DNA of 51,992 nt from Flavobacteriales bacterium (GTDB lineage: Bacteria > Bacteroidota > Bacteroidia > Flavobacteriales > Flavobacteriaceae), in contig JADHRQ010000008.1 in NCBI GenBank assembly GCA_016777325.1, positions 1 to 51,992 on the forward strand. Reading direction: 5' to 3'. Numbering within the stretch: position 1 is the stretch's first letter; each line of letters begins with the position of its first letter. Below the pieces are notes generated by a model. It worked only from the letters and a program-made list of their open reading frames with translations. It made no database searches and was not told the DNA's origin. A program made the translations under genes and the position numbers. Shown here piece after piece: positions 1 through 51,992 of the stretch.

Positions 1-215
1 TCTGATGCAAATAATGCAAAAATTGCACCCATCATTTGATAGAATGGTGCGCCTGGTGGATGACCAACTTGAAGTTTTGCAGATGTAGATATATATTCTC
101 CAGCATCCCAATAACTCGATGTTGGTTCAACTGTTAAACCATATGTGATTAATGCAACTGAAAACAGAAGCCACCCAATCACATTATTAATTTTTCGAAA
201 CTTAGTTTCGGACAT
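1..215 (-). CDS. DUF2723 family membrane protein, N-terminal part
   Basis: The first 71 codons of a gene that runs off the left edge. Translation begins MSETKFRKINNVIGWLL, then a hydrophobic segment (about residues 12-30), then a block reading TVEPTSSYWDAGEYIST followed by KLQVGHPPGAPFYQ. The combination of V-E-P-T-x-S-x-W-D-x-G-E and L-Q-V-G-H-P-P-G-A-P is the hallmark N-terminus of DUF2723 (TMEM260-like) proteins, multi-pass membrane proteins with a glycosyltransferase-C-like fold that are very common in Bacteroidota. Related eukaryotic TMEM260 is an O-mannosyltransferase; the substrate of bacterial members is not known to me. The ATG at 213-215 is the natural start. It lies downstream of, and on the same strand as, the VPS10/BNR gene with a 36-base gap, so co-transcription is possible. 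Confidence 0.85.
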   Translation of the reverse strand, partial: MSETKFRKINNVIGWLLFSVALITYGLTVEPTSSYWDAGEYISTSAKLQVGHPPGAPFYQMMGAIFALFAS

Positions 216-251
216 ATTAGCCTTTTGTATTAATTATAAATTTAGTACTGA

Positions 252-3200
252 CTACATAAACACATTTAGATAATCTAATTCAAGGTTTTTGAATTTTGAA
301 TTAAATTCAGGAATATCCTCTGAAATAATTGAATTATATTTTTCAAGTTGAATTTTTACTTTTTTAATTAATTCATTTTTAACCATTATATCTTGATCCG
401 TTGGGCCAAAATCTCCACCTCGAAATGCAGAATTCAAGTTCCCTAAATTATTAGTTAGTTTAACTCCATAATTAAGAGGGTCTTGATTACTTTGATTTTT
501 AGTTTGATAAAGTTCATTTTCAATGATATCAATAGTTTCAAAAATTAATTTTGATTCATTGATTAAGTTTTTTGCTGATTCATTGTCAGCGTAATCTGAT
601 TGAAACTTATTAAGATCATTTTTAAGTTTTCTAATATTTTCTATTGCATTATGAGCGTCAGCAACTACTCCATTTATTTCATTTACAAATTCAAATTGTG
701 CTATTATATCTTCTATTGAGCCTTCTGAAGTAGGATCCTTATGAATTGTAAAATCTTGAGTTAATTCCTTTTCATTTACTCTAAGCTTTACTATATAATC
801 TCCTGGAACAGCTTTGACACCTGAAAAATCTGCTCCCCATAAAACCATTTTATCAAGTCTTTTTGCTCCGGGATATTTCATATTCCAAACAAATGAATTA
901 CCACCTTTTTCAACCTTCATTAAATTTTCTTTACTCTTATTTGAAAACTCCTTAATTAATGATCCATCTTCAGAGTGGATTGAAAGTTTAACTTCATCAC
1001 TTTCGTTATCAAAACTTGGAAGAAAATAATGAATAATGACTCCATTTGGAAGGTTAGTTCCAGCAGTTAGAGACTTTCTTCCTCCTGAGCCTCGCATTCT
1101 GTATGAATCTTTTGGCTTATAAAGTTTTTCTTCATCAACTGAACTAGATAACTGATGGATAACTGTTAAGTCATCAAGAATCCAGATACTTCTTCCCTGC
1201 GTAGCAACAATCAATGAATTATCTTTTATTGTAAGATCAGTTATTGGAACTATTGGTAAATTCTTTTGAAATTTATTCCAACTAGTACCTTTGTCATAAG
1301 ATATATACATTCCAGTTTCAGTTCCAGCATATAAGATGTTCTTATTAGCTTTATCAGCTCTTAATACTCTTGTAAAGTGTTCATCATCTATCCCGCTAGT
1401 TATAAGTTTCCAGTTTTTACCATAATCTTCAGTTATATATAAATATGGTGTGAAATCACCTAACTTGTATCTAGTTCCAGCTACGTAAGCTGTACCTGTA
1501 TCAAATGATGATGCATCAATGCTATTTATCATCATCCATTCTGGTATTTTTTTTGGAGTAACATTTTCCCAAGTTTCACCACTATCTTTTGTAAGATGAA
1601 TCATACCGTCATCACTTCCAACCCACATTAGTCCTTCTTGAATTGGAGATTCATCAACTGCAAATATTGTAGCATAGTATTCAACACCGGTATTATCCTG
1701 AGTGATTGGCCCACCAGAAGAAACAAGTTTAGACTTATCGTTTCTTGTTAAATCAGGGCTTATTGTTTCCCAGCTTTGACCTTCGTCAGTTGAAAGATGT
1801 ACTTGATTTGAAAAAGTGTAAAGCTTAGATGAGTCATGTTTGCTAAATGCAATAGGAAAATTCCAATTAAATCTATATTTCATTGCTTCAGCTCCTTCAC
1901 CAAGTGTAGTAATTGGCCAAACGTTGATTGTTCTAGATGTTTGTTTTTCATGATTCCTTCTTTCAAGAAATCCAAGATAACTTCCTCCATAAACAATTTC
2001 ATTATTGTTAGGGTCAATAGCTATATGTCCAGATTCTCCACCTGCAGTGCTTTCCCAGTCATCATCGCCAATATTATAGCCAAGACTTCTGTGTCTAACT
2101 CTTTGAGTTGAATTATCTTGTTGAGCAACATAAATTCTGTAAGGAAATGAGTTATCAGTAGTAACTCTATAGTATTGTGCAGTAGGTTGATTATAATATG
2201 TACTCCAAGTCTTTCCTTTATCATAAGAAACCTGAGCACCTCCATCATCACCAATTATAAGTCTATTGTTGTCCTCTGGTGCAATCCATAAATCATGATG
2301 ATCACCATGAGGAGCATATGAAGATTTAAATGTTTTTCCTCCATCATCTGAATAATGATATGCTACATTCATTACATAAACACCATCTATATCTTGAGTA
2401 TCAGCATATATTTTTGAATAATACCAAGCTCTTTGTCTTAATGATCTACTACTATTAGTATACATCCAATTCTTTCCTCCATCATCAGATCTATAAACTC
2501 CACCCTTTTCCTGATTCTCAACGATTGCCCATACTCTTTCAGAATTTACTGGTGAAACAGTAACCCCAATTACACCTAATATTCCAGATGGGAATCCTGA
2601 ATTTGTGCTAATTTTTGTCCAATTTTCTCCATTATCAATGCTTTTCCAAAGATCAGAGCCATCACCACCACTACTTAAACTTGAAGGAGTTCTTTGAACT
2701 CTCCAAGTTGATGCATACACAACTCTTGAATTATTAGGATCTAATATAATCTCAAAAGCACCTGAAAGATTATTTGCGTAAAGTACCTTTTTCCATGTTG
2801 CGCCTCCATCAATAGACTTATATACACCTCTATCTTCAGTAGGCTTATACAAGTTGCCCATAACCGCAGCATAAACTATATCATTATTTGAAGGGTCTAT
2901 TACAATTCTAGGAATGTGTCTAGAATTTGGAAGACCAGAAAAAGACCAAGTTTTACCAGCATCGACACTTTTAAATACTCCATAACCAGAGGATACATTT
3001 CCTCTAATAGTAACTTCTCCACCTCCAACATAAATAACATTTGGATCATCTTTAGCTATTGCAATAGCACCAATACTTCCACCAAAGAATCCATCAGAAA
3101 TATTTTCATATGTTTCACCTCCATTTTCAGTTTTCCAAACTCCACCTCCTGTTGCGCCAAAGTAAAAAAGGTTAGGATTACCTGGAACACCCGCAACTGC

Positions 3201-3377
3201 AGCAGATCTCCCTCCTCTAAATGGCCCTATTTCTCTATATTCAACAGATTCGTGTAGAACTTTGTCAAATGAAACAGAATTCTTTTTGGATTTTTTTTGT
3301 GAATATAGACCTGTACTACTCATTAAAACAGCTAATCCAATAAGTGTGAAGAAATTAAATATTTTTGTTACTCTCAT
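252..3377 (-). CDS. Secreted VPS10/sortilin-like BNR-repeat protein
   Basis: 1041 residues with an N-terminal signal peptide (hydrophobic residues about 8-25, ending near GLYSQ), so exported to the periplasm or cell surface. Eleven Asp-box motifs (S/T-x-D-x-G-x-x-W/F, for example KSVDAGKTW, KSIDGGATW, RSDDGGKNW, ISYDKGTSW) run from about residue 82 to 695; these mark the bladed beta-propeller of the VPS10/sortilin and BNR group. The last 250 residues hold a beta-rich segment and then a helical, Lys/Glu/Asn-rich tail with no obvious type IX secretion C-terminal signal. Automated pipelines often call this family glycosyl hydrolase, but I see no sialidase catalytic set, so no enzyme activity is claimed. 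In Bacteroidota it is a common large protein of unknown ligand. The ATG at 3377 directly precedes the signal peptide. Confidence 0.85.
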   Translation of the reverse strand: MRVTKIFNFFTLIGLAVLMSSTGLYSQKKSKKNSVSFDKVLHESVEYREIGPFRGGRSAAVAGVPGNPNLFYFGATGGGVWKTENGGETYENISDGFFGGSIGAIAIAKDDPNVIYVGGGEVTIRGNVSSGYGVFKSVDAGKTWSFSGLPNSRHIPRIVIDPSNNDIVYAAVMGNLYKPTEDRGVYKSIDGGATWKKVLYANNLSGAFEIILDPNNSRVVYASTWRVQRTPSSLSSGGDGSDLWKSIDNGENWTKISTNSGFPSGILGVIGVTVSPVNSERVWAIVENQEKGGVYRSDDGGKNWMYTNSSRSLRQRAWYYSKIYADTQDIDGVYVMNVAYHYSDDGGKTFKSSYAPHGDHHDLWIAPEDNNRLIIGDDGGAQVSYDKGKTWSTYYNQPTAQYYRVTTDNSFPYRIYVAQQDNSTQRVRHRSLGYNIGDDDWESTAGGESGHIAIDPNNNEIVYGGSYLGFLERRNHEKQTSRTINVWPITTLGEGAEAMKYRFNWNFPIAFSKHDSSKLYTFSNQVHLSTDEGQSWETISPDLTRNDKSKLVSSGGPITQDNTGVEYYATIFAVDESPIQEGLMWVGSDDGMIHLTKDSGETWENVTPKKIPEWMMINSIDASSFDTGTAYVAGTRYKLGDFTPYLYITEDYGKNWKLITSGIDDEHFTRVLRADKANKNILYAGTETGMYISYDKGTSWNKFQKNLPIVPITDLTIKDNSLIVATQGRSIWILDDLTVIHQLSSSVDEEKLYKPKDSYRMRGSGGRKSLTAGTNLPNGVIIHYFLPSFDNESDEVKLSIHSEDGSLIKEFSNKSKENLMKVEKGGNSFVWNMKYPGAKRLDKMVLWGADFSGVKAVPGDYIVKLRVNEKELTQDFTIHKDPTSEGSIEDIIAQFEFVNEINGVVADAHNAIENIRKLKNDLNKFQSDYADNESAKNLINESKLIFETIDIIENELYQTKNQSNQDPLNYGVKLTNNLGNLNSAFRGGDFGPTDQDIMVKNELIKKVKIQLEKYNSIISEDIPEFNSKFKNLELDYLNVFM

Positions 3378-3462
3378 TATTAATATATTTATAAAACCAA
3401 AGTAAAATAAAATATTTGAATATCATAAAGTGTTAATGCAATTATCTACATAAATAAACTAC

Positions 3463-4722
3463 ATGGACACATACGCAAACATACTATTGATTACAATACC
3501 TATTTTTTTAGTCTTAATTGTAATTGAGGTTTCATACGGAGTTTGGAAAAATGATCAAAAACATTCATATATGGATACTATTTCTAGCTTAAGCTCTGGA
3601 TTTACGAATTTGATGGTAGATATTTTAGGATTAGGTATTATCATATTCTCTTATCCTTTTTTTTATGAAAGATTAAAAATTGTGGAATTGGAAGAAAGTA
3701 TATTGTTGTATTTCTTGGCATTTGTATGTGTTGATTTTGCTAGTTATTGCCATCATAGATTAAAACATTCAATTAATGTTTTTTGGAATATGCATGTAAT
3801 TCATCATAGTAGTGAGGAGTTTAATCTTGCTTGTGCATTAAGACAGAGTATAACAAATAATCTTGGTATTGGAATTCTATTTTTAATTCCCGCAGCATTG
3901 CTTGGTGTTCCAGCAAAAATGATAAGTATTTTAGGACCATTACATCTTTTTGGACAGTTCTGGTATCATACTAGGCATATTGGAAAATTAGGATGGCTAG
4001 AATATATATTAGTAACCCCTTCTCAACATAGAGTTCACCATGCAATCAACAAAGAGTATATCGATAAAAATTTAGCTGCAATTTTTTGTATTTGGGACAG
4101 AGTTTTTGGAACTTTTCAAGAAGAGCTAGATGATGTGCCATGTGTGTATGGAACACTCAAGCCAGTTAATACCTGGAATCCTATATTAATAAATTTTCAA
4201 CATTTATCATATTTAATCCAAGATGCATGGCATACAAATAATATTGGAGATAAACTTAAAATATGGTTTATGCCAACAGGTTGGAGACCTAAAGATATTA
4301 TAGATAAATATCCGAGGAATTCAGTGGATAATGTTTATGATCAAAAAAAATACAAACCCAACTATACTTTTTTACATAAAATATTCGTTGGTTTTCACTT
4401 TATAACCTTGAATATAGTCTTATTTATATTTTTAAATTCTTTTGCAGATCTAACAATTTTTGATAAATCAGGATATTTAATTTTGATATTTTCTACAATA
4501 TTTAGTTTTTCATCTATAATGGATGGCTTCAAATGGTCAGTCTCATTTGAGTTTATTAGAATATTTATTGGATTAATAGTGATATTACTGCAAGGAGACT
4601 TTCAATTAACTAGTAATCCTTCAATGTCAATGTTCTTGTTAAGCTATCTAATAATCTCTTTTATTTTAAACTTATTAGTACAAAAATCAGTTCCTGAGCG
4701 TATTTTGCAAGAAATTTCATAA
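3463..4722 (+). CDS. Fatty acid hydroxylase / sterol desaturase family membrane protein
   Basis: 419 residues with several membrane segments. It carries the di-iron histidine boxes of the fatty acid hydroxylase superfamily: HRLKH (H98, H102), HVIHH (H111, H114, H115) and HRVHH (H189, H192, H193), plus HTRH near residue 167. These membrane oxygenases hydroxylate or desaturate lipid chains using O2 at a non-heme di-iron site. The box spacing resembles the alkylglycerol monooxygenase (TMEM195-like) branch rather than classical sterol desaturase, but I cannot assign a substrate. About 130 extra C-terminal residues contain three or four further hydrophobic segments. It is divergent from the VPS10 gene across an 85-base gap and is followed by tRNA-Gln 43 bases later. 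Confidence 0.82.
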   Translation: MDTYANILLITIPIFLVLIVIEVSYGVWKNDQKHSYMDTISSLSSGFTNLMVDILGLGIIIFSYPFFYERLKIVELEESILLYFLAFVCVDFASYCHHRLKHSINVFWNMHVIHHSSEEFNLACALRQSITNNLGIGILFLIPAALLGVPAKMISILGPLHLFGQFWYHTRHIGKLGWLEYILVTPSQHRVHHAINKEYIDKNLAAIFCIWDRVFGTFQEELDDVPCVYGTLKPVNTWNPILINFQHLSYLIQDAWHTNNIGDKLKIWFMPTGWRPKDIIDKYPRNSVDNVYDQKKYKPNYTFLHKIFVGFHFITLNIVLFIFLNSFADLTIFDKSGYLILIFSTIFSFSSIMDGFKWSVSFEFIRIFIGLIVILLQGDFQLTSNPSMSMFLLSYLIISFILNLLVQKSVPERILQEIS

Positions 4723-4749
4723 ATATATTTTTTAGAAAAAAAAATAAAT

Positions 4750-4757
4750 TAAATTTG
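4750..4757 (+). promoter_or_regulatory. Candidate -7 element of the tRNA-Gln promoter
   Basis: TAAATTTG matches the Bacteroidota -7 consensus TAnnTTTG and ends eight bases before the tRNA 5' end, so transcription would begin at or just upstream of the mature tRNA. No clear TTG -33 element is seen, only a T-rich tract. Confidence 0.5.
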
Positions 4758-4765
4758 CAGCTAAA

Positions 4766-4838
4766 TGGCCTATGGTGTAACTGGTAACACGTCTGGTTTT
4801 GGTCCAGAAGAGTCTAGGTTCGAGCCCTAGTAGGCCAA
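4766..4838 (+). tRNA. tRNA-Gln (anticodon TTG)
   Basis: A full cloverleaf can be drawn: acceptor stem TGGCCTA/TAGGCCA, D stem GTGT/ACAC, anticodon stem TCTGG/CCAGA with loop TTTTGGT (anticodon TTG, reading CAA), and T stem CTAGG/CCTAG with loop TTCGAGC. The 3' CCA is not encoded. It sits directly upstream of nusA, in the place where E. coli has a tRNA (metY) at the head of its nusA-infB operon. Confidence 0.95.
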
Positions 4839-4865
4839 CAATTTTATTATATCAATAATTTATAA

Positions 4866-4873
4866 TAAATTTG
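4866..4873 (+). promoter_or_regulatory. Candidate -7 element upstream of nusA
   Basis: TAAATTTG matches TAnnTTTG. Transcription from here would start near 4880 and place the hairpin at 4893-4914 inside the nusA leader. Without this promoter the hairpin could simply end the tRNA-Gln transcript. Confidence 0.45.
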
Positions 4874-4892
4874 CCCAGCATTTGGATATTTG

Positions 4893-4922
4893 AGAGGAGA
4901 CATTTTGTCCCTCTTTTTTTTT
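4893..4922 (+). terminator. Terminator-like hairpin in the nusA leader (possible attenuator)
   Basis: Arms 4893-4901 and 4907-4914 pair as AGAGG-GAC with GTC-CCTCT, with one bulged A (4898) and an ATTTT loop, followed by a run of nine T (4914-4922). This is the form of an intrinsic terminator. It lies 16 bases before the nusA start, so it either ends the tRNA-Gln transcript or attenuates nusA. Confidence 0.65.
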
Positions 4923-4938
4923 AAATAAAGTTAAGTAA

Positions 4939-6171
4939 ATGGAAAATATATCACTATTAGACTCCTTTTCTGAATTCAAAGATGAAAAGTTAATTGACAG
5001 AGTAACCTTAATGGTAATACTTGAAGAAGTATTTAGAAATACTCTTACTAGAAAATTTGGTACGGATGAAAATTTCGACATTATTATTAATCCTGATAAA
5101 GGTGACCTTGAAATATGGCGAAACAGAATCGTTGTGAAAGATGGTGAAGTCGAGGACCCTAATGCAGAAATTGAATTAAAAGAAGCGGTTAAAATTGAAC
5201 CTGATTTTGAAGTAGGAGAAGAAGTGTCGGAGGAATTTAAATTAATTGATTTGGGGAGAAGGTCTATACAGTCGCTTAGACAGAATCTTGTTGCCAAAGT
5301 TTTTGAGCATGATAGTAATAATACATTTAATCAATTTAAGGATAGAGTAGGAGAAATATTTACTGCAGAAGTTCATCATGTTAGAGCAAGAGAGGTAATT
5401 CTTTTAGACGACAATGGTAACGAATTAATCATGCCAAAGGATAAGCAAATTCCTAAAGATTTCTTTAGAAAAGGTGACAATGTTAGAGGTATAATAGAGA
5501 ATGTAGAGTTAAAAGGGAATAAACCTAGAATTATTTTTTCAAGAACCTCTCCATTGTTTTTAGAAAAATTATTTGAACAAGAAATTCCTGAAGTTTTTGA
5601 TGGTTTAATTAGCATTAAAAAAGCTGTTAGAATTCCTGGTGAAAAAGCAAAAGTTGCAGTTGATTCATATGATGACAGAATAGATCCAGTTGGAGCTTGT
5701 GTTGGAATGAAGGGTTCAAGAATCCATGGAATAGTTAGGGAACTAGGTAACGAAAATATTGATGTAATAAATTACACTAATAACATACAATTATTTATTA
5801 CAAGAGCACTTAGTCCTGCAAAAGTGAATTCCTTAAATATTGATGAGGAGAAAAAAACTGTTCAAGTTTATCTTAATCCAGATGAAGTATCTAGAGCTAT
5901 TGGTAAAGGAGGACAAAATATAAGATTAGCAGGAAGGTTAACGGGTTATGAAATAGATGTTTACAGAGAAGGAGCCGAGGAAGATGTAGAGCTTACTGAA
6001 TTCAAGGATGAAATTGATGCGTGGGTGATTGAAGAATTTAGAAAAGTTGGATTAGATACAGCAAAGAGTGTTTTAGAGCTTAGTAAAGAGGATTTAGTCA
6101 AAAGGACTGATCTTGAAGAGGAAACTGTTTCTGACGTTCTAAAAGTTTTAAAGGAAGAATTTGAAGACTAA
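4939..6171 (+). CDS. nusA: Transcription termination/antitermination protein NusA
   Basis: 410 residues. The N-terminal RNA polymerase-binding domain spans about 1-125, an S1 domain about 130-195 (GEIFTAEVHHVRAREVIL), then two KH domains: KH1 with VGACVGMKGSRI near residue 255 and KH2 with IGKGGQNIRLAG near 320. A short acidic C-terminal helix-hairpin segment follows; the long paired acidic repeats of E. coli NusA are missing, which is normal outside the Gammaproteobacteria. NusA binds RNA polymerase and nascent RNA and promotes pausing and intrinsic termination. infB follows after nine bases, so they are co-transcribed. rimP, which usually precedes nusA, is absent. A terminator-like hairpin in the leader suggests feedback by NusA itself (inference). 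Confidence 0.97.
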   Translation: MENISLLDSFSEFKDEKLIDRVTLMVILEEVFRNTLTRKFGTDENFDIIINPDKGDLEIWRNRIVVKDGEVEDPNAEIELKEAVKIEPDFEVGEEVSEEFKLIDLGRRSIQSLRQNLVAKVFEHDSNNTFNQFKDRVGEIFTAEVHHVRAREVILLDDNGNELIMPKDKQIPKDFFRKGDNVRGIIENVELKGNKPRIIFSRTSPLFLEKLFEQEIPEVFDGLISIKKAVRIPGEKAKVAVDSYDDRIDPVGACVGMKGSRIHGIVRELGNENIDVINYTNNIQLFITRALSPAKVNSLNIDEEKKTVQVYLNPDEVSRAIGKGGQNIRLAGRLTGYEIDVYREGAEEDVELTEFKDEIDAWVIEEFRKVGLDTAKSVLELSKEDLVKRTDLEEETVSDVLKVLKEEFED

Positions 6172-6180
6172 AAAATATAT

Positions 6181-8757
6181 ATGCCATTACCAATAAGGTT
6201 AAATAAAGTACTTAAAGAACTTAATATATCTCTAGATAGAGCTCTTGAATTTCTTAGTTCAAAAAAAATTGAAGTTGAGCCAAGACCAACTTCAAAAATT
6301 GATCAAAATACTTACGACCTTCTTCTTGATGAATTTCAAACTGATAAATCTAATAAGGATAAACTTGAAGAGATTAATTCAATAAAGAGAAAAGAACTTG
6401 AAGCTAAACTAGCTGAAGAAATCAAGGAAGAGGAACTGAAATCTCAGCATGCTATTAAAAAAGAGGAACTGAAATCTCAGCAAGCTATTAAAAAAGAGGA
6501 ACTGAAATCTCAGCAAGCTATTAAAATAGAAGAAACTCCCAGTAAAAAAGATACTATAGATAAAGAAGAATTATCTAGCTCTTCTCCAAAGGTTAAAAAG
6601 TCAATTGAAGATGTTCAAATAAATCCAGATGATCCATCAAAGATTCAGACCAATTTTCAAAAGCTTTCTGGTATAAAGAAAACAGGTGAAGTAATAGATT
6701 TAGATTCGATTAAGAAAAAAGAGGAAAAAGTAGAAGAGTCAAAAAAGAAAAGAAGAAAAAGGATTAGTAAAGATGTATCCAAGCCAAAAGATCTTGCAAG
6801 TAAATTTAATAAAAACAATAAGCAAATTAATCCTAATCAAAAAGTTGAGCCTACAAGTGATGAAATTCAAAAACAAATTAGGGAAACTTTGGAAAAACTT
6901 CAAGGTAAATCTTCTAAGTCTAAGGGTGCTAAATATAGAAAAGATAAACGAGATCAAAGAAAAGTTCAATCTGAGGAGGAAGAGGCCTTACAAGAAAAAG
7001 AGAGTAAAAAAATTAAGATTACTGAGTTTATAACAGTTGGTGAAATAGCAACTCTAATGGATATAAGCTCAAATGATATAATTTCAACTTGTATGAGTCT
7101 TGGTATTATGGTTACAATGAACCAAAGATTAGATTCAGAAACATTATCAGTTGTTGCAGATGAGTTTGGATATGAGCTAGATTTTATTAAAACTGATATT
7201 GAAGAAGAACATGACGAAGTAGAAGAAGAGGAAGATCCAAAAAATTTAGAAGAAAGACCTCCTGTAGTAACTGTAATGGGACATGTTGATCATGGAAAAA
7301 CATCTCTTCTGGATTATATAAGAAGTTCTTCAGTTACTGAAGGAGAATCTGGTGGTATAACTCAGCATATAGGCGCATATTCTGTAACGGTTAACTCAAA
7401 AAAGATAACATTTCTTGACACGCCTGGTCACGAAGCATATACAGCCATGAGAGCTAGAGGTGCTCAAATAACAGATATTGTAATTATTGTAATTGCTGCG
7501 GATGATAGTATAATGCCTCAAACAAAAGAAGCAATAAGTCATGCTCAAGCTGGAGGTGTTCCTATAATTTTTGCAATAAACAAGGTTGACAAAGAGGGTG
7601 CAAATCCTGACAAAGTTAAAGAATCTCTAGCAGCTATGAATCTTGTTGTTGAAGATTGGGGTGGTAAAATTCAGTCACAAGATATTTCTGCATTAAAGGG
7701 CCAAGGTGTTGATTCTCTTCTAGAAAAAGTTTTACTTGAAGCAGAAATAATGGATTTAAAAGCCAATCCAAATAAAAACTCTTCAGGTTCAGTTATAGAA
7801 GCATACTTAGACAAGGGTAGAGGTTATGTTTCAACAATATTAGTTCAAAATGGTTCTTTGAAAATAGGAGATTACCTGCTAGCAGGAAAAACAAGCGGAA
7901 AAGTTAAGGCAATGTTTGATGAATCAGGAAATTCTCTTGAGCATGCATTACCTTCCACTCCAGTTTCTGTTCTTGGTTTAGATGGAGCTCCTAAGGCAGG
8001 AGATCCTTTTAAAGTTCTTGATGATGAAAAAGAAGCTAAAATGATTGCCTCTAAAAGAACTCAATTAGGAAGAGAACAAGATGTTAGAACACAAAAACAT
8101 TTAACTCTAGATGAAATTGGAAGAAGAATTGCGGTTGGTGATTTTAAGGAACTTAACGTTATTATAAAAGGTGATGTTGACGGTTCAGTTGAAGCTTTAA
8201 CAGATTCTTTTCAGAATTTATCAACTGAAGAAATTCAGATTAATATTATATTTAAAGCTGTTGGTGCAATTACAGATTCAGATGTTTTATTAGCCTCAGC
8301 TTCAGAAGCAATAATCGTTGGTTTTAATGTTAAGCCAACTCTTAGTGCTAGAAAATTATCTGAAAAAGAACAAATTGACATAAGATTTTACTCAATAATT
8401 TATGATGCAATAAATGATCTAAAGGATGCAATGGAAGGTATGCTTTCGTTAGAAATGAAAGAGGAAAGTACAGGAGAAGCTGAGGTTAGAGAGACTTTTA
8501 AAATTTCTAGAATTGGAACTATTGCCGGCTGTATGGTAACTTCAGGTAAAATATTTAGGAATTCTAACATTAGGGTAGTGAGAGCTGATGAAATGATTTT
8601 TGAGGGTAAACTTCTGTCTTTGAAAAGATTTAAAGATGATGTTAAAGAGGTTGCAAAAGGATATGATTGTGGTATTCAGATTAATGAATTTAATGACCTT
8701 GTAGAAGGTGATATTATACAGTTTTATCAAGAAATTGCTGTAAAGAGAAAATTATAA
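6181..8757 (+). CDS. infB: Translation initiation factor IF-2
   Basis: 858 residues. The N-terminus holds an IF2N-like helical domain (about 1-60) and a long charged Lys/Glu linker to about residue 275 that includes three 11-residue repeats (EELKSQxAIKK). A second IF2N-type segment precedes the GTPase core: P-loop GHVDHGKT at 367-374, G3 DTPG at 413-416 and G4 NKVD at 467-470. The remaining domains (G2, G3 and the fMet-tRNA-binding C2 domain) are complete. IF-2 delivers initiator tRNA to the 30S subunit and drives subunit joining with GTP. The stop codon overlaps the end of the convergent SPOR gene by six bases. Confidence 0.98.
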   Translation: MPLPIRLNKVLKELNISLDRALEFLSSKKIEVEPRPTSKIDQNTYDLLLDEFQTDKSNKDKLEEINSIKRKELEAKLAEEIKEEELKSQHAIKKEELKSQQAIKKEELKSQQAIKIEETPSKKDTIDKEELSSSSPKVKKSIEDVQINPDDPSKIQTNFQKLSGIKKTGEVIDLDSIKKKEEKVEESKKKRRKRISKDVSKPKDLASKFNKNNKQINPNQKVEPTSDEIQKQIRETLEKLQGKSSKSKGAKYRKDKRDQRKVQSEEEEALQEKESKKIKITEFITVGEIATLMDISSNDIISTCMSLGIMVTMNQRLDSETLSVVADEFGYELDFIKTDIEEEHDEVEEEEDPKNLEERPPVVTVMGHVDHGKTSLLDYIRSSSVTEGESGGITQHIGAYSVTVNSKKITFLDTPGHEAYTAMRARGAQITDIVIIVIAADDSIMPQTKEAISHAQAGGVPIIFAINKVDKEGANPDKVKESLAAMNLVVEDWGGKIQSQDISALKGQGVDSLLEKVLLEAEIMDLKANPNKNSSGSVIEAYLDKGRGYVSTILVQNGSLKIGDYLLAGKTSGKVKAMFDESGNSLEHALPSTPVSVLGLDGAPKAGDPFKVLDDEKEAKMIASKRTQLGREQDVRTQKHLTLDEIGRRIAVGDFKELNVIIKGDVDGSVEALTDSFQNLSTEEIQINIIFKAVGAITDSDVLLASASEAIIVGFNVKPTLSARKLSEKEQIDIRFYSIIYDAINDLKDAMEGMLSLEMKEESTGEAEVRETFKISRIGTIAGCMVTSGKIFRNSNIRVVRADEMIFEGKLLSLKRFKDDVKEVAKGYDCGIQINEFNDLVEGDIIQFYQEIAVKRKL
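6430..6528 (+). repeat. Three 33-bp tandem repeats inside infB
   Basis: Units at 6430-6462, 6463-6495 and 6496-6528 are almost identical at DNA level and encode EELKSQHAIKK, EELKSQQAIKK and EELKSQQAIKI. The near-perfect identity points to recent duplication in the flexible IF-2 linker. Confidence 0.9.
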
Positions 8758-9135
8758 TTCAGAAAGTTTCAAAATAAAAGATCCTGGATACCTCTTCCTA
8801 ATTCCTTCTAATTTTTGAGATGCTATATTGACGTCTTTATACTCACCAATTCTTACTTTGTAATTAGGGGTTTCAAATATTAATTCTGATTTAATACCTT
8901 CATAGTTTTCTTGAAAATCAATTAGGATTGAATCTGCATTTTTGAAATCGCCAAAATAAATTTGAATTGTATAATAGGTCGATTCAAATATCCTTTTACT
9001 ATAATCTTTTTTTATTTGAAATAATTTTTGAGTCAAAGTATCATTATATACAACATTTTCATCTTGGGCATTCGCTAAAGAATAGCTTAAAAAAATCAGT
9101 AATATTGATATCAAAAATTTAACTTTCATAATCAT
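8752..9135 (-). CDS. SPOR-domain periplasmic protein
   Basis: 127 residues. A signal peptide (MKVKFLISILLIFLSYSLANAQ, hydrophobic core about residues 5-20) is followed by about 30 polar residues and a C-terminal SPOR-like domain (about 55-127) with the pattern YTIQIYFGDF, then YKVRIGEYKDVNIASQKL, then a final beta strand. SPOR domains bind denuded peptidoglycan glycan strands, often at the division site; other partners here are unknown. It is a small single-domain member without a transmembrane anchor. A second ATG at 9129 is an equally good start. It is convergent with infB and divergent from actA, its usual position in flavobacteria. Confidence 0.8.
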   Translation of the reverse strand: MIMKVKFLISILLIFLSYSLANAQDENVVYNDTLTQKLFQIKKDYSKRIFESTYYTIQIYFGDFKNADSILIDFQENYEGIKSELIFETPNYKVRIGEYKDVNIASQKLEGIRKRYPGSFILKLSEL

Positions 9136-9144
9136 TTATTAGCT

Positions 9145-9152
9145 CAAATTTA
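9145..9152 (-). promoter_or_regulatory. Candidate -7 element for the SPOR gene
   Basis: On the minus strand this reads TAAATTTG (TAnnTTTG consensus), nine bases upstream of the ATG at 9135, which implies a very short leader. Confidence 0.4.
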
Positions 9153-9236
9153 GTAAAATGAGACAACTTCTTATTTAGAATCATTATAAATTAAATATTT
9201 GTTTATTCTAGAGTTTTTAAAATGACGTTTATGACT

Positions 9237-9244
9237 TAAATTTG
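9237..9244 (+). promoter_or_regulatory. Candidate -7 element of the act-cox operon
   Basis: TAAATTTG matches TAnnTTTG; the predicted transcript start near 9250 leaves a leader of about 60 bases before actA. The gap 9136-9311 has no other promoter-like match on this strand. Confidence 0.45.
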
Positions 9245-9256
9245 TCATGTTTTTTA

Positions 9257-9276
9257 AAAGTGTTTAAATTCACTTT
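9257..9276. promoter_or_regulatory. Inverted repeat in the actA leader (possible operator)
   Basis: Arms AAAGTG (9257-9262) and CACTTT (9271-9276) are perfect inverted complements around an eight-base AT spacer. The site sits just after the predicted start of transcription of the respiratory operon, a suitable place for a dimeric regulator. No family is assigned. Confidence 0.35.
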
Positions 9277-9311
9277 ACATCATGAATAGAAATCTTATCG
9301 TCCCCAATTAA

Positions 9312-10559
9312 ATGTTACAGATAAAAAGAATATTTCTAGTAACACTGCTTTTACCTTCACTAAGCATATCTCAGGAAGCTGACATTCAAGCTGGAAAAAA
9401 CTTATTTAATGCAAACTGTGCCGCATGTCATAAGCTAAATAAAAAGGCTGTTGGACCTGCACTTAGCGGTGTAACCGAAAAATATGATAAAGATTGGCTT
9501 TACAGTTGGATAAGAAAAGGATCTCAAATGATTAAAGATGGTGATCCTCAGGCTGTTGCTATTTGGGAAGAGTATAATCGTGCTATAATGACTAATTATC
9601 CTCAGTTTAGTGACGAGGAGATTGATAATATTTTAGCCTATACTAATTTTACTCCTCCGCCTCCAGTTAATGCAGCTTTAAGTTCAACAGAAACAGTTAG
9701 TCAAGGCTCTAATGTGTCTTTAAATATAATTCTAGTTATAAGCATTTTAATCTTTTCAATTCTTGTTGTAATGTTGTTCTTGGTTCAAAGAACTCTTATC
9801 AAAATTGCTAATGCAAGTGGAGTAAAAATAGAGTCAGAATCTAAAAAAAATATTACACCATTATGGGAGACTGTTATAAAAAATCAGTTTTTGATTTTTA
9901 TAATGGTTGTTGGGCTTTTGCTATCTAGCGCATATTTCACATATGGTTATCTTATGCAAATTGGAATCGATCAAGGCTATGCTCCAATTCAACCAATTCA
10001 TTATTCTCATAAAATTCATGCTGGTGCTAATCAGATAGAATGTAAATATTGCCACTCTTCTGCAAGGGTATCAAAACACTCAGGTATACCTGCACTAAAT
10101 GTATGTATGAATTGTCATGAGTATATAGCTGATTATAATGGTGAGGAAGATCTTGAAAATGGCTATACAAAGGACTTCTATACTAATGAGATTAAAAAAC
10201 TTTACTCTGCAGTAGGATGGGATGAGGAAAATCAAGTTTATACTGGTAATACAAAACCTGTCAAATGGGTAAGAATTCATAACCTACCTGACTTTGTATA
10301 TTTCAATCACGCACAACATGCTCAAGTAGCTAAGATAGAATGTCAAACATGTCATGGACCTGTTGAAGAAATGGAAATTATGTATCAATATTCACCACTA
10401 ACGATGGGCTGGTGTATTGATTGTCACAGAGAAAGTAATGTTGATAAAGACAATGAGTATTATCAAAAGATTCACGATGAGCTTTCAAAAAAATATGGAG
10501 TTGAAAAATTAACTGTAGCACAACTTGGAGGAATTGAATGTGCTAAATGTCATTACTAG
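9312..10559 (+). CDS. actA: Alternative complex III subunit ActA, multiheme cytochrome c
   Basis: 415 residues with six CXXCH heme-binding motifs. After the signal peptide, a class I-type cytochrome domain (about 22-120) carries CAACH at 36-40. Two membrane segments follow (about 135-158 and 188-212), then a cytochrome c3-like domain with CKYCH (244), CMNCH (265), CQTCH (344), CIDCH (368) and CAKCH (410, one residue from the C-terminus). In ACIII, ActA passes electrons from the iron-sulfur subunit ActB toward the terminal acceptor on the periplasmic face. It is the first gene of an operon continuing through actBCDEF and coxBA. The N-terminal monoheme domain makes this a six-heme version. Confidence 0.93.
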   Translation: MLQIKRIFLVTLLLPSLSISQEADIQAGKNLFNANCAACHKLNKKAVGPALSGVTEKYDKDWLYSWIRKGSQMIKDGDPQAVAIWEEYNRAIMTNYPQFSDEEIDNILAYTNFTPPPPVNAALSSTETVSQGSNVSLNIILVISILIFSILVVMLFLVQRTLIKIANASGVKIESESKKNITPLWETVIKNQFLIFIMVVGLLLSSAYFTYGYLMQIGIDQGYAPIQPIHYSHKIHAGANQIECKYCHSSARVSKHSGIPALNVCMNCHEYIADYNGEEDLENGYTKDFYTNEIKKLYSAVGWDEENQVYTGNTKPVKWVRIHNLPDFVYFNHAQHAQVAKIECQTCHGPVEEMEIMYQYSPLTMGWCIDCHRESNVDKDNEYYQKIHDELSKKYGVEKLTVAQLGGIECAKCHY

Positions 10560-10563
10560 AATT

Positions 10564-13500
10564 ATGCAGAATAAAAAATTATATTGGAAAGGAATTGAGC
10601 AACTAGATACTGATAGTACTATAGTTGAAGGTCTTGAAAATAATGAATTTGTAGAGAAATTACCTGTTAATTCTGATGATGAAAAAAATTCCTCAAGAAG
10701 AGATTTTTTGAAATATGTAGGCTTTAGTTCTGCTGCAGCTGCTATAGTTGGTTGTGAGGGTCCTGTAATCAAGTCTGTGCCTTATGTAGTTCAACCAGAA
10801 CAAATAATCCCAGGTGTTGCGAATTATTATGCTACCACAATTGCCGATGGTAACGATTTTAGTAGTATACTCGTCAAGACTAGAGAAGGTAGGCCAATCA
10901 AGATTGAGAGTAATAAAGATGCTTCAACCTTTGGTGATGCTAATGCAAGAGTTCATGCTTCTGTACTATCTTTATATGATTCAAATAGAGTTCAAGGACC
11001 TAAAATTTCTGGTGAATATACAGATTGGCAGACACTAATTAACTTAGTTAGGGTTAGTCTCGATAATTTCTCTAAAGATGATAAGAAAGTTGTTCTTTTA
11101 ACTCAAACTTATCCTAGCCCATCCTCAAAAGAAATTATTAGTGAGTTTTTAGATGTATATCCAAATATATCTCATGTTACTTATGATGCTATTTCTAATT
11201 CATCTACTCTGGATGCTTTTGAAAACATATATGGATTAAGAGCAATGGCAGATTATGATTTCTCAAGAGCAGAAAATATAATTTCTGTTGATGCAGATTT
11301 TATATCTGATTGGCAAGGTGGTGGATATTCATCCGGTTATACTAAGACGAGAGTTCCTGATAAGTCTAAGAAAAAAACTATGTCTTATCATATTCAATTT
11401 GAGTCAAATATGACATTAACTGGTTCAAATGCTGATGATAGAGTTCCAGCGAAACCATCCGAATTAAAGAAAATTGTTGCAAGACTTTACACTAAGTTAA
11501 CAAGTAATGGAGAGGACAAAGGCTCTATAAATCCTTCAATCGACAGATATGTTGATTCATGTATTGCTAAAATCATGAAATCTCCTAAGAAATCTGTTGT
11601 AGTCTCAGGAATAGATGATGTAGATGTTCAAGAATTAATTTTATTAATAAATAGTTATTTGAAATCAGAAGTTATAGATATTAATAACCCAAGATTAATT
11701 AAAGAAGGAGATAACCAAAAACTTAACAATTTCATATCTGATTTAGAGTCTGGCAACTTATCTGGTGTAATCACTTCAGGTGTAAACCCACTTTATTCTC
11801 TTCCAAATTCAGATAGACTAAAAGAATCTTTTAAAAGTCTAGATTTTTCTCTTGTGTTTTCTGAAAAGGAAGATGAAACTGCTAAGTCAGCAATGTATCT
11901 AGCTGCTACTAATAATTACCTTGAGTCTTGGGGAGATTATGAATTAAAAAAGGGAAGTTTCTTTCTAGCCCAACCAACTATTAGACCCCTATTTGATACT
12001 ATTCAGTTTCAAGATTTTTTGTTGAAAATCATGAACTCTGATTTAAGCTTTTATGATAGAATTAAATCCAATTGGCAGAATAGAATTTTAAGAGGAAAGA
12101 CATGGGGTAAATCATTACAAGATGGATTTTATAATGATTTTTCAAGTTTAAATTTAAAAGCAAAAAAATCAAGAGCTAGTATCTCATCACTTTATGAAGA
12201 GAATTCTAATGACTTTTCTTTAGTTCTCTATTCTAAGACAGGAATAGGAGACGGTTCACAATCTTCTAATCCATGGTTACAAGAATTTCCAGATCCAATC
12301 ACTAGAGTTACTTGGGATAATTACTTAACAGTATCTGCTGTTGACGCAAAAAAACTTAGTTTAAATAATTATAATGTTTCTAATGGGGCGTTAAATGGAA
12401 GTTATGCTATAATATCTACTGAAGAATCTGAATTAAAAGTACCTGTTCTAATTCAACCAGGTCAAGCTGAAGGAACTGTTGGTTTAGCATATGGTTATGG
12501 TAAAACAGAAGGGATGAATGATGTTATGAAAGTTGGAGTTAATGCGTATTCTCTTTATCATAATTTTTCAAACACTCAAAGTGTTAAAATAACCAAGTCT
12601 GAAGGCGATCATGAATTTGCATGTATTCAATTACATAATACTATGATGGGAAGAGATGAGATAATTAAAGAAACTGATATTGAAACATATAATTCAAAGG
12701 AAAAATCTTATTGGAATCCTACTGTTTTAGTCTCTAAAAATCATATAGAAACTAAAGTAACATCAAAAGAAGTAAATATTTGGAGAGAGTTTGATAGATC
12801 TACAGGTCATCATTTTAATTTAGCAATTGATCTTAATGCCTGTAATGGTTGTGGAGCATGTGTTATTGCTTGTCATGCAGAAAATAACGTTCCAGTTGTA
12901 GGTAAAGAAGAAGTTAGAAAATCAAGAGATATGCATTGGCTGAGAATTGACAGATACTTCTCTTCTGAAGATACTTTTGAAGGCGATGTAAAAGCTAAAG
13001 ATGAAGCATCGGGTTACAGTGAATATAGAGCTACTCAAACAAAGCTCGAAAAAGCAGCAGCAAATCCTAAAGTTGTATTTCAGCCTGTAATGTGTCAGCA
13101 TTGTAATAATGCTCCTTGTGAAACTGTATGTCCAGTTGCCGCAACTTCTCATGGTCGTCAAGGTCAGAATCAAATGGCATATAATAGATGTGTAGGTACT
13201 CGTTATTGTGCTAATAACTGTCCCTACAAAGTACGAAGGTTTAACTGGTTTTCTTATGCTGAAAACGATGAATTTGATTACAACTTAAACAATGATCTAG
13301 GAAGGATGGTTTTAAACCCTGATGTTAATGTAAGAGGTAGAGGGGTAATGGAAAAATGTTCTCTATGTATTCAAATGACTCAGAAAACAATTTTAGATGC
13401 AAAAAAAGACGGAAGAAGAGTAAGAGACGGAGAGTTCCAAACTGCATGTTCAAATGCTTGTAGCGATGGTGCAATAGTATTTGGGGATATTAACGATAAA

Positions 13501-13617
13501 GAAAGTAAAATCTCTGAATCCAATAAGAACGATAGAGCGTATAGACTTCTTGAAAGTATTGGAACAAAGCCAAATATTCTCTATCAAGTTAAAATTAGAA
13601 ATAGTAAAAAAGTATAG
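10564..13617 (+). CDS. actB: Alternative complex III subunit ActB, molybdopterin-like / iron-sulfur protein
   Basis: 1017 residues from the ATG at 10564; a TTG-started extension from 10525 into actA is unlikely because homologues begin like MQNKKLYWKGIEQL. A Tat-like motif SRRDFLKYVG (R45, R46) precedes a hydrophobic stretch ending in VGC, the variant signal typical of ActB. Residues about 70-700 form a molybdopterin oxidoreductase-like domain that in ACIII lacks the cofactor. The C-terminal part has cysteine sets for four Fe-S clusters: CNGCGACVIAC (C760 on), CQHCNNAPCETVC (C844 on), CVGTRYCANNC (C876 on), CSLC (C932) and CSNAC (C962). It carries electrons from the quinol site of ActC toward the ActA hemes. 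It starts four bases after actA. Confidence 0.94.
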   Translation: MQNKKLYWKGIEQLDTDSTIVEGLENNEFVEKLPVNSDDEKNSSRRDFLKYVGFSSAAAAIVGCEGPVIKSVPYVVQPEQIIPGVANYYATTIADGNDFSSILVKTREGRPIKIESNKDASTFGDANARVHASVLSLYDSNRVQGPKISGEYTDWQTLINLVRVSLDNFSKDDKKVVLLTQTYPSPSSKEIISEFLDVYPNISHVTYDAISNSSTLDAFENIYGLRAMADYDFSRAENIISVDADFISDWQGGGYSSGYTKTRVPDKSKKKTMSYHIQFESNMTLTGSNADDRVPAKPSELKKIVARLYTKLTSNGEDKGSINPSIDRYVDSCIAKIMKSPKKSVVVSGIDDVDVQELILLINSYLKSEVIDINNPRLIKEGDNQKLNNFISDLESGNLSGVITSGVNPLYSLPNSDRLKESFKSLDFSLVFSEKEDETAKSAMYLAATNNYLESWGDYELKKGSFFLAQPTIRPLFDTIQFQDFLLKIMNSDLSFYDRIKSNWQNRILRGKTWGKSLQDGFYNDFSSLNLKAKKSRASISSLYEENSNDFSLVLYSKTGIGDGSQSSNPWLQEFPDPITRVTWDNYLTVSAVDAKKLSLNNYNVSNGALNGSYAIISTEESELKVPVLIQPGQAEGTVGLAYGYGKTEGMNDVMKVGVNAYSLYHNFSNTQSVKITKSEGDHEFACIQLHNTMMGRDEIIKETDIETYNSKEKSYWNPTVLVSKNHIETKVTSKEVNIWREFDRSTGHHFNLAIDLNACNGCGACVIACHAENNVPVVGKEEVRKSRDMHWLRIDRYFSSEDTFEGDVKAKDEASGYSEYRATQTKLEKAAANPKVVFQPVMCQHCNNAPCETVCPVAATSHGRQGQNQMAYNRCVGTRYCANNCPYKVRRFNWFSYAENDEFDYNLNNDLGRMVLNPDVNVRGRGVMEKCSLCIQMTQKTILDAKKDGRRVRDGEFQTACSNACSDGAIVFGDINDKESKISESNKNDRAYRLLESIGTKPNILYQVKIRNSKKV

Positions 13618-13620
13618 AAT

Positions 13621-15006
13621 ATGTCATCACATTACGAAGCTCCCATTAGGAAACCGTTGATACTTGGAGACAAGAGCTATCACGATATTTCTAACGATAT
13701 AGCTAGACCAGTTGAGACTCCTCCTGATAAGGATTGGTGGATTGCATTCTCTATTGCAATGGCAGCTTTTTTATGGGGATTAGGTTGTATGGCTTACACT
13801 CTTGGAACTGGTATTGGAGTATGGGGATTAAATAAGACTGTAGGTTGGGCTTGGGATATTACAAACTTTGTTTGGTGGGTTGGTATTGGACATGCGGGAA
13901 CTCTTATTTCTGCAGTTCTTCTTTTGTTTAGACAAAAGTGGAGAATGGGTATTAATAGATCTGCAGAGGCTATGACTATATTCTCTGTAATTCAAGCTGG
14001 ACTATTTCCAATAATACATATGGGTAGGCCATGGTTGGCCTATTGGATGTTTCCTATTCCTAATCAATTTGGATCACTTTGGGTTAACTTTAACTCTCCT
14101 TTATTGTGGGATGTTTTTGCAATTTCAACTTATTTGACTGTATCTCTTGTTTTTTGGTGGACTGGACTATTACCTGATTTTGCAATGATCAGAGATAGGG
14201 CTGTTGATCCATTTAGAAAAAAAATATATAGTCTAATTAGTTTTGGATGGTCTGGTAGAGCAAAAGATTGGCAAAGATTTGAGGAAGTTTCTCTAGTTCT
14301 TGCAGGATTAGCAACTCCGCTTGTACTTTCAGTCCATACTATAGTATCCTTTGATTTTGCAACCTCAGTAATTCCAGGTTGGCACACAACAATATTTCCT
14401 CCATATTTTGTCGCTGGTGCAATTTTTTCTGGATTTGCAATGGTTCAGACGCTTCTAATAATTATGAGAAAAGTTTCAAGACTTGAGAGTTATATTACTA
14501 TTCAACATATTGAAATGATGAATATTGTAATAATGATTACTGGATCAATTGTAGGATGTGCATATATAACTGAATTATTTATTGCTTGGTATTCTGGTGT
14601 TGAATATGAACAGTATGCATTTTTAAATAGAGCTACTGGACCTTATTGGTGGGCTTATTTTTTGATGATGTCTTGTAATGTTGTTTCTCCTCAAATTATG
14701 TGGGTTAAAAAAATCAGGACTAATATTATATGGTCTTTTGTAATTTCAATTGTTGTGAATGTTGGAATGTGGTTTGAAAGGTTTGTTATAATTGTAACTT
14801 CTCTTCACAGAGACTATTTACCATCATCATGGACTATGTTCTCTCCAACATTTATTGATATTGGAATATTCATTGGTACTATAGGATTCTTCTTTGTTTT
14901 ATTTTTATTATATGCAAGAAGTTTTCCTGTTGTTGCTCAAGCAGAAATTAAAAGTATTTTAAAATCTTCTGGTGAAAAATATAAAAAAATAAGAGATAAG
15001 AAATAA
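13621..15006 (+). CDS. actC: Alternative complex III subunit ActC, NrfD-like quinol-binding membrane protein
   Basis: 461 residues, about ten transmembrane helices, of the NrfD/PsrC family. Recognisable parts are the N-terminal ETPPDKDWWIAFSIA, NFVWWVGIGHAGTLISA (quinol-site region), a long loop with PFRKKIYSLISFGWSG, and HTIVSFDFATSVIPGWHTT. The conserved GHAGTLISA and FDFA segments are characteristic of ActC. It oxidises menaquinol at the periplasmic side of the membrane and hands electrons to ActB. Its stop codon overlaps the actD start by one base (TAATG), which suggests translational coupling. Confidence 0.93.
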   Translation: MSSHYEAPIRKPLILGDKSYHDISNDIARPVETPPDKDWWIAFSIAMAAFLWGLGCMAYTLGTGIGVWGLNKTVGWAWDITNFVWWVGIGHAGTLISAVLLLFRQKWRMGINRSAEAMTIFSVIQAGLFPIIHMGRPWLAYWMFPIPNQFGSLWVNFNSPLLWDVFAISTYLTVSLVFWWTGLLPDFAMIRDRAVDPFRKKIYSLISFGWSGRAKDWQRFEEVSLVLAGLATPLVLSVHTIVSFDFATSVIPGWHTTIFPPYFVAGAIFSGFAMVQTLLIIMRKVSRLESYITIQHIEMMNIVIMITGSIVGCAYITELFIAWYSGVEYEQYAFLNRATGPYWWAYFLMMSCNVVSPQIMWVKKIRTNIIWSFVISIVVNVGMWFERFVIIVTSLHRDYLPSSWTMFSPTFIDIGIFIGTIGFFFVLFLLYARSFPVVAQAEIKSILKSSGEKYKKIRDKK

Positions 15007-15542
15007 TGAGTTCAAAAAGTCTACATGTTTTATTTGACGATGATGACAATCTTTTAGATGCGGTTAAAGAGGTAGTCAAAAATAAAATTTACATAAATGA
15101 AGTATATACTCCATTTCCTGTCCATGGTTTAGATAAAGCTATGAAGTTAAAACCTACAAATATATCTATTGCAACATTTATGTATGGTTGCGTTGGTTTT
15201 ACTGTAGCTATTTTAATGATGAATTATATAATGATAGTTGACTGGCCTCAAAATATTGGTGGTAAGCCAAGCTTTTCTTTTATTGAAAACGCACCTGCCT
15301 TTGTTCCAATTATTTTTGAATTGACAGTTTTTTTTGCAGCTCATTTAATGGTTATTACTTTTTATTTAAGGAGTAGATTATGGCCATTTAAAATGGCAGA
15401 AAATCCAAACCCAGCAACTACTGATGATAAGTTTTTAATAGATATGGAAACTGGTCCAAATTTAGCAAAGACAAAAACCATGTTGAAGAAACTGGGTGCC
15501 ATATCAATTGAAGTTATAAATAATGATGAAGATGAAAAATAG
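15006..15542 (+). CDS. actD: Alternative complex III subunit ActD (DUF3341)
   Basis: 178 residues. A soluble N-terminal domain (about 1-50, with YTPFPVHGLDKAM) is followed by two membrane helices (about 57-80 and 100-125) separated by the short conserved stretch WPQNIGGKPSFS. This is the DUF3341 layout of ActD, a structural ACIII subunit packed beside ActC that carries no cofactor. It sits between actC (one-base overlap) and actE (20-base overlap), the canonical order. Confidence 0.92.
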   Translation: MSSKSLHVLFDDDDNLLDAVKEVVKNKIYINEVYTPFPVHGLDKAMKLKPTNISIATFMYGCVGFTVAILMMNYIMIVDWPQNIGGKPSFSFIENAPAFVPIIFELTVFFAAHLMVITFYLRSRLWPFKMAENPNPATTDDKFLIDMETGPNLAKTKTMLKKLGAISIEVINNDEDEK

Positions 15543-16080
15543 TATATTTTTACTTATTTCAGTAAGTCTTATGCTTACTTCATGTTTTGATTCCTCAAAG
15601 CCTAATTTTCAATATTTTCCTGATATGTATGAATCTCTGGCATATGAAACATATGCAGAATCAGAGGCATTTTCTAATGGAATTGAAGCTCAATTACCTC
15701 CTGAAGGTTCAATAGCAAGAGGTTGGGATCCTTATGATTTTGAAGATTCAAATGCAGGCTATGAATTAGCTAAGAGTAAATTAATGTCTCCTATAGAAAA
15801 TAATGAGCTTAACCTAAGCAAGGGTAAAGAGCTATATGAAATATATTGTTCTGTTTGTCATGGAGATAAAGGAGATGGAATGGGAATTCTAGCTCAAAGA
15901 GAAAAGTTTTTAGGTATACCTGCATATATAGATAGAGAAATTACGCCAGGAAGTATTTATCATGTGTTGATGTATGGTATAAATGCGATGGGATCTCATG
16001 CTGGACAAGTTAATGAAGAAGAAAGATGGCAGATTGCACAATACGTAATGAAATTAAGAGAAGAATCAAAAAAGGAATAA
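15523..16080 (+). CDS. actE: Alternative complex III subunit ActE, monoheme lipoprotein cytochrome c
   Basis: 185 residues. A lipoprotein signal peptide ends at the lipobox LTSC, so the mature protein is anchored by an N-terminal lipid-modified cysteine. One heme motif, CSVCH, lies near residue 110 in a class I cytochrome fold, with a likely axial methionine in LMYGINAMGSH. In ACIII, ActE is the monoheme subunit thought to give electrons to the oxidase or a soluble carrier. Three in-frame ATGs (15523, 15526, 15532) are possible; any of them keeps the signal peptide. actF follows with no gap. Confidence 0.92.
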   Translation: MMKMKNSIFLLISVSLMLTSCFDSSKPNFQYFPDMYESLAYETYAESEAFSNGIEAQLPPEGSIARGWDPYDFEDSNAGYELAKSKLMSPIENNELNLSKGKELYEIYCSVCHGDKGDGMGILAQREKFLGIPAYIDREITPGSIYHVLMYGINAMGSHAGQVNEEERWQIAQYVMKLREESKKE

Positions 16081-17493
16081 ATGAATCAAGACTATAATTT
16101 TTCAAGCAAAGTAAAAATATTTTCTTTAAGCCTTGTTGTATTTGGTTTAATAGGGATTGCTTATGGATTTTATTCTGCGCCAAGTACTGTTGAAGAAGCA
16201 AAGGAAATTGTAGCTAATATGAGTCATGGTTCTGATCACGGAGGAGAATCTGATCATGGAGGAGAATCTGATCATGGAGGAGAATCTGATCATGGAGGAG
16301 AATCTGATCATGGAGGAGAATCTGATCACGGAGGAGAATCTGATCACAAAGAAATTATATCAGGAGGTCATGAATATGATCATGATAAACATGTCTTTAA
16401 TCAACTTCATAATAAACCTTGGGCTGCTGTTTATGTTCCAGCTTTATTCTTTATGATGATTTCTCTTGGAGTTCTTGCGTTCTATGCTATTCAAAGAGCT
16501 GCCCAAGCTGGTTGGTCAATTGTGCTTTATCGAATTATGGAAGGCATAACAAGTTACTTGCTCCCAGGTTGTGTTTTTGTTTTAATAATATTAGGGTTTT
16601 CTGCTCTTAATTTTAATCATTTATTTATTTGGATGGACCCTGAAGTGGTTGCTCATGATGAAATAATTAGAAATAAAGTCGGGTATTTAAACATTCCTTT
16701 TTTCTTTTTAAGAGCTGTGATATATGTAACAGGATGGGTTTTATATAGAAATATCTCAAGAAGACTTTCTCTAAAACAGGACAACGACAATGATATAAGT
16801 ATTCATAAAAAATTATTTAAACTTTCAGCAGGCTTTCTTGTATTCTTTTTAGTGACTGAGTCAATGATGTCATGGGATTGGATAATGTCTATTGATCCCC
16901 ATTGGTTTAGTACTTTATTTGGATGGTATGTTTTTGCAGGTATGTTTGTTTCAGGTATAACAACTATAGCTCTTATTACTATTTATCTTAAGTCTCAGAA
17001 TTATTTAAATTTTATAAACAATAGTCATATTCATGATTTAGCAAAATTCATGTTTGGTGTTAGTATTTTCTGGGCTTATCTTTGGTTCTCTCAATTTATG
17101 CTGATATGGTACTCTAATATACCAGAAGAGGTAACTTATTTTATTACCAGAATTGAAGATTACAATTTGTTATTTTTTGGTATGGTAGTGTTAAACCTTA
17201 TATTCCCATTAATTGTTCTTATGAATAGTGATTTTAAGAAAACCAACTTTATTGTAATTTTAACTGGTATTATAATTATTATTGGTCATTACCTTGATGT
17301 TTACAATATGATCATGCCATCTGCAGTTGGTGATATGTGGTCATTTGGTCCTGCTGAAATAGGTGGATTTTTATTCTTTTTAGGAATATTTATCTATGTT
17401 GTATTTAGAGAAATTTCTAAAGCACCAATTCTAGCTAAAGGTGATCCATATATCGAAGAAAGTAAAACATTTCAATATTATAATTTAGACTAA
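16081..17493 (+). CDS. actF: Alternative complex III subunit ActF, NrfD-like, with His-rich tandem repeat
   Basis: 470 residues, with about ten transmembrane helices; it is the ActC paralogue that forms the second membrane core of ACIII. The first helix (about 12-30) is followed by an unusual loop (about residues 47-95) of six perfect SDHGGE repeats and a further SDHKE, then HEYDHDKHVF. Downstream segments (NKPWAAVYVPALFF, WDWIMSIDPHWFSTLFGWY, SFGPAEIGGFLFF) match ActF. Family members often have a charged loop here, but the repeat looks recently expanded. The loop could bind divalent metal; I see no proof of function. coxB starts after one base. Confidence 0.92.
   Translation: MNQDYNFSSKVKIFSLSLVVFGLIGIAYGFYSAPSTVEEAKEIVANMSHGSDHGGESDHGGESDHGGESDHGGESDHGGESDHGGESDHKEIISGGHEYDHDKHVFNQLHNKPWAAVYVPALFFMMISLGVLAFYAIQRAAQAGWSIVLYRIMEGITSYLLPGCVFVLIILGFSALNFNHLFIWMDPEVVAHDEIIRNKVGYLNIPFFFLRAVIYVTGWVLYRNISRRLSLKQDNDNDISIHKKLFKLSAGFLVFFLVTESMMSWDWIMSIDPHWFSTLFGWYVFAGMFVSGITTIALITIYLKSQNYLNFINNSHIHDLAKFMFGVSIFWAYLWFSQFMLIWYSNIPEEVTYFITRIEDYNLLFFGMVVLNLIFPLIVLMNSDFKKTNFIVILTGIIIIIGHYLDVYNMIMPSAVGDMWSFGPAEIGGFLFFLGIFIYVVFREISKAPILAKGDPYIEESKTFQYYNLD
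16231..16338 (+). repeat. Six 18-bp tandem repeats in actF
   Basis: Six adjacent copies of an 18-base unit (TCTGATCAYGGAGGAGAA) encode SDHGGE; a partial seventh follows to 16347. Copies differ only at the third base of the His codon. Such arrays change copy number by strand slippage without shifting frame. Confidence 0.95.
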
Positions 17494-17494
17494 A

Positions 17495-18562
17495 ATGACA
17501 TTATTACTTGTACTAACATCTTTAATTTTAATTTCTATTGCAGTTTGGCAACTAACTAAAATTTTAGAACTTTCTAAACCTGTAGATTATGAGAATAATG
17601 AAATAGCTACGGATAAAGACAATGATATGCAGGGAAAACTCATGTTTCTCTTCTTGATTTTTATTTATGGATTGACTATTTTTTCTTTTTTCAAATATGG
17701 AGACGTAATTCTGCCAGAGTCTGCATCAGTTCACGGTGAAAATTATGACAGACTACTTTGGTTTTCATTTTCTGTAATATTCTTTGTTCAAACTATCACC
17801 CAGGCATTACTTCATTACTTTGCATTTAAGTATAGAGGTAACAAAAAAAGAAAAGCACTTTTCTTTGCTGACAGTAATTTTTTAGAGGGTGTGTGGACAA
17901 TTATTCCTACTATTGCTCTTGCAGGATTAATTCTGTATGGATTATTTACTTGGGTAGATATTATGACGATTGAAGAAAATGATGAAGCTCTAGTTGTTGA
18001 ATTATATGCACAGCAATTTAATTGGAAAGCTAGATATGCTGGCGAAGATGGTGTATTGGGTGATGCAAATGTTAGGTTTCTACAAGATTTTGATGGTAAA
18101 AATTTAGTTGGAATTGATCCAACAGATAGAAATGGAGATGATGATATTGTGGTTCAGGAATTACACTTACCAGTTAATCGAGAGGTTGTTTTCAGGATCA
18201 GATCACAGGACGTTCTACATTCTGCATTTATGCCTCATTTTAGAGCTCAAATGAATGCAGTTCCAGGAATGATAAATCAATTTGCTTTTATACCAAATAC
18301 AACTACTCAGGAAATGAGATTAAGACCAGAGATTGTTGAAAAGGTTAAAAAGATAAATAAAATAAGATTTGATAAAAGTGAGGAGTTAGTTGCCAGTGGA
18401 GATTTTCCTCTTGATCCATATGAATTTGATTTTTTACTTTTATGTAATAAAATTTGTGGTGCGTCACACTACAATATGCAAATGAAAATTATTGTTGAAA
18501 CAGAGGAAAAATTCAATAAATGGATTGATGAACAACTAACATTTAAAGAATTTGTTCAATAG
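17495..18562 (+). CDS. coxB: Cytochrome c oxidase subunit II
   Basis: 355 residues. An extra N-terminal membrane helix (about 1-20) precedes the two helices of subunit II (about 48-70 and 85-110), then a periplasmic cupredoxin domain. The CuA ligands are all present: H242 in VLHSAFMPHF, then C317, C321, H325 and M328 in CNKICGASHYNM. It accepts electrons, probably directly from ACIII, and passes them to heme a of subunit I. There is no fused cytochrome c domain, which fits a supercomplex with ActA/ActE supplying the hemes. It lies between actF (one base) and coxA (14 bases). Confidence 0.95.
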   Translation: MTLLLVLTSLILISIAVWQLTKILELSKPVDYENNEIATDKDNDMQGKLMFLFLIFIYGLTIFSFFKYGDVILPESASVHGENYDRLLWFSFSVIFFVQTITQALLHYFAFKYRGNKKRKALFFADSNFLEGVWTIIPTIALAGLILYGLFTWVDIMTIEENDEALVVELYAQQFNWKARYAGEDGVLGDANVRFLQDFDGKNLVGIDPTDRNGDDDIVVQELHLPVNREVVFRIRSQDVLHSAFMPHFRAQMNAVPGMINQFAFIPNTTTQEMRLRPEIVEKVKKINKIRFDKSEELVASGDFPLDPYEFDFLLLCNKICGASHYNMQMKIIVETEEKFNKWIDEQLTFKEFVQ

Positions 18563-18576
18563 ATATAGAATAAACT

Positions 18577-20439
18577 ATGGCACAAAAAAATAACAGAAGA
18601 GCAAAAATAGTAGGAACAGATATCGAAGTTGATATTACTGAAAAAAAAGATGTTATAATTGATTCTCATGATGAAGATCATGAACATGACCACCATCACA
18701 AGGAAACTTTTATAACTAAATATATTTTTAGTATTGATCACAAGATGATTTCAAAACAATATCTAATTACAGGATTGATAATGGGTATAGTGGGCATTGC
18801 AATGTCTCTACTTTTTAGACTTCAGTTGGCATGGCCAGAAGAATCATTTGGTATATTCGATACTCTTCTAGGAAAATGGGCTACGGATGGTGTCATGGAT
18901 CCAAATGTTTACCTAGCCTTAGTTACAATTCATGGAACTATTATGGTATTCTTTGTCTTAACAGCAGGTCTTAGTGGAACTTTTAGTAATCTATTAATTC
19001 CACTTCAAATTGGTGCTCGAGATATGGCTTCTGGATTTTTAAATATGATTTCATATTGGCTATTTTTTATTTCATCTGCAATTATGATTGCTTCACTTTT
19101 TGTTGAAGCAGGTCCTGCAGCAGCAGGATGGACAATATATCCACCATTAAGTGCACTTCCTCAAGCTCAACCTGGTTCAGCAGCTGGAATGACATTATGG
19201 TTAGTTTCAATGGCATTTTTTATTGCTTCATCTTTATTAGCTGCATTAAACTACATAGTTACAGTTCTTAACCTAAGAACAGAAGGAATGACTATGACTA
19301 GATTACCTTTAACTGTTTGGGCTTTTTTAGTTACAGCTATAATTGGTGTTGTATCATTTCCAGTTTTATTATCTGCTGCTCTATTACTTATTATGGATAG
19401 AAGTTTTGGAACATCTTTTTTCTTGTCAGATATATTTATCCAAGGAGAAGTTCTCCATTATCAAGGAGGATCACCAGTTCTTTTTGAACACTTATTTTGG
19501 TTTTTAGGTCATCCAGAGGTTTATATTGTTCTTCTTCCAGCTCTTGGAATAGCATCAGAGGTAATATCTACTAATGCTCGAAAACCAATATTTGGATATA
19601 GAGCTATGGTTGGATCTATTCTAGCTATTGCATTTTTGTCTACTATTGTATGGGGACATCATATGTTTATTACAGGCATGAATCCTTTTCTTGGATCTGT
19701 ATTTACATTTACAACATTATTGATTGCTATACCTTCAGCAGTTAAAGCTTTTAATTACATAACAACAATATGGAAAGGAAATATTCAATTTAATCCCGGT
19801 ATGTTGTTTGCTATTGGTCTTGTTTCAACATTTATAACAGGTGGACTTACGGGTATAATTTTAGGAGATAGTGCACTAGATATAAACCTACATGATACAT
19901 ATTTTGTAGTTGCTCACTTCCATTTAGTAATGGGAATTTCTGCTTTATACGGATTGTTTGCTGGAGTATATCATTGGTATCCTAGAATGTTTGGTAGAAT
20001 GATGAATAAAAATCTAGGTTATATACACTTTTGGATAACTGCGATTAGTGCCTATGGTGTTTTTTTTCCAATGCACTTTGTAGGAATGGCAGGCTTACCT
20101 AGAAGATATTATACAAATACTAATTTCCCATACTTTGATGATGTAGCTAACATAAATGTAGTTATTACATTATTTGCATTATTAGCTGGAGCAGCTCAAC
20201 TTGTATTCTTGTACAATTTTATAAGCAGTATGTTCTATGGTAAAAAAACTGTGATGAATCCATGGAGGTCAAATACACTTGAATGGACAGCTCCAATTAA
20301 ACATATGCATGGAAATTGGCCTGGAAAAATTCCACATGTTTTTAGATGGCCTTATGACTATTCAAAACCAGGATCAAAGGAAGACTTTATTCCACAAAAT
20401 GTTCCTCTTAAAAAAGGTGAAAAAGAACTTCAACATTAA
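18577..20439 (+). CDS. coxA: Cytochrome c oxidase subunit I, A1-type
   Basis: 620 residues, about twelve helices. Heme a ligands H119 and H449, heme a3 ligand H447 and CuB ligands H312, H361 and H362 are present, with Y316 for the His-Tyr cross-link. Both proton paths are intact: D-channel D149 (GARDMASGFLN) and glutamate E314 (GHPEVY), and K-channel K390 (PSAVK). This makes it a proton-pumping A1-type heme-copper oxidase. The N-terminal 45 residues are cytoplasmic and rich in His and Asp (SHDEDHEHDHHHKE), an acidic histidine tract that could hold metal but is not part of the active site. It ends the act-cox operon; subunits III and IV are encoded 6 kb downstream. Confidence 0.97.
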   Translation: MAQKNNRRAKIVGTDIEVDITEKKDVIIDSHDEDHEHDHHHKETFITKYIFSIDHKMISKQYLITGLIMGIVGIAMSLLFRLQLAWPEESFGIFDTLLGKWATDGVMDPNVYLALVTIHGTIMVFFVLTAGLSGTFSNLLIPLQIGARDMASGFLNMISYWLFFISSAIMIASLFVEAGPAAAGWTIYPPLSALPQAQPGSAAGMTLWLVSMAFFIASSLLAALNYIVTVLNLRTEGMTMTRLPLTVWAFLVTAIIGVVSFPVLLSAALLLIMDRSFGTSFFLSDIFIQGEVLHYQGGSPVLFEHLFWFLGHPEVYIVLLPALGIASEVISTNARKPIFGYRAMVGSILAIAFLSTIVWGHHMFITGMNPFLGSVFTFTTLLIAIPSAVKAFNYITTIWKGNIQFNPGMLFAIGLVSTFITGGLTGIILGDSALDINLHDTYFVVAHFHLVMGISALYGLFAGVYHWYPRMFGRMMNKNLGYIHFWITAISAYGVFFPMHFVGMAGLPRRYYTNTNFPYFDDVANINVVITLFALLAGAAQLVFLYNFISSMFYGKKTVMNPWRSNTLEWTAPIKHMHGNWPGKIPHVFRWPYDYSKPGSKEDFIPQNVPLKKGEKELQH

Positions 20440-20471
20440 TTATATCTATACCTCAAATTTCACAATTAGTG

Positions 20472-20479
20472 TATATTTG
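20472..20479 (+). promoter_or_regulatory. Candidate -7 element for ruvB
   Basis: TATATTTG matches TAnnTTTG and ends only five bases before the ruvB ATG, so the mRNA would be nearly or fully leaderless. Confidence 0.4.
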
Positions 20480-20484
20480 AAGTA

Positions 20485-21483
20485 ATGGATGTTAATCAAG
20501 AAAGGGACAATGATTTTGATAAAGCACTAAGACCTCTTAGTTTTGAAGATTTTATTGGTCAAAAACCTATAATTAGTAATCTTAAAATATTTGTTGAAGC
20601 TTCCAACCAAAGAGATGATGCCTTAGACCATACATTATTTCACGGACCACCTGGATTAGGAAAAACTACTCTTGCTCATATCTTAGCAAATGAATTAAAA
20701 GTTGGTTTAAAAGTTACTTCAGGTCCTGTAATTGATAAGCCAGGAGATCTTGCTGGTCTTCTTACAAATCTTGAAGAAAGAGACATATTATTTATAGACG
20801 AAATCCATAGACTAAGCCCGGTAATAGAAGAATATCTTTATTCTGCAATGGAGGATTATAAAATTGATATCATGATTGAATCTGGTCCAAACGCAAGAAC
20901 AGTTCAATTAAATTTAAACCCATTTACCCTTGTTGGAGCAACAACAAGATCAGGATTTCTAACAAATCCAATGAGGGAAAGATTTGCAATATCTAATAGA
21001 CTTGAACATTATGATGATAAATTATTATCTGAAATTATAGAAAGAAGTTCAGAAATTTTAAAATTAAAAATTGATAAAAAATCTTGTTTTGAGATAGCTA
21101 GACGAAGTCGAGGCACTCCAAGAATTTCAAATTCTTTATTAAGAAGAGTAAGAGATTTTGCTCAAATAAAAAGTGATGGTAAAATTGACTTAGAGATAAC
21201 AAAATTTGCTTTATCATCACTTAATGTTGATAAGAATGGATTAGACCAAATGGATAATAAAATATTAACGACAATAGTTGATAATTACAATGGAGGTCCT
21301 GTTGGTATATCTACGCTAGCTACTTCACTATCTGAAAATACTGAAACTATTGAAGAAGTTTATGAACCATTTCTTGTTCAACAAGGTTTCATAATAAGAA
21401 CTCCTAGGGGAAGACAAGTAACAGAAAAAGGTTATAATCATTTGGGAAGAAATAAAAATAATCAGAATAATTTATTTAATTAA
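20485..21483 (+). CDS. ruvB: Holliday junction branch migration ATPase RuvB
   Basis: 332 residues, the usual length. Walker A GPPGLGKTT at 54-62, Walker B with DEIH at 105-108, sensor 1 in LVGATTRSG and the arginine finger region in GTPRISNSLLRRVRDF are all visible, followed by the winged-helix DNA-binding domain (about 255-332, ending in FIIRTPRGRQVTEKGY). RuvB hexamers drive branch migration of Holliday junctions together with RuvA, which is encoded two genes downstream with the malic enzyme between. The ORF starts 45 bases after coxA. Confidence 0.97.
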   Translation: MDVNQERDNDFDKALRPLSFEDFIGQKPIISNLKIFVEASNQRDDALDHTLFHGPPGLGKTTLAHILANELKVGLKVTSGPVIDKPGDLAGLLTNLEERDILFIDEIHRLSPVIEEYLYSAMEDYKIDIMIESGPNARTVQLNLNPFTLVGATTRSGFLTNPMRERFAISNRLEHYDDKLLSEIIERSSEILKLKIDKKSCFEIARRSRGTPRISNSLLRRVRDFAQIKSDGKIDLEITKFALSSLNVDKNGLDQMDNKILTTIVDNYNGGPVGISTLATSLSENTETIEEVYEPFLVQQGFIIRTPRGRQVTEKGYNHLGRNKNNQNNLFN

Positions 21484-21488
21484 TAATT

Positions 21489-21496
21489 TATATTTG
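21489..21496 (+). promoter_or_regulatory. Candidate -7 element for maeB
   Basis: TATATTTG matches TAnnTTTG, 16 bases before the malic enzyme ATG, in the 29-base gap after ruvB. Confidence 0.4.
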
Positions 21497-21512
21497 ATCT
21501 TAATCCATCTTT

Positions 21513-23795
21513 ATGGGAAAGAGTAGAGACAGAAGAGAATCATTGGTATATCATGCTAAGCCTAGACCAGGAAAAATTGAGGTTGTACCGACAAAGAAAT
21601 ATAATTCACAAAGAGATTTAGCAATCGCATATTCTCCGGGCGTTGCTATTCCATGTCAGGAAATTGAAAAGGATCCTGATAATGTATATAAGTATACAAA
21701 TAAATCAAACTTAGTTGCTGTTATAACAAATGGAACAGCAGTTCTTGGCCTTGGAGATATTGGTCCTGATGCCTCAAAGCCAGTTATGGAAGGTAAAGCA
21801 CTCTTGTTTAAAATCTTTGCTGATATTGATGTTTTTGATATTGAAATAAATGAAAAAGATCCTGATAAATTTATTGAAGTAGTTAAGGCAATTTCTACAA
21901 CTTTTGGTGGTATAAACTTAGAGGATATTAAAGCTCCTGAAGCTTTTAAAATTGAAAAAGAATTAGTAGATCAGCTTGATATTCCTGTAATGCATGATGA
22001 TCAACACGGAACTGCAATTATATCATCAGCAGCACTTTTAAATGCACTTGAGCTTGTAAACAAAAAAATTGAAGATGTTAAAATTGTTGTTTCAGGTGCT
22101 GGAGCAGCAGCAATAGCATGTACTAAATTATATATATCCTTTGGAGCAAAACTTGAAAATATTGTAATGACTGATAGCAGAGGTGTCATTAATAACTCAA
22201 GAGATGGTCTTTCTGAAGAAAAAAAGTTTTTTGCTACAAAAAGAAAAATTACAACACTTGAGGAAGCGATGGTTAAATCTGATGTGTTTATTGGTCTATC
22301 AATGGCTAATATAGTTTCAGAAAACATGCTTAAGTCAATGTCTAAAGATCCAATAGTTTTTGCTATGGCTAATCCTGATCCAGAGATAAATTACGATAAG
22401 GCAATGTCTGTGAGAGATGATATAATATTTGCTACAGGTAGATCAGATTTACCAAATCAAGTAAATAATGTTTTAGGTTTTCCATTTATTTTTAGAGGTG
22501 CTCTTGATGTTAGAGCTACAAAAATAAACGAGGAAATGAAAAAAGCTGCTGTTATTGCTTTAGCAGAATTAGCAAAAAAACCAGTTCCAGAACAGGTTAA
22601 TATAGCCTATGATGAAACAAAGTTGAACTTTGGTAAAGATTATATAATCCCAAAACCTTTTGACCCAAGGTTAATATCTGAAATTCCTCCTGCTGTTGCT
22701 AAAGCAGCAATTGATTCAGGAGTAGCTCAAGAACCAATTGAAGATTGGGAAAAATATACTCAAACACTAGACGAAAGACTAGGTAATAATCAAAAGTTAA
22801 TTCGAATTATTCACAGAAGTGCTAGGAAAACAAAAGAGAAAAAACTTGTTTTTACTGAAGCAGACCATCTAGATGTTTTAAAAGCTGCTCAAATTTGCTT
22901 TGAAGAGAAAATTGCAACACCTATTTTGTTGGGTGGTAAAAAAATAATTCAAGAGTTAATGAAATCCCTTGATTTCAATGAGGATCTTCAAATTATTGAT
23001 CCAACTGATAAAATAAATAAAGATTTAATTGATGAATATTCTCAAATATTATTTAAAAAATTAAGAAGAAAAGGTAAAACTTTAGATGATGTTAAGAGAT
23101 TACTAAGAGGTAGAGACTATTTTGGAGCTATGATGGTTGAAAATGGTGATGCTGATTGTATGTTATCAGGTTATTCTAAAAGTTATCCATCTGTTTTTCT
23201 CCCATTAATTAATTCTATTGGAAAGGCTCCAGGAGTAGAGAAAGTAGCTGCAACAAACTTGATGATTACAAAACAAGGTCCATTATTCTTTTCAGATACT
23301 TCTTTGAACATCAACCCTTCTCACAAAGAAATTGCAAAAATCGCCATTAACACTGCTAAGATTGTAAATATGTTTGGAATTGAGCCGGTTATTGCAATTC
23401 TTTCATATTCCAACTTTGGTTCTTCTGATTTTGATGAAGCTAAAAAAATATCAAAAGCAGTTAAAATACTTCATGATAATAATCCTGAATTAATAGTAGA
23501 TGGTCCAATTCAATCAGATTTTGCACTTAATAGAGAAATGTTAAAGAATAGATTCCCTTTTTCAATTTTGAATGGAAGAAAAGTTAATACGTTGATATTC
23601 CCAAATCTTGATTCAGCAAATATTACTTATAAAATTATCAAAGAGCTAGATAATGTTGTTTCTGTAGGTCCTATACTTATTGGTTTAAATCAACCAATTC
23701 ATATTCTTCAACTTGGAGCATCAGTTGATGAAATTGTAAATATGTCTGCTATATCAGTAATAGATGCTAATCAAAGAAAAATTAAGAAAAAATGA
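21513..23795 (+). CDS. maeB: NADP-dependent malic enzyme with C-terminal phosphotransacetylase-like domain
   Basis: 760 residues, the MaeB hybrid form. The malic domain (about 1-165) holds [12 protein letters not shown] and the metal-site region [14 protein letters not shown] with [10 protein letters not shown]; the dinucleotide-binding domain (about 170-410) holds [11 protein letters not shown]. From about 425 to the end lies a phosphotransacetylase-like domain ([31 protein letters not shown]) that acts as a regulatory module in this family, not as an active acetyltransferase. The enzyme converts malate to pyruvate and CO2 with production of NADPH. Its last four bases overlap the ruvA start (ATGA), so the two are translationally coupled. 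Confidence 0.95.
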
Positions 23796-24373
23796 TAACC
23801 TATATTAAAGGAAGATTAATAGAAAAATCACCAACAAAAATTATAGTTGAATCAAATGGGATAGGTTATGAAATTAATATATCATTAAATACATACGAAC
23901 AAATACTAGATGATGAGAGTATCAAAATCTTCACTTATCTACAAAGGAAAGAAGACTCTGATATTTTATTTGGCTTTAGTTCTAAAAGTGAAAGATCCAT
24001 TTTTCAACAACTAATTTCGATTTCTGGAATTGGACCAAGTACAGCTAGAACAATTTTGTCTTCAATATCACCTACAGAGATACAAGAAGCAGTATGGGAA
24101 GAAGATGTTGATAGAATCAAATCTATTAAAGGAATTGGTTTAAAGACTGCCCAGAGATTGATAATAGAATTGAAAGATAAAGTTGAATTATTTGATAAAA
24201 AAGATATTGATTTATCTAGCGAAAATCTAGATATAAAAAAAGAGGCATTGCTTGCTCTTTCTGTATTAGGTTTTAATAAATCTAAATCTGAAAAAATTGT
24301 AAGTAAGTTATATTTTGAAAATAAGAATATTGAGCTTCAAGAATTAATAAAAAGATCATTAAATAAATTATAG
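23792..24373 (+). CDS. ruvA: Holliday junction DNA helicase subunit RuvA
   Basis: 193 residues. The N-terminal OB fold (1-62, [20 protein letters not shown]) is followed by tandem helix-hairpin-helix motifs (ISGIGPSTARTILSS and IKGIGLKTAQRLIIELKDK) and a C-terminal UBA-like domain (about 145-193) that contacts RuvB. RuvA tetramers bind the four-way junction and load RuvB. In most flavobacteria the next gene is the very large sprA; here gcvH follows after two bases. Confidence 0.96.
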   Translation: MITYIKGRLIEKSPTKIIVESNGIGYEINISLNTYEQILDDESIKIFTYLQRKEDSDILFGFSSKSERSIFQQLISISGIGPSTARTILSSISPTEIQEAVWEEDVDRIKSIKGIGLKTAQRLIIELKDKVELFDKKDIDLSSENLDIKKEALLALSVLGFNKSKSEKIVSKLYFENKNIELQELIKRSLNKL

Positions 24374-24375
24374 TC

Positions 24376-24756
24376 ATGAATATTCCAGAAGAATTAAAAT
24401 ATACAGAGGAGCATGAATGGGTGAAAATCGAAGGTAATATAGCTACAATTGGTATTACTGATTTTGCTCAAGGTGAACTTGGTGATATTGTCTATCTTGA
24501 AATAGATAGCTTAGATAGTGAAATCGGATTAAATGAAGTTTTTGGAACAGTCGAAGCTGTTAAGACAGTTTCAGATTTATTTATGCCAGTTGGAGGAAAA
24601 GTTATTGAAATTAACTCTACTCTAGAGGATAATCCAGAATTAGTAAACGAGGACCCATACGGAGAGGGTTGGATAATTAAAATTGATATTTCTGATTTAT
24701 CAGAAGTTGACAGTCTTCTTAGTCCTGAGGACTATAAAAACTTGATAGCTAGTTAA
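24376..24756 (+). CDS. gcvH: Glycine cleavage system H protein
   Basis: 126 residues, full length. The lipoyl attachment lysine is K63 in GTVEAVKTVSDLF, with the N-terminal block LKYTEEHEWVKIEGN and the C-terminal DPYGEGWIIKIDISD typical of GcvH. It shuttles the aminomethyl group between the P, T and L proteins of the glycine cleavage system. None of those partners is in the window. A 73-base AT-rich gap without a promoter-like motif separates it from tonB. Confidence 0.97.
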   Translation: MNIPEELKYTEEHEWVKIEGNIATIGITDFAQGELGDIVYLEIDSLDSEIGLNEVFGTVEAVKTVSDLFMPVGGKVIEINSTLEDNPELVNEDPYGEGWIIKIDISDLSEVDSLLSPEDYKNLIAS

Positions 24757-24829
24757 AAAAACATAAAGAGTAGCTTAACTATATGAAATAATTATAATTT
24801 TTTATAGATTAGCATATTAAAAATTATTC

Positions 24830-25534
24830 ATGCAACTAAAGAAAAATCCAGAAGCTGACTTAAATAAAAATAGAAACCTATATTTTGTTATTGGTTTGAC
24901 TCTTGTCTTAGGCGTAACTTGGGCTTCAGTTGAGTATAAATCATATGAAAGAAAAATTGATCTTACAAATGGTGATATGCTAGTAGATGATGAAGAGGAT
25001 GTTCCTATTACAGAACAATTAAAAACCCCACCACCACCGCCTCCTCCACCACCTCCTGCTCCAGAAGTTATTGAGATAGTAGAGGATGAAGAAGAAGTTG
25101 AAGAAACTGTTATTGAATCTACAGAATCTGATGAAGAAATGGTTATCGAAGATATTGTTGTTGAAGATGACTTTGATGATATTGATGTCCCTTTTGCTGT
25201 GATTGAAGATGTTCCAATTTTTCCTGGATGTGAATCTGTTGCTAAATCACAAAGAAGAGCATGTTTTCAAGAACAAATGAATAAACATATTAGAAATAAC
25301 TTTAGATATCCAGATATAGCTCAAGAAATGGGTATTCAAGGAAGAGTATATGTGAATTTTATAATATCTAAAGACGGCACAATTACCAACATTCGTATGA
25401 GAGGTCCAGATAAAAACCTAGAGAATGAAGCAGCTAGAATTATTGGTAGACTTCCTAAAATGACTCCTGGTAGACAAAGAGGTAGAGCAGTTAGAGTTCC
25501 TTTTAGTATTCCAATCACTTTCAGACTTCAATAA
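24830..25534 (+). CDS. TonB-family energy transducer
   Basis: 234 residues. A single N-terminal transmembrane helix (about 19-37) leads into a periplasmic linker with a run of ten prolines (about 64-78) and a strongly acidic stretch (about 80-125), then a C-terminal TonB domain (about 145-234) with YPDIAQEMGIQGRVYVNFII and a final VPFSIPITFRL strand. It transmits proton-motive force from ExbB/ExbD to outer-membrane TonB-dependent transporters. Bacteroidota have several TonBs and the receptor partner cannot be told from here. This gene is usually found near gcvH in flavobacteria. Confidence 0.92.
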   Translation: MQLKKNPEADLNKNRNLYFVIGLTLVLGVTWASVEYKSYERKIDLTNGDMLVDDEEDVPITEQLKTPPPPPPPPPPAPEVIEIVEDEEEVEETVIESTESDEEMVIEDIVVEDDFDDIDVPFAVIEDVPIFPGCESVAKSQRRACFQEQMNKHIRNNFRYPDIAQEMGIQGRVYVNFIISKDGTITNIRMRGPDKNLENEAARIIGRLPKMTPGRQRGRAVRVPFSIPITFRLQ

Positions 25535-25557
25535 GGATATTTCCTAACCTACAATTA

Positions 25558-26448
25558 ATGTCTGATACTTTAAATTTAAAGCCTAGGTCTTTATTTTCTG
25601 AAATTCTAATTCTTATTAAGCATAGACTATCACTGAGTGTAGTCTTTTCATCTGTTGCATCTTATTTGATTGCTTTTGAAGTATTTTCAATTTATACACT
25701 AGTTTTATTAATCTTTGGTGGTTTCTTTGTAGTAGGAGCATCTAATGGCTTTAATCAAATTATTGAAAGAAATAGAGATGCTCTAATGCCCAGAACACAA
25801 AATCGCCCACTTCCAACTGGAGGTCTAAGTGTAAATCAAGCTATTTTGGTCTGTGTTATTCTCAGTTTTTTAGGATTATTTATTTTATATATTATAAACT
25901 TTAGAACTGCTTTTTTTGGATTAGTATCAATGATTATATATCTGGCTATATATACACCCTTAAAGCCAATTACTCCATTATCTGTTTTTTTTGGTGCAAT
26001 TCCCGGTGCTATACCCTTTATGCTAGGTTGGGTAGCGGTTACTAATAAATTTTCTATAGAGACAGGTATTTTATTTATGATTCAATTTTTCTGGCAGTTC
26101 CCACATTTTTGGGCTATTGGATGGGTATCTCATGATGATTATTTAAAAGGTGGATTTAAGATGTTACCATCAGGTAAAAGAGATAATTCAACTGCATTTC
26201 AAATCGTTTTCTACACTATTTGGATGATCTTAGTATCTACTCTTCCTTACTTTAGTTTTACTGGTGAGCTTTCAATTAGTTTATACTCCTTAATCTTAGT
26301 TTTAGCTTCAGGTCTATTTATGTTATTTCAAGCAATAAGACTAATGAAGTATAAGGATAAACAAAATGCTATAAGACTTATGTATACAAGTATTTTTTAT
26401 TTAAGTTTTATTCAAATTATATTTGTTGCAGATAAATTTCTTTCATAA
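25558..26448 (+). CDS. ctaB: Protoheme IX farnesyltransferase (heme O synthase)
   Basis: 296 residues with about nine helices of the UbiA prenyltransferase fold. The first aspartate-rich motif is NRDALMPRTQNRPLPTG (N72 on), a signature of heme O synthases; the second conserved region lies in FWAIGWVSHDDYLKGGFKMLP. It attaches a farnesyl group to heme b to give heme O, the precursor of heme A for the aa3 oxidase. It opens the second cox cluster and overlaps the following gene by one base. Confidence 0.95.
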   Translation: MSDTLNLKPRSLFSEILILIKHRLSLSVVFSSVASYLIAFEVFSIYTLVLLIFGGFFVVGASNGFNQIIERNRDALMPRTQNRPLPTGGLSVNQAILVCVILSFLGLFILYIINFRTAFFGLVSMIIYLAIYTPLKPITPLSVFFGAIPGAIPFMLGWVAVTNKFSIETGILFMIQFFWQFPHFWAIGWVSHDDYLKGGFKMLPSGKRDNSTAFQIVFYTIWMILVSTLPYFSFTGELSISLYSLILVLASGLFMLFQAIRLMKYKDKQNAIRLMYTSIFYLSFIQIIFVADKFLS

Positions 26449-27062
26449 TGACTATTTCAGATTCAATTCAAGTTAAAACCAGTAAAGCTAAAAAAATGAT
26501 GCTATGGTTTGGTCTAATTAGCATCACTATGACTTTTGCTGGTTTGACAAGTGCATTTATTGTTAGTAGTTCAAGACCAGATTGGCTTGATTCATTTGTT
26601 CTCCCTGCTTGGTTTACAATAAGCACTGTCTCAATTGCTTTAAGCAGTCTTTTTTTTCAACTTGCAAAGTATAAGTTAGATCAGTATATAAGGGTTTCTC
26701 TTCCAGAAAATATTAATATATATATTCACAGAAATAATGTAAATATTTTTCTTGGACTGACTATTGTAATGGCGATTATTTTTGTTGTGGCACAGTTTTT
26801 AGGATTTGAAGATATTATTTCTCAAGGTTATTATTTTACAGGCCCTGAAAGTTCTATTACAACATCATATATTTATGTTTTAGTATTCATGCACCTAGCC
26901 CATTTATTGGCTGGAATAATTGTTTTAACTGTTGTAGCAACAAATTTTAATAGACAAAAATATGAGAAGAATAAGCTAGGTTTTGAAATGGCATTAATTT
27001 TCTGGCATTTTCTTGGAGCATTATGGATATATTTATTCTTTTTTATTAAATACTTCAGTTAA
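26448..27062 (+). CDS. Cytochrome c oxidase subunit III-type protein (short paralogue)
   Basis: 204 residues with five hydrophobic helices. FGLISITMTFAGLTSAFIV at the N-terminus, HLAHLLAGIIVL, and the C-terminal FWHFLGALWIYLFFFIKYF match the heme-copper oxidase subunit III family. Bacteroidota commonly encode two adjacent subunit III proteins, this short form and a longer one. The division of labour between them is not known to me. It shares a one-base overlap with ctaB. Confidence 0.9.
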   Translation: MTISDSIQVKTSKAKKMMLWFGLISITMTFAGLTSAFIVSSSRPDWLDSFVLPAWFTISTVSIALSSLFFQLAKYKLDQYIRVSLPENINIYIHRNNVNIFLGLTIVMAIIFVVAQFLGFEDIISQGYYFTGPESSITTSYIYVLVFMHLAHLLAGIIVLTVVATNFNRQKYEKNKLGFEMALIFWHFLGALWIYLFFFIKYFS

Positions 27063-27069
27063 AAATTAA

Positions 27070-27077
27070 TAAATTTG
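27070..27077 (+). promoter_or_regulatory. Candidate internal -7 element before the long subunit III gene
   Basis: TAAATTTG matches TAnnTTTG in the 33-base gap before 27096. It would allow the later oxidase and assembly genes to be expressed separately from ctaB. Confidence 0.35.
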
Positions 27078-27095
27078 TAATCAAAATTGCCCTAG

Positions 27096-28073
27096 ATGCA
27101 AGCATCTACATTAACAAAAACAAAACAAAATTCTTGGGGAGGAGGAACTAAGCCACTAGACGCTGGTTATGGAAAACTTATGATGTGGTTTTTCATAGTC
27201 TCAGATGCACTTACATTTTCAGGTTTTTTAGTCTCTTACGGTTTTTCAAGATTTAAAAATATTGATTCATGGCCTATTGCAGATGAAGTTTTTACTCACT
27301 TCCCATTTTTGCATGGCGTAGATGCTCCGATGTACTATGTAGCACTTATGACTTTTATTTTAATTTTTTCATCTGTTACAATGGTTTTAGCTGTTGATGC
27401 TGGTCACCATAATGATAAAAACCGTGTTGCTTTTTATATGCTTTTAACAATAATTGGAGGGGCTATCTTCGTAGGTTCACAGGCATGGGAGTGGAAGAAT
27501 TTCATTAAAGGAGAGTATGGTGCTGTTGAAATACAAAATGGGCAAATTCTACAGTTTTATGATCTTGAAGAAGGAAAAAGAATACCTATTGATGAATTTG
27601 CTGTTTCCTCAACTCAAGCTAGAGTAACTCATGATGATAATGTTGGTATTTGGTATCAAAGTGAATCAAAATTACCTGAAATTACTCTTGATGAAGTTAT
27701 GACAGGTTTTAATAACGACATAGATTTAACAGTAAGATTAGAGACGTTAGATGAAAATGGTCATAAAATAATTCTTAGTAGAGAACAAGCTGAAATTAAA
27801 TTAGCTTCTGCTACACGAGTAGTAAAAGGTGCAAACTTAATTCGTAATGAATATGGAAATCCTCTTTTTGCTGATTTCTTCTTTTTTATTACAGGATTTC
27901 ATGGTTTTCACGTGTTTTCAGGTGTTATTTTGAACATTATAATATTTATAAATGTACTTCTTGGAACATACGAAAAAAGAGGTCATTATGATATGGTTGA
28001 GAAAGTGGGTCTTTATTGGCACTTTGTTGACCTTGTATGGGTTTTTGTATTTACATTTTTCTATTTAGTATAA
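27096..28073 (+). CDS. Cytochrome c oxidase subunit III (long form)
   Basis: 325 residues. The membrane core has five helices, with GYGKLMMWFFIVSDALTFSGF at the start, AWEWKNFIKGEYG after the third, and FHGFHVFSGVILNI and YWHFVDLVWVFVFTFFYLV at the end; HFVDLVW is a strong subunit III signature. About 105 polar residues (roughly 150-255) are inserted between helices three and four, giving an extra-membrane domain usual in Bacteroidota. It stabilises subunit I and its proton uptake. coxIV follows after three bases. Confidence 0.93.
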   Translation: MQASTLTKTKQNSWGGGTKPLDAGYGKLMMWFFIVSDALTFSGFLVSYGFSRFKNIDSWPIADEVFTHFPFLHGVDAPMYYVALMTFILIFSSVTMVLAVDAGHHNDKNRVAFYMLLTIIGGAIFVGSQAWEWKNFIKGEYGAVEIQNGQILQFYDLEEGKRIPIDEFAVSSTQARVTHDDNVGIWYQSESKLPEITLDEVMTGFNNDIDLTVRLETLDENGHKIILSREQAEIKLASATRVVKGANLIRNEYGNPLFADFFFFITGFHGFHVFSGVILNIIIFINVLLGTYEKRGHYDMVEKVGLYWHFVDLVWVFVFTFFYLV

Positions 28074-28076
28074 GCT

Positions 28077-28469
28077 ATGGCAGATCAAAATCATAAATTA
28101 GCAATTTTTAGAGGACGTTTAAAATTTAAGTCAAACGTTCAGAAAATTTGGGGTGTGCTTATATTTTTATCTATAGTAACTGCTATTGAAGTAGCTTTAG
28201 GTATAATTAAACCAGAGATATTATTAAACTACTTTTTGGGTATTAAACTTATAAATTGGCTGTTTATTATTATGACTATAATCAAGGCATATTATATTAC
28301 ATGGGACTTTATGCATGTTAGAGATGAAAAGCCCTTTTTAAAAAACACCATAGTAGTTCCACTTCTTATTTTAATCCCTTTCTTATTATTTATTCTTTTA
28401 TATGAGGGCTCATATATATTTGAAGTAATGTTTGACGGTTTAAAGGCTTGGAATTTTGATATATATTAA
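28077..28469 (+). CDS. Cytochrome c oxidase subunit IV family protein
   Basis: 130 residues with three hydrophobic helices (about 23-42, 52-78, 93-118). The segment IMTIIKAYYITWDFMHVRDE matches prokaryotic COX4-type subunits, small accessory membrane proteins of the oxidase. The position directly after subunit III, and a one-base overlap with the next gene, fit this role. Confidence 0.85.
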   Translation: MADQNHKLAIFRGRLKFKSNVQKIWGVLIFLSIVTAIEVALGIIKPEILLNYFLGIKLINWLFIIMTIIKAYYITWDFMHVRDEKPFLKNTIVVPLLILIPFLLFILLYEGSYIFEVMFDGLKAWNFDIY

Positions 28470-29128
28470 TGAGTAAAGATTTTAAAAAGTATCTAATACT
28501 TGGCTTTCTGTTTTTCTTTCCAATATTTGTTTATGTATTCCTTTCAACAGGTATAAATAATTTCGCAAAACTACCTGTGTTAACTGAGAAAGTAAAGGAT
28601 ATAAAAAATATTGAAGGAAATATACTAGAAACATCCTTTAAAGATAAAATATCAATAGTTGCTTTTTGGGGTGGAGACATTAATAATAAAAAATCTGAAG
28701 CATTAAATTTAAATCAAAAAATTTATAAAAGATTTTATGAGTTTCAAGACTTTCAATTTGTTGTAATGCATAACAAAACTGAATCTGAAGCAATTGAAAG
28801 TTTAAAAAATGAGCTTATTAGTGGAGTTGGAACTGACCTTGAAAAATGGAATTTTATTTCTACAACTCAATCAAATATTGAAATGATTTTTGAAAGCTTT
28901 AATACTAATATAAAACTGGACTCTAACTTTAGTACCCCTTATGTGTTTATCGTTGATAGAGACCTGAGTTTAAGAGGAAGAGATGATGATGAAGATATTG
29001 GAATGCTTTATGGTTTTAATTCTCAATCTGTTGCAGAGATTAATAATAAGATGGTAGATGATGTTAAAATAATTCTTGCAGAGTATAGATTAGCTCTTAA
29101 GAAAAATGACTCTTTATTTAATGAATAA
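28469..29128 (+). CDS. Membrane-anchored SCO/thioredoxin-like protein without cysteines
   Basis: 219 residues. An N-terminal helix (about 8-28) anchors a soluble domain that parallels the SCO protein encoded next: a strand ISIVAFWGGDIN where SCO has its FFTRCPDIC copper site, then FQDFQFVVMH, and a late strand TPYVFIVDRDLSLRGRDDDE matching the SCO end YFALIDKDGYIRSRKDS, with comparable tails. There is not one cysteine in the protein, and the SCO metal-binding histidine is also not evident, so it cannot bind copper in the SCO way. A structural or chaperone role in oxidase assembly is inferred from the operon only. The fold similarity is my own alignment by eye. Confidence 0.6.
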   Translation: MSKDFKKYLILGFLFFFPIFVYVFLSTGINNFAKLPVLTEKVKDIKNIEGNILETSFKDKISIVAFWGGDINNKKSEALNLNQKIYKRFYEFQDFQFVVMHNKTESEAIESLKNELISGVGTDLEKWNFISTTQSNIEMIFESFNTNIKLDSNFSTPYVFIVDRDLSLRGRDDDEDIGMLYGFNSQSVAEINNKMVDDVKIILAEYRLALKKNDSLFNE

Positions 29129-29819
29129 TAATATAAAATACATTGGATTATTAATAATTATAATTCTTTTTGGAATCTTTTCATTACCAAAAATTTATGA
29201 AAGAGTCGTCAATTCAGATATTAAAGATTCTAATAGACTTAATACAAATGAAAGGCTAGCATACCTAACAATTTCAGATGAAAAAAGAAAAGCTCCTGAC
29301 TTTTTATTAACTAATCAAGATTCAATATTAATTTCAAATGATGATATGATTGGGAAAGTATACGTGCTTGAATTTTTCTTTACTAGATGTCCTGATATTT
29401 GTATTGAAATGAATCAAAATATGAAGTTGTTAGATGAAGAATTTGGTGATTCTAACGATTTTGGCATTATCTCGATAACTATTGATCCTAATAACGATAC
29501 TCCATCAATTTTAAAAAAATATTCTGAAGCACTAGATGTTAAATCACAAAACTGGCACTTTTTAACTGGCGAAAAAGATTACATATATGATTTAGCTAAC
29601 ATTGGATTTAACATTTTTGCAAATCAAAATTCAAATTTTATAGGAGGTTTTGAACATCAAGGATATTTTGCACTTATTGATAAAGATGGGTATATTCGAT
29701 CTAGAAAAGATAGTTTTGGAAACCCCATCATGTATTATTTAGGTATAAACGATATTAATGCAATACAGCAGGGTATAGGAATGTTAAACTATGATATTAA
29801 AAAATTAATTGATGAGTAA
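29106..29819 (+). CDS. SCO1/SenC family copper chaperone
   Basis: 237 residues, or 232 if the ATG at 29121 is used. An N-terminal membrane anchor (about 10-28) is followed by a thioredoxin-fold domain with the copper motif CPDIC (C95, C99) and the third ligand H184 in GGFEHQGYFALIDKDG. SCO proteins deliver copper to, or reduce, the CuA site of subunit II, in agreement with the operon. The start overlaps the preceding gene by 8 to 23 bases and the end overlaps the DUF420 gene by 8. Confidence 0.93.
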   Translation: MTLYLMNNNIKYIGLLIIIILFGIFSLPKIYERVVNSDIKDSNRLNTNERLAYLTISDEKRKAPDFLLTNQDSILISNDDMIGKVYVLEFFFTRCPDICIEMNQNMKLLDEEFGDSNDFGIISITIDPNNDTPSILKKYSEALDVKSQNWHFLTGEKDYIYDLANIGFNIFANQNSNFIGGFEHQGYFALIDKDGYIRSRKDSFGNPIMYYLGINDINAIQQGIGMLNYDIKKLIDE

Positions 29820-30351
29820 AATTGAAAACCAAAATAGTGGCTTAAAGTATAAAACTTTAATTATTATTGTTTCGATAGTAATTCCTCTTGTTGTTCTAGT
29901 GCTGTTTAATATTAGAATAACATCTTTGCCTGCATTAACATTTTTGCCACCTATTTACGCTTCAATTAATGGTTTAACAGCAATTCTATTAGTTGCTGCT
30001 CTTTATAGTATCAAGAATAAAAAAGTTAAACAACATGAGGTTTTGATGAAGACATCTATATTCTTGTCTTTAGTATTTTTAGTTATGTATATTCTGTATC
30101 ACATGACAACTGACCCTACACCTTTTGGAGGAGAAGGTTTTATTAAATATTTATACTTTTTTATCTTAATTACACATATTACATTATCTGTGTTTATCGT
30201 ACCTATGGTTCTTGTAACATATGTAAGGGCTATATCTAAAATGTTTGATAAGCATAAAAAAATTGCAAGAATTACATTTCCAATCTGGCTATACATTGCT
30301 GTTACAGGTGTTGTAGTTTACCTTATGATTTCACCATATTATATTCACTGA
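29812..30351 (+). CDS. DUF420 membrane protein
   Basis: 179 residues from the ATG at 29812 (a TTG three bases earlier is less likely). Four to five hydrophobic helices; segments ASINGLTAILLVAAL, VKQHEVLMKTSIFLSL, THITLSVFIVPMVLVTYVRA and KIARITFPIWLYIAVTGVVVY match DUF420. The histidines in the HEV, YHMTT and HITLS segments are in helices, a pattern also seen in heme-binding or heme-copper assembly proteins such as CtaM. Family members are linked to cytochrome oxidase assembly, and the position after SCO agrees. Confidence 0.87.
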   Translation: MSKIENQNSGLKYKTLIIIVSIVIPLVVLVLFNIRITSLPALTFLPPIYASINGLTAILLVAALYSIKNKKVKQHEVLMKTSIFLSLVFLVMYILYHMTTDPTPFGGEGFIKYLYFFILITHITLSVFIVPMVLVTYVRAISKMFDKHKKIARITFPIWLYIAVTGVVVYLMISPYYIH

Positions 30352-30563
30352 TGAAGAAATATCAACTGTTTTTTATCTTATTTTTCTTTATGACTGTTGA
30401 TGTTCAGTCACAATGTTCTATGTTAAGTGCTATGATGGAAACTGATCAAGGCTATGAATCAGCTAAGGGATTAAATAGGGGTATTGTTTATTTAATGTCA
30501 ATCCCATATATATTAATAGGATTGATTATTTGGAAAATATATAAAACCAATAAAGCAGGATAA
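30351..30563 (+). CDS. Small signal-peptide membrane protein of the cox assembly cluster
   Basis: 70 residues. A signal peptide (about 1-20, ending near VQSQ) is followed by CSMLSAMMETDQGYESAKGL, then a hydrophobic helix (about 46-63, GIVYLMSIPYILIGLIIW) and a short basic tail. Proteins of this size and layout close many flavobacterial cox clusters. From memory those relatives read C-x-M-C after the signal peptide, whereas here it is C-S-M-L, so one cysteine appears lost. Function unknown. It overlaps the DUF420 stop by one base. Confidence 0.7.
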   Translation: MKKYQLFFILFFFMTVDVQSQCSMLSAMMETDQGYESAKGLNRGIVYLMSIPYILIGLIIWKIYKTNKAG

Positions 30564-30621
30564 ATTTTTTATTATACAATTTATATAGTACCTAATATTT
30601 ATGATACTTTAAACAAACTTT

Positions 30622-30636
30622 ACGATTATATATCGT
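30622..30636. promoter_or_regulatory. Palindrome upstream of the efflux operon (possible operator)
   Basis: ACGAT-TATAT-ATCGT, perfect five-base arms, centred 28 bases upstream of the -7 element at 30657. It covers the -33 region of the predicted promoter, the place expected for a repressor. No regulator gene is adjacent. Confidence 0.4.
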
Positions 30637-30656
30637 TCTAATATTTAGAATTTAGG

Positions 30657-30664
30657 TAATTTTG
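30657..30664 (+). promoter_or_regulatory. Candidate -7 element for the ABC efflux operon
   Basis: TAATTTTG matches TAnnTTTG, eight bases before the ATG at 30673, giving a very short leader. Confidence 0.45.
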
Positions 30665-30672
30665 CAAAATAT

Positions 30673-31371
30673 ATGATAGAAATTAAAAATTTACATAAGT
30701 CCTATGAGATGGGATCTTCATCTTTACATGTTCTAAAGGGAATCGATTTTTCAGTTGCTGATGGTGAACTTGTTGCTATAATGGGATCTTCAGGTTCGGG
30801 TAAATCAACACTACTAAATATTTTAGGTATGCTTGATAATTCCGATCAGGGAACTTATGATCTTGATAAAATCCGTATTGCTAATATGGACGAAAAAAAA
30901 GCGGCTAACTATAGAAATAAATTTTTAGGTTTTGTTTTTCAATCTTTTAATTTGATAAATTATAAAAATGCACTTGAAAATGTAGCTCTTCCATTATATT
31001 ATCAGGGTATTTCAAGAAAAGAAAGACAAGTAATTGCACTGAATTATCTAGGTAAAGTTGGACTCAAAGATTGGTCTAGTCACTTACCAAGTGAACTTTC
31101 TGGTGGTCAAAAACAAAGAGTTGCCATAGCTAGAGCATTAGCATCAAATCCTAAAGTTTTACTTGCTGATGAACCAACTGGTGCACTAGATTCAAAGACT
31201 TCAATGGAAGTGATGGCCTTAATTCAAAAAATAAATAACGAAGGTAAAACTATATTAGTGGTAACTCATGAACAAGATATTGCAGAAATGTGTAAAAGGA
31301 TAGTCCTTTTAAAGGATGGAGTTATTGTAGAAGATAAAAAAGTAAAGCAAAATATTATCAAGAATGTTTAA
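30673..31371 (+). CDS. MacB/LolD-type ABC transporter ATP-binding protein
   Basis: 232 residues. Walker A GSSGSGKST (about 39-47), Q-loop in FVFQSFNLI, signature LSGGQKQRVAIARAL, and Walker B VLLADEPTGALD followed by the switch VVTHEQD. The family powers type VII ABC systems (MacB, LolCDE, FtsEX) that move substrates by mechanotransmission rather than through a membrane pore. It is the first gene of a five-gene operon with two permeases, an adaptor and a TolC protein, and overlaps the next gene by eight bases. Confidence 0.95.
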   Translation: MIEIKNLHKSYEMGSSSLHVLKGIDFSVADGELVAIMGSSGSGKSTLLNILGMLDNSDQGTYDLDKIRIANMDEKKAANYRNKFLGFVFQSFNLINYKNALENVALPLYYQGISRKERQVIALNYLGKVGLKDWSSHLPSELSGGQKQRVAIARALASNPKVLLADEPTGALDSKTSMEVMALIQKINNEGKTILVVTHEQDIAEMCKRIVLLKDGVIVEDKKVKQNIIKNV

Positions 31372-32596
31372 CATAGAGCGTTGGACAGAAATATTTCAGT
31401 CAATTCAAAAGAATAAGCTTAGGACTGCTCTTTCTGGTATGACAGTTTCTCTTGGTATACTAATCTTTATAATTCTTTTTGGTCTTGGCGAAGGATTAAA
31501 AAACTCTTACAGTGATTTATTTCTAAATAACGCTAATAATGTTATCTATATATATCCAGGAAAAACTACAAAGCCATATGGTGGATTTAAAACGAATAGA
31601 CGTATTGAATTAAAAAATGCAGATATAGATGCACTAAAACAAGAATTTTCAAGTTCTATTGAATATGTTAACCCAAGTTTATTTGTAAGTGAACCTATCT
31701 CTTATGGACTAGAATCTTTTACTTTTGAAATATCGGCAGTATCGCCTTCAAATCAATTAATTGAAAAGCATGTTTTGATGAAAGGAAGATATATTAATGA
31801 GAAGGATATTAAAGAAAAAAATAAAGTCGTAACAATAGGAAGATTAGTTGCAAGAGATATTTTTAAAGGAGATGATCCTATTGGTAAATTTATTAATCTT
31901 GGATCAAGATCATTCAAAATAGTAGGAGTTTTTCAAGATACTAGTGGAGATACTGAAGAAAATAAACTTATTATTCCTTACACAACAAGACAGCAAATCT
32001 TAAAGGGAACAGATGTGGTTGGTACAGTTGGAATTACTTTTGATCAAAGTTGGTCAGGATCCCAAGCAGTTAAACTATCTGACAATATTAAATCTTTCTT
32101 GAAAAAAAGAAAATCAGTTGATCCAACTGACCCTAGTGGAATTAGAATTAGAAATGTAGCAGATGAGATTGATAGATCTCTTCAGTTTGCAAATGCACTA
32201 CAAATAATTGTAACATTTGTTGGAATTGGTACATTAATAGCCGGAATAATAGGAATATCAAATATTATGGTATTTATTGTTAAGGAGAGAACGAAGGAAT
32301 TAGGTATTAGAAAAGCATTAGGTGCTGAACCAAATGAAATAATAAAGATGATTTTAACTGAATCAATTTTTATTACAGCAATTTCAGGTTTTTTAGGGAT
32401 GGTAATAGGTATTATAATCTTAAATTCCCTTGATTCTTCTGCTCTTCAAGAATACTTTATAACAAGAGCTGGTGTTGATTTAAATATTGCATTTTCAGCA
32501 ACAATAATATTGATAATATTTGGTGTAATTGCAGGATATATTCCAGCTAAAAGAGCAGCTCAAATTAAACCAATTGTAGCATTAAGAGATGAGTAG
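31364..32596 (+). CDS. MacB-like ABC transporter permease 1
   Basis: 410 residues. One N-terminal helix (about 20-42), a large periplasmic MacB_PCD domain (about 45-275), then three C-terminal helices of the FtsX domain (about 283-305, 330-352, 372-392). The segment VFIVKERTKELGIRKALGAEPNEI is the conserved cytoplasmic coupling loop, and the end reads GYIPAKRAAQIKPIVALRDE. It probably pairs with the next permease as a heterodimer energised by the ATPase just upstream. The overlap with that second permease gene is eight bases. Confidence 0.93.
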   Translation: MFNIERWTEIFQSIQKNKLRTALSGMTVSLGILIFIILFGLGEGLKNSYSDLFLNNANNVIYIYPGKTTKPYGGFKTNRRIELKNADIDALKQEFSSSIEYVNPSLFVSEPISYGLESFTFEISAVSPSNQLIEKHVLMKGRYINEKDIKEKNKVVTIGRLVARDIFKGDDPIGKFINLGSRSFKIVGVFQDTSGDTEENKLIIPYTTRQQILKGTDVVGTVGITFDQSWSGSQAVKLSDNIKSFLKKRKSVDPTDPSGIRIRNVADEIDRSLQFANALQIIVTFVGIGTLIAGIIGISNIMVFIVKERTKELGIRKALGAEPNEIIKMILTESIFITAISGFLGMVIGIIILNSLDSSALQEYFITRAGVDLNIAFSATIILIIFGVIAGYIPAKRAAQIKPIVALRDE

Positions 32597-33863
32597 TTTA
32601 AAAAAAATATTTGATAGAGATACGTGGGATGAAATTTTTGAATCTATTTCAAAAAACAAAACTAGGACTATAATTACAACTATTGGAGTTTTCTGGGGTA
32701 TATTCATATATATAGCTTTGGCTGGATCCGCAACAGGTCTTGAAAATGGTTTTGATGATGCTTTTAGTGGGTTAAGTAAAAACTCCATGGGAGTTTGGGC
32801 ACAACGAACTTCTATTCCATATAAAGGTTTTGAGGAAGGAAGACAACCCCTATTTAGATTAAATGATGTTGACAAATTAAAGAGTAGAATACCCGAAATT
32901 GAATATATTTCACCAGGTCTTCAAGCTGGGGCTTTTTCTGGTGCACCTCCATTAGTAACAAGGGGTACTAGATCTGATAACTTTAATGTTTTTGGTAATT
33001 TTCCAGTATATGCTAAAATTTCAGTTATTAAAATATTTGATGGTGGTAGATATATTAATGAAGAGGATATTAAATACGAAAGAAAAGTAGCTGTTATCGG
33101 TGAAGGAACACAAGAAAGGCTATTTACTGAGGGTGAAGATCCACTTGGAAAATATATTGAAATTAATAATGTAAACTTTAAAGTAGTGGGAGTTACAAAA
33201 TTTTCACAAGGAAGTGGATTTGGTTCAGATTCTGATATAACTATTCCTTATACCACTTTCGCTAAATTATACAATAGGGGTGATCGATATGGATTTATGT
33301 TTATAGCTGGATATGATTATGTAAATCCAAATTATTTAGAAGAGACAGTAATGTCAAATTTAAAAGTATTAAAAACTGTATCCCCAGAAGATGATAGGGC
33401 TTTTGGATCCTTTAATATTGGTTCATTATTTGAAAGTATTATAAAATTTACAAAAGGAATGGTTTTCTTATCTCTTGTTGTTGGAATAGCTACAATTTTT
33501 GCTGGTGTTATTGGAATTGGTAATATAATGCTAATTGCAGTTAAGGAGAGAACTAATGAGTTAGGTATAAGAAGAGCACTAGGTGCCACTCCTGGAGAAG
33601 TAAAAGTTCAAATTGTATTAGAATCAGTTTTTCTAACAATTCTAGCAGGAATAATAGGGATAATTGTTGGAGCCTTTTTACTTTTTGTTATAAATATAGG
33701 TACTTCAGGTTTGGAGGATTTTCCCTTTACAAATCCAACTGTTCCTTTAGCTATAGTATTTGGTGCATTTATAACCATGGTGACTTTAGGAACACTTATT
33801 GGACTAATTCCAGCTGAGAGAGCTGTAAGTATTAAGCCTATTGAGGCTTTAAGAGAAGAGTAA
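32589..33863 (+). CDS. MacB-like ABC transporter permease 2
   Basis: 424 residues with the same layout as its neighbour: helix (about 22-42), periplasmic domain (about 45-285), three FtsX helices, coupling loop LIAVKERTNELGIRRALGATPGEV and a terminal GLIPAERAVSIKPIEALREE. The two permeases are clearly paralogous and arose by duplication, as is usual in Bacteroidota. The adaptor gene starts 20 bases later. Confidence 0.93.
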   Translation: MSSLKKIFDRDTWDEIFESISKNKTRTIITTIGVFWGIFIYIALAGSATGLENGFDDAFSGLSKNSMGVWAQRTSIPYKGFEEGRQPLFRLNDVDKLKSRIPEIEYISPGLQAGAFSGAPPLVTRGTRSDNFNVFGNFPVYAKISVIKIFDGGRYINEEDIKYERKVAVIGEGTQERLFTEGEDPLGKYIEINNVNFKVVGVTKFSQGSGFGSDSDITIPYTTFAKLYNRGDRYGFMFIAGYDYVNPNYLEETVMSNLKVLKTVSPEDDRAFGSFNIGSLFESIIKFTKGMVFLSLVVGIATIFAGVIGIGNIMLIAVKERTNELGIRRALGATPGEVKVQIVLESVFLTILAGIIGIIVGAFLLFVINIGTSGLEDFPFTNPTVPLAIVFGAFITMVTLGTLIGLIPAERAVSIKPIEALREE

Positions 33864-33882
33864 TTAATTAAAATAAAAAAAA

Positions 33883-35022
33883 ATGAAATTTAAAAATATC
33901 GGAATTATAGTATTAATCTTAGGTCTTTTATTTGCTATTGCTTATTTCGTAAGAACAAATAGTACATCAGCAGTTCAATATGACACAACTACTGCATTTA
34001 CCTCAAGTATTCAGAAAACATCTGTTGTGACAGGTACAGTTATTCCTGAGGATGAGGTTGAAATTAAACCTCAATTAAATGGAATAATTTCAGAAATAAT
34101 GGTAGAAGAAGGTGACTTGGTTAATAATGGTGATTTGATTGCAATAATTAAAGTAGTTCCGGATGAGAGATCTGTTTATGGAGCTCAATCTCAAGTTAAA
34201 TCTGCGGAATTAAACGTTAATAATGCTGAGAGACAGATGCAAAGAGCTGAAGAATTATTTTCAAAGCAAATAATTTCTCAACAAGAATATGAAGATGCAG
34301 AGTTAAGATTCAATACTGCAAAAGAAAACTTACAAGCAGCTCAAAATGATTTAGAAATTATTAGAAAGGGATCTGTCTCGGGCTCATCTACTGCTAATAC
34401 AAATATTAGAGCTACTATTACTGGAACTATTCTTGAAATTCCTATTAAATTAGGTGATCAAGTAATTGCAGCCAATAGCTTTAATTCTGGATCAACTGTT
34501 GCGATAATTGCTGATTTAAATAAGATGATTTTTGAGGGACAAGTTGATGAAGCTGAAGTTGGAAAATTAGAGGTAGGACAGGGCTTAAGTGTAAGTATGG
34601 CTGCAATTCCTGACAAAGAATTTCAGGCAAAGTTAAAATTTGTTGCTCCTAAAGGGACTGAAGCTGGTGGAGCAGTTCAATTTAAAATTGAGGCTGACCT
34701 TATTCTGGATGAAAATACATTTATAAGAGCTGGATACAGTGCAAATGGAACTCTTGTGGTTGACAATAAACAAGATATAATGGTTATTGCTGAGGCTCTT
34801 TTACAGTTTGATAGAAGAACTTCCTTGCCATATGTTGAAGTAGAGACTTCTTCTCAAAATTTTGAAAGAAGAGATATAACTATTGGATTATCAGATGGAA
34901 TAAAAGTTGAGATTATAGATGGGCTAGATATGACAGATAAAATTAAAATTTGGAATAAAACAGAACCGATTAAGATTGAGCCTGAAGAATCAGCATTCGA
35001 TCAATTTAGAGATGATGACTAA
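33883..35022 (+). CDS. MacA/HlyD-type periplasmic adaptor protein
   Basis: 379 residues. N-terminal membrane anchor (about 5-22), a biotinyl-lipoyl-like half motif (VIPEDEVEIKPQLNGIISEI), a helical hairpin (about 100-160, with QEYEDAELRFNTAKENLQAA), the second lipoyl half (RATITGTILEIPIKLGDQVI), and beta-barrel and membrane-proximal domains to the end. It bridges the inner-membrane permeases and the TolC channel. The last 20 residues are acidic. The stop codon begins a run of 13 A. Confidence 0.93.
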   Translation: MKFKNIGIIVLILGLLFAIAYFVRTNSTSAVQYDTTTAFTSSIQKTSVVTGTVIPEDEVEIKPQLNGIISEIMVEEGDLVNNGDLIAIIKVVPDERSVYGAQSQVKSAELNVNNAERQMQRAEELFSKQIISQQEYEDAELRFNTAKENLQAAQNDLEIIRKGSVSGSSTANTNIRATITGTILEIPIKLGDQVIAANSFNSGSTVAIIADLNKMIFEGQVDEAEVGKLEVGQGLSVSMAAIPDKEFQAKLKFVAPKGTEAGGAVQFKIEADLILDENTFIRAGYSANGTLVVDNKQDIMVIAEALLQFDRRTSLPYVEVETSSQNFERRDITIGLSDGIKVEIIDGLDMTDKIKIWNKTEPIKIEPEESAFDQFRDDD

Positions 35023-35032
35023 AAAAAAAAAA

Positions 35033-36367
35033 ATGATAAAAAAATATATTCTATTAACTCTTTTTTCTTCGACACTTGTTTATTCTCAATCAAGTGAAAA
35101 CATCTTAACTCTTCAGGATGCTGTTGAGATGGCAATAGAAAAAAATATAAGTATTAAACAATCAGAGTTAAACTTACTTAATTCTGAAATAAGTAAATCT
35201 GACGCTATTGGAAATTTCCTTCCAAGAGTTTCAGCATCAGCTAATCACCAATGGAACATTGGTAGAGGGATAAATATTACCACTAATGTAATTGAGGATA
35301 TTACTACTTCATTTTCATCTATAAGTGCAGGTGTTGGTTTGGATGTCTATAATGGCTTTAGAAATGTATATCAACTTCATAGAGCTAATCTTGAAATTCT
35401 TTCTTCACAGTTTCAACTTGATGATATGAAAGATGATATTAAGCTTTTAGTAGCAAACTCCTATTTACAAATTATGTTTAATAGTGAAATACTTAAAGTT
35501 CAAAAATCACAACTTGAAATTACTAAGCTAGAATTTGAAAGAACTAAAGATTTAATTGAAAGTGGAACATTTTCACCAAGACAAATTTTTGAAATTGAAG
35601 CAAATCTTGCATCTCAGGAACAAAGTGTTGTTCAGGCCGAAAATAATTTTAGAAATGCAAAGTTAAGTTTAGCACAACTTCTGCTAATTGATGATTTTGA
35701 AAGTTTTGATATTGCATATGAAGATTTTAGTGTTCCATTTTCTGATATACTAACTAAAACACCTAAGGAAATACTCGAAAAATCTTTAACCTTCAGAAAT
35801 GATATTAAATTAGCAGAGACTAATATATCTATTGCTGAGAAGGATATTCAAATATCAAAATCTCAATTGCAACCAACTGTTAGTTCATTTTATCAATGGA
35901 ATACAAGAATTTCTTACCTAGACAATACCCCTAGCTTTGAAGATCAGTTTGATTTAAATAAAGGTCAAGGATATGGTCTTGCTTTAAATATTCCAATATT
36001 TCAAGGAAAACAGATAAGAAATAACGTTGAAAGAAGTAAAGTAAATCTTGATAGACTTCAAAATCAATATAAACAAGAAAAATTAAATCTTGAAAATTCA
36101 ATTAATCAAGCTTATAATGATTTAAAAGGAGCTATTAAGCTATATGAAGCTTCAAATAAAACCTTGGAATCTTTGAAAAATGCTTTTGAAGATGCTTCTG
36201 ATAGATTTTTACTAGGTTCAGTAAGTTCTTTTGATTTTATTCAATCAAAACAAAGATATGAGTCTTCTGTTTCTGAAAATATTAGAGCTAAGTTTGATTA
36301 TATATTTAAGCTTAAAGTTTTAGAGTTTTACTTTGGATTACCTTTATCAATTCCTCAATCTAATTAA
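35033..36367 (+). CDS. TolC-family outer membrane efflux protein
   Basis: 444 residues from the ATG at 35033, which directly precedes the signal peptide MIKKYILLTLFSSTLVYSQ. A longer reading from a TTG at 34976 would overlap the adaptor gene by 47 bases and is rejected. Two OEP repeats are visible, each with long helices (about 30-215 and 240-440), and the pattern NILTLQDAVEMAIEKN at the start is typical of TolC proteins. It forms the outer membrane channel of the MacAB-type system. Confidence 0.93.
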   Translation: MIKKYILLTLFSSTLVYSQSSENILTLQDAVEMAIEKNISIKQSELNLLNSEISKSDAIGNFLPRVSASANHQWNIGRGINITTNVIEDITTSFSSISAGVGLDVYNGFRNVYQLHRANLEILSSQFQLDDMKDDIKLLVANSYLQIMFNSEILKVQKSQLEITKLEFERTKDLIESGTFSPRQIFEIEANLASQEQSVVQAENNFRNAKLSLAQLLLIDDFESFDIAYEDFSVPFSDILTKTPKEILEKSLTFRNDIKLAETNISIAEKDIQISKSQLQPTVSSFYQWNTRISYLDNTPSFEDQFDLNKGQGYGLALNIPIFQGKQIRNNVERSKVNLDRLQNQYKQEKLNLENSINQAYNDLKGAIKLYEASNKTLESLKNAFEDASDRFLLGSVSSFDFIQSKQRYESSVSENIRAKFDYIFKLKVLEFYFGLPLSIPQSN

Positions 36368-36377
36368 ATTGATATAG

Positions 36378-37037
36378 ATGTCATTAATTTTAAATTTAGA
36401 GACATCTAGTAAAAACTGTTCTGTTTCTCTTTCTTCTATGGGGAAACTAGTGAATCATTTTGAATTAGAAGATGATAAATACAGGCATAGTGAATTATTA
36501 ACCTCTACAATTCAAGATATACTATCTAATGAAAAAAAAAATGTAAAAGATTTAGATGCTATTTCCATTGGAGTTGGGCCAGGTTCTTTCACTGGACTAA
36601 GAATCGGCTTTTCTGTGGCCAAAGGACTTTGTTATCCTCATAAAATAAAGTTGATCGGAATCTCAACTCTTAAGATTCTTGCAAACTCTATAGATTCAAA
36701 AAGCGATAATATTATTGCACTAATAAATGATAAAGGAAATTATTTTTATCTATCTAAATATAATTCTGAATTAGATGAACTAATGCCCCCAAGAATTGAG
36801 TTTATTGACCAAGACTTTTTAAGTAAAGTGATCGATAACTCTACAACTATCGTGGTAAATAGTAATAGTGCATATCATCTCATAGACAAACAATTAAATA
36901 AAAAAGTGAATTTGATTAAGAATGTAATTAGTTCATCAAACATGATAAGACTATCACAGAAATCATTTGACAACAATAAATTTGAAGATTTAGCATACGC
37001 GGAGCCAGTGTATGTTAAAAAACCTTATGTAAACTAG
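36378..37037 (+). CDS. tsaB: tRNA threonylcarbamoyladenosine biosynthesis protein TsaB
   Basis: 219 residues of the ASKHA fold. LNLETSSKNCSVSLS is the N-terminal phosphate motif and GVGPGSFTGLRIGFSVAKGL the most conserved TsaB block. TsaB partners with TsaD and TsaE in making t6A at position 37 of tRNAs that read ANN codons. There is no fused RimI domain. It lies 10 bases after tolC on the same strand, so it is the last gene of the efflux operon, and it converges on ompH across 11 bases with no terminator visible. Confidence 0.93.
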   Translation: MSLILNLETSSKNCSVSLSSMGKLVNHFELEDDKYRHSELLTSTIQDILSNEKKNVKDLDAISIGVGPGSFTGLRIGFSVAKGLCYPHKIKLIGISTLKILANSIDSKSDNIIALINDKGNYFYLSKYNSELDELMPPRIEFIDQDFLSKVIDNSTTIVVNSNSAYHLIDKQLNKKVNLIKNVISSSNMIRLSQKSFDNNKFEDLAYAEPVYVKKPYVN

Positions 37038-37048
37038 ATTTTAGTTTA

Positions 37049-37558
37049 TTAGAATCCTAGCGCCTTTTTCACATCAGCTAAAAGATCCTTTCCATCTGCA
37101 AGAATAATTCCTCCATTTGGGCTTGAGTCAATTACATAATTAAACCCTTGATCTTTACCAACTTTAGTAATGGCATCTCTTGCTTTTTCAAGTAGTGGTG
37201 TCATTAAGTCCATTTGCTTCTTTTGAAGCTCTTGAGCAGCTGAATCTCTGAATTCTTGTAAATTTGTTTGCATACTTTCAAGCTCTTTTTGTCTAGCTTG
37301 ATTAGTAATATCAGTTTGGTTTGCAGCATCTGAAGAGTAGCTTTGAGCCTTTGTTTGAAATTCTTTGAATGCATTGTCAATTTGAGTTGTATAATCTTTT
37401 TCAAGTTTAGATAATTCATTTTGTGCAGCGATCACCTCTGGCATTTCGCTGATAAGCTGTTGAACATTTATGTGAGCTACATTAGATTGAGCAACAGTAG
37501 CCATTGGAGCTACAGCTATAAAAGTAGCAGTTAGTAGTTTGAGTATCGATTTCATCAT
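37049..37558 (-). CDS. OmpH/Skp-family periplasmic chaperone
   Basis: 169 residues. A signal peptide (about 1-23, ending at VAQS) precedes a long charged helical region (about 40-125; KLEKDYTTQIDNAFKEFQTK and QKELESMQTNLQEF) that would form the tentacle coiled coil, and a C-terminal strand block YVIDSSPNGGIILADGKDL. Skp trimers hold unfolded outer-membrane proteins for BamA, encoded immediately upstream on the same strand. Two in-frame ATGs (37558, 37555) are possible. Many flavobacteria have two copies in tandem; here there is one. Confidence 0.9.
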   Translation of the reverse strand: MMKSILKLLTATFIAVAPMATVAQSNVAHINVQQLISEMPEVIAAQNELSKLEKDYTTQIDNAFKEFQTKAQSYSSDAANQTDITNQARQKELESMQTNLQEFRDSAAQELQKKQMDLMTPLLEKARDAITKVGKDQGFNYVIDSSPNGGIILADGKDLLADVKKALGF

Positions 37559-37607
37559 CTTTAAAATATTTACGGATGCAATATCGTAATTTTTCTTTAA
37601 AAAACGA

Positions 37608-40121
37608 TTAAAATTGTTGACCTATTATAAAGTGCGTTTGCCATCCCGATACTTGTCCTGAAATATTAAGGTTTGTTGAATCAAAACCGTAACCAAAGTC
37701 AATTCCTAGAAGACCAAAAGCAGGCATAAAGACTCTTACACCAATACCTGCAGATCTTTTAACATCAAATGGGCTATAATCTTTAAAATTATCAAATCCA
37801 TTACCTGCTTCAAGAAAGCTTAATGCAAAAACAGATGCACTAGGCTTAAGACTTATTGGGTATCTAAGCTCCAATGAGAATTTATTATAAATAACCGATC
37901 CATCTCTACTAGAAAGAGATCCATTTTCATAACCTCTTAAAGATATTGTTTCTCTTCCATCCATAGCATATTGTTGCATACCATCACCTCCTAAATAAAA
38001 CCTTTCAAAAGGGATATAACCTTTATTGATATTATACGTTCCTAAAAAACCAAAATCTGTTTGTGCTTTTAAAACAAACTTGCCAAATAATCTAGTATAC
38101 CAGCTACCATCAAATTTAACTTTATAATATTCTAGCCATCTATATTTTGCTTGATCTATTTCAGCTTGGATAGGTTCCCCTTTATTATTTTGATATTCAG
38201 GTCTTTCGTTCATATTAGAAAAGTCATCGCCAGTAATAAGAGAATAAGGAGGAGAAAATCTTGCACTAAGTGAAAAGCTTGATCCACCAATAGGAAAAAT
38301 AGGATTTGTAAATGTATTATTTCTTGATAAAGCAATGTTATATGCTATGTTATGGGATTCTCCATTTCCAAATGTAAAAAGTCCAGTGAAATAATTATTA
38401 AGATTGTAATATTGATAAGATATTGATTGAGAAAGGATAAAATAGTCATCCGGCACTTTCAATCTCTTTGCAATACCAATATTAAATCCAGCAATTTCAA
38501 ACGATTGCGATTTATCTGCTCTTCTTGTGAAATAATCATACCTATATTGCTTTGTTGATGAAAGTGAAAGTGAAAACTGAACAGGTTCTTTTCCACCCCA
38601 CCATGGTTCAACAAAACTGAAACTTTTTGTACTGTAGAAAGAGCTAGTTTGAAGTCTTATAGCAAGAGTTTGTCCATCACCTGTAGGTAGTGGTCTCCAA
38701 GCTTTTTTGTTTTTAATATTTTTTGTTGAGAAGTTATTAAAAGAGAGACCAAGAGTACCAATAAAACCTCCACCTCCATATCCACCCTGTAATTCTATCT
38801 GGCTTGCACCAGCTTCAATTAAACCAAGCTCTATATCTACTGTTCCTTGATTAGGATCAACATTTTTAAAATCAGGACTAATCTGTTCGGCATCAAAAAA
38901 CCCTAACTGACCGACTTCTCGAATAGTTCTTACCACCTTGTCTTTACTGTAAAGTTCTCCTGGTTTTACTCTAAGCTCACGATATATTACGTTATCATTA
39001 GTCTTAGTATTACCAACAACTGTAATTTTGTTAAAACTTGCAAGTTTACCTTCATTAATTCGTATTTGAAAATCAATAGTATCATTTGCTGCACTAACCT
39101 CAACTGCATTTACTGATGAAAATAAATATCCGTTGTTTTGATATAGGTTAGATAAATCATTTGCATCTGGACTGTCATCCTGAATTCTTTCTTTAAGAAG
39201 AACTCCATTATAGGAATCACCACTTTTTATTCCTAATATCTGGTCTAATTGAAAATTAGTAAATGAACTATTACCAATATAATTTATATCTCCAAAGTAG
39301 TATTTATTTCCCTCATCAATAGTTAGGGCAAGATCAATTGTTTTCTCGTCATTTGTGATAATTGTATCAAATTCAATTCGTGCATCTCTATAACCTTTTT
39401 CTTTATAAAATGATATTAAATTTTCTTTATCAGCTTCATAATCTGATGCTATGAGCTTTGATTTTTTCCAAAATCTTAATGGAAATTTTTTCTTAGTTTT
39501 TTTAAGTTTGGACTTTAACTTACCATCTTTAAATATCTCATTTCCAGAGAAGTTTATATTTTTTATTTTAATTCTTTCCCCTCTGTTAACATTTATATTA
39601 AGGTTTCTTTTATTTGAGCCAATTGAGTCAGGGGTAGAAACTATATTAACTTTAGAATTTAAAAAACCATCTTTTTTTAAATCATTTTGAATATAGTTTT
39701 TTGTATTAGTTAGAAAACTTTCTGAAAGTCTTTTTCCTTCTGACAACTCAGTTTCTTTTTCAAAAGTTTCAGCTTTACTTTTCTTTACACCATTTATACT
39801 GTAATTAAGTAATGTAGAAAGTTCATCAACATTTATCTCTAATTTTATCTTACCGTTGTTAACATCAGTTACATAGAGATTAACATCACTAAAAAGTTCA
39901 AGATTCCATAATTTTTTTAGAACTGCACTGACTTCTTCTCCTGGAACTTGAATGCTTTGTCCTTGTCTTAATCCACTGTATGTAACAACAGTTCTATCGC
40001 TAAAGTTTTTTAATCCAGTTACTGTAATAGTATCAATAGAATAAGTATCCCCTTTTCTATAATCATTTTGTGAAAAAAGGAGACCTGTCGATAAAATAAA
40101 GACAGTAAAAACCTTAGTCAA
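37608..40121 (-). CDS. bamA: Outer membrane protein assembly factor BamA
   Basis: 837 residues from a TTG at 40119-40121. The signal sequence LTKVFTVFILSTGLLFSQ begins at that TTG, seven bases after the uppS stop; the upstream reading to 40250 would overlap uppS by 122 bases and has no ATG near the signal peptide. Five POTRA-like repeats run from about residue 25 to 430 (IDTITVTGLKNFSD, IKIKNINFSGNEIF, KYYFGDINYIGNSSF, FNKITVVGNTKTND), then a 16-strand barrel with the conserved motif region GGDGMQQYAMDGRETISLRGY and a terminal strand ending HFIIGQQF with C-terminal Phe. It folds and inserts outer-membrane beta-barrels. Confidence 0.93.
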   Translation of the reverse strand: MTKVFTVFILSTGLLFSQNDYRKGDTYSIDTITVTGLKNFSDRTVVTYSGLRQGQSIQVPGEEVSAVLKKLWNLELFSDVNLYVTDVNNGKIKLEINVDELSTLLNYSINGVKKSKAETFEKETELSEGKRLSESFLTNTKNYIQNDLKKDGFLNSKVNIVSTPDSIGSNKRNLNINVNRGERIKIKNINFSGNEIFKDGKLKSKLKKTKKKFPLRFWKKSKLIASDYEADKENLISFYKEKGYRDARIEFDTIITNDEKTIDLALTIDEGNKYYFGDINYIGNSSFTNFQLDQILGIKSGDSYNGVLLKERIQDDSPDANDLSNLYQNNGYLFSSVNAVEVSAANDTIDFQIRINEGKLASFNKITVVGNTKTNDNVIYRELRVKPGELYSKDKVVRTIREVGQLGFFDAEQISPDFKNVDPNQGTVDIELGLIEAGASQIELQGGYGGGGFIGTLGLSFNNFSTKNIKNKKAWRPLPTGDGQTLAIRLQTSSFYSTKSFSFVEPWWGGKEPVQFSLSLSSTKQYRYDYFTRRADKSQSFEIAGFNIGIAKRLKVPDDYFILSQSISYQYYNLNNYFTGLFTFGNGESHNIAYNIALSRNNTFTNPIFPIGGSSFSLSARFSPPYSLITGDDFSNMNERPEYQNNKGEPIQAEIDQAKYRWLEYYKVKFDGSWYTRLFGKFVLKAQTDFGFLGTYNINKGYIPFERFYLGGDGMQQYAMDGRETISLRGYENGSLSSRDGSVIYNKFSLELRYPISLKPSASVFALSFLEAGNGFDNFKDYSPFDVKRSAGIGVRVFMPAFGLLGIDFGYGFDSTNLNISGQVSGWQTHFIIGQQF

Positions 40122-40128
40122 TTTAGAT

Positions 40129-40836
40129 TTATAATTGTTTACTAGTTCTTCCAAATCTTCTTTCTCTGTTTTGATATTCAACAATTGCTTTAGTAAAGTC
40201 TTGTTCCGAAAAGTCTGGCCAATATACATCAGTAAAATATAATTCAGCATAAGCTATTTGCCATAATAAGAAATTACTAATTCTTTGTTCTCCACTTGTT
40301 CTAATAAGCAGATCTACATCCGGCAAATTTTTGGTGTAAAGATGGTCATTTATTACGGAATCATCAAAATTATCTAGAGAAATTATATCATTTTTAACTT
40401 TCTCTGAAATCTCTTTAACAGCTTTAAAAATCTCTTGCTTTCCACCGTAACTTAAAGCAAGGGTTAATGTCATTCCAGTATTTTTATTTGTGTTTTCAAT
40501 GATGTTGTTTAATTCAGCCTCTACTTTTTTGGGTAGAGATTTTAAGTCACCTATTGCATTTAACTTAATATTATTTTTAAAGATATCTTCAAACTCATCT
40601 TTTAGTGTTTGAACTAAAAGTTTCATTAGAGTATCAACTTCATCATTTGGTCTATCCCAGTTCTCAACAGAAAAAGTAAATAATGTCAAATATTCTATTT
40701 TATGTTTATTTGCTTGTTCAACAATTTTTCTAACTGCTGTAACTCCATTTTGATGACCGAAAATTCTTGGCATTCCTTTTTGCTCTGCCCATCTTCCATT
40801 TCCATCCATTATAATTGCAGTATGCTTAGGAATCAT
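40129..40836 (-). CDS. uppS: Isoprenyl transferase (undecaprenyl diphosphate synthase)
   Basis: 235 residues. Catalytic aspartate in IIMDGNGRWA (D11), then GHQNG, TLALSYGGKQEI, and the C-terminal DLLIRTSGEQRISNFLLWQI with YFTDVYWPDF; all cis-prenyl transferase motifs are present. It makes the C55 lipid carrier for peptidoglycan and O-antigen synthesis. It overlaps nadK by 11 bases and precedes bamA by seven. Confidence 0.96.
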   Translation of the reverse strand: MIPKHTAIIMDGNGRWAEQKGMPRIFGHQNGVTAVRKIVEQANKHKIEYLTLFTFSVENWDRPNDEVDTLMKLLVQTLKDEFEDIFKNNIKLNAIGDLKSLPKKVEAELNNIIENTNKNTGMTLTLALSYGGKQEIFKAVKEISEKVKNDIISLDNFDDSVINDHLYTKNLPDVDLLIRTSGEQRISNFLLWQIAYAELYFTDVYWPDFSEQDFTKAIVEYQNRERRFGRTSKQL

Positions 40837-41725
40837 TTTTTTTCTTTAGATTATTGTTTCTCATATCCTGACCCCAAAATAATTTTTCTCTTAACCTTTT
40901 ATAAAAATTATCATTGTCAAACTTTATTGTGCCAATAGTAAAATCTGCTTTAAAAATCTCAATTTGGTTAGAACAATCTACTGAATATATTCTTGAATCT
41001 ACAGATAAATTTATATCAGTATCTCCTTTTATGTCGATATTTATTTTTGAATTGTCAGGAATAACTAATGATCTCATATTTATATTGTGAGGTGCAATTG
41101 GATTTAAGAGAATAACATTTGATTCGGGAGAAACAATTGACCCTCCATTACTTAAAGAATAACCTGTAGATCCTGTAGGAGTTGAAATTATTAAACCGTC
41201 TGACCAATAATTTGTCAAATACTTATCATTAATTTCACAAGAAATATTTAAAAGTGATGTTGTGTCTTTTCTTTGAATTGTTATTTCGTTAAGAGCAAAT
41301 GGATAGTCATAAAATGCATCATTTTTAGACCCTGACTTAACTTCAAGAAGAGTTCTTTTAATAATGCTAAATTTATTATTAACGATTAGCGAAATAGCTT
41401 CTTGAATATTTTCTTTTTGAATACTTGTTAAAAAACCTAGTCTACCTGTATTAATTCCAAGAATAGGAATATTAGAATCTTTAACATATGTTATAGATCT
41501 TAAAATTGTACCATCTCCTCCAATTGCAAAAACAAAATTAAAATCATTTTCTATTGGCTTTTTCGAATCAAAAAAAGAGAATTTTTTTTGATCTTCGTCA
41601 CTTAGGTCATTTTTTATTTTAGAATCAATAACAAGTTGATTTTTTACTGAAATAAGACCAATTATATCCTTACAACAATCAATTGAGGATTTATTATGAA
41701 ATGCTATGTATAGAGCTATTTTCAT
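40826..41725 (-). CDS. nadK: NAD kinase
   Basis: 299 residues from the ATG at 41725; an upstream TTG at 41740 adds five residues and is less likely because MKIALYIAFHNKS starts as homologues do. The conserved GGDGT (VFAIGGDGTILRS) and NTGRLGFL segments and the DGLIISTPTGSTGYSLSNGG block define the family. It phosphorylates NAD to NADP, with ATP or polyphosphate. It is divergent from pdxJ across 66 bases. Confidence 0.95.
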   Translation of the reverse strand: MKIALYIAFHNKSSIDCCKDIIGLISVKNQLVIDSKIKNDLSDEDQKKFSFFDSKKPIENDFNFVFAIGGDGTILRSITYVKDSNIPILGINTGRLGFLTSIQKENIQEAISLIVNNKFSIIKRTLLEVKSGSKNDAFYDYPFALNEITIQRKDTTSLLNISCEINDKYLTNYWSDGLIISTPTGSTGYSLSNGGSIVSPESNVILLNPIAPHNINMRSLVIPDNSKINIDIKGDTDINLSVDSRIYSVDCSNQIEIFKADFTIGTIKFDNDNFYKRLREKLFWGQDMRNNNLKKKNDS

Positions 41726-41729
41726 ATCA

Positions 41730-41737
41730 CAAAAATA
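41730..41737 (-). promoter_or_regulatory. Candidate -7 element for the nadK-uppS-bamA-ompH operon
   Basis: On the minus strand it reads TATTTTTG (TAnnTTTG). It ends four bases from the nadK ATG, tight even for leaderless transcription, so either the mRNA is leaderless or the match is chance. Confidence 0.3.
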
Positions 41738-41761
41738 CAAACTTTATGACTTTATAAGTAT

Positions 41762-41769
41762 TATATTTG
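41762..41769 (+). promoter_or_regulatory. Candidate -7 element for pdxJ
   Basis: TATATTTG matches TAnnTTTG, 22 bases before the pdxJ ATG. Confidence 0.45.
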
Positions 41770-41791
41770 CAATTAAGTTTAGATACATTAT

Positions 41792-42505
41792 ATGACAAGA
41801 TTAAGCGTAAATATTAATAAAATTGCTACACTTAGAAATGCAAGAGGAGAGGACTACCCAAATTTAATTAAGACAGCTCAAGATATTATAAGCTTTGGAG
41901 CTCAAGGGATCACAATACACCCTAGGCCAGATGAGAGGCATATTCGATATTCTGATGCTTTTGAGCTTAAAGAAAACATAAATACTGAACTAAATATTGA
42001 AGGAAATCCTAGTAAAAAATTTATTGATCTTGTTAACGAAATTAGGCCTGAACAAGTAACTTTAGTCCCAGACTCTGAGGATGTAATTACATCAAATTCT
42101 GGATGGAATACAATAAATAATTTTTCATTTTTAAATGAAATTGTTAAAGAGTTCCATTCAAATTCAATTAGAGTTTCGATATTTGTTGATCCAGATATAG
42201 ATATGCTTGAGGGAGCAAAAAAGGTAAATGCTGATAGAGTTGAACTTTTTACTGGTCCTTATGCTAAAGAGTATAATATTAATAAATCAAAAGCAATTCA
42301 AAAATATATTCAATGCTCAAAATTTGCAAATGAAATTAACATAGATCTTAATGCAGGTCATGATTTAAACCAAGATAATCTTGATTTTTTTATTAAATCA
42401 ACAAAAAATGTTAAAGAAGTTTCAATTGGTCATGCCCTAATTTCAGAATCTCTATATAAAGGTTTACATTCTACAATCAAATCTTATCTAGATATACTTA
42501 AATGA
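41792..42505 (+). CDS. pdxJ: Pyridoxine 5'-phosphate synthase
   Basis: 237 residues of a TIM barrel. The start RLSVNINKIATLRNARGED, the block GITIHPRPDERHI, EQVTLVPDSEDVITS and the end VSIGHALISESLYKGL match PdxJ. The enzyme condenses aminoacetone 3-phosphate (made by PdxA) with 1-deoxyxylulose 5-phosphate to give pyridoxine 5'-phosphate in the DXP-dependent vitamin B6 route. The last four bases overlap the next gene. Confidence 0.97.
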   Translation: MTRLSVNINKIATLRNARGEDYPNLIKTAQDIISFGAQGITIHPRPDERHIRYSDAFELKENINTELNIEGNPSKKFIDLVNEIRPEQVTLVPDSEDVITSNSGWNTINNFSFLNEIVKEFHSNSIRVSIFVDPDIDMLEGAKKVNADRVELFTGPYAKEYNINKSKAIQKYIQCSKFANEINIDLNAGHDLNQDNLDFFIKSTKNVKEVSIGHALISESLYKGLHSTIKSYLDILK

Positions 42506-43272
42506 AAATACTTCATTCTAATTTAATAGGAAACTCTGATAGAGATCTATTTATAATTCATGGATTTTTAGGAATGGGAGACAACTGGAAGACTCATGCA
42601 AAAAAAATAGCTGAAAAAGACTTTAGAGTTCATTTAATAGATCTTAGAAATCATGGAAAAAGCTTCTGGAGTAAAGATTTTAGTTTTGAATTAATGGTTG
42701 AGGATATATATAATTATGCTATACATAACCAGATTAAAAAATTTAGTCTTTTAGGCCATTCAATGGGAGGTAATGTAAGTATGTTGTTCTCGCAAAAATA
42801 TCCAGATTTTTTGGATAAAATAATCATAGTAGATATTATTCCAAAGGAATATAAACCTCATCATGAAAATATTTTAAGTAGCTTGATGTCCTTAGATTTC
42901 AAAAATATAAACTCAAGAAAAGATGCAGATTCTCATTTATCAAATTATATAGAAGATGAAAGAGTTAGACAGTTTTTATTAAAGAATTTATATTGGATAG
43001 ATAAAGAAAGTTTGGGTTTAAAGCTCAACATTAAAGTTTTGTATGAATTCAAAAATAAATTATCTATTAAACTTCAAAAAGATTTTAAATTTGACAATCC
43101 ATCTCTTTGCTTATATGGTGAAAATTCACCTTATGTAGCTAAGTCTGATTTTCCGCTAATTCAGAAACATTTTCCTAATATTCAAATTATTAAAGTTCCA
43201 TTATCTGGTCATTGGGTTCATGCAGATAATCCATCTTTTTTTCTTGATAGAACAATTAATTTTTTAAATTGA
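42502..43272 (+). CDS. Alpha/beta hydrolase (YbfF-like esterase)
   Basis: 256 residues. The oxyanion region IIHGFLGMGDNW, the nucleophile elbow GHSMGG (Ser in LLGHSMGGNVSML), a likely acid in the segment LYGENSP and the late histidine in PLSGHWVHADNP define the fold. The HGFLGMGDNWK and RNHGKS blocks are typical of the YbfF/ABHD11 subgroup of thioesterase-like hydrolases. The substrate is unknown. It is coupled to pdxJ by a four-base overlap. Confidence 0.88.
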   Translation: MKILHSNLIGNSDRDLFIIHGFLGMGDNWKTHAKKIAEKDFRVHLIDLRNHGKSFWSKDFSFELMVEDIYNYAIHNQIKKFSLLGHSMGGNVSMLFSQKYPDFLDKIIIVDIIPKEYKPHHENILSSLMSLDFKNINSRKDADSHLSNYIEDERVRQFLLKNLYWIDKESLGLKLNIKVLYEFKNKLSIKLQKDFKFDNPSLCLYGENSPYVAKSDFPLIQKHFPNIQIIKVPLSGHWVHADNPSFFLDRTINFLN

Positions 43273-43275
43273 ATT

Positions 43276-43761
43276 ATGGAAAATCATAAAATTAGAAAAG
43301 CTAATTCTTCTGATGTAAAAGATATTTTAAGATTACTAATTGAGCTTGCAGTTTATGAAAAAGAACCTAATGCTGTTAAAGTTACAGAGAGTGATTTAAT
43401 AAGAGATGGTTTTGGCCAAAGCCCTAAGTTTGAATGTATTCTTGCTGAGTTTAACTCTGAAATTGTTGGATTAGCTTTCTATACTCCTAGATATTCAACT
43501 TGGGTTGGAGACACTTTACATCTAGAAGATTTAATAGTAACTAAAAAAATGAGAGGTAAAGGTTTTGGAATTTCTCTGTATAAATCATTTTTATTTGAAG
43601 CAAAAAAAAGAGGTGTAAATAGGGTTGAATGGTCAGTTTTAGATTGGAATAAGCCAGCTATTGATTTCTATAAAAAAACAGGAGCGATAATTGATGGTTT
43701 AGAACAATGGAAAATTGTAAGAATGGATAAAAAAATTATTCAAAAATTCCTTTCAAATTAA
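43276..43761 (+). CDS. GNAT family N-acetyltransferase (SSAT-like)
   Basis: 161 residues. The acetyl-CoA-binding motif A is VTKKMRGKGFGISLYKSF (R/Q-x-x-G-x-G/A), preceded by TLHLEDLIV and followed by VEWSVLDWNKPAIDFYKKTGA. The N-terminal pattern EPNAVKVTESDLIRDGFG and the LHLEDL strand resemble spermidine/spermine acetyltransferases and related thialysine acetylases. An amine substrate is likely but not proven. Its end overlaps the convergent arsC-like gene by nine bases. Confidence 0.88.
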   Translation: MENHKIRKANSSDVKDILRLLIELAVYEKEPNAVKVTESDLIRDGFGQSPKFECILAEFNSEIVGLAFYTPRYSTWVGDTLHLEDLIVTKKMRGKGFGISLYKSFLFEAKKRGVNRVEWSVLDWNKPAIDFYKKTGAIIDGLEQWKIVRMDKKIIQKFLSN

Positions 43762-44166
43762 TTCTTCATTAATAAAATTAATAATAAAGCTTTTTATTTG
43801 ATCTCTTACTTCTTCAAATTCTTTATTATATAAACCATTATTCAATTTGGAGGGGTCTGTAAAGTTTTTATGAATTTTTTTTCCTGTACTATTCGGTAAA
43901 ACAGGGCAAGTTTCATTTGCATTATCACATACAGTAATTATAAAGTCAAATTTTTCATCTTTGTATTCATCAATAAGATTTGAAGTGTGATGTGAAATGT
44001 CAATTCCTATATCTGCCATGCTTTTTACAGCATTTTTATTTAATCCATGTTTTTCAATTCCAGCACTAAAAATAGAAAATGAGTTATCTGTAAAATGATT
44101 TAAAAATCCATGAGCAATTTGACTTCTACATGAGTTACCAGTACAAAGAATAAGAATTTTTTTCAT
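43753..44166 (-). CDS. Thioredoxin-coupled-type arsenate reductase / low-molecular-weight phosphatase
   Basis: 137 residues. The P-loop CTGNSCRS (C8 x5 R14) and the later pair C-x6-C in VCDNANETCPVLP match the pI258-type arsenate reductase, whose three cysteines pass the disulfide to thioredoxin, followed by FTDPSKL. No other ars gene (arsR, arsB, acr3) is in the window, so the physiological substrate is uncertain; a low-molecular-weight tyrosine phosphatase activity is the alternative. It overlaps the mgtE stop by one base. Confidence 0.85.
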   Translation of the reverse strand: MKKILILCTGNSCRSQIAHGFLNHFTDNSFSIFSAGIEKHGLNKNAVKSMADIGIDISHHTSNLIDEYKDEKFDFIITVCDNANETCPVLPNSTGKKIHKNFTDPSKLNNGLYNKEFEEVRDQIKSFIINFINEELI

Positions 44167-45524
44167 TAAAAGCCTAGTGAAAATTGAGCAATATAAAAGA
44201 ATAAGAATATTCCAAAAATGTCATTTGCTGTTGTAATAAAAGGTCCAGTAGCAATTGCAGGATCAATACCTTGTTTATCCATAATAATAGGGACAAAAGT
44301 TCCGACTAATGCAGCAATTATTATAACACCCATCATTGAGCCAGCAATAGTAAGGCTCATGAATAAATCTTGATTTACAATCTGCCCAAAGATTACAAGT
44401 ATAACAGATAATGCTAAACCATTAATTAAACTTAAACTAACTTCTTTTAATAGTCTATTTAATAAAGAACCTTTAACTAAATCATTTGCAAGACCCTGAA
44501 CAATAATAGCTGATGATTGAACTCCAACATTTCCAGCCATAGCAGCTATAAGAGGAGTGTAGAAAAACAAATTTCTTAAATCTGGCTGATTCATGATTTG
44601 TTCAAAATCTTTCAAAATAAAAACACTACCAAGTCCTCCTAAAAGTCCCAAAAATAACCAAGGTAGCCTAGCTTTAGTTAATTGAAGAAGAGAATCATTA
44701 ACCTCAACTTCAGATGAAATACCTGCTGCTAATTGATAATCTTTTTCAGCTTCATCTTTAATTAAATCTACTATATCATCAATAGTAATCCGTCCTAATA
44801 AAGCTTTTCTTTTGTTAGTTACTGGAATAGCTTCAAGATCATATTTAGACATAATTTTTGCTACTTCTTCACCTTCTTGATCAGCTGTAACGTAATCAAC
44901 TTTAGGGATAAAAATATCTTTAACTTTTGATTTTGAATTTGCTGTAACTACATCTTTTAGTGAAAGCCTACCTTTTAGTCTGTTTTTTGAATCTACTACA
45001 TAAATTGAGTGAACTCTAGTAACATTCTTAGCTTGTTTTCTGATTTCATCAATACACTTAGCAATACTAAGATTTTCACTTACTTTAACTAGCTCTTTTG
45101 CCATTAACCCACCAGCTGTATTTTCATTATACTTAAGCAGATCTTTTATGTCATCAGTTAATTCAGAATCTTTAATTTGAGAGAATACTCTCTCTTGCAT
45201 TTCTTCAGGTAATTCTGAAATTACATCTGTTGCATCATCAGTATCAAGTTCTTCAATTTTTTCAGCAATCTCTTTGGCTGAAAGATTTTCAAGAATTAGT
45301 TCTCTTAAATCTTCATCAATTTCAGCAAGAGCATCTGCAATTCTTTGTTTATCAAAAATTTTAACAAGAAAAATAACTTCTTTAATTTCTAGAAGTTCAA
45401 ATATTTCAGCTAAGTCAGCATAATGAAGCTCATTAAGATCCATGATAAGTTTCTCATTATCATTACTCTTTATAAGTCGTTTAATCTTATTTATTAATTC
45501 ATCATTGACTTTAAATTGTCTCAT
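44166..45524 (-). CDS. mgtE: Magnesium transporter MgtE
   Basis: 452 residues from the ATG at 45524 (a GTG three bases before is less likely). The N-terminal MgtE_N superhelical domain (about 1-125, with ELPEEMQERVFSQIKDSE), a pair of CBS domains (about 135-255) and five C-terminal membrane helices (about 280-452, AAMAGNVGVQSSAIIVQGLA) are in the usual order. The GNVGVQSS segment lies in the pore region. The CBS domains sense cytoplasmic Mg2+. It overlaps rsmA by 14 bases. Confidence 0.95.
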   Translation of the reverse strand: MRQFKVNDELINKIKRLIKSNDNEKLIMDLNELHYADLAEIFELLEIKEVIFLVKIFDKQRIADALAEIDEDLRELILENLSAKEIAEKIEELDTDDATDVISELPEEMQERVFSQIKDSELTDDIKDLLKYNENTAGGLMAKELVKVSENLSIAKCIDEIRKQAKNVTRVHSIYVVDSKNRLKGRLSLKDVVTANSKSKVKDIFIPKVDYVTADQEGEEVAKIMSKYDLEAIPVTNKRKALLGRITIDDIVDLIKDEAEKDYQLAAGISSEVEVNDSLLQLTKARLPWLFLGLLGGLGSVFILKDFEQIMNQPDLRNLFFYTPLIAAMAGNVGVQSSAIIVQGLANDLVKGSLLNRLLKEVSLSLINGLALSVILVIFGQIVNQDLFMSLTIAGSMMGVIIIAALVGTFVPIIMDKQGIDPAIATGPFITTANDIFGIFLFFYIAQFSLGF

Positions 45525-46296
45525 CACTAATTTTTTGAGTTAATTTGATAAATTCTTCAACAGAAAGCTGCTCAGGTCTTAATCCAAATATACTATCTTC
45601 TAATATATTTTCCTGTATATCAAGTTTTTTTAGAGAGTTTTTTAATTTTTTCCTTCTCTGTTGAAAACTTAATTTTATGACTTTATCTAATAAATTAATA
45701 TCACATCTAAGATTTATATTTTTTTTTCTTGTCATAGAAATAACTGCAGAATCAACTTTTGGCTTTGGAAAAAATACATTTGGAGAGACATTAAATAAAA
45801 TTTTTACATCATATAGTAGTTGAGTTTTAACTGAAAGTATTCCATATTTTTTAGTGTTATGTTTACTAACAATTCTTTCTGCAACTTCTTTTTGAAACAT
45901 TCCAACAAGGCAACTAATTGATTTATAATTATCTATAGCTTTAAATAAAATTTGAGATGAAATGTTATACGGGAAATTTCCAATAATTAAAATTTCACTT
46001 AATGACGGATAAGTTGATGTAATATCAAATTTTAAAAAATCTTTATCTATTATTTCAAGATTTTCATTTTTAAATTCATTTTCAAGAAATAATATAGATT
46101 CTTTATCAATTTCAATTAATGTTAAAACCTCTTTTAAGTATAATAAATATTTGGTTAACGCACCCTTTCCAGGACCTACTTCAACAACCTTATCATATTT
46201 ACTGAAATTAACAGAATCAATGATTTTTTTTGATATATTTTCGTCAATTAAAAAATGTTGACCCAGGTATTTTTTTGGATGAACATTTCCTATCAT
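45511..46296 (-). CDS. rsmA: 16S rRNA dimethyladenosine transferase RsmA (KsgA)
   Basis: 261 residues. The N-terminal block PKKYLGQHFLIDENI, the SAM motif VEVGPGKGALTKYL, and the catalytic GNFPYNISSQIL (NxPY type, here NFPY) are all present, with the C-terminal helical domain RRKKLKNSLKKL. It dimethylates A1518 and A1519 near the end of 16S rRNA, a late check on small-subunit assembly. serS lies four bases upstream on the same strand. Confidence 0.96.
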   Translation of the reverse strand: MIGNVHPKKYLGQHFLIDENISKKIIDSVNFSKYDKVVEVGPGKGALTKYLLYLKEVLTLIEIDKESILFLENEFKNENLEIIDKDFLKFDITSTYPSLSEILIIGNFPYNISSQILFKAIDNYKSISCLVGMFQKEVAERIVSKHNTKKYGILSVKTQLLYDVKILFNVSPNVFFPKPKVDSAVISMTRKKNINLRCDINLLDKVIKLSFQQRRKKLKNSLKKLDIQENILEDSIFGLRPEQLSVEEFIKLTQKISDETI

Positions 46297-46300
46297 GATT

Positions 46301-47575
46301 TTAATTTATTATATCGAATCCAGTAAAAGGTACTAAAGCCTTTGGAATTTTGATTCCTTCTTTTGATTGATTATTCTCAATTAATCCAGCCATTACTCTA
46401 GGGAGAGCAAGAGAGCTTCCATTTAAGGTATGAAGAAGATAATTTTTGCCATCTTTATTTTTAAACTTAAGATTAAGTCGATTGGATTGATAAGTCTTGA
46501 AGTTTGAAACAGAACTAATTTCAAGCCATTTTTTTTGACCTTTAGAGTATAATTCAAAATCATAAGTAATACAAGATGTAAATCCTAAATCTCCTGCGCA
46601 TAAGTTTAGAATTCTGAAATCTAGTTCTAATTCAGATAATATACTTTTTATATGCTCCTTCATTCCAACTAAAGCATTACTTGAATTATCAGGGTGTTCA
46701 AGTCTTACTATCTCAACTTTGTCAAATTGATGAAGTCTATTAAGCCCTCTTACATCGGAACCATAGCTTCCAGCTTCTCTTCTAAAACAAGGAGTATAAC
46801 CAGTAAGAAGAATTGGAAGTTCTTCAATGGTCACTATACTATTTCTGTAAATATTTGTTAAGGGAACCTCAGCAGTTGGAATTAAATAAAAATCATCATT
46901 GATTACATGATACATTTGACCATCTTTATCTGGCAATTGTCCTGTAGCAAAAGCAGATTGAGAATTAACTAAATGTGGAACTTGAAATTCAGTATATCCT
47001 GCAGATGTATTTCTGTCAAGAAAAAAATTGATAAGCGCTCTTTGAAGCTTTGCTCCCTTTCCTTTATAGACTGGAAATCCTGATCCGGTAATTTTACTTC
47101 CAAGATCAAAATCTATAATATCTAGATCTTTAGCTAAATCCCAATGATTTTTTAAGTTATCGTTAATATCTTTAATCTCACCACTGGAGAAAACTTCTAA
47201 ATTATCATTAAAAGAAAGACCATCAGGAACATTATCATCTGGAAGATTAGGTATTGTTGAAATTAGATTTAAAATATCAGATTTTGTTTTATCAAGTTTA
47301 TCTGATAAATATTTGGATTTGCTTTTTAAATCTGCAGACTTATTTTTAAGATTTTCTACATCATCACTTTTGTTTCCTGATTTAAAAATTTCAGCAATTT
47401 CTTTAGAAATATTATTTGACTCAAATAATATTTGATCTAGCTCTTGTTGTGTTTTTTTTCGAAAATTATTAAGTTCTATAACTTCATCTATAACAGCAAG
47501 ATTCTTAAATCCTCTTTTTTTGAGACCTTTTAAAGTTTTCTCTTTGTCATTAGAAATTTGATCGATTAAAAGCAT
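46301..47575 (-). CDS. serS: Serine--tRNA ligase
   Basis: 424 residues. The N-terminal antiparallel coiled-coil arm (about 28-105, rich in Lys/Asp/Ser) contacts tRNA-Ser. The class II catalytic domain has motif 2 FRREAGSYGSDVRGLNRLHQF and motif 3 LNGSSLALPRVMAGLIENNQ. Charges tRNA-Ser with serine. It is in the same run as ribF, from which it is 27 bases away, and a candidate promoter lies in that gap. Confidence 0.97.
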   Translation of the reverse strand: MLLIDQISNDKEKTLKGLKKRGFKNLAVIDEVIELNNFRKKTQQELDQILFESNNISKEIAEIFKSGNKSDDVENLKNKSADLKSKSKYLSDKLDKTKSDILNLISTIPNLPDDNVPDGLSFNDNLEVFSSGEIKDINDNLKNHWDLAKDLDIIDFDLGSKITGSGFPVYKGKGAKLQRALINFFLDRNTSAGYTEFQVPHLVNSQSAFATGQLPDKDGQMYHVINDDFYLIPTAEVPLTNIYRNSIVTIEELPILLTGYTPCFRREAGSYGSDVRGLNRLHQFDKVEIVRLEHPDNSSNALVGMKEHIKSILSELELDFRILNLCAGDLGFTSCITYDFELYSKGQKKWLEISSVSNFKTYQSNRLNLKFKNKDGKNYLLHTLNGSSLALPRVMAGLIENNQSKEGIKIPKALVPFTGFDIIN

Positions 47576-47590
47576 AGATTAATTTAAAAT

Positions 47591-47598
47591 CAAAGATA
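47591..47598 (-). promoter_or_regulatory. Candidate -7 element for serS
   Basis: On the minus strand it reads TATCTTTG (TAnnTTTG), 15 bases before the serS ATG, in the gap after ribF. Confidence 0.4.
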
Positions 47599-47602
47599 AA
47601 AC

Positions 47603-48529
47603 TTATTTGTTTATTAATTTTAAACAATAATTCTCATCTTTTACTAATTGATCTTTTAGAGCTTGTATTGAAGAAAACTTTATTTCATCTCTAATTTTTG
47701 AAATCATTTTAATAGAGATTACTTGATTATAGATGTCTTTGTTAAAATTAAATAAATGAACTTCAATTGACTTTACATTTGTTCCAATAGTTGGTCTATA
47801 GCCAATATTCATCATACCGTTAAACAGCTTATCTTTAATTTTTGTTTCAACTAAATACACTCCATCTTTAGGTATAATTTTATAGGTTTCTTCAATAAAG
47901 ATATTAGCAGTAGGGTAGTTTATTTTTTTTCCTAACCCATCACCTTTAACTACTTTTCCTGTCATCATAAAGTATCTTCCAAGATACTTCTTTGTAGTTT
48001 TTATATCACCTTGATTAATTGAATTTCTAATTTTTGTTGAGCTTATTGTAATTTTTTCAATTTCTTGTGCTTTAATTTCTTCAACAGTAAAATCATAATC
48101 ATTAGCATAGTTTTTTAGATCTGTAACTGAAGCTTCTCTCCCTTTTCCAAATCTATGATCATACCCAATAATTATATGTTTAATTTTAAGTTTTTCAACT
48201 AAAAAATCTTTTATAAATTGATTAGCTGACAATAGAGAGAAATTTTTATCAAAAGGGTGAATTATAAGCGAATCAATTCCTATTTCATTTAAGTGAATAA
48301 TCTTTTCATCTAAAGTATCAATCATCTTTACTTCATTATACTTATTTAAAATTATTCTTGGGTGGGGAAAAAAAGTTAATACAACAGAATTTAGATTTTT
48401 ATTCTTGGATGAATTAATTAGTCTGCTTAATATTTTCTGGTGGCCAAGATGAATTCCATCAAATGTACCAATTGTAACAACTGACCTTTTATCTTCAGTG
48501 TAGTCTTCAATACTTCTATAAATTTTCAT
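47603..48529 (-). CDS. ribF: Bifunctional riboflavin kinase / FAD synthetase
   Basis: 308 residues. FAD synthetase domain (about 15-180) with the nucleotidyltransferase motif TIGTFDGIHLGHQKIL and a KIRNSINQGDI end segment; riboflavin kinase domain (about 185-308) with GDGLGKKINYPTANI and the GVYLVETKIKD strand. It converts riboflavin to FMN and then FAD. It overlaps pth by 14 bases. Confidence 0.95.
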   Translation of the reverse strand: MKIYRSIEDYTEDKRSVVTIGTFDGIHLGHQKILSRLINSSKNKNLNSVVLTFFPHPRIILNKYNEVKMIDTLDEKIIHLNEIGIDSLIIHPFDKNFSLLSANQFIKDFLVEKLKIKHIIIGYDHRFGKGREASVTDLKNYANDYDFTVEEIKAQEIEKITISSTKIRNSINQGDIKTTKKYLGRYFMMTGKVVKGDGLGKKINYPTANIFIEETYKIIPKDGVYLVETKIKDKLFNGMMNIGYRPTIGTNVKSIEVHLFNFNKDIYNQVISIKMISKIRDEIKFSSIQALKDQLVKDENYCLKLINK

Positions 48530-49148
48530 TAATAAAATTCTTCTTATTATAAAAATTCATTGTTCTTTCAATTCCATTTTGAATAAAAGAAAATATTATA
48601 TCAGTTGATACTTTAACAAGATTTTTAATATTCTCTTGTTCTGAATCAGTCCATTTGTCAAGTACATAATCTGACATAGATGTATTAGCATTATTGGATA
48701 TGCCTATTCTAATTCTTGGATAATTTGAAGTTCTTAAAAACTCTTGAATATCTTTTAATCCATTATGACCCCCTGCAGTTCCACTTGATTTAATTTTGAT
48801 ATTTCCAAAATAAAGATTTAAATCATCACAGATAACAAGAATATTATCATTACTAACCTTCTCTTTATTTTTCCAATATAAAAGTGATTTACCAGAATTA
48901 TTAACGTAATTATTAGGTTTTATCAAGATGATTTTCTTACCCTTAAATTTAGTTTCCGCCCTTAATGCTAATTTGACTGACTCAAAATTTACATTTAAGA
49001 TTTTTGAAAGTTTATCAAGAACATCAAATCCAATATTGTGTCGAGTATTATCATAGTCTTCACCAATATTTCCAATACCTATAATAAGATATTTATTCAT
49101 ATCAGACTTTGAGGTTAACAGTGATACGACTTTTTCAAAAAAGTACAT
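48516..49148 (-). CDS. pth: Peptidyl-tRNA hydrolase
   Basis: 210 residues, or 194 if the ATG at 49100 is used. The core has the active-site block GNIGEDYDNTRHNIGFDVL (catalytic His), KPNNYVNNSG, and VICDDLNLYFGNIKIKSSG with GTAGGHNGLKDI. It releases peptides from peptidyl-tRNA that drops off the ribosome. The 16-residue N-terminal extension before MNKYLIIGIGN is not part of the fold; similar short extensions are seen in flavobacteria as far as I recall, so I keep the longer start but am not sure of it. Confidence 0.94.
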   Translation of the reverse strand: MYFFEKVVSLLTSKSDMNKYLIIGIGNIGEDYDNTRHNIGFDVLDKLSKILNVNFESVKLALRAETKFKGKKIILIKPNNYVNNSGKSLLYWKNKEKVSNDNILVICDDLNLYFGNIKIKSSGTAGGHNGLKDIQEFLRTSNYPRIRIGISNNANTSMSDYVLDKWTDSEQENIKNLVKVSTDIIFSFIQNGIERTMNFYNKKNFINENL

Positions 49149-49156
49149 TTTATAAC

Positions 49157-49178
49157 AATCTTAATTAAAGTTAAGATT
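49157..49178. other. Inverted repeat between rplY and pth
   Basis: Arms of eight bases (AATCTTAA at 49157-49164 and TTAAGATT at 49171-49178) with a six-base loop, in the 42-base gap. It is too AT-rich for a strong terminator and has no T run on the minus strand; it may cap or process the transcript. Confidence 0.4.
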
Positions 49179-49190
49179 AATTATATAATA

Positions 49191-49865
49191 TTATTCTTTT
49201 GAATCATCTTTAGGAGTTTCTGCTGCTGCTCCTTCTGCTGCTGCTCCTTCTGCTCCTTCTTCTCCTTCTGCTCCTTCTGCTCCTTCTTCAGTTTCCTCAT
49301 CTTCAGGAAGTGCAGTTGAAGCTCTAGATGTTCTTACTTGACATACAACTGTGTTTTGTGGGTGAAGCAAATCAAAGTCTTCACTCTCAAGTTGAGAGGT
49401 ATAAAATTTATCACCTAACTCAAGTGAAGAAATATCTACGTTAAGAGAATCTGGAAGATTACCAGGAAGTGCTCTAACTCTAAGTTTTCTTTTATTTCTA
49501 GATAATACACCACCGCTATTTAATACACCTGGTGCTGATCCATTAAGTTCAACAGGAATATCCATTGTAACAGGCTTATCATCGTGAAGCTCGTAAAAAT
49601 CTGCATGCAAAATTTTATCTGAAACAGGATGAAATTGAATATCTTGAAGAATTGCATTTTTCTTACTGTCTCCAAAATCAAGAACAACTGTGAGAGCTGC
49701 AGCTGTATATACTAAATCTTTGAAACCTATTTCAGTAGCAGTAAAATGAAGAATTTGATCTCCCCCATATAATACACATGGAACAAGACCATCTTTCCTT
49801 ACTGATTTTGTACTTGTTTTTCCAGTAGCTTCTCTTACTAAGCTTTTAATTTTTATTGATTTCAT
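49191..49865 (-). CDS. rplY: 50S ribosomal protein bL25, CTC form
   Basis: 224 residues. The N-terminal 5S rRNA-binding domain (about 1-95, [29 protein letters not shown]) and a second beta domain (about 96-180, [16 protein letters not shown]) make the long CTC/TL5 form of bL25. A low-complexity tail of about 40 residues (repeats of EGAEGAEG and [10 protein letters not shown]) follows, ending in TPKDDSKE. Ala/Gly/Glu-rich tails are common at this position in Bacteroidota. Six bases separate it from prs, the usual partner. Confidence 0.94.
49220..49289 (-). repeat. Low-complexity repeat encoding the bL25 tail
   Basis: Imperfect repeats of a GCA/GAA/GGA-type pattern on the coding strand (pyrimidine-rich on the plus strand) encode the Glu-Gly-Ala tail of bL25. 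Copy number is likely to vary between strains. Confidence 0.8.
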
Positions 49866-49871
49866 CTTTTT

Positions 49872-50810
49872 TTAGTTTATAAATAGTTTGTCAATTGACT
49901 TATTGTGATGAACATTGTACATTGCTTCTGCAAATATTTTAGAGCATGTCAAATGTTCAACTTTTTTTGATTCTTTTTTTATCTCAATTGAATCACTTGT
50001 GATTAATTTTTTAAGTTTTGATTTTTCAATCTTTTCATAAGCATCACCGGAAAGCAATGCATGTGTACAAACGGCAATCACTGATTTTGCACCTTTTTCA
50101 ATCATTAAATCTGCAGCTCTAGTTAAAGTTCCTGCAGTATCAACCATATCATCAATCAAAACAACATTTTTTCCTGTAACATCACCAATTAATTCCATAT
50201 GAGTAATTTTATTACCTTTTGATCTTTGTTTATAACAAATAACAACATCAGCATCCAAAAATTTAGAATAGGCATATGCTCTTTTAGAGCCACCCATATC
50301 AGGAGATGCAATTGTTAAATTATCAATGTTTAATGATTTTAAATAAGGAACAAAAATTGACGAAGCATAAAGGTGGTCAACTGGTTTCTCAAAAAACCCT
50401 TGAATTTGATCAGCATGTAAATCCATTGTTATAATCCTGGTTGCACCAGCAGACTCAAGAAGCTTGGCTACTAATTTAGCTCCAATTGGAACCCTTGGCT
50501 TGTCTTTTCTGTCTTGTCTAGCCCATCCAAAGTATGGAATAACAGCAGTAATATGTCTTGCAGAAGCTCTTTTTGCAGCATCTAGCATTAAAAGCATCTC
50601 CATTAAATTGTCTGATGAAGGATTTGTTGAACCAATTAAAAAAACTCTAGAACCTCTAACAGACTCTTCAAAGGAGGGTTGAAACTCCCCATCGCTGTAC
50701 CTTTGAAAATATACACTACCTAGATCTTGTCCAAAGTGTTTTGCAATTTGTTTAGACAAAGTCGTGCTTTGTGTACATGAAAATAATTTAACTGGCGTAT
50801 TCACAATCAA
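49872..50810 (-). CDS. prs: Ribose-phosphate pyrophosphokinase
   Basis: 312 residues. Conserved segments are YFGWARQDRKDKPRVPIGAK, the DLHADQIQGFF metal region and the PRPP-binding loop VVLIDDMVDTAGTL. It makes PRPP from ribose 5-phosphate and ATP for purine, pyrimidine, His and Trp synthesis. There is no usable ATG: a TAA stop lies in frame immediately upstream of the TTG at 50810, so translation must begin at that TTG, or at the GTG at 50804. Confidence 0.96.
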   Translation of the reverse strand: MIVNTPVKLFSCTQSTTLSKQIAKHFGQDLGSVYFQRYSDGEFQPSFEESVRGSRVFLIGSTNPSSDNLMEMLLMLDAAKRASARHITAVIPYFGWARQDRKDKPRVPIGAKLVAKLLESAGATRIITMDLHADQIQGFFEKPVDHLYASSIFVPYLKSLNIDNLTIASPDMGGSKRAYAYSKFLDADVVICYKQRSKGNKITHMELIGDVTGKNVVLIDDMVDTAGTLTRAADLMIEKGAKSVIAVCTHALLSGDAYEKIEKSKLKKLITSDSIEIKKESKKVEHLTCSKIFAEAMYNVHHNKSIDKLFIN

Positions 50811-50822
50811 TTAATTGGAGTG

Positions 50823-50830
50823 CAAATTTA
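50823..50830 (-). promoter_or_regulatory. Candidate -7 element for prs-rplY
   Basis: On the minus strand it reads TAAATTTG (TAnnTTTG), 12 bases before the TTG start of prs, so the leader would be a few bases long. Confidence 0.45.
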
Positions 50831-50888
50831 TAAATAATTATTGTTCAGTATAATTTTATTATAAATTATTTAATATAATGGAATTTAT

Positions 50889-50896
50889 TAATTTTG
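50889..50896 (+). promoter_or_regulatory. Candidate -7 element of the tRNA-Leu promoter
   Basis: TAATTTTG matches TAnnTTTG and ends nine bases before the tRNA 5' end, almost the same spacing as at tRNA-Gln. Confidence 0.5.
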
Positions 50897-50905
50897 AGCC
50901 CTTTA

Positions 50906-50987
50906 GCTTCGGTGGCGAAATTGGTAGACGCGCTGGATTCAAAATCCAGTTCCTTTTGGAGTGTGGGTTCGATTCCCACCCGAAGTA
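50906..50987 (+). tRNA. tRNA-Leu (anticodon CAA)
   Basis: Acceptor stem GCTTCGG/CCGAAGT, anticodon stem CTGGA/TCCAG with loop TTCAAAA (anticodon CAA, reading TTG), a long variable arm as in class II tRNAs, and T stem GTGGG/CCCAC with loop TTCGATT. The 3' CCA is not encoded. It is the only leucine tRNA in the window and sits at the border of a gene-poor, atypical region. Confidence 0.95.
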
Positions 50988-51006
50988 CTATAAAAAATCA
51001 TATTTA

Positions 51007-51036
51007 ACTGTTTAACAGTGTTTTAAGTTTTTTTTA
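51007..51036 (+). terminator. Weak hairpin with T run after tRNA-Leu
   Basis: ACTG-TTTAA-CAGT is the core of a 13-base inverted repeat (51007-51019) and a T-rich stretch follows to 51036. It may terminate the tRNA-Leu transcript, but the stem is short and the T run is not immediately adjacent. Confidence 0.3.
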
Positions 51037-51044
51037 TTACACAT

Positions 51045-51064
51045 TTGGCAACATATTGGCAACA
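51045..51064 (+). repeat. Two TTGGCAACA direct repeats, 11 bp apart
   Basis: TTGGCAACA at 51045-51053 and 51056-51064, repeating on a period of 11 bases, about one helical turn. Found 58 bases after tRNA-Leu. Helically phased short repeats beside a tRNA are what integrase arm-type binding sites look like (inference). Confidence 0.55.
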
Positions 51065-51100
51065 AAACCCAAAAAAATCCACTTGCTAACTATAAAACAT

Positions 51101-51140
51101 ACCCCCGGGGTCATTTTAAAAATCAGTTTTTTTTGGGGGT
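51101..51140. other. G/C-rich inverted motif in an AT-rich stretch
   Basis: ACCCCC at 51101-51106 is the inverted complement of GGGGGT at 51135-51140. The first arm runs straight into GGGG. The intervening 28 bases are mostly A and T. Such a G/C block is unlike anything else in the window. Role unknown. Confidence 0.4.
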
Positions 51141-51227
51141 CTGTCCTTGATATACAATATATAACCTAGATAATCAGTATTCATTAACTACAATAACCTC
51201 CTTTGATTACTTTTTGTAAATTAGAAT

Positions 51228-51326
51228 ATGGAAATAGAAGAATTAAAATCTCTATATGATAAACTTCTAAATGATTCTTTGATATTAATAACTGGATTAC
51301 AGAACATTAAAGTGGATCCTTTATAA
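51228..51326 (+). CDS. Short ORF of unknown function
   Basis: 32 codons (MEIEELKSLYDKLLNDSLIL, then 12 more residues and stop). Charged and mildly helical; no family recognised and no clear promoter upstream. It is the only ORF with an ATG start in the otherwise empty stretch 50988-51349, and it may be a remnant of a longer gene. Confidence 0.25.
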   Translation: MEIEELKSLYDKLLNDSLILITGLQNIKVDPL

Positions 51327-51349
51327 GACAGAAAACATTAAAAGTAACA

Positions 51350-51992
51350 CTACTTAAAAAGATTGTTTTTTAAGAGTATTAAATCCACTTCGTTTTCTTC
51401 CCAGGTTTTTTGAAACTCATCGGGCACAGGGCTAAATGTATAAGTAAATGAGCTTATAAGTATGTCAATATCTCCATCTTTATCAATGTCTCCTTTGTCT
51501 AGAAGAAACCATCTTCCAAAATTCACGTCTTCAATAATGTTTTCTTTAAACTTAAAATCCCCTAGGTTTTCTAAATAAATAAAAGCCATTTCAGGATGAT
51601 TTTCATAATCTGGAAATGTAGACACCAACGCAATATCAATGTCATTATCTTGATCAAAATCTTCAGCTACTAATCGTGTTGCTCCATTAAGTTGGTAAAA
51701 AAATGCTTCCTGAAAATTTCCATATCCATCGTTAAGTGAAATTCTCATACCGTGATATGGCTTTTGAGTGTATGTCAAATCTGCATTGTCACCATGAGCA
51801 GTAATCAAGTCTAAATCTCCATCACCATCAAAATCCATCATTTCAAACCAACTTGAACCATAATTAGGTTGGTAGCGCATTAAATATTCTGGTTTAAAGT
51901 CACCGTTTTTTTGTTGAATAAAACTAACAATTGCTTCATCTCCTTGAGCTACTAAGCTTACTAAATCCATCATGCCGTCGTTATTAACATCA
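51350..51992 (-). CDS. FG-GAP/VCBS-repeat protein, C-terminal part
   Basis: The last 213 codons of a gene that enters from the right edge; the ATG at 51973 is internal, since the reading frame continues upstream as DVNNDG. Four calcium-binding-like D-x-D/N-x-D-G-x-x-D motifs are seen: DVNNDGMMD (at the edge), DFDGDGDLD, DFDQDNDID and DIDKDGDID, the signature of FG-GAP or VCBS beta-propeller repeats. Such proteins are usually secreted and bind ligands or surfaces. No signal peptide can be judged because the N-terminus is missing, and no sorting domain is visible at the C-terminus (end LILLKNNLFK). Confidence 0.85.
   Translation of the reverse strand, partial: DVNNDGMMDLVSLVAQGDEAIVSFIQQKNGDFKPEYLMRYQPNYGSSWFEMMDFDGDGDLDLITAHGDNADLTYTQKPYHGMRISLNDGYGNFQEAFFYQLNGATRLVAEDFDQDNDIDIALVSTFPDYENHPEMAFIYLENLGDFKFKENIIEDVNFGRWFLLDKGDIDKDGDIDILISSFTYTFSPVPDEFQKTWEENEVDLILLKNNLFK

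Follow-up and report, generated by a model that had tools for sequence, protein, structure and literature searches.

We propose that positions 4866-4922 of the window, by which we mean the whole 51,992-nucleotide stretch of Flavobacteriales DNA analysed here (a contig of a 0.81-Mb assembly that is 55% complete), are probably the leader attenuator of a former rimP-nusA-infB operon, a sub-optimal terminator that lets excess NusA curb its own synthesis. Direct support comes from the sequence of the element, its position, its conservation, its covariation among some of the relatives and its retention after rimP loss, as well as from the promoter-like box that accompanies it. A conserved leader terminator that is kept after rimP has gone agrees with NusA feedback by attenuation. 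In the proposed mechanism, transcription would start a few bases 3' of TAAATTTG (4866-4873) and a leader of ~45 nt would be made; part of the RNA polymerase would halt at the T-run, while the remainder would continue into nusA-infB. NusA stimulates intrinsic termination. The sub-optimal terminator, here with a bulged stem, would leave room for regulation by NusA, excess NusA leading to more termination and hence to less NusA synthesis, and rimP would have dropped out between leader and nusA in this lineage with the leader retained.

All features of the locus lie on the forward strand. The 5' arm of the predicted terminator, AGAGG-A-GAC (4893-4901), is recognised from sequence, RNA folding and orthologous hairpins in relatives and carries a bulged A at 4898; the loop ATTTT (4902-4906), whose outer A and T are paired in the RNA fold, leads into the 3' arm, GTC-CCTCT (4907-4914), supported by sequence and folding. 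A reading made earlier from the sequence alone had given these arms, the single bulge and the five-base loop at the right coordinates. It had also placed nine T immediately after the stem: the run of nine is real (4914-4922) and, given the T-polarity seen in relatives, is the expected 3' end of a short leader RNA, but its first T also closes the 3' arm, which leaves eight T strictly beyond the arm. Between the T-run and the nusA ATG (4939) there are 16 bases (4923-4938), exactly as that reading had it, and TAAATTTG, a -7-type promoter-like element of the TAnnTTTG form kept in relatives, stands 19 bases 5' of the stem, close to the estimate of about 20. The nusA gene (4939-6171, 410 aa, NCBIfam TIGR01953 above cut-off) has no rimP ahead of it and is followed by infB, encoding IF-2 (6181-8757, 858 aa, NCBIfam TIGR00487 above cut-off). 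Upstream lies tRNA-Gln(TTG) (4766-4839; ARAGORN, Rfam RF00005), preceded by a second TAAATTTG at 4750-4757. This TAnnTTTG-like copy, judged from its sequence, is probably the -7-type element of the tRNA gene, a promoter type of Bacteroidota. On reading the window sequence, no clear -33 element was seen ahead of the leader box.

The RNA fold of 4893-4922 has an energy of -9.8 kcal/mol (z -3.29), and one of 200 shuffles is equally stable. On the forward strand of the window the leader hairpin alone combines dG <= -8 with an adjoining T-run of at least seven (one of 34 such T-runs); the reverse strand also has one such pair (one of 50), and 20 block shuffles give a mean of 0.1 per strand. A simple hairpin scanner run on the window did not list the leader hairpin, probably because of the bulge. 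A pattern of the hairpin allowing up to two mismatches occurs once in its own, incomplete genome. A chance origin is ruled out by the conservation of the hairpin in relatives.

All 22 genomes of the genus in which the nusA start is present share the order tRNA-Gln, TAnnTTTG box, bulged hairpin and run of nine or ten T. The box is TAAATTTG throughout the genus, save for TACATTTG in one genome (L022), and where the window has A as its bulged base the remaining 21 genomes have C. In other genera, the same unit of box, hairpin and T-run lies ~500 nt upstream of nusA, directly ahead of rimP, which is the first gene of rimP-nusA-infB in the relatives that bear it. The sequence-only reading had proposed examining hairpin conservation in related genomes, and the hairpin is indeed conserved: hairpin and T-run are present in 106 of 106 near leaders scanned (a set of 110 loci with four unscanned, in which six of the 106, L031-L036, repeat genus genomes already included). 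Rows on short or cut contigs (L042, L100, L106) and one whose rimP start was uncalled (L101) were removed before counting; the hairpin is visible in L101, which is also a model match.

The association with rimP or nusA is specific. Using rimP start codons chosen by rule, and hence putative, a hairpin with dG <= -6 whose end is at most 40 nt from the start codon occurs in 62 of 64 rimP/nusA leaders and, by the same test, before none of 253 other genes of these loci with an upstream gap of at least 100 nt. With the limit relaxed to 150 nt the counts become 63 of 64 and 10 of 253, and once other genes of every gap size are admitted, the 40-nt limit is satisfied by 8 of 459. In the 80 nt 5' of the hairpin, 90 of 93 distinct leaders carry an exact TAnnTTTG (5.4 on average after shuffling), at a median distance of 24 nt. 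Covariation was scored on 20 rows (alignment A3) selected for equal length and perfect stems, a selection that itself favours pairing; two of eight stem pairs show changes in both arms, 7 cells in all, and the score beats 500 of 500 shuffles, while the number of two-side-changing pairs alone is unremarkable, being reached in 77 of 500. The pair counts leave out a MAFFT alignment made from 81 mixed hairpins, in which the loops were misplaced, and the evidence leaves out alignment A4, which mixes matches to either strand because the hairpin is near-palindromic.

We further extended the survey across family, order and class (Bacteroidia). Under a looser T-run rule, the hairpin is found in 77 of 80 further loci, and 74 of the 77 carry an exact TAnnTTTG; three of the 77 are doubtful, namely L157, where the reported hairpin is not of the leader type and none of that type is seen, L174, where the reported hairpin is not the leader's but the leader hairpin is visible in the sequence, and L167, which is cut by a contig edge without a rimP ORF. 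The distance from hairpin end to start codon has a median of 17 nt over the 77 loci. In the three other loci (L187 of G083, and those of G082 and G051) the hairpin was not found, in L187 although an adjoining 167-aa ORF is taken as rimP.

The leader has outlasted rimP. RimP_N was not found in 25 of 25 genus genomes searched, and a RimP profile built from alignment A1 likewise finds no match in these 25, most of which are incomplete and two of which are 92 and 95% complete. The same profile recovers rimP in 10 of 10 rimP-bearing genomes (nine controls and G066, which has a long gap to nusA, yet is matched). It finds no match in 12 genomes outside the genus: G028, G207 (L051), G208 (L103), G041, G054, G045, G047, G081, G189, G148, G051 and G082. 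Mapped on a NusA tree, the presence of rimP switches 10 times, and seven switches are required by the starred branches taken alone, both counts including G051 and G082; this tree was built by a quick method from 109 of 146 rows thinned by hand, with 40 of 106 inner branches open and long branches at G082, G051 and G040. A promoter-like box and hairpin stand before nusA in each rimP-less lineage sampled, save G051 and G082, whose genomes of less than 0.5 Mb have lost both rimP and the leader hairpin. By our count on the tree, some eight lineages lack rimP and keep the hairpin: the window's genus, in which the leader now adjoins nusA directly; L029 with L103; L051; family f6 (G041, G054); G045 and/or G047; G148; G081; and G189. 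The box reads TATATTCG in L029 and L051, and the distance from hairpin end to nusA is 72-164 nt in G045, G047, G081 and G148 and 116 nt in L051. A terminator serving RimP has no reason to persist before nusA, and this retention makes NusA or IF2, rather than RimP, the more likely effector of the leader terminator. Thus the claim of the sequence-only reading that a terminator-like hairpin sits between a promoter-like element and nusA gains from the comparison, the predicted leader terminator being conserved in relatives and retained after rimP loss.

The leaders are short. From the estimated start to the hairpin end they measure a median of ~40 nt (93 leaders; 36 nt in the window), and without the 3' arm eight of 93 fold at -3 or better, the window leader at 0.0. 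These short, little-folding leaders make riboswitch, T-box and classical antiterminator schemes unlikely. An ATG occurs before the hairpin in 11 of the 93.

Stem and T-tract strength run opposite between clades (Spearman 0.82 over 93 leaders, a value that ignores descent and could reflect just two clades). In one type of leader the stem is weak and often bulged and is followed by 8-9 T, while the other has strong stems with an interrupted TTTTTATA tract; shorter stems of the GAAGAC/GTCTTC type with 8-9 T are seen in L048, L058, L063, L067 and L069-L072. In the strong-stem loci, ordinary 3'-end terminators (36 at 66 stops) are intermediate between the two leader types, and here the leader surpasses ordinary terminators in stem stability and falls short of them in its T-tract alone; the weak-stem loci offer two at 22 stops, too few for comparison. 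In 800 kb of a genome of the same genus (G017), the leader (-9.3) ranks 38th by strength of 43 hairpins with dG <= -8 and six or more T, and the window copy, at -11.0 by the same method, would fall about mid-list among them. Weakness of the leader stem is not general, as the rank in G017 stands against the mid-list place of the window copy and against the strong-stem clades, and this tells slightly against our reading. A near-absence of intrinsic terminators in the genus, suggested by the window alone, was rejected given these 43 hairpins in 800 kb. Weak hairpins and distal interruptions of the U-tract are also described, in a part of PMC8060035, as marks of factor-dependent terminators in B. 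subtilis. For Bacteroidia as a whole we lean, by a little, towards a two-part reading in which rimP has been lost repeatedly from an attenuator that stays with nusA-infB and so would serve NusA (or IF2) and not RimP, and in which clades balance the strength of the stem against the length of the T-tract, holding the terminator at a set strength tunable by a factor.

The sequence-only reading had offered a simpler alternative, that the hairpin is solely the terminator of tRNA-Gln, nusA being transcribed through leakage or from another promoter. The arrangement in the genus lends itself to this: the tRNA 3' end lies 53 nt 5' of the stem with no space for another terminator, tRNA-Gln is present in all 22 genus genomes with a nusA start, and in the same-genus genome (800 kb) 10 of 18 tRNA genes, tRNA-Gln counted, have a terminator-like hairpin with dG <= -7 within 150 nt. 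Across relatives, however, the predicted link of hairpin to tRNA fails and the hairpin follows rimP/nusA. The orthologous hairpin precedes rimP, and a search reaching at most 1,500 nt upstream of nusA (less in a few) detected no tRNA in 67 of the 74 loci with rimP, so the presence of the hairpin is not due to the tRNA; tRNA-Gln lies farther off in the other seven (L026, L027, L044, L083, L096, L098, L107). The hairpin is moreover found class-wide (77 of 80, a set in which tRNAs were unscanned), the promoter-like box lies between tRNA and hairpin wherever both occur, and the tRNA-Gln hairpin is the weakest of the ten tRNA-linked ones (-9.3, against -10.8 to -16.6). We therefore regard an exclusive role as tRNA terminator as improbable. 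The leader hairpin may also end tRNA-Gln read-through as a second use, which is likely given that, of the 17 tRNA genes other than tRNA-Gln in the same-genus genome (800 kb), nine lie no more than 150 nt from a terminator-like hairpin, one such hairpin being common to tRNA-Leu and tRNA-Gly.

Two further alternatives concern what the hairpin responds to and what it does. An attenuator with another effector, be it IF2, NusG or the translation state of the start region, or one that provides fixed down-tuning only, is unlikely, if somewhat less so than the tRNA explanation; infB directly follows nusA in the window, which would suit IF2, but control by NusA of the terminator in its own leader is stated for B. 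subtilis (PMC12288461), as is repression by NusA expression for the E. coli operon (PMC2965389). That the hairpin is no terminator at all but an element of RNA stability or translation, such as a 5' protective hairpin or an RNase III site, would accord with the median of 17 nt between hairpin end and start codon and with the RNase III processing sites known in the E. coli operon (PMC6511841, in part). The T-richness argues against this, since it has the polarity of a terminator: at least five T occur in the 8 nt 3' of the strongest GC-closed hairpin in 91 of 92 near leaders and in 54 of the 58 wider leaders whose hairpin ends within 40 nt of the start, whereas the 8 nt 5' of it reach that count in 3 of 92 and 1 of 58. 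We consider this last explanation very improbable, and NusA-responsive attenuation remains our preferred reading.

Attenuators of this kind are already known. The rimP-leader was described by Naville & Gautheret (2010), where, as parts of PMC2965389 report, rimP is top-ranked among genes predicted to be attenuated and NusA is the preferred effector, with RimP left possible. As in those leaders (PMC2965389, from the same parts; RF01770), the relatives of the window show a short terminator hairpin with a G-rich 5' arm, a C-rich 3' arm and a T-stretch, without a visible antiterminator and before rimP-nusA-infB. The window itself has the hairpin and T-stretch in the 5' leader and keeps nusA-infB without rimP; its terminator-to-gene distance of 16 nt (wider median 17) falls within the 4-130 nt of rimP-leaders, and no antiterminator is visible, the leader without its 3' arm folding at 0.0. 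The GGGc(...)gCCC core of rimP-leaders is lacking in the window, where CCC is present and GGG is broken. GGG in the 5' arm together with CCC in the 3' arm is found in 68 of 77 wider, 35 of 78 nearer non-genus and 0 of 28 genus rows, and these falling counts indicate that the rimP-leader signature has decayed towards the window; the strict GGGC..GCCC form occurs in 11 of 77 wider Bacteroidia and 1 of 78 nearer non-genus leaders. Rfam RF01770 gives no match in window positions 4740-5040 at E <= 10 and, at E <= 1, none above cut-off in 60 relatives among the matches listed. In a search of the locus with all of Rfam (gathering score, E <= 10) the tRNA is the sole match above cut-off; six other matches, far below their cut-offs, were taken for chance.

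The leader also resembles that of B. subtilis nusA, in which termination is stimulated by NusA within its own leader, as stated in the portion of a review (PMC12288461; the Mondal 2016 system): both have an intrinsic terminator in the 5' leader, its stimulation by NusA being presumed here. It differs in length, the B. subtilis leader having 180 nt (from a part of PMC2965389) against the median of ~40 nt from start to hairpin end here. In the E. coli metY-rimP-nusA-infB operon, too, nusA-infB are preceded by a tRNA gene and by promoters and terminators (t1/t2); the operon differs in that its tRNA is the initiator tRNA, not tRNA-Gln, rimP is present, and it has several promoters and RNase III sites (both after parts of PMC6511841). 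The main text of PMC2965389, supplementary lists apart, contains no word beginning with Bacteroid or Flavobacter, and no description of the leader was recognised from titles and abstract starts among the papers listed from the open-licence literature on Bacteroidota. What seems new is the rimP-less form and its repeated retention, which we have not met in print in the open-licence literature. Lineages that bear the leader and lack rimP provide an independent evolutionary argument against RimP as the effector, and the Bacteroidota leaders of ~40 nt offer short test leaders in another phylum.

Whole-genome searches with a hairpin model, R1, recover the leader outside the genus. Among 14 order-level genomes, the best match is the rimP leader in six (G037, G050, G042, G043, G049 and G048), G037 having one further, weaker match; the single match in G038 lies elsewhere, G039, whose nusA locus is outside the set compared, has a single match as well, and six of the 14 have no match at E <= 0.01. 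At the same threshold none of 24 genus genomes, the window's own included, is matched at the leader, and one (G007) is matched elsewhere. R1 is thus blind to the bulged hairpins of the genus and is not used to claim uniqueness within it.

Several observations concern the surroundings of the leader. tRNA-Gln lies upstream in the window's genus, L029, L051, L103 and both f6 genomes (the latter by eye), and it is seen ahead of rimP-nusA or nusA across several genera as well as in another family of the order (L137 and L139 too). This recurrent position suggests that the gene order is old or that the adjacency arose repeatedly; metY in E. coli is a parallel. In L051, a 27-codon open frame encoding a membrane-like sequence (MGVGGIVIATVAVCLIIAIIIEIKERI) lies between tRNA-Gln and the leader hairpin, and an end similar to that of this frame stands before the leader in L044. 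In L190 (G189) the TAnnTTTG box is just ~6-11 nt ahead of the hairpin, leaving the leader nearly a bare terminator. Finally, the part of infB encoding the N-terminal region contains a 33-base repeat in three copies (6433-6531 of the window, starting at 6433, 6466 and 6499), which read EELKSQ(H/Q)AIKK-like in the protein.
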